A DNA stretch of 32,574 bases from an uncultured bacterium (GTDB lineage Bacteria; Bacteroidota; Bacteroidia; Bacteroidales; CAIWKO01), in NCBI GenBank assembly GCA_903862465.1, contig CAIOYH010000013.1, positions 1 to 32,574 of the forward strand, in the 5' to 3' direction. The notes beneath the pieces were generated by a model. That model searched no databases, had not been told where the DNA came from, and saw nothing but the letters and a program-made list of their open reading frames with translations. Positions 1 through 32,574 of the stretch are shown in pieces (position 1 is the stretch's first letter; each line of letters opens with the position of its first letter). A program made the position numbers and the translations under genes.

Positions 1-417
1 CTCCATTAGGTATATCTCCAAATTATAAAATTATATTTAATACCATTCTACATCATTTAATTCCTTTACAATCTCATTTAATTAAATTCTAAATACATAG
101 ATTTAATCAAGATTCTTAATCCTGAAATTTAATAATGTTTTATTCCTCTAAAGATATAAATCAGATAGATTTTGTTTTTCATCAAGGCATTGAAACATCT
201 TGACTAAAAAAAGAGGCTGCTATTAAATCTTTTTCTCAAAATAGATATATTTCTTATCTTCAAAAATAAAAAATAAATTTTCTGATTCATTTTTCTCACA
301 AATATAATTTTATGTATTACTTTTGTAAACGAATAAAATTCAGATAATCTACCTCAACTGAATTTAGATAAAAATGTTTTACCTTTAATGATTTCAATCA
401 AAACACATCAAAAATAA
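1..417. other. AT-rich gene-free region upstream of rsmG
   Basis: No open frame with coding character and no RNA gene was seen in these 417 bases, which are strongly A+T rich. A Bacteroidota-type -7 element TACTTTTG lies at 318-325, about 92 nt before the rsmG start, so the final part is probably the rsmG promoter and leader. No TTG -33 box sits at the usual spacing. No DnaA-box cluster was found, so although rsmG lies near the origin in many bacteria there is no support here for calling oriC. Confidence 0.5.
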
Positions 418-1041
418 ATGGAAAGAATAAAAAAATATTTTCCGGAGCTTAAACCGGAGCAACTAACTCAGTTTGAACAGTTGGGAAGTTTGTACAGCGA
501 ATGGAACGAAAAAATCAACGTGATTTCGCGTCAAGACATTCAGGAACTGTATCTTCATCATGTGTTACATTCCTTGAGTATCGCCAAACTGATACAGTTC
601 AACGAAGGCACCACCATCATGGATGTGGGCACAGGCGGCGGATTTCCGGGCATTCCCTTGGCAATTATGTTTCCCGAAGCCGATTTTTATTTGGTGGATT
701 CTATCGGAAAAAAGATACAGGTGGTGAACGAGATTGCGAGTGCTCTCAAACTGCAAAATGTTACTGCTGAACAAAAGCGTGCTGAAGATGTTGGCTTTGC
801 TTTCGATTTTATAGTGTCGCGGGCGGTTACTAATTTGCCCGAGTTTGTCGGTTGGGTGAAAAATAATATCAGCAACGGAAGCACCAACACCCTCGAAAAT
901 GGGATTCTTTACCTCAAGGGAGACGACGCCCTAGCGGAAATCAAGAAGATGAAAGCAGGCAAGTTTATCTTCGACATCAGCAGCTATTTTAGCGAAGAAT
1001 ATTTCGAAACCAAGAAGATAGTTTATTTGTATGATCTGTAG
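418..1041 (+). CDS. rsmG: 16S rRNA (guanine-527-N7)-methyltransferase RsmG
   Basis: RsmG (GidB) uses S-adenosylmethionine to methylate N7 of G527 in the 530 loop of 16S rRNA; its loss gives low-level streptomycin resistance in several bacteria. The 207-residue protein is normal for the family. The glycine-rich SAM motif DVGTGGGFPGIPLA is at residues 69-82, the acidic motif II is YLVDS (around D94), and the family SRAV motif is near residue 134. The N-terminal substrate region with NVISR (about 34-38) is also typical. The ATG at 418 gives the standard N-terminus MERIKKYFPEL. The gene stands alone on the plus strand and converges with the division gene downstream, with a hairpin between them. 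Confidence 0.96.
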   Translation: MERIKKYFPELKPEQLTQFEQLGSLYSEWNEKINVISRQDIQELYLHHVLHSLSIAKLIQFNEGTTIMDVGTGGGFPGIPLAIMFPEADFYLVDSIGKKIQVVNEIASALKLQNVTAEQKRAEDVGFAFDFIVSRAVTNLPEFVGWVKNNISNGSTNTLENGILYLKGDDALAEIKKMKAGKFIFDISSYFSEEYFETKKIVYLYDL

Positions 1042-1094
1042 GACGAATTGCCTATAGAGAAAAGTTCGGAAAGGTGTAAGGGTATTTAGTAGGG

Positions 1095-1118
1095 GAAGAA
1101 TCTCCATCGGATTCTTTT
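1095..1118. terminator. Hairpin between convergent rsmG and the divIC-like gene
   Basis: Inverted repeat AAGAATC (1096-1102) / GATTCTT (1110-1116) with a 7-nt loop, followed by a short T-rich stretch. It lies between two convergent genes and could end transcription from rsmG; the tail is weak. Confidence 0.45.
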
Positions 1119-1128
1119 CTTCAGAGAT

Positions 1129-1461
1129 TTATTTTTGATTGACGGTCAAATTTTCATCCACATTCTCGTTGATGATAAGAAAAATATCTTCGTTTGGCTT
1201 CTTCATCAGATATTTTTCACGACCAAAACGTTCCAACTCCTTCTTGTCGGTGCTCAACGCCTTCACCAAATCTTTGTTTTTCTTAATCTCGTCCACAAAA
1301 TATTTCCTTTGCTGCATCAAATCGCGCAGCTCCTTGCGCTGCTCATATTGGCTCACCCAATTGTCATTATCGAAAAAGCCCACCCACACGACAAACGCAA
1401 GAGTAACCATCACATAATAATTGCGGACCATTTTCCACGCGAAGACAAGAATTCTTTTCAT
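1129..1461 (-). CDS. FtsB/DivIC-family septum formation initiator protein
   Basis: A 110-residue protein with the layout of FtsB/DivIC division proteins. There is a short basic cytoplasmic N-terminus, one hydrophobic membrane segment at about residues 14-30 (YYVMVTLAFVVWVGFF), then a charged coiled-coil-like region at about 35-75 (QYEQRKELRDLMQQRKYF onward). A family-type RFGREKYLMKKPNEDIFLI segment follows near residues 78-96. FtsB/DivIC bridges FtsL and FtsQ in the divisome and acts in the periplasm. The ATG at 1461 is preceded by TATCTTTG (1469-1476), a -7 element only 7 nt away, so the transcript may be nearly leaderless. The gene follows the GNAT gene on the same strand after a 78-nt gap. 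Confidence 0.88.
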   Translation of the reverse strand: MKRILVFAWKMVRNYYVMVTLAFVVWVGFFDNDNWVSQYEQRKELRDLMQQRKYFVDEIKKNKDLVKALSTDKKELERFGREKYLMKKPNEDIFLIINENVDENLTVNQK

Positions 1462-1468
1462 AAGACTA

Positions 1469-1476
1469 CAAAGATA
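1469..1476 (-). promoter_or_regulatory. Probable -7 promoter element of the divIC-like gene
   Basis: TATCTTTG read on the minus strand matches the Bacteroidota -7 consensus TAnnTTTG and ends 7 nt before the ATG at 1461. No clear TTG -33 box was seen at the usual 19-21 nt spacing. Confidence 0.5.
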
Positions 1477-1539
1477 AACAAAGTTGATTTACATACTACA
1501 CCGAAGCATTATTTTTTATGAACCGTTCGTTGTCAATAG

Positions 1540-2007
1540 CTACATTTTTTGCAACTGTTCGTGGGTCAATTTCCCATTCACCCACGTATTGTCCAACACA
1601 GCGTCATATTTTTTATAAAAATTGATGGCAGGTTCATTCCAATCCAACACCTGCCAATGCAAACGTTTCACATTGTTTTGCTGCGCAATTTCAATCATCT
1701 TTTCGAACAAAATTGTCCCGATATTATTGCCCCGCAAATGTTCTTTCACGATGATATCTTCCAAATACATGCACTTACCTTTCCATGTAGAATAGCTGAA
1801 ATAATAAAAAGCCATGCCCGCCACTGCGCCATCGGCATCTGCCATAATCGCATGGAAAACAGGGTTTTCTCCGAAGCCGTCTTGCTCCAAATCCTGTGCG
1901 GTGATAGTCACCTCAAGCGGCGCACGTTCATACAAAGCAAGTTCTTTTATCAAACTGAGAATGTCGGGGATATCCGTTTTGACAGCGTTTCTAAGCGTAA
2001 TATTCAT
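1540..2007 (-). CDS. GNAT-family N-acetyltransferase, diamine/spermidine acetyltransferase-like
   Basis: A 155-residue single-domain GNAT acetyltransferase. The central motif A region reads YLEDIIVKEHLRGNNIG, with the R-G-x-x-I-G acetyl-CoA pyrophosphate loop. It is followed by motif B, HWQVLDWNEPAINFYKKY. The pairing of YLED before the loop with WNEPAINFY after it is shared with spermidine/spermine N1-acetyltransferases (SAT1/SAT2) and thialysine acetyltransferases, so a small polyamine-like or lysine-analogue substrate is likely but not proven. The protein is complete and should be cytoplasmic. It lies 24 nt downstream of the HD-domain gene on the same strand, so the two are probably cotranscribed. 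Confidence 0.9.
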   Translation of the reverse strand: MNITLRNAVKTDIPDILSLIKELALYERAPLEVTITAQDLEQDGFGENPVFHAIMADADGAVAGMAFYYFSYSTWKGKCMYLEDIIVKEHLRGNNIGTILFEKMIEIAQQNNVKRLHWQVLDWNEPAINFYKKYDAVLDNTWVNGKLTHEQLQKM

Positions 2008-2031
2008 ATATAAATTCTTTTTAATTTTTAT

Positions 2032-2598
2032 TTACAAACCAATTTGTTCTGCAATGTCGCGCATCGAATTGACCGATATTTCGGCAAACTCAGCAATGGG
2101 AATCCCAATTTTTTCGCATTCCATAATCGTTTCACGATTCACCGAAGCGGCAAAAGCTTTTTCCTTCATGCGCTTCACCACCGATTTAGATTTCACCGCG
2201 AACAATTTCCTTTCGGGATACACCATCGTAGTAGCCATAATCAGCCCCGTGATGGTTTCGCCCGCTGCCAAAGCATGATGAAACACCTCAGAACGTGGCT
2301 TGAGCGCCGACTCTTCGTTGTGCAAACTAATCGCCTCGATGATTTCTTCGTCCACATGCTGCTTGCGCAGCATCTCAATAGCCACTTGTCCATGCGTAAG
2401 GGCATCGGCGTTGGTAACCTCAACATCAATATCATGCAGCAACCCGGCAATGCCCCACTTTGTTTCATCCTGTTCCAACCGTTTGGCAAGCGCCCGCATC
2501 ACCACCTCCGAAGCCAAGGAATGATTAATCATGTTTTCTTTTTTGATATGCTCATGAAGCAATTCAAGAGCTTTTTCGCGCGTAATACCTGCTGACAT
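2032..2598 (-). CDS. HD-domain (HDIG-like) phosphohydrolase
   Basis: A 188-residue HD-superfamily protein. The metal ligands of the fold are visible: H26 in the first helix, the HD pair H55-D56 in GLLHDIDVE, H69 in LTHGQ and H93 in ISLHNEE. Proteins of this HDIG type are metal-dependent phosphohydrolases whose substrates range from nucleotides to cyclic dinucleotides; nothing here identifies the substrate. No membrane or signal segment is present. It begins the probable HD-GNAT transcript. Its upstream spacer carries a short degenerate repeat and the terminator of the peptidase gene. Confidence 0.88.
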   Translation of the reverse strand: MSAGITREKALELLHEHIKKENMINHSLASEVVMRALAKRLEQDETKWGIAGLLHDIDVEVTNADALTHGQVAIEMLRKQHVDEEIIEAISLHNEESALKPRSEVFHHALAAGETITGLIMATTMVYPERKLFAVKSKSVVKRMKEKAFAASVNRETIMECEKIGIPIAEFAEISVNSMRDIAEQIGL

Positions 2599-2600
2599 TT

Positions 2601-2630
2601 ATGATTTATGATTTGAGATTTATGATTTTT
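2601..2630. repeat. Short degenerate ATGATTT spacer repeat
   Basis: Imperfect reiteration of ATGATTT / GAGATTT words immediately before the HD-gene start codon. It resembles the degenerate AAATC-type repeats seen in the 16001-16025 and 18001-18160 spacers. Confidence 0.5.
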
Positions 2631-2636
2631 CGACAT

Positions 2637-2698
2637 AAAAAGAAGCCCCTGACACCTCAATAACTTTTTGAGCAAGGATTGACATCAGCGGCTTCTTC
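2637..2698 (-). terminator. Branched hairpin terminator downstream of the M16 peptidase gene
   Basis: Outer stem AAGAAGCC (2640-2647) / GGCTTCTT (2690-2697), with CTGA/TCAG extending the pairing and an inner CTCAA/TTGAG stem. Read on the minus strand the structure ends in GGCTTCTTTTTAT, a U-rich tail as expected of a Rho-independent terminator 15 nt after the peptidase stop codon. Confidence 0.7.
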
Positions 2699-2712
2699 CT
2701 TATGATGATTTC

Positions 2713-5640
2713 TTAATATCCAAAGACCTGATTCAGGGTAAGTTTTTTTACTTTACCAAACTGTTTAAGCATTTTAAAGTCGAGATTTTTCTTATCTCCA
2801 AGGACCAAAATAGTCTGAGGTTTGTTTTTGACATACTTTTCCTGAAAAGCTTTCACATCGGCAAACTTCAGGTCGGGAATCTGCTTGAAGATATCTCGAC
2901 GAATGTCGTAATTGAGTCCGAGTTTCTTGGCGGTTTCATAATTAAAGAGCACATCCGATTTAATAATACGCTCGGTGCGCATCGCTTGTACGATAGCTTT
3001 TTTGGCAAGATCGAAAGATTTTTCCGCATCGGGCATATTGGTCATCAAATCGAAAAAGGCTTTCAATGCATCGCCCAACTTATCGTTTTGAGTCATGATG
3101 TAGGATAAATTATAGTAGTGGCTTTGTTTTTTCTGATACAGATTTTGATAGAAAGCCATGGCAGCATAAGCCAAAGCACGTGATTCACGCAACTCTTGAA
3201 AAACAATTGCATTCATGCTACCACCGAAGTATTCATTATACAAACGAATCACCGGCTCATTGTTTGGATTATACGTTTCGCTTTGCGCAAGCATCAGCAA
3301 TATGGCTTGTTTCATGTCATAATTGACCTGATACACCACCGTTTGGTTGGTAGCCAACTCGGGAAACTTGATAGCTTCAGGAATAGGGGTGAAATTATCA
3401 GGTACCACATGATATTGATTCAGCAGTTCGCGAATTTCGTCAAGCGGATTGCTACCATAATATAATATATGGTGATAAAAATTATTTAGATTCCTGATTT
3501 TTGAAACCAACTCGTCAGCGGTAAGTTTCTTAAGCTCCTCTTCGGAAAGGATATTGGTGGAAGGAGATTTTTCACCAAAAATACCGTACGCCACCAAATA
3601 GGAGAATATGGTTTGTTGATTCTTTTTATTATCGCTGCGTTCTTTAAATTTATCCTTAACAAGATTGGCGAGTGCTTCAGGATTCGGCTGCGCATCTTTC
3701 AGAAGCGATTCGAAAAGCGCTATGCCTTTTTCGATATTTTCAGTAAGCCCGCTAAGCGAAACATACACCTGATCGGAAGAATTAAACACATTGAATGAGC
3801 ACCCAAGCTTGAAAAACTCTTGTTTAATCTGAGCAGGGGTATATTTAGAGGTGCCAAGATATTGCAGATAGTCAATAGCGATGGCGAGTTTTTTGTCGTT
3901 GTTGCTTCCCATTTCAAAGACGTAATAGAGATTGAACGTTTTGTTTTCCGTATTTTTGAGATAATTCACATCAAGATTCCGAACTTTAATCGAGGTGATG
4001 TCTTTTTGATAATCGAGAAACACAGGGTCAATATCGGCAACTTTTCTATCTTCCATCATCTTGAAAAAGTCCGACTTGTCGTCGCGATTGATTTTAATTT
4101 TGGTGATTTTTGGTTTCTTAATCTTGTCATCGTTCGATTCTTCTTTGCCGGTCTTTTTATAAATACACACATAGTTATTCGTAAAGTTCTTGTTGGCAAA
4201 CTCGACGATATCTTTTTTGGTGATTTTGGCATAACGATCAAACTTATTGACATAAGCTTCCCACGGTTCCCCCGCGGTGAAGGTTTCCACAAAAGCATTG
4301 GCTCGCGACTCATTGCTCTCGAAGCTTTCTGTTTGCTGCAATTTCAAATCGGTGATGATGGCAGGTAGCAGCCAATCGTCAAATTCGCCCTTCTTCACTT
4401 TTTCTATTTGCTCTAACAACAAATCTTTCACTTGCTCTAAAGTTTGTCCCTGCTTGGCTTTGCCATTGAGTCCCTCGATGGAATAATCCATGAAAATTTC
4501 TTTGGAAGAAGAAGCAGAAAGAACTTTTTGTTGTTGCACCAAGTTTAAATCTATCAAACCTGCAGCAGAATTTGCCAACATCATATCAAAAAGCGTAAGC
4601 AAATCGGCATCTTTGGAATTGGCTCCGCCCAAGCGATATGCCAAGGTGACATTTTCGGCATCCGGACCAACCACATTAATGACTTCAGGAGCAGTAATCG
4701 GATCTTCAGGTTTGAACTCAAATGGCGGAATAGGCTTTGATTTGTACGACCCCCAATATTGATCTATCAACTTGATGGCATCGTCAGGATTAAAATCCCC
4801 CGAAATACAAATAGCCATATTGTTGGGCACATAATACTTAGCATATTGCTCCTTTATGCGTGTCATGGAGGGACTTTTGAGATGTTCGGTTGTGCCGATG
4901 ACGGTTTGCGTTCCGTACGTATGTTTTTTAAATAGCGCTTTGAGCATGGCGAAATATACTTTTACGTCATCATTGGTCAACGTCATATTATGCTCTTCAT
5001 AAATGGTCTCCAACTCGGTATGAAACAATCTAAGTATTGGATTACTGAAGCGTTCGGATTCAATCATAAGCCAATTTTCCAATTGATTCGCGGGGATATT
5101 CTCAACATAAACGGTTTGCTCCATCGAAGTGTAGGCATTAGTTCCCGTAGCACCAATAACGCCCATCAGTTTATCATATTCATTCGGAATTGCATACTTT
5201 GAGGCTGCCGTAGAGATACTATCTATATCATGATAGATGTGCTCTCTTTTTGCGGTCTCCGAAGGGTTAATTTTGCGATACACTTCGAAAAGACTGTCAA
5301 TAGTTGCCAATAAGGGAGCTTCCAAAGCATAATTCGTAGTGCCGAATTTTGCAGTTCCTTTGAACATCATGTGTTCAAAATAATGCGCCAAACCGGTTGC
5401 ATCGGCAGGATCGTTTTTGCTTCCGGCTTTTGTGGCGATATACGTTTGAATTCTTGGCTCATCTTTATATACGGTCATATAAACAGTTAAGCCATTACTT
5501 AGCGTATAGATCCGAGTGTTTAACGGATCGTTCGGAACGCTTGCATATTTGTAATCTTGGGCAAGAGCATTCTGCGAAAATAGCAACAGAGCAAGCATGC
5601 TCCATAATACAATAGGAAAAAATGCGTGAAGTTTTTTCAT
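2713..5640 (-). CDS. Secreted M16-family (pitrilysin/insulinase-type) zinc peptidase, two-domain
   Basis: A 975-residue M16 metallopeptidase with a signal peptide (hydrophobic residues about 8-24, probable cleavage after ALA near 27), so it should act in the periplasm or at the cell surface. The inverted zinc motif HYFEH is at residues 86-90 in GLAHYFEHMMFKGT, and the downstream glutamate cluster ELETIYEE at about 209-216 provides the third ligand. An insert of some 45 residues between them makes the spacing longer than in pitrilysin. The length fits the duplicated M16 layout of active N-terminal half and inactive C-terminal half; the second half carries ESRALAYAAMAFY. Relatives degrade peptides. 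It follows dnaX after 84 nt and ends in a strong hairpin. Confidence 0.93.
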   Translation of the reverse strand: MKKLHAFFPIVLWSMLALLLFSQNALAQDYKYASVPNDPLNTRIYTLSNGLTVYMTVYKDEPRIQTYIATKAGSKNDPADATGLAHYFEHMMFKGTAKFGTTNYALEAPLLATIDSLFEVYRKINPSETAKREHIYHDIDSISTAASKYAIPNEYDKLMGVIGATGTNAYTSMEQTVYVENIPANQLENWLMIESERFSNPILRLFHTELETIYEEHNMTLTNDDVKVYFAMLKALFKKHTYGTQTVIGTTEHLKSPSMTRIKEQYAKYYVPNNMAICISGDFNPDDAIKLIDQYWGSYKSKPIPPFEFKPEDPITAPEVINVVGPDAENVTLAYRLGGANSKDADLLTLFDMMLANSAAGLIDLNLVQQQKVLSASSSKEIFMDYSIEGLNGKAKQGQTLEQVKDLLLEQIEKVKKGEFDDWLLPAIITDLKLQQTESFESNESRANAFVETFTAGEPWEAYVNKFDRYAKITKKDIVEFANKNFTNNYVCIYKKTGKEESNDDKIKKPKITKIKINRDDKSDFFKMMEDRKVADIDPVFLDYQKDITSIKVRNLDVNYLKNTENKTFNLYYVFEMGSNNDKKLAIAIDYLQYLGTSKYTPAQIKQEFFKLGCSFNVFNSSDQVYVSLSGLTENIEKGIALFESLLKDAQPNPEALANLVKDKFKERSDNKKNQQTIFSYLVAYGIFGEKSPSTNILSEEELKKLTADELVSKIRNLNNFYHHILYYGSNPLDEIRELLNQYHVVPDNFTPIPEAIKFPELATNQTVVYQVNYDMKQAILLMLAQSETYNPNNEPVIRLYNEYFGGSMNAIVFQELRESRALAYAAMAFYQNLYQKKQSHYYNLSYIMTQNDKLGDALKAFFDLMTNMPDAEKSFDLAKKAIVQAMRTERIIKSDVLFNYETAKKLGLNYDIRRDIFKQIPDLKFADVKAFQEKYVKNKPQTILVLGDKKNLDFKMLKQFGKVKKLTLNQVFGY

Positions 5641-5694
5641 AAGATTGAGATTGATTTTGTTTTGAAAATAGACAGAGAGATTTGGATTATGTTA

Positions 5695-5702
5695 CAAAAA
5701 TA
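5695..5702 (-). promoter_or_regulatory. Possible -7 element upstream of the M16 peptidase gene
   Basis: TATTTTTG on the minus strand, matching TAnnTTTG, 54 nt before the start codon in the 84-nt dnaX-peptidase gap. It suggests the peptidase can be transcribed independently of lepA-dnaX. No -33 box was recognised. Confidence 0.35.
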
Positions 5703-5724
5703 GAATAATTTGTAAATGGAAGAG

Positions 5725-7416
5725 CTAATATTCAATGTCGAGGTCTAGCTGTTCTTTAAACAACTGCAATTCCGGATTTTTTTCGACCATTTGGCGATAC
5801 TTGCCTTCAACCGTATAGGGTTTGGAGGTTTGCTCTTCGCCTTCATGCAGTTGCTCAATGATGTTGAGATGGTTATTTCTGAGAGCAGTCTTTAACACAT
5901 GGAGAATCGCAGCTTTTTTTGAAACAAATTCATTTGTTACCAAGCGACTATCGAACGTAAAGCTGATGGTGTTGGGCTCCGTAATTTCAGGGCTGCGTTT
6001 AATGAGAGCGGAATAAAAAGTGGCTTGCCGTTCGTAATTCTTTGCCATATCAGTCCAAGCGATTTGTAAGGTTTCGGGGGCAAGAGGTTCGTTTCCGTAA
6101 TTTATTTCCGTTTCTTGCGCCACTATTGCCTCTTCATGTTTTTCTTCCTTAATGGAAACGATGTTACTAAAAGAAATCGCTGTCTTCTTTACAGTTTGTA
6201 TGGATTCGGATGGGGAAGCCTTAGGGGTTACTTCGGTTTCGGTTTTGTGCTCTGATGAAGAACTTACTGAATCAGATTTTTTTTTTACGTCTTGAACTGA
6301 AGAAGGTTCATTTTTGAAAAGTGCATTGCTGAAGTTGCACATCTGAATGAAGGCAATTTCGAGATGAAGCCGCTTGTTGTTCGAAGTTTTATATTCGTAG
6401 TCGGCTTTGTTGGCAATGTCAAGGTTTTTAATCAAGAATTGCTCGCTGCAAACGGCTGAAAGTTCTTTGTAACGCTTTTTGATACTGTCGCTAGTTTCCA
6501 AGAGTTTTAGGGTGGCGGCATCTCTACATACTAATAGATTTCGTAAATGGGACGCAAAGCCTGCCAAAAATATCTGACCTTCAAAACCATTCTCTATAAC
6601 TTTGTCAATTAAATTCAAGGCATCAAAGACGCGGTTTTCGAGTATCAACTCAGTCATCTTGAAATAATAATCGTAATCGAGGATGTTCAGATTCTCTATG
6701 ACGGTTTGGAAACTGATATTATTGTTTGACGAAATGGCTATTTGGTCGAAGATAGAAAGCGCATCGCGCAAAGCACCGTCAGCTTTTTGAGCAATCAGAT
6801 GTAAACCATCGGCATCGGCAGTGATTTCTTCACTTTGGGCAACAAAAGCCAAATGATGAGCTATGTCGTCAACTGTAATCCGTTTGAAATCGAAAATCTG
6901 ACAACGTGACAAGATGGTCGGGATTATTTTATGCTTTTCCGTGGTAGCTAAAATGAACTTTGCATACGCAGGGGGTTCTTCCAAAGTCTTCAAAAAGGCA
7001 TTGAACGCTGCTGAGGAAAGCATGTGAACCTCATCAATGATATACACTTTGTATCTGCCTGCTTGGGGCGGAATCCGCACTTGGTCAACCAAGGCACGGA
7101 TATCATCTACTGAATTGTTGGATGCAGCATCCAACTCGTGAATATTAAAAGAGGTGAGTTCGTTGAAGGACTTACACGATTCGCAAACATTGCAAGCTTC
7201 GTGGCGTTCCGTAAGACTTTCGCAGTTAATAGTTTTTGCCAAGATACGTGCACATGTAGTTTTTCCAACTCCACGAGGACCACAAAACAAAAAGGCTTGT
7301 GCCAATTGTTGTTTAACGATAGCATTTTTTAAGGTGGATGTTATAGACATTTGCCCCACTACAGTATCGAAGGTGGCAGGTCTATATTTGCGGGCAGAAA
7401 CTATGAAATTCTCCAT
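5725..7416 (-). CDS. dnaX: DNA polymerase III subunits gamma and tau
   Basis: DnaX forms the motor of the clamp loader that places the beta clamp on primed DNA. The 563-residue tau-length protein has Walker A GPRGVGKTT at 46-54, the zinc cysteines C65, C75, C78 and C81, Walker B IIDEVHML at 126-133 and the sensor SRC motif at 170-172 (TILSRCQIF). Domain III follows to about residue 365. A Ser/Glu/Lys-rich linker (about 368-425) then leads into a diverged tau-specific C-terminus. Codons 377-380 sit on a run of ten A (positions 6277-6286): adding or losing one A leads to a stop within 8 codons and predicts a gamma form of about 381-383 residues. The gene lies 21 nt after lepA, probably on the same transcript. 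Confidence 0.97.
   Translation of the reverse strand: MENFIVSARKYRPATFDTVVGQMSITSTLKNAIVKQQLAQAFLFCGPRGVGKTTCARILAKTINCESLTERHEACNVCESCKSFNELTSFNIHELDAASNNSVDDIRALVDQVRIPPQAGRYKVYIIDEVHMLSSAAFNAFLKTLEEPPAYAKFILATTEKHKIIPTILSRCQIFDFKRITVDDIAHHLAFVAQSEEITADADGLHLIAQKADGALRDALSIFDQIAISSNNNISFQTVIENLNILDYDYYFKMTELILENRVFDALNLIDKVIENGFEGQIFLAGFASHLRNLLVCRDAATLKLLETSDSIKKRYKELSAVCSEQFLIKNLDIANKADYEYKTSNNKRLHLEIAFIQMCNFSNALFKNEPSSVQDVKKKSDSVSSSSEHKTETEVTPKASPSESIQTVKKTAISFSNIVSIKEEKHEEAIVAQETEINYGNEPLAPETLQIAWTDMAKNYERQATFYSALIKRSPEITEPNTISFTFDSRLVTNEFVSKKAAILHVLKTALRNNHLNIIEQLHEGEEQTSKPYTVEGKYRQMVEKNPELQLFKEQLDLDIEY
6277..6286 (-). promoter_or_regulatory. A10 slippage/frameshift site inside dnaX
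   Basis: Ten consecutive A residues on the coding strand, read as GTA AAA AAA AAA TCT (V377 K378-K380 S381), at the junction of the clamp-loader core and the tau tail. With one extra A the frame reads ATC then TGA, a 381-residue product. With one A fewer it reads AAT CTG ATT CAG TAA, a 383-residue product. E. coli (A AAA AAG ribosomal frameshift) and Thermus thermophilus (A9 transcriptional slippage) make gamma at equivalent sites. Function here is inferred. Confidence 0.65.
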
Positions 7417-7437
7417 TATAAAAATTATTTGAGATCT

Positions 7438-9225
7438 TTAATCAAACTTCAGCACAGCTAAAAACGCGGATTGCGGCACTTCTATATTGCCAATTTGACG
7501 CATACGTTTCTTGCCTTTTTTCTGTTTTTCGAGAAGTTTACGCTTACGGGTGATGTCGCCGCCATAGCATTTTGCTGTAACATCTTTGCGCATGGCGCGT
7601 ATGGTCTCCCGAGCAATAATCTTTGCTCCGATGGCAGCCTGAATCGCCACTTCATATTGCTGACGCGGAATCAACTCTTGGAGTTTTTCGCACATCTTGC
7701 GACCAAAATCATAAGCATAATCACGATGAATCAATGTGGACAACGCATCCACCATCTCACCGTTCAGGAGAATATCCAATCGAACCAAATGTGCAGGTCG
7801 ATTGCCAATGATATGATAATCAAAAGAAGCGTAGCCGCGCGAAATACTTTTCAGTTTGTCGTAAAAGTCAAAAACGATGTCGCTCAAAGGCATCTCAAAG
7901 GAAAGTTCCACACGTTCGCTAGTCAAATACACTTGATTTGTCAGGGTGCCGCGCTTTTCAATACATAAGGTCATGATCTGCCCTGTGTATTCTGATTTCG
8001 ATATGATTTGTGCTTTGATATAAGGTTCCTCAATGTGTTCGATGGTGGTTACGAGGGGGAGTCCTGAGGGGTTATGCACATCTATTTCTTCGCCTTTGGT
8101 GGTAAAAACTTTGTAGGAAACATTGGGCACAGTGGTGATAACATCCATATCGAATTCGCGATAGAGGCGTTCTTGCACAATTTCCATGTGTAACAAACCT
8201 AAAAATCCGCAGCGAAAACCAAATCCCAATGCCAAGGACGATTCAGGCTCGAAATGCAAGGAGGCATCATTTAATTGTAGTTTTTCCAAAGAGTTTCTCA
8301 ATTCTTCGTAATCATCCGTATCAACAGGATAAACGCCGGCAAAAACCATAGGTTTTACGTCTTGGAATCCCGGGACACCTTTTATACAGGGTTTGTCAAC
8401 ATGGGTGATAGTATCTCCCACTTTCACTTCTTTTGCCGCTTTTATCCCCGAAATAATATAACCTACCTCGCCGGCACGCATCACATCTTTGGGTTGCAGA
8501 TCCATCTTCAACACACCAATTTCGTCGGCATGATATTCGTGTTCGGTAGCAAAAAACTTTACGAAATCGCCTTTGCGGAGTTCGCCGTTGAAGATTCTGA
8601 AATTAGCAATGATGCCACGATAGGAGTTGAATATTGAGTCGAAAATCAGCGCTTGCAAGGGAGCATTCGGGTCACCTTTTGGGCAAGGGACACGGCTGAT
8701 GATAGCTTCAAGGATTTCTTGAATCCCCATGCCCGTTTTAGCGCTAGCTTCAATGATATCTTCGCGTTTGCAGCCAATGAGTTCTACTATTTGGTCCTTC
8801 ACATCTTCGGGCATGGCACTATCCATGTCCATTTTGTTCAATACGGGGATAATCTCTAATTCATGCTCCAAAGCTTGGTACAACACAGAAATCGTTTGCG
8901 CCTGTATGCCCTGAGTGGCATCCACCACCAACAAGGCGCCTTCGCAAGCAGCAATAGAACGTGACACTTCATACGAAAAATCAACATGTCCGGGGGTGTC
9001 AATCAGGTTCATAAAATACAATTCATTATTATGAGTGAATTGCATTTGTATGGCATGACTTTTTATGGTAATTCCGCGTTCGCGCTCCAAATCCATATCA
9101 TCTAACACTTGATTTTGGAAGTCGCGGGAAGATATGGTGCCCGTAGTTTCTAACAGACGATCCGCCAAGGTGCTCTTTCCATGATCAATGTGAGCTATTA
9201 TACAAAAGTTTCTAATATTTTTCAT
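7438..9225 (-). CDS. lepA: Elongation factor 4 (LepA), translational GTPase
   Basis: LepA/EF4 is a ribosome-associated GTPase linked to back-translocation and to 30S biogenesis or initiation efficiency. Starting at the ATG at 9225 gives 595 residues, the family norm, and the standard N-terminus [19 protein letters not shown]. The frame stays open to 9306, but the extra 27 residues are not LepA-like and a -7 element lies just before 9225. G1 AHIDHGKS is at 11-18, G3 DTPGH at 76-80, G4 NKMD at 130-133 and G5 SAKTG near 167. The C-terminal LepA region with [20 protein letters not shown] is intact. It is first in the probable lepA-dnaX transcript. Confidence 0.97.
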
Positions 9226-9230
9226 CTCTG

Positions 9231-9238
9231 CAAAATTA
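9231..9238 (-). promoter_or_regulatory. Probable -7 promoter element of lepA
   Basis: TAATTTTG on the minus strand, ending 5 nt before the lepA ATG at 9225. This matches TAnnTTTG and would put the transcription start at or next to the start codon. It supports the shorter start choice for LepA. Confidence 0.55.
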
Positions 9239-9321
9239 TACATTTTTCTTGATTTTTTGCACAGGAATCTCAAATTATATATGGACGCCCAAAACTGTTT
9301 TAACACTTCTTCACAAAATAA

Positions 9322-9354
9322 TTGTTTTTACAATAGTTAGTTATCGTAATTTTG
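9322..9354 (+). promoter_or_regulatory. Probable promoter of the acyltransferase gene
   Basis: TTG (9322-9324), 22 nt spacer, then TAATTTTG (9347-9354), close to the Bacteroidota -33/-7 pattern; the ATG follows 18 nt later at 9373. It lies in the 147-nt divergent spacer shared with lepA. Confidence 0.55.
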
Positions 9355-9372
9355 CCGCAATAAAAATAAATT

Positions 9373-9918
9373 ATGGGGTTCATATCAAAATCAATTTTAA
9401 AGGTTGCAGGCTGGAAAGCTTTATATACGGTGAAAGAGCCAACAGACAATTTTATTATTATTGTTGCGCCACACACGAGTTCGTGGGATTTTGTGCTTGG
9501 GCGACTTACCATGTCGGCGCTTAATCTTCACGGAAAGTTTCTGATTAAAAAGGAATGGTTTCGATTTCCCTTTGGCACCCTCTTGAAATGGTTTGGCGGC
9601 GTTCCTGTGGACAGAAGCAAAGGCAGCAATTCTATAAAACCCATCGTGGAACTTTTTAACAGCTCGCATAATTTTTGTTTGGTTATTACGCCTGAAGGAA
9701 CTCGCAAATATACCAAGAATTGGAAAAGAGGTTATTATTTCATTGCCAATGCAGCAAAAGTTCCCATCGTGTTGAGCTATATTGATTATAAAGAAAAGGT
9801 ATGCTGCATTTCGGATGTGTTGCACACCTCGGGAAACTACGAAGAAGATTTTAAGATTATCGAAGATTTCTATCGCGGCAGGACCGCGCGGCATCCCGAA
9901 CGCTATAATCTTTCTTAG
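9373..9918 (+). CDS. PlsC-like 1-acylglycerol-3-phosphate acyltransferase family protein
   Basis: A 181-residue lysophospholipid acyltransferase-type protein. The catalytic HX4D motif is H34-TSSW-D39 in APHTSSWDF, the family block GVPVDRS is at 76-82, and the substrate-binding PEGTR motif is at 107-111, followed by the usual KRGYYFIANAAKVPIV segment. Such enzymes move an acyl chain onto a glycerophospholipid or related acceptor at the inner membrane face. At 181 residues it is shorter than classic PlsC (about 240) and resembles the compact Bacteroidota versions; the acceptor cannot be told. It is the only plus-strand gene between rsmG and the 21-bp array. Its stop lies 9 nt from that of the convergent BNR-type gene. 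Confidence 0.87.
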   Translation: MGFISKSILKVAGWKALYTVKEPTDNFIIIVAPHTSSWDFVLGRLTMSALNLHGKFLIKKEWFRFPFGTLLKWFGGVPVDRSKGSNSIKPIVELFNSSHNFCLVITPEGTRKYTKNWKRGYYFIANAAKVPIVLSYIDYKEKVCCISDVLHTSGNYEEDFKIIEDFYRGRTARHPERYNLS

Positions 9919-9927
9919 ACCAAAACA

Positions 9928-11340
9928 CTATCGCGTAACCACTATCCTTTTGGCGACACTGCCATCATTGTTACGCAATTTCAAGATATATTCGCCTTGC
10001 GGAAGTTTTCGAACATCCAAGCTTAGGTTGCTGCTTGCTTCTTTTGTCATCAGAAGCTTTCCCTTCATGTCAAATAAAGTGAGGTTTGTTTTGCCTGATA
10101 TGCCTGAGATTTTTAGATAATCATTGCTTGGGTTGGGGACTATCGTTACTCTTTCAAGTGCTGCCGTTTGATGGATTGAAGTCAAGATATCCGCATTGGT
10201 GATGATATAGAAATTATCGTCCGTGCCCACAAAGGCAGTGGCTTTGGTTCCCGAAAACGTTCTGCCCACCACGGCTTGCTGACCCGTGAAGCTTCCATCG
10301 GAATTATACAATGCCCATTTCACCGTAGCGCTGTCGGTGACCGACATAGGACCCACCTGCCACACCATTAACACTTTTCCCGAATTGTTTTCGATTGCCG
10401 TTGGATACAGCTCATCCATTTCGTTCAGCGGGGTGGCAACATGGAGCGAAAACGCGTTGACGCCCGAATCAGAAACAGCCCAATACACATGATTGCTGCT
10501 CATAAATGCACACACTTGTCGGTCTCTTTTGGCAGGTTCCATCTCAGGACCTACCATCGGACAATAGTCAATAAACCAATTATCGGTGTTCACACGGATG
10601 GCGGTGAAATTGTTGACCGCAGGATTTCCCTTCAACACATAAAAATCGCGGATGTTGCCCACTGCCGACCTGAACACAAGATACACATTGCCATCAGCGC
10701 CAAAACGTGCGCGTGTCATACACATGGTGCACGCCAAGCCGCTATGATTGTTGATAAGCACATTGGTATCCGCAGAAAAAGTTACGCCATTGTTGACGGA
10801 GCGCGCCGTATGTAACCACGTGGCTTGTGGCACGGCTGACTGCACAGGCACATTCGTATGCCAAAACACGCACACATGATTGTTGCCATCGGCTGCCATA
10901 GTAACTCCATCCACGCCATAGGTAGCCGAAATGGTCTTCATCGTTTCGAAAGAAATCCCCCCATTGGTGCTGCGCGAATAACGAGCATAGACGTAGGCAC
11001 CCGAAACCCAATGATCCATCCACACCACATGAACCACACCATCAATGCCAACCGAAAGTTTGGGTCCGCGCTCGCCCATATTATATTCCACCGTGCCCGA
11101 CGAATTCACTTTCACAGGGATGGAAAAACTGCTACCATTGTTGGTGGAATGCATATAGTAAGCATTTTGATTTAGGCAATACACCACATGGACAACGCCA
11201 TTGATATCTTTCACCACATCGGGAACCAAACTTCCCGAGGGCGCTTGGATGATATTGACCAAACTCTTTGCATTATTTATTTGAGCTTTCGTTTGAATGA
11301 TTAGTAGTGCGAATAATAGTGTAAAGAGTTTTGTTTTCAT
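9928..11340 (-). CDS. Exported BNR/Asp-box (sialidase-like fold) protein with T9SS type A sorting domain
   Basis: A 470-residue protein with a signal peptide (MKTKLFTLLFALLIIQTKAQ). Its body carries several Asp-box-like turns: STNNGSSF, STNGGISF and SVNNGVTF, typical of six-bladed beta-propellers of the sialidase/BNR type. The C-terminal 75 or so residues form a T9SS type A sorting domain: VTIVPNPSNDYLKI, then LTLFDMKGKLL, and finally GEYILKLRNNDG plus a basic end. It should therefore cross the outer membrane through the T9SS and be secreted or anchored on the surface. Sialidase catalytic residues (Arg triad, Tyr/Glu pair) could not be confirmed, so enzymatic activity is open. It lies 17 nt after the permease gene. 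Confidence 0.85.
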   Translation of the reverse strand: MKTKLFTLLFALLIIQTKAQINNAKSLVNIIQAPSGSLVPDVVKDINGVVHVVYCLNQNAYYMHSTNNGSSFSIPVKVNSSGTVEYNMGERGPKLSVGIDGVVHVVWMDHWVSGAYVYARYSRSTNGGISFETMKTISATYGVDGVTMAADGNNHVCVFWHTNVPVQSAVPQATWLHTARSVNNGVTFSADTNVLINNHSGLACTMCMTRARFGADGNVYLVFRSAVGNIRDFYVLKGNPAVNNFTAIRVNTDNWFIDYCPMVGPEMEPAKRDRQVCAFMSSNHVYWAVSDSGVNAFSLHVATPLNEMDELYPTAIENNSGKVLMVWQVGPMSVTDSATVKWALYNSDGSFTGQQAVVGRTFSGTKATAFVGTDDNFYIITNADILTSIHQTAALERVTIVPNPSNDYLKISGISGKTNLTLFDMKGKLLMTKEASSNLSLDVRKLPQGEYILKLRNNDGSVAKRIVVTR

Positions 11341-11357
11341 ATCATATCATTTAATTA

Positions 11358-12587
11358 TTAATCCAACCTCGATTCTATATGTTTCTTCGAAATATATTTC
11401 ACAGGATACCACGCCGCCACAAACCCAATAAACCCTACCACGCCCAACACATACACAAAATCCATCACCAACATTCGCACAGGATAGGCTTCTATAACAA
11501 AGGTGGAACCCGAATTCATCTTCACCAAGCCAAACCTCTGCTGCACCCAACACACCAAAAACCCCAACACCAAACCCGCCACCGCGCCCAAGAGCGTTAT
11601 CATCATCCCTTCCGTAAAGAAAATATTGCGGATATGAAACCTATTGGCGCCCAAACTCTTCAAAATCGCTATGTCTTTCTTCTTATCCAAAATCAACATA
11701 CTCAACGAGCCGATGACGTTGAAAATCGCTATCAGCAAAATAAACGACAGTATCATAAACACCGCCAACTTCTCCGATTTCATAATCTTATACATGGTCT
11801 CCTCTTGCTCATAGCGATTCTTAATCACAAAGCCATCGCCCAGGATGGCTTGCAGTTGTCCCCGTGCCGCTTCAATTTGCGTGGGCTGTTTCGCTTTGAT
11901 TTCCAATGCCGTCAGTTGGTCTTGATATTCCAACAAATCGCGCCCGAAACGCAGCGGCACTATCACATATTTCTGATCATACTCCTGCTGAATGGAAAAC
12001 ACCCCCGAAGGCTGAATCAACCTATTGTTGAACGCCTCCATCGGATTTATCTGCGTCCCCTTGAACCTCCGTGGCACAAAAACCGACAGCGGATTCTCCA
12101 CATCCTGCAACGACAGCGCCAAATAATACGCCACCCCCTGACCCACGATAGCAAAATTCTGCTCCCCTTGTTCCAGTTGGCTCGTGCCGTCCACTATCAT
12201 CGAATCTATCTGACTCGTTTGATGAAAATCTTTGCTCACGGCTTTGATACTCGCTATATATTGCTTGTCGCGATATTTCAGCAGCGCATTTTCCTCTATC
12301 ACCCGCGTCACACTGCCCACCGTGCTCAGCCCATAGACTTTGTCCCACGCTATGGTCTTCTCCGAAAACGTCTTTCCCTGCTTCGACTCCACCAACAAAT
12401 CGGGGTTAAACGAATTGAACATACTCACCACCAATCCCTCAAACCCGTTGAAAACCGACAACACTATGATCAACGCCGCCGTCCCTATGGTGATACCCAC
12501 CACCGAAATAATCGAAATGATATTGATGATGTTGTGCGATTTCTTCGCAAACAGATACCGCTTGGCTATATAGAGGGATAGTTTCAA
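11358..12587 (-). CDS. LolC/LolE-like (FtsX/MacB-type) ABC transporter permease
   Basis: A 409-residue permease with the layout of lipoprotein-releasing LolC/E proteins. It has one N-terminal membrane segment (about 21-46, IINIISIISVVGITIGTAALIIVLSVFNGFE in part), a large periplasmic domain (about 47-265) and three C-terminal segments (about 275-300, 323-345, 373-395). The coupling-helix block KKKDIAILKSLGA, typical of FtsX-domain permeases, follows the second segment. Family members extract lipoproteins from the inner membrane for the LolA route together with a LolD ATPase; no ATPase gene is adjacent. The start is separated from the rbfA stop by one base, so rbfA and this gene are probably translated from one mRNA. 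Confidence 0.9.
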   Translation of the reverse strand: MKLSLYIAKRYLFAKKSHNIINIISIISVVGITIGTAALIIVLSVFNGFEGLVVSMFNSFNPDLLVESKQGKTFSEKTIAWDKVYGLSTVGSVTRVIEENALLKYRDKQYIASIKAVSKDFHQTSQIDSMIVDGTSQLEQGEQNFAIVGQGVAYYLALSLQDVENPLSVFVPRRFKGTQINPMEAFNNRLIQPSGVFSIQQEYDQKYVIVPLRFGRDLLEYQDQLTALEIKAKQPTQIEAARGQLQAILGDGFVIKNRYEQEETMYKIMKSEKLAVFMILSFILLIAIFNVIGSLSMLILDKKKDIAILKSLGANRFHIRNIFFTEGMMITLLGAVAGLVLGFLVCWVQQRFGLVKMNSGSTFVIEAYPVRMLVMDFVYVLGVVGFIGFVAAWYPVKYISKKHIESRLD

Positions 12588-12588
12588 C

Positions 12589-12927
12589 TTATTGCTTCAG
12601 CAAATCGTCAATATGTTCGATATAATCCAGCGAATCGTCCAAAATAAAATCCAGGCTTGGGATAGCCCGCAACTGATTTTTGAGTCTATTGCCCAACTCG
12701 CGTCGGATGTCTTTTTGATTATCGTTCATCGTATGTATCAGCGCTGCTTTTTCGGCTATGCCAAACAGGCTCACATACACCCGCGCCGTCGAAAGGTCCT
12801 TAGCCACCTTCACTGCCGTTACCGTTATCAGTGCATTTTTGGCTATTTTCTTTGCCTGCAACTGAAATATTTCCGCCAGCTCTTTCTGAACCAAGCGCGA
12901 AACTTTATTAAGTCGAATGTTATCCAT
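12589..12927 (-). CDS. rbfA: 30S ribosome-binding factor RbfA
   Basis: RbfA binds the 30S subunit near helix 1 of 16S rRNA and is needed for late maturation, especially at low temperature. The protein has the compact KH-like sequence pattern: RLNKVSRLVQKELAEIFQLQ, then ITVTAVKVAKDLSTARVYVSLFG, and a C-terminal FILDDSLDYIEHIDDLL. The ATG at 12927 (112 residues, MDNIRLNKVS) is preferred over an in-frame GTG at 12933, because the GTG falls inside the predicted -7 element. It begins a probable three-gene transcript with the LolC/E-like permease and the BNR-type protein. Confidence 0.94.
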   Translation of the reverse strand: MDNIRLNKVSRLVQKELAEIFQLQAKKIAKNALITVTAVKVAKDLSTARVYVSLFGIAEKAALIHTMNDNQKDIRRELGNRLKNQLRAIPSLDFILDDSLDYIEHIDDLLKQ

Positions 12928-12932
12928 AAGCA

Positions 12933-12940
12933 CAAAGGTA
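12933..12940 (-). promoter_or_regulatory. Probable -7 promoter element of rbfA
   Basis: TACCTTTG on the minus strand, ending 5 nt before the ATG at 12927 and matching TAnnTTTG. Same arrangement as lepA, implying a very short or absent leader. Confidence 0.5.
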
Positions 12941-13023
12941 CATTATTTTCCAAAACTATCGCCGCTTTGCGAATATTTTTATTAAAGATAGATCGCATGC
13001 CGAAAATCACAAGGAGAAAAAAA

Positions 13024-13073
13024 TACAAAATACCAAGCTTCAAAACCCAAATACCAAAAGCCAAATAGCAAAG
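13024..13073. repeat. Dispersed CCAAATACCAA-type spacer repeat
   Basis: Low-complexity words of the CCAAGCT / CCAAATACCAA type. The 17-mer CAAAACCCAAATACCAA at 13041-13057 occurs again, exactly, at 30954-30970, and an inverted relative lies at 31165-31198. Confidence 0.65.
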
Positions 13074-13083
13074 CTGCACGAAA

Positions 13084-13461
13084 GGTGAAAAGTCATTTAT
13101 GGGAGGGGAAAAGTCATCTACGCGAGGGGAAAAGTCATCCACGGGAGGTTTTTCGATTTCTACGATAGGTTTTTTGATTTTTACGCTAGGGGAAAAGTCA
13201 TCCATGGGAGGGGAAAAGTCATCCACGGGAGGGGAAAATCCATCCACGGGAGGTGCGACGTCATCTGAAGGAGATGCGACGTTATCTATAGGAGGGGAAA
13301 ATCCATATATGGGAGATAAATCGTTATCTACGGTAGGTAAAAAGTCATCTATGGGAGATAAATCGTCATCCACGGGAGGGGAAAAGTCATCCACGGGAGG
13401 GGAAAATCCATCTACGGGAGGGGAAAATCCATCCACGGGAGGGGAAAATCCATTTATTTTT
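13084..13461. repeat. Eighteen-copy, indel-free 21-bp tandem repeat array
   Basis: Hand alignment gives 18 consecutive units of exactly 21 bp (378 bp) with no insertion or deletion. The last unit degenerates after its fourteenth base. The commonest unit is GGGGAAAAGTCAT followed by CCACGGGA. Variation is by blocks: the middle reads AAAAGTC, AAAATCC, CGACGTC, AAATCGTC or a T-rich version. Position 1 (G) and position 13 (T) are kept in all units, position 21 (A) in all but the last. Because 21 is divisible by 3, one frame on each strand is stop-free: heptads like GGEKSST on plus and PPVDDFS on minus. No start context or domain supports a gene. It sits between divergent rbfA and the 319-residue protein gene. 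Confidence 0.93.
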
Positions 13462-13541
13462 GATGGAAGATGATTTTAATGCTTTGCATATAGCTTAATA
13501 TCAGACATTTAAAATTTAATTTCATTTTTATAAAAAAAAAC

Positions 13542-13573
13542 TTGATTTATGTGTATGGGATTATGTAATTTTG
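13542..13573 (+). promoter_or_regulatory. Probable promoter of the 319-residue protein gene
   Basis: TTG (13542-13544), 21-nt spacer and TAATTTTG (13566-13573), a good match to the Bacteroidota -33/-7 pattern. Predicted leader about 65 nt before the ATG at 13645. It lies about 80 bp after the end of the 21-bp array. Confidence 0.6.
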
Positions 13574-13644
13574 CATTGCGTTAGTTCGCTTTAGGGCGAA
13601 TAAATTTGCGTAAAAAAAGTATTTACAATTAAAATTTAAAAGAT

Positions 13645-14604
13645 ATGAAAGATTCTAATGAAAATGTTTTGACGATGGTGAACCGGATATTGTTATTGTG
13701 TTTTAATAATATGACTATCGTGGATGGTGTTGTTAAGTTTAAGGCGAAGTATGTTACGTTGAAAGCGATGCGGGATGCTGCGAATGTGATTGCGCAGTTG
13801 TTGTATGCTACGACGCACGGCGTTACGCTGAATAAGGGTAAGAAGAAGGAGACGGCGGCTGTGAATTCGTTTGTTATTGTTCAGGTTTTGAAGTCGTATG
13901 CTCATGAGACGGGGGATTTGGATTTGGAGGAGTTGATGGCAAAGAGTATATCTTATATAAGAGGGATACGGGATGCGGAGTTTTGGGATTTTGGGAAGAT
14001 GGTGTATGATAAGGCATGGGCACTGAGGGAGACGTTGCCGGATTATGGTATTGAGGAGCTTCAGATTACGGGAATGTTGGCGGATATGGATGCTTATGAA
14101 TTGTTGGAGCAGCAGCCGAAGTTGACGGGTTTGGAGTTGGAGCAACAAAGGGCTAATTTGGATGTGAAGGTGAAGGATATGCGGAGTTTTTTGTCGAATG
14201 AGATGGATCCGTTGGCGGTGGTTTTTATGAATACGCAGCCTGATTTTTATGCGATTTATAAGAAAGCACGGAAGATTCCGAAGACGAGCAGGCATAAGTT
14301 GACGGCGGATGAGTTGGAGAATACGACAGGGGCGATTGATATGACGGTTTTGGCGAAGGATACGATGGAGCCTGTGATTGGGGCGTTGTGTGGGATTGCT
14401 TCGATTGAGTTTAGCGATACGACTGATGAAACGGGGGGCAGTTATGTGGATTGTTTGTTGCCTAGTGCGTATATTTTGACGGTTAGTTGTCCCGGATATA
14501 TTACAGCGACTAACACGGTTGAGTTGGCAGCGGGTGAGTATAAGGTTTTGGAGATTCAGTTGGAGAAGGATTTGAGCGGGGAGGATGTGCCGCCGGTTAG
14601 TTAG
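13645..14604 (+). CDS. Hypothetical protein with C-terminal carboxypeptidase-regulatory-like beta-sandwich
   Basis: Not recognised as a named family. The 319 residues split into a mainly helical, charged region (about 1-225) without signal peptide or membrane segment, and a C-terminal beta-rich segment (about 232-312). In that segment AIDMTVLAKDTMEPVIGA, then GSYVDCLLPSAYILTVSCPGY and VELAAGEYKVLEIQL, follow the carboxypeptidase-regulatory (CarboxypepD_reg-like) pattern common in Bacteroidota. Codon use is unlike the neighbours: TTG for Leu, AAG for Lys and G-ending codons dominate, so the coding strand is rich in G and T. That could mean recent transfer or unusual strand bias. The frame is closed by TAG inside GTTAGTTAGTTAATAG, so a readthrough would end at once. 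Confidence 0.75.
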   Translation: MKDSNENVLTMVNRILLLCFNNMTIVDGVVKFKAKYVTLKAMRDAANVIAQLLYATTHGVTLNKGKKKETAAVNSFVIVQVLKSYAHETGDLDLEELMAKSISYIRGIRDAEFWDFGKMVYDKAWALRETLPDYGIEELQITGMLADMDAYELLEQQPKLTGLELEQQRANLDVKVKDMRSFLSNEMDPLAVVFMNTQPDFYAIYKKARKIPKTSRHKLTADELENTTGAIDMTVLAKDTMEPVIGALCGIASIEFSDTTDETGGSYVDCLLPSAYILTVSCPGYITATNTVELAAGEYKVLEIQLEKDLSGEDVPPVS

Positions 14605-14659
14605 TTAATAGTGAATAGATAATAGTGAATAGTTGGGAATGAAAATTGAAAAATGAAAA
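14605..14659. repeat. Degenerate GTGAATAG spacer repeat
   Basis: The spacer after the 319-residue gene opens with reiterated TAATAGTGAATAG and AATGAAAA words (ATAGTGAATAGATAATAGTG). No coding or RNA feature is visible here. Confidence 0.5.
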
Positions 14660-14757
14660 AACCCCAACCCCTTGAAAAGGGGCTATAACAGGGCGGGATG
14701 TGATTAAGAACCCCAACCCCTTGAAAAAAGGGGCTATAACAGGGAGGGATGTAATTG
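14660..14757. repeat. Tandem duplication of a 49-bp hairpin-bearing unit
   Basis: Two adjacent copies of about 49 bp (14660-14708 and 14709-14757) that differ by a small indel and a few substitutions. Each begins AACCCCAACCCCTTGAAAA and contains the hairpin CCCCTT/AAGGGG followed by GGCTATAACAGGG. Neither copy encodes anything. Confidence 0.85.
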
Positions 14758-14794
14758 GAACGCTGATGACGCAGATTTGTGTGATTAAATATGA

Positions 14795-14863
14795 TTTTAG
14801 GCTAGAGCCTAAAAGGATATTAAAGACTAAGGCATAGCCTTAGGCGCACGGGGTTTTGAACCC
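14795..14863. repeat. Cluster of three consecutive short palindromes
   Basis: Three perfect stem-loops in 69 bp: TTTTAGGC-TAGA-GCCTAAAA (14795-14814), CTAAGGC-ATA-GCCTTAG (14827-14843) and GGGTT-TTG-AACCC (14851-14863). All have tiny loops of 3-4 nt. They end 19 bp before the FISUMP lipoprotein gene, so they could influence its transcript. They resemble REP-like interspersed palindromes more than a terminator, since no T tract follows. Confidence 0.8.
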
Positions 14864-14882
14864 ATGTTAAAAACCAAAAAAA

Positions 14883-15659
14883 ATGAAACTGAATAGTATG
14901 AAGAAGACCAACAAAAAGTTTATTCCCATTTTACTCATCATAGGATTGGTGATAGTTTTTACTTATAGTTGTAAGAAAAAAGATAACACAGAAAAAGACC
15001 CTGACCCTACACCAATTACCGTTACAGATATTGATGGGAATGTATATAGCACTGTTACTCTTGGCACACAAGTGTGGATGAAGGAAAATCTAAAAGTTAT
15101 CCATTATAGAAATGGTGATGCAATTCCAAACCTTACAGATACAACAGCATGGTCCATTATAACAACGGGGGCATATTGTGATTTTAGGAATATACCTAGT
15201 AATAGCATTATTAATGGCAAACTGTACAACTGGTTTGCCGTTTCTGATAGCCGAAACATAGCACCATTAGGATGGCATGTTCCTACAGAAACTGAATGGA
15301 TGGTTTTGCAAAACTATCTTATTGGTAACGGATATAATTATGATGGAACAACCACAGGTAATAAAATAGCAAAATCAATGGCTTCTAAAACTGGTTGGCA
15401 TATTGACTATACATCAGGCACTGTTGGAACCGATACGTTAAGCAATAATAGTTCGGGGTTTAGTGGTTTTCCTGCTTGCTATCGTTTCTCGAATGGTCAT
15501 TTTGAAGGCGATATTTTATCCGGTACTTGTTGGTGGACCAATTCTAATTTCAATTCTTTGGAAGCTTATTATTATGGATTGAATTATAACTTTGAATATT
15601 TATTTAACTATTCAATTTCCAATAATTGTGGATTTTCAGTGCGTTGTATTAAAGATTAA
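14883..15659 (+). CDS. Surface lipoprotein with FISUMP domain
   Basis: A 258-residue predicted lipoprotein. A basic N-terminus and hydrophobic stretch (about 13-29) end in the lipobox-like FTYSC (Cys30) followed by KKKDNTEKDPDPTP, a flexible charged linker. The rest (about 45-258) is a FISUMP (Fibrobacter succinogenes major paralogous) domain, recognisable by VTDIDGNVYSTVTLGTQVWMKENLKV, then GKLYNWFAV, GWHVPTETEWMVL and the closing GFSVRCIKD. Function is unknown; the fold is related to C-type-lectin/formylglycine-enzyme-like domains and is common on Bacteroidota surfaces. An internal ATG at 14898 is an equally good start and leaves the lipobox intact. The gene stands alone between repeat-filled spacers. 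Confidence 0.88.
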   Translation: MKLNSMKKTNKKFIPILLIIGLVIVFTYSCKKKDNTEKDPDPTPITVTDIDGNVYSTVTLGTQVWMKENLKVIHYRNGDAIPNLTDTTAWSIITTGAYCDFRNIPSNSIINGKLYNWFAVSDSRNIAPLGWHVPTETEWMVLQNYLIGNGYNYDGTTTGNKIAKSMASKTGWHIDYTSGTVGTDTLSNNSSGFSGFPACYRFSNGHFEGDILSGTCWWTNSNFNSLEAYYYGLNYNFEYLFNYSISNNCGFSVRCIKD

Positions 15660-15722
15660 AATATCTAAGTAGAGTGTAGAAATTGTTTAAAAACCAAACA
15701 TGAAATACACAATAAATGTATA

Positions 15723-15863
15723 AGAATACCTCCCAATGATGCGTGGGATGGCACCTACCAAAGCAAAGATTGCGAAACAGGCAACTACGTGTGGTGGGCA
15801 GAAATCACCTTCAAAAACGGCAAAAAAGAAATCCGTAAGGGAAATGTGAGCTTGGTGAGGTAG
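15723..15863 (+). pseudogene. Remnant C-terminus of a T9SS type B (gliding-motility-associated, CHU_C-like) protein
   Basis: One frame of about 46 codons reads IPPNDAWDGTYQSKDCETG, then NYVWWAEITFKNGKKEIRK, and ends GNVSLVR at a TAG (15861-15863). This is the characteristic end of the T9SS type B sorting domain: WDGTY, a G-x-YVW strand, a K-NGK turn and a final G-x-V-x-L-x-R. No ATG in frame and no preceding domain exist; upstream sequence lacks coding character. The rest of the gene, normally hundreds of residues, is therefore missing. It is best read as the stub left after deletion or recombination of a large secreted-protein gene. Confidence 0.75.
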
Positions 15864-15881
15864 GAATGAAAAGCCCGCTCC

Positions 15882-15909
15882 GTAGGGGCAGAAAATTTTC
15901 TGCCCCTAC
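15882..15909. repeat. Perfect 28-bp palindrome
   Basis: GTAGGGGCAGAAAA (15882-15895) is followed directly by its exact reverse complement (15896-15909) with no spacer. It sits 18 bp after the stop of the T9SS type B remnant. There is no T tract, so it looks more like a mobile REP/MITE-type palindrome than a terminator. Confidence 0.85.
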
Positions 15910-15954
15910 CTGCAAACTGAATGGTTATATGGTTTTATTGTTCTATTGTTTTTT

Positions 15955-16012
15955 TTCTTAGTGTAACTTAGTGTTCTTCGTGTCTCCGTGGTTTTTTTCT
16001 AAATCCTAAATC
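15955..16012. repeat. Dispersed 58-bp repeat, copy 1
   Basis: Shares an exact 19-mer (TTCTTAGTGTAACTTAGTG) and 50 of 58 positions with 18076-18133. Internally it is a degenerate 10-bp tandem repeat (CTTAGTGTAA, CTTAGTGTTC, TTCGTGTCTC, CGTGGTTTTT). Confidence 0.8.
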
Positions 16013-16053
16013 AAAAATAAATCCAATTACACATCAAATCATAGAATTTTTTG

Positions 16054-16061
16054 TAATTTTG
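16054..16061 (+). promoter_or_regulatory. Probable -7 promoter element of the toxin-antitoxin operon
   Basis: TAATTTTG, matching TAnnTTTG, 14 nt before the antitoxin ATG at 16076. No TTG -33 box at standard spacing, as often in autoregulated operons; no operator palindrome was identified. Confidence 0.5.
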
Positions 16062-16075
16062 TAAAAAATAAAATT

Positions 16076-16303
16076 ATGGAAGCAATTATTGTCAAAGCTA
16101 AGAATAAGGAAGCCTTTGCTTTTCTGAAAAAACTATTAAGCTCTTTGAAAGAAGTTTCGAGTTTTGAAGTGGTGGATATAGATGAAAAAGCTAATAAAAA
16201 GGTACTGAATGCCGAAACCCTTCAAGCGCTTAAAGATGTTGAAGAAGGTAAAGTTTTTTCCTCCAAAAGCCATGATGATTTGATGGAGCAATTAAATAAA
16301 TAG
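16076..16303 (+). CDS. Putative type II antitoxin paired with the YafQ-like toxin
   Basis: A 75-residue protein placed 4 nt before a YafQ-type toxin gene, the standard antitoxin-first order. The N-terminus (MEAIIVKAKNKEAFAFLKKLLSSL in part) reads as a short beta strand plus helix. It is followed by EVVDIDEKANKKVLNAETLQALKDVEEGK and a C-terminal SHDDLMEQLNK. The LNAETLQALKDVEEGKV segment resembles the toxin-wrapping tails of many RelB/DinJ-type and DUF2683-like antitoxins. No DNA-binding domain is certain from sequence alone. Context is the main reason for the call; it probably neutralises the downstream toxin and may repress the shared promoter. Confidence 0.78.
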   Translation: MEAIIVKAKNKEAFAFLKKLLSSLKEVSSFEVVDIDEKANKKVLNAETLQALKDVEEGKVFSSKSHDDLMEQLNK

Positions 16304-16307
16304 CAAC

Positions 16308-16580
16308 ATGTTTGAGATTAAGTTTTCCGGCAGGTTTAAAAAGGACTTTAAAAAGTATCAAAACAATGCGAAAGACTATTTCGTGATTGAAAATGCTTTA
16401 AAGACACTACGCTCGGAAGGCGATTTGGCAGATGCCAAATATAAAACACATGCCTTAGAGGGCAATTTCGTCAATCATTTTGATTCGCATCTAAAACCGG
16501 ATTTGATTCTTATATGGAAAAAATCGGAATCCGCCATTATAGTAATTAGACTCGGCAAGCATAGCGAACTTTTTAAATAA
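16308..16580 (+). CDS. YafQ-family (RelE/ParE superfamily) mRNA interferase toxin
   Basis: A 90-residue protein with the YafQ pattern: FSGRFKKDFKKYQ at the N-terminus, the core HALEGNFVNHFDSHLKPDLILIWKK at about 52-76, and the closing IRLGKHSELFK. In YafQ the toxin cleaves mRNA on the ribosome; the H-x-L-x-G-x-(5)-x-H-x-KPDLLLIY region and the C-terminal His-Ser-x-LF supply catalytic residues. Here the matching histidines are H52, H60, H64 and H85, all kept, so the toxin looks intact. It is cytoplasmic and translationally linked to the antitoxin. Flanking repeat-filled spacers suggest it arrived as part of an accessory segment. Confidence 0.88.
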   Translation: MFEIKFSGRFKKDFKKYQNNAKDYFVIENALKTLRSEGDLADAKYKTHALEGNFVNHFDSHLKPDLILIWKKSESAIIVIRLGKHSELFK

Positions 16581-16693
16581 ATGTTCACCGAAAATGTTTT
16601 ATTTCCCCTTCCCCACTATATTCAATGCTCCTTCCTAAAAATAAATATCCAAAAAAAAAACCTTCGTATCAAAATTTTATTTACTTTTACACC

Positions 16694-17881
16694 ATGAAAC
16701 CTCTTTCCCTTTTCATCGCCTTCCTCTTTTCGCTTGCTTTTTATGCGCAGGCGCAGGTGAACCTTGTGGTGAATCCGAGCTTTGAGGAATTATATGGATG
16801 TCCAAGTGGTTATGCACAAATTGATTCTGCAATTGGATGGGGTACTCTTATAAATAGTGGTGGTGGTACACCTGATTTGTTTCATGTTTGCTGCACTAGT
16901 CCATCTGTTTGTGGAATTGCAAATCAATATCCTCATTCAGGTCAAGGTTTTTCAGGAATACAAGTATTGTCAGGTACTACTGCTAATTACAGAGAATATT
17001 TGCAAAGCAAATTAGTAAGAAAACTTAATGCTGGTGATAGATATTGCGTAACTTATTTTACTAGTTTATGGGATTCAGCTAATGCTTACATCAAACCAAT
17101 GGGTGCTTATTTTGATGATGGAAATGTTTCAGCACCTATACCAATGGGTTTGGCAACAGTTACTCCACAAGTTTATAATACTTTAATTTTATTAAATGAT
17201 AAAGTAAATTGGATGAAGATAGAAGGTTCTTTTATTGCTCACGGAAATGAACAATATATTACGCTAGGGAATTTTTTCCCTGATTCTTTATCAGATATCG
17301 GAATTATTGGTACACCAAGCAGTTGGTGGTCCTATTATTGTATTGACGATGTAAGCGTGATAGACGCCAACCTCCCTGCTTTTGCAGGCAATGATACTTT
17401 AATACATCCGGGGGATAGTGTTTTCATAGGCAGGCAGCCGGAGGTGGGTTTAGATGAAGATTGCATTTGGTTTGTGGATGGCATAGCCATAGATACCATT
17501 GCAGGCTTATGGGTGAAGCCCGATAGCACTACTATCTATATTTTAGAACAAACCATTTGCGGCAATGTGTCGCACGACACCATCACGGTCACGGTTTCGG
17601 GCGTTGGCGTGGATGAATATCAAAACACGAACCAATGGGTGAAGGTCTATCCCAACCCAAGCGATGGCGATATCACCATTCAATACAAATTCCTCGGCAC
17701 AGATAAGTGCGAATTCGAGCTCTATGATGTCTTTGGCAGAAAAGTCTATGCCCACCCCCTGCCCTCCGATGCCACTTCCGTCACCCTAAACGGAACATTC
17801 CTGAGCAGTGGCGTGTATTACTATCGCACCACGCAAGGACAAAAAAGCATAGGCAAGGGGAAGCTAGTCGTCATTAAATGA
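16694..17881 (+). CDS. Secreted protein with T9SS type A sorting domain
   Basis: The ATG at 16694 gives a 395-residue protein with a clear signal peptide (MKPLSLFIAFLFSLAFYAQA). The frame is open from 16625, but the extra 23 residues would bury that signal. The N-terminal domain (about 22-215) opens NLVVNPSFEELYGCPSGYAQ and continues with W, GTPDLFHVCC and QGFSGIQVL plus REYLQSKLVRKLNAGDRYCV. This is a jelly-roll-like module found in Bacteroidota OmpA-linked and secreted proteins; its ligand is unknown. A PKD/Ig-like stretch follows (about 225-305). The last 85 or so residues are a type A sorting domain (VYPNPSDGDITIQY, then ELYDVFGRKVY, and GVYYYRTTQGQ). It should be exported by the T9SS. 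Confidence 0.88.
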   Translation: MKPLSLFIAFLFSLAFYAQAQVNLVVNPSFEELYGCPSGYAQIDSAIGWGTLINSGGGTPDLFHVCCTSPSVCGIANQYPHSGQGFSGIQVLSGTTANYREYLQSKLVRKLNAGDRYCVTYFTSLWDSANAYIKPMGAYFDDGNVSAPIPMGLATVTPQVYNTLILLNDKVNWMKIEGSFIAHGNEQYITLGNFFPDSLSDIGIIGTPSSWWSYYCIDDVSVIDANLPAFAGNDTLIHPGDSVFIGRQPEVGLDEDCIWFVDGIAIDTIAGLWVKPDSTTIYILEQTICGNVSHDTITVTVSGVGVDEYQNTNQWVKVYPNPSDGDITIQYKFLGTDKCEFELYDVFGRKVYAHPLPSDATSVTLNGTFLSSGVYYYRTTQGQKSIGKGKLVVIK

Positions 17882-17914
17882 AAAATTAATAATGAAAAAT
17901 GAAAAGCTTTAACT

Positions 17915-17944
17915 CTACGAATTACGAATTGACGAATTACGAAT
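17915..17944. repeat. Dispersed 30-bp CGAATTACGAATT repeat, copy 1
   Basis: Matches 30981-31010 at 28 of 30 positions; the difference is a single GA/TT dinucleotide. The unit is a near-direct duplication of CGAATTACGAAT. Confidence 0.85.
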
Positions 17945-18075
17945 ATGGGCAATCAAACCTTGGTGTTTCTATGTGCTCTCCATTCTTCCGTTGTTTATTT
18001 CTAAATCAAAAATCCTCAAATCAAAAATCAAAAATCTAAAACCCTTCTATGTGTCTATGTTCCTATGTGGTTTAA

Positions 18076-18133
18076 TTCTTAGTGTAACTTAGTGCTCTTA
18101 GTGCCTCAGTGGTTTCCTCCTAAATCTTAAATC
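18076..18133. repeat. Dispersed 58-bp repeat, copy 2
   Basis: Second copy of the 15955-16012 repeat, 50 of 58 positions identical by hand alignment, same orientation. It again shows internal 10-bp periodicity (CTTAGTGTAA, CTTAGTGCTC, TTAGTGCCTC, AGTGGTTTCC). Confidence 0.8.
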
Positions 18134-18178
18134 CTCAAATCTAAAATCTAAAATCCTCTCGGTTATCCAAAAAATGAA

Positions 18179-18186
18179 TATCTTTG
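18179..18186 (+). promoter_or_regulatory. Probable -7 promoter element of the ABC exporter gene
   Basis: TATCTTTG, matching TAnnTTTG, ending 4 nt before the GTG start at 18191, so the mRNA is probably leaderless. Confidence 0.5.
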
Positions 18187-18190
18187 CATC

Positions 18191-20014
18191 GTGAGAAAGC
18201 TTAAAAAAATCCTTCGTTTCGTCAAACCGTATTGGAGACATGTTATCCTAACCGTCATTTTCAACATACTGTCGGTGGTGTTTAACGTGGTTTCGCTTGT
18301 GTTTTTCATCCCTGTGCTGAATATCCTTTTTGATAAAACGAAATTGGTGTATAGTGCGCCTGCATTCACCCTGAGCATTGATTCCATCACCAAAAACTTT
18401 TCTTATGCCGTAAGCCACATCATCATCACATCGGGAAGCGTCACCGCATTGATGTATATCTGCATATTGGTTGTCGGTTTGTTCTTTCTGAAGAATCTGT
18501 TCCGCTATTTGGGTATGTTTTTTGTGGCGCCCATCCGCAACGGCGTGGTGAAAGACATCCGCAACGAACTCTACCTAAAAATCATGATACTGCCCTTGGC
18601 TTACTATTCCGAACAGCGCAAAGGCGACATCATTTCGCGCATGACGCAGGATGTGCAGGAAGTACAATGGACCATCATGACCTCCTTGGAAATGATTTTC
18701 CGCGAGCCGATTTCCATACTGTGTTTTTTGGTATCCATGTTTGTGATAAGTCCGCAACTGACGCTTTTTGTGTTGATATTGTTCCCCGTGAGCGGCTTCG
18801 TCATTTCGCGCATCGGCAGCAGCCTGAAAAAGACGTCGGACAAAGGGCAGGCAAAAATGGGAGAGCTGTTGTCCAACATTGAAGAAACCATAGGCGGGCT
18901 GCGCATCATCAAAGCCTTCAACGCCATCCATACGGTCAATGCCCGTTTTCATGTGGTCAATAACAACTACACCAAACTGATGACGCGTCTGTTTCGCAAA
19001 CGCGATTTGGCGTCGCCCCTGAGCGAATTTATGGCTATCATTGTCGTGGGGGCTGTCTTGTTATATGGCGGCACCCTCATTTTGACTTCCGATGCATCGA
19101 GCCTCACGCCGTCGGTTTTTCTTACCTATCTGTTGATGTTTTCCCAATTGATTAACCCTGTCAAGTCCTTTACGGATGCTTATTCCAACATACAGAAAGG
19201 CGCGGCTTCGGTGGAGCGCATCGAGCAGGTGTTGAATGCCGAAGAAGTGATTACCCAAAAACCCGATGCCAAAACCATACGCGATTTTCAAGATACCATT
19301 ATATATAAAGGTGTAAGTTTCGTTTACGAGAAAGAAAAAGTGCTCGACAATATCAGCATCGAAATCAAAAAAGGAAAAACCATTGCCATCGTCGGTCCTT
19401 CGGGGGCGGGTAAGTCAACGATGGTGGATTTGCTACCGCGATTCTATGATTGCACCGAGGGCGAGTTGTTGGTGGATGGCGTGAATGTGAAAGATTATGT
19501 GATTTCTGATTTACGCCGATTGATGGGCATCGTCACCCAAGAAACCATACTGTTCAACGAATCGGTGTTCAACAACATTGCCTTTGGCATGAACGACGTT
19601 ACGGAGGAAGATGTGATAAAAGCCGCCAAAATCGCCAACGCCCACGAATTTATCATCGAGATGGAGAAAGGATACCATACTAATATAGGCGACCGCGGCA
19701 TGAAACTGTCGGGCGGACAAAAACAACGCCTAAGCATTGCCCGCGCCGTTTTGATGAATCCGCCCGTGATGATTTTAGACGAAGCCACCTCTGCCCTCGA
19801 CACCGAATCCGAGCGTTTGGTTCAGGATGCTTTGACCAAGTTGATGCAAAACCGCACTTCGGTGGTGATAGCCCATCGTTTGTCCACGGTGCAGTTTGCC
19901 GATGAAATCATCGTGTTGCAACGCGGAAAAATCGTGGAGCGCGGCAACCACGCCGAACTCACCGCATTGCAGGGAGCCTATTTCCGTTTGTGCGAACTTC
20001 AAACTTTCTCCTGA
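18191..20014 (+). CDS. MsbA-like ABC exporter, fused permease and ATPase
   Basis: A 607-residue half-transporter expected to work as a homodimer in the inner membrane. Residues about 1-320 are a type I exporter membrane domain with six helices; the RVKDIRNELYLKIMILPLAYYSEQRKGDIISRMTQDV-type coupling region is present in the middle. The ATPase domain carries Walker A GPSGAGKS near 402-409, signature LSGGQKQR near 505, Walker B VMILDEATSALD near 525 and the switch histidine in IAHRLST. This sub-type includes lipid A flippase MsbA, but the substrate is unproven. Translation starts at a GTG, the only sensible start, 4 nt after a -7 element. Its TGA overlaps the ATG of the next gene. Confidence 0.93.
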   Translation: MRKLKKILRFVKPYWRHVILTVIFNILSVVFNVVSLVFFIPVLNILFDKTKLVYSAPAFTLSIDSITKNFSYAVSHIIITSGSVTALMYICILVVGLFFLKNLFRYLGMFFVAPIRNGVVKDIRNELYLKIMILPLAYYSEQRKGDIISRMTQDVQEVQWTIMTSLEMIFREPISILCFLVSMFVISPQLTLFVLILFPVSGFVISRIGSSLKKTSDKGQAKMGELLSNIEETIGGLRIIKAFNAIHTVNARFHVVNNNYTKLMTRLFRKRDLASPLSEFMAIIVVGAVLLYGGTLILTSDASSLTPSVFLTYLLMFSQLINPVKSFTDAYSNIQKGAASVERIEQVLNAEEVITQKPDAKTIRDFQDTIIYKGVSFVYEKEKVLDNISIEIKKGKTIAIVGPSGAGKSTMVDLLPRFYDCTEGELLVDGVNVKDYVISDLRRLMGIVTQETILFNESVFNNIAFGMNDVTEEDVIKAAKIANAHEFIIEMEKGYHTNIGDRGMKLSGGQKQRLSIARAVLMNPPVMILDEATSALDTESERLVQDALTKLMQNRTSVVIAHRLSTVQFADEIIVLQRGKIVERGNHAELTALQGAYFRLCELQTFS

Positions 20015-20469
20015 TGACGATGCCTTTCAACGCTGTTGACCCTCACATCGTGAAGTTCATCCGCAAACATCATATCCTTACTTTAGCCACCTCCATGGAC
20101 AATATGCCCTATTGCGCAACGTGTTTTTACGCGTATAATCCTACCGAAAATCTCTTCATCATCACTTCGGATAAAGAAACGCGCCACGGTAAGGAAGCCA
20201 TGCAACAACCCATCGTGGCAGGAGCCATCGCTTTAGAAACACGAATCATTGGAAAAATTCAAGGCATTCAACTCACGGGAGAGATAGCAGAACTCGCGGG
20301 AGAATCACTGAAAACATATCGCAAAGAATATCTGAAAAGATTTCCATACGCTGCACCTTTTTTAAAGGACACTCCGTTTTGGATTATCCGTCCGAATTTC
20401 CTGAAATTGACAGATAACAATTTAGGCTTTGGCAAAAAGCTGATATGGAGTGCTATGAAGGATGCTTGA
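20014..20469 (+). CDS. YhbP-like pyridoxamine 5'-phosphate oxidase-fold flavoprotein
   Basis: A 151-residue split-barrel protein resembling E. coli YhbP (UPF0306). Shared blocks are HHILTLATS, the CATCFYAY segment, FIITSDKETRHGKEAM, the GKIQGIQLTGEI strand and the family-typical end FWIIRPNFLKLTDNNLGFGKKLIW. Such proteins usually bind FMN or a related cofactor; the reaction is unknown. The start at 20014 is shared with the exporter stop (overlapping TGATG), so the two genes are translationally coupled. An in-frame GTG at 19990 is less likely because it would overlap the exporter further. No signal or membrane segment. Confidence 0.87.
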   Translation: MTMPFNAVDPHIVKFIRKHHILTLATSMDNMPYCATCFYAYNPTENLFIITSDKETRHGKEAMQQPIVAGAIALETRIIGKIQGIQLTGEIAELAGESLKTYRKEYLKRFPYAAPFLKDTPFWIIRPNFLKLTDNNLGFGKKLIWSAMKDA

Positions 20470-20556
20470 GCAGCGCTAAAGCTTGGGAAATCCTTCGGAA
20501 TGTATTTTATTTTTTTACATCGTTAATAAAATGCCCATTTTGTTAATAAAATTGAG

Positions 20557-20587
20557 TTGCTATCAGTCGCTTTCTTGTGTAATTTAG
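20557..20587 (+). promoter_or_regulatory. Probable nrdJ promoter
   Basis: TTG (20557-20559), 20-nt spacer and TAATTTAG (20580-20587), one base off TAnnTTTG. Predicted leader of about 75 nt before the ATG at 20667. No cobalamin riboswitch core or clear NrdR box pair was seen in the leader. Confidence 0.45.
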
Positions 20588-20666
20588 CCATCTGAAATTT
20601 TTTCTCAGAAAAATAGATAAACACCAATACAACAAATTATTAAGTTTTATAAAAATTCAAGTATTT

Positions 20667-23354
20667 ATGGAAGACAAGCTCTCGACCTACATTCCGCAGC
20701 AAACGGACGAACAAAAAAAGGAAACCCCCTACGAAAAAGTTTTAGAGAATAGAGTCCGCCCTACACTACCTGAAGAAGAGTTTGAACAAGAAGATATGAG
20801 TGAACAATTTCCCCCAAGTAAAAACGTACCAGGAGCTTACAACTACAATGAAGCTTTCAAAGCCAGTACAGAGTATTTCAAAGGCGATGCCTTAGCCGCA
20901 AATGTGTGGATAAACAAGTATGCACTAAAAAATAGTGACGGCGATTTGTTCGAAGTGTCGCCCGACGAAATGCATCATCGTATTGCAAAAGAAATCGCGC
21001 GCATCGAACAAAAATATCCCAATCCGATGTCGGAAGAAAAGATATATTCGCTGTTGAAAGATTTCAAATTCATTGTTCCGCAAGGAAGTCCTATGGCAGG
21101 CATCGGCAATGACCATCAAATTTCATCGCTATCCAACTGCTTTGTTATTGGCAGCAACGGACCTTCCGATTCATACGGCGGTGTGATGAAAATTGACCAA
21201 GAACAAGTGCAACTGATGAAGAGAAGAGGTGGCGTGGGTCACGATTTGTCGCACATTCGCCCAAGCGGCAGCCCTGTGAAGAATAGTGCCATCACATCAA
21301 CAGGTATCGTTCCTTTCATGGAACGCTATTCCAACTCTACGCGTGAAGTGGCTCAAGATGGCCGTCGCGGCGCTTTGATGCTCAGCATTTCGATTAAACA
21401 TCCCGATGTAGAAAGTTTTATTGATGCCAAGCTCGAAGATGGAAAAGTTACAGGCGCCAATGTGTCGGTGAAAATTGACGACGAATTTATGCAAGCCGTT
21501 AAAAACAATACCACCTATCATCAACAATATCCTGTCAAATCTGACAATCCCTTGGTGACTGCCGAAATTGATGCATTACCCCTTTGGAATAAAATCATCC
21601 ACAACGCATGGAAATCTGCCGAGCCCGGTATTTTATTTTGGGATACCATCCTGAAAGAATCCGTTCCTGATTCCTATGCCGATATGGGTTTCACGACGGT
21701 ATCAACCAATCCTTGCGGCGAAATTCCTTTGTGTCCGTATGATAGTTGCCGTTTGTTGGCTATTAACCTCTATAGTTACGTGGAAAATCCATTTACCGAA
21801 AACGCAGAATTTAATGTAGAACTCTTCAGCGAACATATTCATTATGCACAACGCATCATGGACGACATCATTGATTTGGAATCTGAGAAAATTGATAACA
21901 TCCTTCGCAAAATTGCTTCCGACCCTGAAGAAGAAGAAACCAAACGTACCGAACGCCTATTGTGGGAAAAGATAAAACATAAAACCCTACAAGGTCGTCG
22001 TACGGGTATTGGCATCACTGCCGAAGGCGATATGTTAGCAGCTTTGGGATGTCGTTACGGTTCGGAAGAAGCCATCAATTTCTCTGTGGGAGTTCATCAG
22101 CAATTGGCAATTGATGCTTATCGCTCCTCCACATATTTGGCTAAAGAACGTGGAGCTTTTCCGGTTTATAATGCTGATAAAGAAAAAAACAATCCTTTTA
22201 TTCAGCGTCTAAAAGATGCTGACCCTGAATTGTATGATGATATGGTGAAGTACGGTAGAAGAAATATCGCCTTACTTACTATTGCACCAACAGGCAGTGT
22301 GAGCATCTGCACCCAAACCACTTCGGGCATAGAACCTGCTTTCGATGTTCGTTATCGTCGTCGCAGAAAAGTGAATCCCAACGACAAAGCATCGGATATT
22401 ACCTTTGTGGATAGTTCTAGCGATTCGTGGGAAGAATACAATGTGTTCCATCCCAAGTTCTCAAAATGGTTGGAAGTGAATGGATATAATGTGGAAGAAG
22501 TACAAAACTATAACGACACCATGTTGGATGATATCATCAAGAAATCGCCTTACTTCAAAGCCACAGCGAACGATATTGATTGGTTGGCAAAAGTAAAGAT
22601 GCAAGGCGCCATTCAGAAATGGGTGGATCATTCTATCAGCGTTACCGTGAACGTCCCGAAAGAAACTACCGAAGCTATGGTCAGCGATATCTATCGAACA
22701 GCATGGGAATCGGGATGCAAAGGCGTTACGATTTATCGCGACGGTTCGCGCTCAGGCGTTTTGATTTCGGATGCACAAAAGAAAGAAGAAGTGACGGAAT
22801 TTCGCGACACTAGAGCACCACAACGCCCCAAACGTTTGGAAGCTGACGTGGTTCGTTTCCAAAATGATTACGAAAAATGGATGGCTGTGGTGGGACATAT
22901 CAATGGCAAGCCATACGAGATTTTCACAGGAAAAGCCGAAGATTTCTATCTTCCGCCTTTTGTCAACAAGGGATGGGTGTTGAAAAACAAAGACGATGGT
23001 GAAAACACGCGTTATGACTTTCAATACGAAGACAAACAAGGCTACAAGGCAACCATCGAAGGTTTGTCGCGTTCCTTTGATGTTGAATATTGGAATTATG
23101 CGAAACTGATTTCCGGAATCTTGCGCCATGGCATGCCGCTGCCGTATGCTGTGGATCTAATCTTGAATTTGCACTTGGATAATGATTCCATAAACACATG
23201 GAAAAACGGTGTGGTGCGTGCCCTGAAACGCTATATCCCTGATGGCACTATTGCGCCCGATCGTAAATGCCCCCAATGCGATGATCCTTTAAGTTTAGTA
23301 TATGTTGAAGGATGTTTGTCATGCAACAATTGCGGTTACTCCAAATGTGGATAA
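20667..23354 (+). CDS. nrdJ: Class II (adenosylcobalamin-dependent) ribonucleotide reductase
   Basis: NrdJ reduces ribonucleotides to deoxyribonucleotides with a thiyl radical made from adenosylcobalamin, so it needs no oxygen and no small subunit. The 895-residue protein has the class II hallmarks. SSLSNCFV puts C158 of the redox pair near the start, and NPCGE gives N348, C350 (thiyl radical) and E352. PTGSVSICTQTTSGIEPAF supplies the partner cysteine near 545. The C-terminus is a zinc-ribbon-like tail with four CxxC-type pairs ending NNCGYSKCG, which passes electrons from thioredoxin. No ATP-cone is evident in the first 60 acidic residues. The gene is monocistronic and ends at a strong hairpin shared with the convergent fdhA. 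Confidence 0.94.
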   Translation: MEDKLSTYIPQQTDEQKKETPYEKVLENRVRPTLPEEEFEQEDMSEQFPPSKNVPGAYNYNEAFKASTEYFKGDALAANVWINKYALKNSDGDLFEVSPDEMHHRIAKEIARIEQKYPNPMSEEKIYSLLKDFKFIVPQGSPMAGIGNDHQISSLSNCFVIGSNGPSDSYGGVMKIDQEQVQLMKRRGGVGHDLSHIRPSGSPVKNSAITSTGIVPFMERYSNSTREVAQDGRRGALMLSISIKHPDVESFIDAKLEDGKVTGANVSVKIDDEFMQAVKNNTTYHQQYPVKSDNPLVTAEIDALPLWNKIIHNAWKSAEPGILFWDTILKESVPDSYADMGFTTVSTNPCGEIPLCPYDSCRLLAINLYSYVENPFTENAEFNVELFSEHIHYAQRIMDDIIDLESEKIDNILRKIASDPEEEETKRTERLLWEKIKHKTLQGRRTGIGITAEGDMLAALGCRYGSEEAINFSVGVHQQLAIDAYRSSTYLAKERGAFPVYNADKEKNNPFIQRLKDADPELYDDMVKYGRRNIALLTIAPTGSVSICTQTTSGIEPAFDVRYRRRRKVNPNDKASDITFVDSSSDSWEEYNVFHPKFSKWLEVNGYNVEEVQNYNDTMLDDIIKKSPYFKATANDIDWLAKVKMQGAIQKWVDHSISVTVNVPKETTEAMVSDIYRTAWESGCKGVTIYRDGSRSGVLISDAQKKEEVTEFRDTRAPQRPKRLEADVVRFQNDYEKWMAVVGHINGKPYEIFTGKAEDFYLPPFVNKGWVLKNKDDGENTRYDFQYEDKQGYKATIEGLSRSFDVEYWNYAKLISGILRHGMPLPYAVDLILNLHLDNDSINTWKNGVVRALKRYIPDGTIAPDRKCPQCDDPLSLVYVEGCLSCNNCGYSKCG

Positions 23355-23372
23355 GATATCGAAACTTGAAAT

Positions 23373-23410
23373 AAAAAAAAGAGCTGCCTTGTGGGCGGCT
23401 CTTTTTTTTT
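23373..23410. terminator. Bidirectional Rho-independent terminator between nrdJ and fdhA
   Basis: Stem AGAGCTGCC (23380-23388) / GGCGGCTCT (23394-23402) with one G-T wobble and a 5-nt loop, flanked by an A8 run and a T8 run, so it has a poly-U tail in both directions. Confidence 0.9.
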
Positions 23411-23428
23411 GTAAGGGATAAGCGAAAA

Positions 23429-26104
23429 CTACATTTTCTCTATCTTCACTGCGCACACCTTCGTTTCCGGAATCTTAGCAATGGGATCCACAGCGCAAAT
23501 CGTCAGTTCATTGGTGGGAGATTCGAAGAAATGGAAAGTCATAGACACCACTCCGCGTTGGCAAATATTCGATACTTTGACTTTCACTTCAACTTCTCCT
23601 CTTCTAGATTTCACTTTCACCATGTCGCCATCTTTTACGTCAAATGCTTTGGCATCGGCAGGATTAATTTTTAATAGTTCTTCCTCATCGAGTATGCGTA
23701 AGCCTGCTACTTTGCGTGTCATGGTGCTTGTATGATAATGGAATAAACTTCTATCGGTAGTCAACAACAAAGGATATTCTTTGTCGGGCAATTCGGTAGA
23801 GATTTTATAAGTAAGTGGGATAAATTTCGCTTTACCCGATGGCGTGGCAAATTTCTCTTTATGCAGGAATTTTGTACCCTCATGCTCCAAGGTAGGGCAG
23901 GGCCATTGCAAACCGACTTTGTCAATCCTATCATAGGTGATGCCTGCATAGTTTGTTACCAAGCCACTTGCTTCCTTCCAAATTTCTTCTGCATTGCTGA
24001 AATCAAATCCTTGGGCTCCCATACGTTTTGCAATTTGGCAGGTAATCCACCAATCTGTTTTCGATTCGCTTATGGGTTCAATAGCTTTGCGAACGCGTTG
24101 CACTCTGCGCTCGGTGTTGGTGAAGGTTCCATCTTTTTCTGCAAAGGAAGCCGCAGGCAGAATCACGTGAGCAAATTGGGCTGTTTCGGTCATAAAAATA
24201 TCTTGCACCACAAAGAAATCGAGTTTGCTCAATGCTTTCTTCACGTGATTGGCATCGGCTTCGCTTATCACAGGGTTTTCGCCCACTTGATACAAAGCCT
24301 TGATGTTGCCATGCTCAATTTCGGTGATGATTTCGGTATGTGTGATACCGAATTTATCGTCGAGTTTGACGCCCCATGCCGCTTCAAATTTCTGTTGATT
24401 GGCGGGGATATTCACCTTTTGATATCCCGGATACACATCGGGCAGCGCACCCATATCACAAGCCCCTTGGACATTGTTTTGTCCGCGTAAAGGATTGACA
24501 CCCGCAGATTCTTTGCCAATATTGCCTGTAAGCAAGGCTAGGTTGCTAATGGCAAGTACATTGTCGGTGCCGTGTGTATGTTGGGTAATGCCCATAGCAT
24601 AGACGATGGATGATGGTCCGTTGGTGGCGTACATTCGCGCTGCTTCAGCTATTAAAGACTGTGGTACGCCTGTGATTTTTTCGACGCTTTCCAAAGAGAA
24701 GTCTTCCAAAGTGGTAATAAATGCTTCAAAATTTTCGCAGCGTTCGCTGATAAACTTTTTGTCATACAGTTTTTCGTCCACTATAACGCGTATCATCCCA
24801 AACAACAAAGCCACATCGGTGCCCGGATATTGTTGCAAGAAGAGGTCGGCATGATGGCATAAATCTATTTGCTTAGGATTGGCAACGATGATTTTGGCAC
24901 CATTACGTTTGGCTTGTTTGATATGCAGAGCAATGATAGGATGCGCCGCCGTGGTGTTGGAACCTATGGAAAATACGGTTTTAGTATGCAGAAATTCATC
25001 GATAGAATTAGTCATGGCGCCGCTACCAAAAGTTTGCACCAAACCCGATACGGTTGGGGCATGGCATAAACGAGCGCAATGGTCAATATTGTTGGTGCCC
25101 ATCACCGCACGGGTGAATTTTTGTACTACATAGTTCTCTTCGTTGGTGACTCGGGCGGAGGAAAACGCGGCAAACTTTTCTTTTTTGGCGGCAGCAAATT
25201 TTGTAGCAATCAAATCAAGGGCTTCGTCCCATGTGGCTTCTACAAAAACACCATCTTTCTTAATCAAAGGGACTTTTAACCTGTCGGGATGATTCACGAA
25301 ATCATAGCCAAAACGTCCTTTCACACACAGACGTCCTTTATTAACAATGCTACTTCTATCACCCCTTGAGCTAACAATTTTATCGCCACGGACGCCCAAA
25401 AATATATTACAGCCCACACCACAATAGGTGCAAACCGTTTTAACTTCCCGCGAAGGAACTTGGGTCAGTTTTGGATACAGAGCGCCTACAGGACATCTTA
25501 CCACACATTCGCCGCACGATTCGCAAATAGATTCTTTGATAGGTTTGTTGCCAAAAGTGCTTATCACGGTGTCGAAACCTCTGTTGCCATAGTCCAAAGC
25601 ATTCACGCCTTGCACCTCATCGCATGTGCGGACGCAGATGCCACACATGATGCATTTGTTATGGTCGAGATTGAAGAAGGGATTGGAGGTGTCTATATCA
25701 ATGTAAGGTCTAGTTTTGCGCATCCGTTCAAAGCGCTTTTCGTTGATGCCCACATACGCAGTTACTTCTTGCAATTGGCAATTGTTATTTTGGTGACAGG
25801 TGGTACAATCCTGTGCATGATTGGCATGTATCAGTTCGAGGGTAGTCTGCCTGATCGCGTTGATTTCTGTGCTGTCAATCTTCACCTTCATGCCTTCGGC
25901 TACCGTAGTTTTGCAGGCAATAGCTTGTCCGCGAATACCCTCTATCTCCACCATACACATACGGCACACGCCTACAGGTTTCAAATCTTCGTGATGACAC
26001 AAATTGGGGATATAGATATTGTTTTCTAAAGCTGCTTCAAGTATGGTTTTGTTTGAATCAGTTGTGATAGGTATTCCGTCAATGTTTATGTTTACTTTGC
26101 TCAT
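23429..26104 (-). CDS. fdhA: NAD-linked formate dehydrogenase catalytic (alpha) subunit, Mo/W-bis-PGD, Cys type
   Basis: An 891-residue enzyme interconverting formate and CO2. The N-terminus is a NuoG-like electron module: plant-type [2Fe-2S] Cys C36, C47, C50 and C64; His-Cys3 [4Fe-4S] site H96, C100, C103 and C109; two ferredoxin clusters C151/154/157/161 and C194/197/200/204. The molybdopterin domain then begins with its own cluster (C225, C228, C232, C260). C347 in CARLCHAPTVSGL stands where E. coli FdhF has selenocysteine, so this is a cysteine variant and needs no SECIS; H348 is kept. The C-terminal molydopterin-binding barrel is complete. It is last in the mobA-nuoE-nuoF-fdhA series, 22 nt after the NuoF-like gene. 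Mo and W versions cannot be told apart. Confidence 0.92.
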   Translation of the reverse strand: MSKVNINIDGIPITTDSNKTILEAALENNIYIPNLCHHEDLKPVGVCRMCMVEIEGIRGQAIACKTTVAEGMKVKIDSTEINAIRQTTLELIHANHAQDCTTCHQNNNCQLQEVTAYVGINEKRFERMRKTRPYIDIDTSNPFFNLDHNKCIMCGICVRTCDEVQGVNALDYGNRGFDTVISTFGNKPIKESICESCGECVVRCPVGALYPKLTQVPSREVKTVCTYCGVGCNIFLGVRGDKIVSSRGDRSSIVNKGRLCVKGRFGYDFVNHPDRLKVPLIKKDGVFVEATWDEALDLIATKFAAAKKEKFAAFSSARVTNEENYVVQKFTRAVMGTNNIDHCARLCHAPTVSGLVQTFGSGAMTNSIDEFLHTKTVFSIGSNTTAAHPIIALHIKQAKRNGAKIIVANPKQIDLCHHADLFLQQYPGTDVALLFGMIRVIVDEKLYDKKFISERCENFEAFITTLEDFSLESVEKITGVPQSLIAEAARMYATNGPSSIVYAMGITQHTHGTDNVLAISNLALLTGNIGKESAGVNPLRGQNNVQGACDMGALPDVYPGYQKVNIPANQQKFEAAWGVKLDDKFGITHTEIITEIEHGNIKALYQVGENPVISEADANHVKKALSKLDFFVVQDIFMTETAQFAHVILPAASFAEKDGTFTNTERRVQRVRKAIEPISESKTDWWITCQIAKRMGAQGFDFSNAEEIWKEASGLVTNYAGITYDRIDKVGLQWPCPTLEHEGTKFLHKEKFATPSGKAKFIPLTYKISTELPDKEYPLLLTTDRSLFHYHTSTMTRKVAGLRILDEEELLKINPADAKAFDVKDGDMVKVKSRRGEVEVKVKVSNICQRGVVSMTFHFFESPTNELTICAVDPIAKIPETKVCAVKIEKM

Positions 26105-26126
26105 ATTCCTTGCTCTTAATTATAAA

Positions 26127-28004
26127 TCAAATCTTATTTCCTGCGTAACATTCAATGGCATTGAATTTCACAGGGCATTTATCCAAACACATGCCGCATT
26201 TGATGCACAGGGATTGGTCAATCTGATGGAGTTGTTTCGCGGTACCGCTGATGGCATTAGTGGGACAGGCTTTGAAACAGATATGACAGCCCGTGCATTT
26301 ATCAGGCAAAATGTCGTAATATTTCAAATCGCGGCACACTTTTGCCGTGCACTTTTTGTTTATAATATGATCTTCGTATTCGTTTCTGAAATATCGGAGG
26401 GTAGTCAACACGGGGTTGGGTGCTGTTTGTCCCAAACCGCACAGCGAGCCTTTTTTGATGCCATCGCCCATGCTTTCGAGCAATTCGATATCTTCAATGG
26501 TTCCTTTTCCTGATGTAATATCTTCCAAGATATCGAGCATTTGTTTGGTACCCAATCGGCAGGGAGCACATTCCCCACAGGATTCTTTTTGTGCAAAATC
26601 AAGGAAATAACGAGCAACATCCACCATGCACGTGTCTTCGTCCATCACCACCAATCCGCCCGAACCCATAATGGTTCCTGCTTGCGCTAAAGAATCATAA
26701 TCCATCGCAATATCCAACAAATGGGCAGGGATGCAGCCTCCTGAAGGACCTCCCGTTTGCACCGCTTTAAATTTCTTATTGTTGGGAACACCTCCGCCAA
26801 TATCAAAAATAATTTCTTTCAAGGAAATCCCTAAAGGGACTTCAATTAAACCCGTGTTTTGTACTTTGCCCACCAAGGCAAAGGTTTTCGTTCCTTTGCT
26901 CATTTCTGTGCCATACTGCGAAAACCATGCAGGATCATTCTGCATGATGCGTGCAACAGAAGCAAGCGTTTCTACATTATTAATAATGGTAGGCTTGCCC
27001 CATAATCCTGCTATAGCGGGAAAAGGTGGACGGGGACGCGGCATGCCACGGCTTCCTTCGATGGAAGCAATAAGCGCGGTTTCTTCACCACACACAAAGG
27101 CGCCTGCGCCTTCTTTTATCTTTATATGAAAATTAAATCCTGAACCTAAAATATCATCACCCAGCAGCTTTTGTTCTTCCGCTTGCTGAATGGCAAGGCG
27201 CAATCGCACCAATGCCAAGGGGTATTCCGCACGGCAATAAATATAGCCTGTGGACGCACCAATGGCATAAGCCGCTATAATCATCCCTTCCAAAAGAGAA
27301 TGGGGATCGCCTTCCAACAAGGAACGATTCATAAAAGCCCCCGGGTCGCCTTCGTCTGCATTGCAAATAAGATATTTGGAAGTGCCTTTAGCATCTCTAC
27401 AGAATTGCCATTTGCGCCATGTGGGAAATCCTGCACCACCCCGACCGCGTAATCCTGACTCCTTAATGCGTTCAATCACATCTTCGGGTTGTAAGGTCAA
27501 CATCTTTGCTACACCCGAATATCCTTTGTTGGCTATATAATGATTCAAATTGTTGGGGTCAATATGCCCGCAATTTTGCAACACCAATCGCACTTGCGGT
27601 TTCATCACAGGGATGTCTTTCAACTCAGGAAGTGCGGCTTGTGGCGTGTCGCTAATCACCCCTATCAATCGTTCTTGATTAATCGTATCTTTTATCAGAT
27701 GTGAGTCAACCAAAGCGGTGGCTTCTTTTGTCCCGATGTTGCGATAACATACAAGAGGCGCACCCGGTTTATACACCATGACGAGCGGTTCCAAATAGCA
27801 TAAGCCAATACAGCCGACTTCCACCACATTGCATTCGATGTGTTGCTTTTCAATCTCCTGCTGAAACGCTTCAATAACATCCATAGAACCCGCCGAGCGA
27901 CCACAGGTAGCATTGCCCACAAAGACCGCAGGGGTATCACCTTTGATAAGTTCCTTCCATTCTTTAGTAGCTTCCGCCACCAAATTATTTAAATCCATAT
28001 TCAT
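26127..28004 (-). CDS. NuoF/HydB-like NADH-binding flavin iron-sulfur subunit of formate dehydrogenase
   Basis: A 625-residue diaphorase subunit carrying electrons between FMN/NAD(H) and the iron-sulfur chain of FdhA. It has an N-terminal thioredoxin-like domain (about 1-110, cysteines C34, C65 and C69; C58 may complete a degenerate [2Fe-2S] site). The FMN/NAD core carries GLRGRGGAGFPTW, NADEGDPGAFMNRSLLEGDPH and GAGAFVCGEETALI. The [4Fe-4S] motif ESCGECAPCRLGT follows, and an added C-terminal ferredoxin domain has CTGCHICFKAC and CIKCGMCLDKC. The extra domains distinguish it from complex I NuoF and match HydB-type subunits of bifurcating hydrogenases and formate dehydrogenases. It is spaced 23 and 22 nt from its neighbours. 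Confidence 0.93.
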   Translation of the reverse strand: MNMDLNNLVAEATKEWKELIKGDTPAVFVGNATCGRSAGSMDVIEAFQQEIEKQHIECNVVEVGCIGLCYLEPLVMVYKPGAPLVCYRNIGTKEATALVDSHLIKDTINQERLIGVISDTPQAALPELKDIPVMKPQVRLVLQNCGHIDPNNLNHYIANKGYSGVAKMLTLQPEDVIERIKESGLRGRGGAGFPTWRKWQFCRDAKGTSKYLICNADEGDPGAFMNRSLLEGDPHSLLEGMIIAAYAIGASTGYIYCRAEYPLALVRLRLAIQQAEEQKLLGDDILGSGFNFHIKIKEGAGAFVCGEETALIASIEGSRGMPRPRPPFPAIAGLWGKPTIINNVETLASVARIMQNDPAWFSQYGTEMSKGTKTFALVGKVQNTGLIEVPLGISLKEIIFDIGGGVPNNKKFKAVQTGGPSGGCIPAHLLDIAMDYDSLAQAGTIMGSGGLVVMDEDTCMVDVARYFLDFAQKESCGECAPCRLGTKQMLDILEDITSGKGTIEDIELLESMGDGIKKGSLCGLGQTAPNPVLTTLRYFRNEYEDHIINKKCTAKVCRDLKYYDILPDKCTGCHICFKACPTNAISGTAKQLHQIDQSLCIKCGMCLDKCPVKFNAIECYAGNKI

Positions 28005-28027
28005 AATATTTTGTCGAAATCGCTTGC

Positions 28028-28480
28028 TTAATTCATCCTCTTATTGAACAACGCCTCAATCTTTTGCGGCGTTAAATCAGCATGCACTTTGTTGTTGACC
28101 GTGATGCAGGGCGCCAAACTACACGCTCCGATACATGCCACGCTCTCAATGGAATGTTCCAAATCCGCAGAGGTTTCGCCTTCTTTGATTTCCAAATGGT
28201 TTTCGATTTCTTCTAAAATCCGTGGTGCACCTTTCACATGACAGGCAGTGCCTCTGCACAACATAATATGCTTCCTGCCTTTCGGTTTGAAACGAAATTG
28301 GGCATAAAACGTTGCCACACCATGCACTTTGCTCTGAGGAATCCGCAAAAATTTCGCGATGTCTCGCATGGCACTCTCCGAAAGAAATCCTGCTTCCTCT
28401 TGCACACTTTGCAACAAAGGAATCAACTCTTCTTCTTTCCCTTTAAATTTTTTGAAAATAGTTTCTAAGCATTCACACAT
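28028..28480 (-). CDS. NuoE/HydC-like [2Fe-2S] subunit of formate dehydrogenase
   Basis: A 150-residue thioredoxin-like [2Fe-2S] subunit. A helical N-terminus (LIPLLQSVQEEAGFLSE) precedes KVHGVATFYAQFRFKPKG, and the four cluster ligands are C75, C80, C116 and C120 (LCRGTAC and ACIGAC). The length and arrangement equal NuoE of complex I and HydC of multimeric hydrogenases. With the NuoF-like protein it forms the NAD(H) module attached to FdhA. The gene starts 30 nt after mobA and is probably in the same transcript. Confidence 0.93.
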   Translation of the reverse strand: MCECLETIFKKFKGKEEELIPLLQSVQEEAGFLSESAMRDIAKFLRIPQSKVHGVATFYAQFRFKPKGRKHIMLCRGTACHVKGAPRILEEIENHLEIKEGETSADLEHSIESVACIGACSLAPCITVNNKVHADLTPQKIEALFNKRMN

Positions 28481-28510
28481 AAATTTGGTTATTTGATTAT
28501 TCGTTAAAAT

Positions 28511-29122
28511 TTATTTTTGATTTTGTATCATTTCAAATTCCTTAGGCGTGTTGATGTTCACAAAGCCTTTTGTAATTGCGGTATCATCATCGAAATCAAT
28601 ATATTTTACATCCACTTCCTTAAAGAAATCGCGTATGGCATACGTATGTGTTTTTTTGAGAAACGTGTCCATTTTTACATAAATATCCGTTTTATAGATA
28701 GCCAACAGCGGCTCTATTAATTTATGAATACGCGGAATTAATATATCAGGCTGCTGCGTAAAATAACTCGCCATTATCTTTCTAATGATGGTTTCGTTTA
28801 TAAAAGGCATATCCACTGCAGCCACAAAAACCGCTTCTTGATGTTGCGCATGTGCCAAAGCAGCATGTATGCCACCCAAAGGTCCTATATTGGGGATGAT
28901 ATCGCCAAATTTCACACAATCTGTGTCATGAAAAATCTCCGGTGTGTTGGTGATAAGAATAACTTCCTCGAAAACTTTCTCCAATTCCCGTTTCGTTCTA
29001 CGATAAAAAGACTCCCCTTCAAGCTCCAAGAATGCCTTATTTTTCCCTTGGTAGCGAGAATTCTTCCCTCCGGCTAGAATTACGGATGTTATGGTATGTA
29101 TTTTCTTTGGTACTGATGGCAA
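28511..29122 (-). CDS. mobA: Molybdenum cofactor guanylyltransferase MobA
   Basis: MobA joins GMP to molybdopterin to give the guanine dinucleotide cofactor used by FdhA. The 203-residue protein has the nucleotidyltransferase loop LAGGKNSRYQG at 16-26 with the following KNKAFLELEG, the GPLGGIHAAL block and the metal-binding DMPFI motif near 98. The usual R-M-G of the loop is replaced by RYQG, a small deviation. No ATG exists before the LAGG motif; the best start is a TTG at 29122, giving a dozen residues before the core. The frame extends upstream only to an ATT-containing stretch. Position at the head of the formate dehydrogenase genes ties cofactor supply to the enzyme. Confidence 0.88.
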   Translation of the reverse strand: MPSVPKKIHTITSVILAGGKNSRYQGKNKAFLELEGESFYRRTKRELEKVFEEVILITNTPEIFHDTDCVKFGDIIPNIGPLGGIHAALAHAQHQEAVFVAAVDMPFINETIIRKIMASYFTQQPDILIPRIHKLIEPLLAIYKTDIYVKMDTFLKKTHTYAIRDFFKEVDVKYIDFDDDTAITKGFVNINTPKEFEMIQNQK

Positions 29123-29201
29123 TTTTCCTAAAATTATCGTGATTTAATATACGTCAGCTAAGAATATGATATATATCAACTTTTTTGCGACGTGATTTAT
29201 G

Positions 29202-29236
29202 CAAATATACAATTAATATTAGTACTTTTGTACAAA
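29202..29236 (-). promoter_or_regulatory. Possible promoter of the mobA-fdh operon
   Basis: On the minus strand TTTG (29233-29236), a 23-nt spacer and TATATTTG (29202-29209, matching TAnnTTTG). The -33 half overlaps the fhs leader, so the two divergent promoters are interleaved and could affect one another. Confidence 0.4.
29223..29230 (+). promoter_or_regulatory. Probable -7 promoter element of fhs
   Basis: TACTTTTG, matching TAnnTTTG, 19 nt before the ATG at 29250. It lies between the -33 and -7 elements proposed for the divergent mobA operon. Confidence 0.5.
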
Positions 29237-29249
29237 TTAAATTTTATTT

Positions 29250-30920
29250 ATGGAATCTGATATTCAAATTGCTCAAGCAGCAAAGCTGTCTCCTATTAGA
29301 GAAGTAGCAGCAAAACTTGGTATTGGGGAAGACGATTTGGAATTGTATGGAAAATACAAAGCCAAAATTCCTTTGAACCTTATTGATGAAGAAAAAATTA
29401 AAAAGAGTAAGTTGATACTCGTAACGGCAATGACTCCAACTCCCGCGGGTGAAGGAAAAACTACCGTTTCTATCGGGCTTACCGAGGGTTTGAACAAAAT
29501 AGGCAAGAAAACAATCGTAGTGTTGCGTGAGCCTTCTTTGGGACCTGTGTTTGGTATCAAAGGCGGTGCTGCCGGTGGTGGCAATTCGCAAGTGGTGCCT
29601 ATGGAAGACATCAATTTGCATTTCACGGGCGATTTTTCGGCAGTGGAAAAGGCAAATAACCTTCTCTCTGCACTTATTGACAACAATTTGCAAAACAAAC
29701 AATTTAGCCTTAATATTGACCCACGCACCATTATGTGGAAACGCGTGATGGACTTAAACGACCGTGCGTTGCGTAAAACCGTTATGGGTTTGGGCGGCAC
29801 GGCTGATGGCATTCCTCGCGAATCGGGATTCAACATCACGGCTGCATCGGAAATTATGGCGATTCTTTGTATGTCAACGAATATCAAAGACCTAAAGGAA
29901 CGCCTCGGCAACATCTTTGTGGGCTTCACTTTCGATAAAAAACCTATTTTTGCTCGCGATTTGAAAGCGCAAGGAGCTATGGCAATTTTGTTGAAAGATG
30001 CTATCAAACCTAATTTGGTGCAAACTTTGGAAGGCAATCCTGCTATCATACATGCAGGTCCGTTTGCTAACATCGCGCAGGGAACCAACACCATCGTTGC
30101 AACCAAAATGGGTATGTCACTCGCTGAATATGTGGTGACGGAAGCAGGCTTTGGTGCTGATTTGGGTGCTGAGAAGTTTATTGACATCAAATGCGGCTAC
30201 AGCGGTTTGAAGGTGAACACGGTTGTGTTGGTGGTGACCATCAGAGCCATACGTCATCATGGCGGCGCGAAAAAAGAAGAATACGACATTCCAAGTGTGG
30301 AACGCGTGGTGAAAGGCATGGAAAATGTGGAAAAGCATATCGAAAATATTAAGAAATTTGGTATCACACCAGTTGTGGCACTCAATATGAGAGTTGGCGA
30401 TTCAGCAGAAGAAATTGCTATGGTGAAACAAATGTGTGGCAAATATGGTGTGAAAGCGGTGGAATCAAACGGTTGGGCATTGGGAGGCAATGGCACACAG
30501 GAATTGGCGAAAGAAGTGGTCCGTAATGTTGAATCGAACTCAAACAAAATGAAACTGCTTTACGATTGGAACCTACCCGTGAAAACCAAAATCGAGACCA
30601 TAGCAAAAGAAATTTATGGTGCCGACGACGTAGAGTACTCGCCTAAAGCGGAAGCCGATTTGAAACTCATCAAGAGTCTCGGATTGGAACATCTGCCCAT
30701 CTGCATGGCGAAAACACAGAAATCTTTGTCGGACAACGAAAAACTCATCGGACGTCCACGGGATTTCTCTGTCAGCATACGCGAATTCGAGATAGCTGCA
30801 GGCGCGGGTTTCATCATTCCGATTTTGGGTGCTATGATGCGCATGCCGGGATTGCCTAATGTGCCCGCTTCCGAAGGGATGGACATTGACGACGATGGCG
30901 TAATCAGCGGATTGTCCTAG
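29250..30920 (+). CDS. fhs: Formate-tetrahydrofolate ligase (10-formyl-THF synthetase)
   Basis: Fhs joins formate to tetrahydrofolate with ATP, giving 10-formyl-THF for purine, Met and glycine/serine metabolism; it can run backwards to make ATP. The 556-residue length is typical of bacterial forms. The N-terminal ATP loop MTPTPAGEGKTT is at 61-72, followed by LREPSLGPVFGIKGGAAGGG and the THF/formate region with NIDPRTIMWKRVMDLNDRALR. The family end GAMMRMPGLPNVPASEGMDID is intact. It is divergent from the formate dehydrogenase operon with 127 nt between, so formate production or removal and its use for one-carbon units are physically linked. Confidence 0.97.
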   Translation: MESDIQIAQAAKLSPIREVAAKLGIGEDDLELYGKYKAKIPLNLIDEEKIKKSKLILVTAMTPTPAGEGKTTVSIGLTEGLNKIGKKTIVVLREPSLGPVFGIKGGAAGGGNSQVVPMEDINLHFTGDFSAVEKANNLLSALIDNNLQNKQFSLNIDPRTIMWKRVMDLNDRALRKTVMGLGGTADGIPRESGFNITAASEIMAILCMSTNIKDLKERLGNIFVGFTFDKKPIFARDLKAQGAMAILLKDAIKPNLVQTLEGNPAIIHAGPFANIAQGTNTIVATKMGMSLAEYVVTEAGFGADLGAEKFIDIKCGYSGLKVNTVVLVVTIRAIRHHGGAKKEEYDIPSVERVVKGMENVEKHIENIKKFGITPVVALNMRVGDSAEEIAMVKQMCGKYGVKAVESNGWALGGNGTQELAKEVVRNVESNSNKMKLLYDWNLPVKTKIETIAKEIYGADDVEYSPKAEADLKLIKSLGLEHLPICMAKTQKSLSDNEKLIGRPRDFSVSIREFEIAAGAGFIIPILGAMMRMPGLPNVPASEGMDIDDDGVISGLS

Positions 30921-30980
30921 GCGTTGGGGGAACAAGAACCAAGCTCCAAATTCCAAAACCCAAATACCAAGGTTAGCCCC

Positions 30981-31010
30981 CTACGAATTACGAATTTTCG
31001 AATTACGAAT
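30981..31010. repeat. Dispersed 30-bp CGAATTACGAATT repeat, copy 2
   Basis: Matches 17915-17944 at 28 of 30 positions, same orientation, also in a spacer downstream of a plus-strand gene. Confidence 0.85.
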
Positions 31011-31118
31011 GCCGCTGCATGCTCTGTGTAGCTCCTTTTTCACTGTGTATCTCTGTGTAAATTAAAACCACGGAGAGCACTTAGAAGAAAACAATAGAAC
31101 AATTCAACAATAGAACAA

Positions 31119-31150
31119 TAAAAAAACTCACCCTTAAAAAGTGAGCTTTT
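31119..31150 (-). terminator. Rho-independent terminator for the minus-strand hypothetical gene
   Basis: Stem CTCAC (31127-31131) / GTGAG (31141-31145) with an A-rich loop. On the minus strand it is followed by TTTTTTT. It lies about 50 nt after the stop of the minus-strand gene at 31202. Confidence 0.7.
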
Positions 31151-31201
31151 GTTTTTTCGTCCTTTGGATCTTGGTATTTGGAATTTGGAGCTTGGAATTT
31201 C

Positions 31202-31795
31202 TTACTCAAACAATACTCCCGCCGAAACCACCTCTGATGCCAAGCCCAATTCGCCTTTGTTGCTTTCGTAGCGAGCAAAGTAATATGCACGGAGCTTTTT
31301 ATCGCCGGTTAAATCAATACCATCAAATGTAACATCTAAATAGCCTCTTTTGACATTGCCATAAAAAAGAAAATCAGTCGGGCTTGATGGCTCAGATATG
31401 CCAATATAGCGATACACCTTGGCAAATTTTATGCCATCCGGCCGTTTTTTGCTATTGGGTGTTAACAGATTCACCACCTTCAACCTCATGCCTCCTAAAA
31501 CATTCTGCACTATGCTTGCTTTAGGGGTTAATAAACCCGGAGAATCACTTTTGGCTACGCTCGGCTTTTTGGCAAGCGGAGTGCCGTATTTGATACCTGC
31601 CACTGTCCAATCATGATTATCGCCAAAAGCAGCTATTTTCAAAAACAAACGATGACCATTCACATCATTACATGAATAGTCGCGAGCCAATTGAATTTGT
31701 CCTTTCACAAAGTTGCGTTCTTCGGTGTTGATGTTTTTTTTGTTAATGTAAGGCTTTAAAAATGTGTCCACTGCATCGCGAATCGCAGTCCACAT
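31202..31795 (-). CDS. Hypothetical protein with C-terminal fibronectin-III-like end, possibly 5'-altered
   Basis: Not recognised as a named family. From the ATG at 31795 the product is 197 residues: an N-terminal helical part (WTAIRDAVDTFLKPYINKKN, then a QIQLARDYSCNDVNGHRLFLK segment, to about 65) and a beta-rich C-terminal half ending YYFARYESNKGELGLASEVV. That ending is like the last strands of fibronectin-III-type domains in Bacteroidota proteins of unknown role. No signal peptide. The frame is open to 31984, and residues just upstream of the ATG (HKKYEDWKWTEDESD) still look protein-like, but no ATG is available until the frame runs antisense to the next gene. The true 5' end may have been lost at a rearrangement near 31840. 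Confidence 0.65.
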   Translation of the reverse strand: MWTAIRDAVDTFLKPYINKKNINTEERNFVKGQIQLARDYSCNDVNGHRLFLKIAAFGDNHDWTVAGIKYGTPLAKKPSVAKSDSPGLLTPKASIVQNVLGGMRLKVVNLLTPNSKKRPDGIKFAKVYRYIGISEPSSPTDFLFYGNVKRGYLDVTFDGIDLTGDKKLRAYYFARYESNKGELGLASEVVSAGVLFE

Positions 31796-31837
31796 ATCGC
31801 TTTCGTCTTCAGTCCACTTCCAATCTTCATATTTTTT

Positions 31838-32410
31838 ATGTCCGACGCCGCCAAAGCCCTGGTAGGTGCACAGATATTTACAATATGTACCAAATACAAT
31901 GCCAATGCATCTTTTATTCAAGCCGCAGCAAGGGATAAGGCAATCGCAACGGGAAATATCCTTTTGGGGGTTGCTATGGTGCAAAATGCAGGATATTTTT
32001 TGAAATTACCTAAAAGCTCTACTACTAAAACTTTCAGTGCTACCCCTATTGGCAATAATTCAGTTTGGATTCGGACAAAAGCAGTAGCCACTCAGGCTGG
32101 CTACATTCGTCAATATGGTCCTACTACTGGCTTTAACATTGAGCCCGAAACGTTAATGGAAACGCTTTATGGCATCGAAAGCGAATTTGTACTCCAGGGT
32201 CTAAAAAAGGCAGGCATTTATGCCATGCGCGAAGCAAGTATCCTGCCCATTCCTCGCAAGGGAGATAGTGGACCCAATACCACCAATGTGGAAGAACCCG
32301 CCACACGTGCGCTAAGTGCCTATGCACACAAACGCATTTTTCAGGCAGCCGATGGCATTGAAACTTCAAACTACAATTGGAGCGACTGGATTTATTTTGT
32401 GGTTCTTTAA
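31838..32410 (+). CDS. Hypothetical protein, helical N-terminus and beta-rich C-terminus, possibly 5'-truncated
   Basis: Not recognised as a named family. The 190-residue product starts MSDAAKALVGAQIFTICTKY, an alanine-rich helical stretch with no signal peptide. After VAMVQNAGYFLKLPKSSTTK come beta-rich segments (VWIRTKAVATQAGYIRQYG, KKAGIYAMREASILPIPRKG) and an aromatic end NWSDWIYFVVL, again suggestive of a fibronectin-III-like fold. Beginning abruptly in a helix, it could lack its original N-terminus. Its 5' end faces the minus-strand gene across only 42 nt, and neither gene has a recognisable promoter in that gap. It is followed by the second 21-bp array. Confidence 0.65.
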   Translation: MSDAAKALVGAQIFTICTKYNANASFIQAAARDKAIATGNILLGVAMVQNAGYFLKLPKSSTTKTFSATPIGNNSVWIRTKAVATQAGYIRQYGPTTGFNIEPETLMETLYGIESEFVLQGLKKAGIYAMREASILPIPRKGDSGPNTTNVEEPATRALSAYAHKRIFQAADGIETSNYNWSDWIYFVVL

Positions 32411-32465
32411 AAAAGAAACTCCAAGGTTGTGAACTAGAACAAAATGTTTTGGAATTGTTATTGCT

Positions 32466-32574
32466 AAGCTAGCAATTATAACCACTAAGCTAGAAGTGAT
32501 AACTTCAAAGCTAGAAGTGATAACTTCAACGCTACAAGTGATAACTCCAAAGCTACAAGTGATAACTTCAAAGC
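32466..32574. repeat. 21-bp tandem repeat array, truncated by the window edge
   Basis: Five units of exactly 21 bp (32466-32486, 32487-32507, 32508-32528, 32529-32549, 32550-32570) and the start of a sixth. Units 2 and 3 are identical; others differ by substitution only. Each unit is three 7-bp words all starting AA: AAGCTAG, AAGTGAT, AACTTCA. One forward frame is open, reading heptads like KLEVITS, but has no start codon after an upstream TGA at 32430-32432. Downstream extent unknown. Confidence 0.9.

Follow-up and report, generated by a model that had tools for sequence, protein, structure and literature searches.

What does a stretch of DNA do when it keeps the length of its repeat unit exact to the base and lets the letters of the unit change? 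The question is raised by 18 contiguous 21-bp units that stand between rbfA and an unnamed open reading frame in a 32,574-nucleotide stretch from an uncultured member of the Bacteroidales (hereafter the window, meaning the whole stretch analysed). The features on which the argument turns are as follows.

12589..12933, minus strand: rbfA, a neighbour outside the module
13084..13461, plus strand (that of the downstream gene): tandem array of 18 x 21 bp, the putative non-coding half of the locus
13462..13644, plus strand: spacer between array and gene, with a promoter motif TTG-N21-TAATTTTG at 13542-13573 and another, weaker motif closer to the gene
13645..14604, plus strand: family A gene (319 aa), with a predicted helical N-domain (residues ~1-215) and a predicted transthyretin-like C-domain (~229-310)
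32464..32574, no strand assigned: second 21-bp array with a different unit, cut by the contig end; no family A or B gene seen beside it within the window

The first array sits in the 711-bp space between rbfA and the 319-aa frame. An ungapped 21-base split runs through 13084-13461 in a single register, which bears out the reading of these 378 bp in the initial annotation as 18 x 21 without an indel. Unit 18 (13441-13461) leaves the consensus past about 13 bases, giving ~17.6 good copies, and TRF reports 1-9% indels in some overlapping rows, yet the 21-base register is constant. The blocks AAAAGTC, AAAATCC and CGACGTC, from which block-wise change had been proposed, are indeed present and recur in non-adjacent units, and the columns are linked beyond chance: the z of the mutual information declines from 14.1 for column pairs at distance 1 to 2.7 for pairs at distance 10, and in columns 3-9 there are 8 haplotypes, where 300 column shuffles gave 15.9 on average and never fewer than 13. 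With its own genome as target (4.23 Mb in 230 contigs, the window being one contig in full), the array found itself and four matches of 18-27 bases. The unit of the second array (32464-32574) also occurs at the ends of two further contigs of the same genome, C91 and C52.

Three smaller features of the window were recorded in passing. Short tracts with 14- and 7-bp periods adjoin rbfA in two species (13041-13072 in the window; 332-356 in L150). An imperfect 51-bp direct repeat lies at 14660-14756, a 40-bp piece of which (14721-14760) is also found behind the family A homologue of L012. A small ORF pair of toxin-antitoxin type at 16076-16580 combines a YafQ-family member (PF15738) with an ORF of 75 aa that matched nothing in Pfam.

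The protein encoded behind the first array matched no Pfam or NCBIfam family above the curated cut-off, and its weak matches fell in the C-terminal third; the Pfam family CarboxypepD_reg, below cut-off for this protein, is above it for the homologues at L014, L017 and L027. In the predicted structure the C-domain is a transthyretin-like beta-sandwich, aligning with 5aq0_B at Z 13.1 and an rmsd of 1.3 over 81 residues. The N-domain, predicted alone with AlphaFold2, came out all-helical (mean pLDDT 88.2). Structure searches gave no convincing match to its fold (best Foldseek E 0.22; VIA best at Z 8.1 over 100 residues, within the chance range for helical bundles) and recognised no known DNA-binding fold, though the N-domain may still have a known fold. 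Homologues of this family A protein obtained by protein search have 21-bp arrays nearby, with letters differing from those of the window array. A sample of the window's own genome showed genes of a second family, B (~205-226 aa), next to arrays; B has no significant similarity to A (hhalign probability 9.9%). No relative of the window protein was found in the genome-contig collection searched, neither phage nor plasmid collections gave a match to the L082 N-domain at E 1e-3, the B protein of L037 matched nothing in viral contigs, and PADLOC matched none of eight proteins. The hosts are mostly uncultured bacteria in which two unnamed protein families often stand just behind arrays.

The arrays are concentrated upstream of these genes, a link that the initial annotation had overlooked. 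We took 40 stretches centred on such a gene (21 on A, 19 on B) and counted TRF arrays of at least 80 bp whose base period is 19-22 or a multiple: the first kilobase upstream, 39.2 kb in total, contained 29 arrays, and the remaining 592.1 kb out to 9 kb contained 10 (binomial p 3e-27); the stretches were picked from protein-profile matches by score and contig size, and array positions had already been seen in part of them. An array lay within 800 bp upstream of 11/21 A and 16/19 B genes and downstream of 1/21 and 1/19, and 7 of the 346 control ORFs in the same stretches had one within 800 bp upstream. A wider set comprises 96 distinct A/B genes, 61 of them with an array. It includes five loci found through their proximity to arrays (L036, L037, L038, L040 and L045), which lie outside the 40-stretch set, and excludes duplicates, loci without a gene and L021, with 156 bp of upstream sequence (L001-L004, L006, L008-L011, L021, L051, L058 and L064 in all). 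Where at least 600 bp of upstream sequence was available, an array lay within 900 bp of 57/86 genes, and no array was detectable upstream of the remaining 29/86. The median distance from array to start codon is 196 bp for A and 159 bp for B. The association extends beyond the window's genus, with arrays at 33/52 genes outside it and 24/34 within; outside it, at least one array was present in 24 of the 31 entries, made up of 30 genomes plus a pool of named contigs.

Not every array has such a gene behind it. The TRF set contains 28 that do not by the test applied, and no third gene family emerged behind them. Among these, L130 stands before a broken B gene, L116 comes after an A gene, and two come after B genes, from among three B genes of the window's own genome, G000, with a 21-bp array downstream (L040 16603-16875; L069 2547-2798, also L142 10608-10859; and L074 1147-1374, for which 77 bp of upstream sequence were examined). 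At L130 (9669-10267) the B gene behind the 21-bp array carries one internal TGA, a decayed locus with its array retained. Arrays with a base period of 41-43 and no A/B gene behind them were seen at L031 13392-13600, L033 1-186, L035 7612-7827, L044 10020-10455, L049 9494-9703 and L136 1138-1395. One 20-bp unit recurs at three G000 loci, with a B gene in C8 (1-262), without one in C17 (1826-2020) and at a contig end in C51 (1-141).

Between species, arrays and genes come and go. The RbfA of a second species, G003, is 99% identical to that of the window, and the 438 bp available upstream of its gene contain neither an array nor an A gene. G003 has its A homologue elsewhere, beside another gene and with an array upstream, and the DNA similarity to the window starts 28 bp before the start codon. 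Array and gene are therefore found together at different places in the two species. At another locus G003 has kept an array (L166) whose G000 counterpart has a B gene, and no A/B gene was found in L166; since this solitary array keeps its units, an array needs no gene in cis. The unassociated G000 array L033 gave no alignment at the syntenic place in G003.

Arrays and genes co-occur at the level of whole genomes as well. We counted A/B genes by profile in 20 genomes and scanned stretches of 14 of these for arrays. Across 519 kb from six genomes with 0-1 A/B genes, including G002 from the same genus, the scan picked up not one array of lag 20, 21 or 40-43; 607 kb from eight genomes with at least five such genes yielded 33, of which G000 alone supplied 24, although one of the eight, G005, had five genes and no array in the 60 kb sampled. 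Gene count and array count are correlated (Spearman rho 0.78, 14 genomes), and with G000 left out there are still 9 arrays in 363 kb versus 0 in 519 kb (p ~0.008). The 243.5-kb sample of G000 holds 24 arrays by the lag scan and five A/B genes, so that unassociated arrays are common there. These genome-level scans, like those of the period below, used autocorrelation, whereas the 40-stretch and unassociated-array counts used TRF (at least 80 bp); the counts therefore differ between analyses.

The period of the arrays is fixed. A scan of lags 8-44 that preferred none of them found 63/87 regions upstream of A/B genes to be periodic (identity at least 0.55), with best lags of 20 (7 regions), 21 (28), 40 (1), 41 (1) and 42 (26). 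All 63 thus fall at 20, 21, 40, 41 or 42, with letters that are mostly unrelated, which supports the earlier suggestion of selection on spacing insofar as the spacing is kept. Downstream of A/B genes 15/90 regions were periodic, eight of them at 21 or 42. A scan of large stretches at 0.6 gave lag 8 for one upstream segment in 33; elsewhere, too, most segments were at 21, 42 or 43. Because arrays elsewhere also favour 21 and 42, the period belongs to the class of array rather than to the place. By family, the base period is 21 in 33/35 A arrays, and 21 in 18/26 and 20 in 8/26 B arrays; the 20-bp class makes up 10 of the 61 arrays. The frequency of lag 42 (26/63) suggested an alternation of two unit types; only 3/21 A and 5/23 B arrays alternate relative to shuffled unit order, and we do not claim it. 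No phasing of A/T at 10-11 bp showed up within arrays (z 0.1 for A arrays; in a second test z -1.2 for A and -0.8 for B), and two helical turns as the spacing rule are compatible with this result.

The letters of the arrays change fast. Taking arrays as related at z 3 or more in whole-array comparison, we found related arrays in 3/5 protein pairs of at least 80% identity (L144/L076, L038/L052 and L061/L054), in 3/15 at 60-80% and in 2/35 at 40-60%, so that arrays were unrelated in 45 of the 50 pairs at 40-80%. Unrelated arrays stood beside proteins as close as 90% (L059/L052) and 85% (L059/L038), and also at 75%, 74% and 69% identity. Between the window and L012 (67% protein identity) a weak trace is left (z 3.2). 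The pair L061/L054, with 95% identical proteins, had appeared unrelated by consensus unit, a reading we dropped because the whole arrays are related (z 6.2).

Where arrays can be compared between relatives, they differ by copying and by whole units. The orthologous B-linked arrays L144 and L076, from separate assemblies, have 14 units each in one register, within a 936-bp alignment at 89.5% identity, and are homogenised differently; L145 differs from its counterpart L166 by one whole unit. Random indels in relatives, which would have spoken against the initial annotation, are seen in neither pair. Its idea of gene-conversion-like copying of blocks fits both the column linkage in the window array and the differing homogenisation of L144 and L076. 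Taken together, that annotation holds in part: kept spacing and block copying stand, and its alternative of seven codons, taken up below, does not.

Promoters indicate which arrays may be transcribed. For this we used the pattern TT[TG]-N17-23-TAnnTTTG, which we take to describe promoters here; by the same consensus, the window motif at 13542-13573 is presumably a Bacteroidota-type promoter. The pattern occurs upstream of 56/436 control ORFs (10.6 expected). At B loci it was found before the array in 9/24 (0.98 expected) and in the gap between array and gene in 0/26 (0.33 expected). At A loci it was found in the gap in 4/35 (1.3 expected), including the window and L012, and upstream of the array in 2/33 (0.8 expected), which is weak evidence. 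A second site, GTTCTTTGA, stands 52-98 bp ahead of the array in 6/24 B loci (three each from G003 and G042; 0.08 expected), with none on the other strand and none before 33 A arrays. As GTTCTTT[GA]A, it accompanies 5/6 B arrays of period 20 versus 1/18 of period 21. A search of 12 genomes turned up five 16S genes in four of them (G002 included, G003 and G042 not), and the same motif lies 99-169 bp before all five. Since it also precedes 16S genes, the motif is probably boxA, an element that a passage of PMC7862264 places upstream of 16S RNA and, citing another paper, of natural CRISPR arrays; the same passage reports that boxA added to a synthetic CRISPR array raised pre-crRNA ~10-fold. The promoter motif and the boxA-like site suggest that the B arrays they precede are probably transcribed. 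One of the 28 unassociated arrays has the motif, that of the window: GTTCTTTAA stands 62 bp ahead of 32464-32574, and since it overlaps the end of an ORF it may be chance.

From these regularities we tentatively favour, though we place it a little short of probable, the reading that the array forms the non-coding part of a locus with two halves and acts in cis as a multi-site element of the gene behind it. The data show that arrays of constant period and quickly changing letters accompany the two families, at single loci and across genomes; control of the adjacent gene, and the manner of control, are what we infer. The locus would consist of a tandem array of fixed unit length followed by a gene of family A, as in the window, or of family B. 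Each unit of 20-21 bases, about two turns of B-DNA, would serve as one module; the number and spacing of modules would matter, and the letters would be largely free and rewritten by copying between units. Some B loci, chiefly those of the 20-bp class, would probably have the array within a transcribed leader, in the order promoter, boxA, array and gene. In the window the promoter motif stands after the array and before the gene, which makes a role of this array as upstream DNA more likely.

It is also possible, though doubtful, that the array is the source of an RNA partner, being transcribed into a repeat RNA that binds the A or B protein, serving as an antitoxin, a scaffold or a store, in the style of type III toxin-antitoxin loci. 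The place of the repeats upstream of the gene and the promoter and boxA-like sites ahead of B arrays would suit such a role, as would the structure of those arrays. The unit consensus is palindromic in B-linked arrays (mean z 1.08, 10/26 above 1.5; consensus scores are less reliable for mixed arrays, as is the comparison of consensus units), and most B rows fold more stably than their column-shuffled versions. However, A-linked arrays are unstructured by the same score (mean z 0.20, 1/35 above 1.5), the window array shows no RNA structure (z 0.1 sense, 0.3 antisense), and its promoter motif is behind the array. A simple pattern found no terminator-like site in the window between 12900 and 13700, no toxin family was found, and array letters are not tied to the protein. 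The palindrome signal is present on both strands and may reflect DNA dyads. Rfam gave no family above the gathering threshold in the window; across 20 further loci it matched two tRNAs and one DUF805b RNA and nothing else, none of these at an array, and the last is at L080 297-332 (RF02914).

Distinctly unlikely, in our view, is a functionless minisatellite, a repeat prone to slippage and conversion that settled harmlessly upstream of rarely needed genes. Block homogenisation, arrays without a gene, presence and absence between close species and the 29 genes without an array are what such a repeat would leave. It is at odds with a period limited to 20-21 and its multiples, with the enrichment upstream of A/B genes over the control ORFs, and with the lack of arrays in 519 kb of genomes with 0-1 such genes.

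The cis-acting element that we favour should also be distinguished from an iteron-like arrangement, in which the adjacent protein recognises its own array by sequence. We regard this as very unlikely. Two-turn spacing upstream of the gene, together with related arrays in three of the five closest protein pairs, is in its favour, but arrays can be unrelated at up to 90% protein identity and seldom related below 80%, and no known DNA-binding fold was recognised.

That the array encodes a heptapeptide repeat, the seven-codon alternative raised earlier, is scarcely credible: both strands of the window array are open, but over 43 arrays open frames are near expectation (sense 29/43 versus 22.9 expected, antisense 27/43 versus 23.8), and the 20-bp units of 10 in 61 arrays are unable to hold a heptapeptide frame, so that we take the array as not coding. 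Assembly error, also named by the initial annotation as a possible source of the array, has next to nothing to recommend it: several arrays lie at contig ends, but L144 and L076 have equal unit numbers in two assemblies and a 27-unit array occurs in G212, a genome assembled as one 3.9-Mb contig.

Beyond a cis-acting element, a bolder proposal, which we consider rather unlikely, is that the A and B loci form an undescribed class that pairs a gene with an array set by a ruler and not by sequence, in which a cell factor, perhaps the A or B protein, makes or keeps exact, locus-specific units of 20-21 bases before its own gene, with letters soon replaced after duplication. If a protein does measure or write the units, repeats in DNA or RNA would here be produced or read by a new mechanism. 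If the arrays are plain regulatory repeats, their novelty is smaller, and they would still point to loci, tens in each genome, that annotation skips and that can end contigs. Because arrays are absent from sampled genomes lacking both gene families, cause and effect can be tested.

Among known systems, type III toxin-antitoxin loci (ToxIN, CptIN, TenpIN) are alike in having tandem repeats directly upstream of a protein gene, as is also found here. A passage of PMC5086642 gives their order as repeats, terminator, then toxin gene. Here the units are of 20-21 bp and their letters are not tied to the protein, the Rho-independent terminator between repeats and gene was not found in the window, and Pfam and PADLOC scans showed no endoribonuclease of the ToxN, CptN or TenpN kind, the protein having predicted helical and transthyretin-like domains instead. 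CRISPR loci with boxA leaders share with part of family B the series of promoter, boxA-like site and repeat array, but the units here are contiguous and have no spacers. Plasmid iterons and centromere arrays likewise have direct repeats upstream of a gene at a spacing of about two helical turns; they differ in that the arrays here occupy many chromosomal loci per genome with 5 to 29 units, their letters change faster than the protein, and the one A N-domain searched had no phage or plasmid match.

Intergenic VNTR or contingency repeats and TAACTGA repeats (PMC4679880) resemble the arrays in being intergenic tandem repeats, often ahead of start codons. That paper reports the TAACTGA heptamers in Beggiatoaceae, Cyanobacteria and some Bacteroidetes, and they have one shared 7-base unit, whereas here unit length is fixed, letters are locus-specific and two gene families follow. 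Deletions at intergenic tandem repeats are discussed with Planctomycetes in a passage of PMC9426551. A contingency locus varies in copy number between strains, with an effect on expression; between species here, one pair of arrays is equal in units and one is a single whole unit apart. The literature searched, with few subscription papers and no preprints, gave no account of 20-21-bp arrays before such genes. A unit length exact to the base with quickly changing letters is unusual for bacteria, and the novelty rests on the combination of a fixed period, free letters and two gene families.
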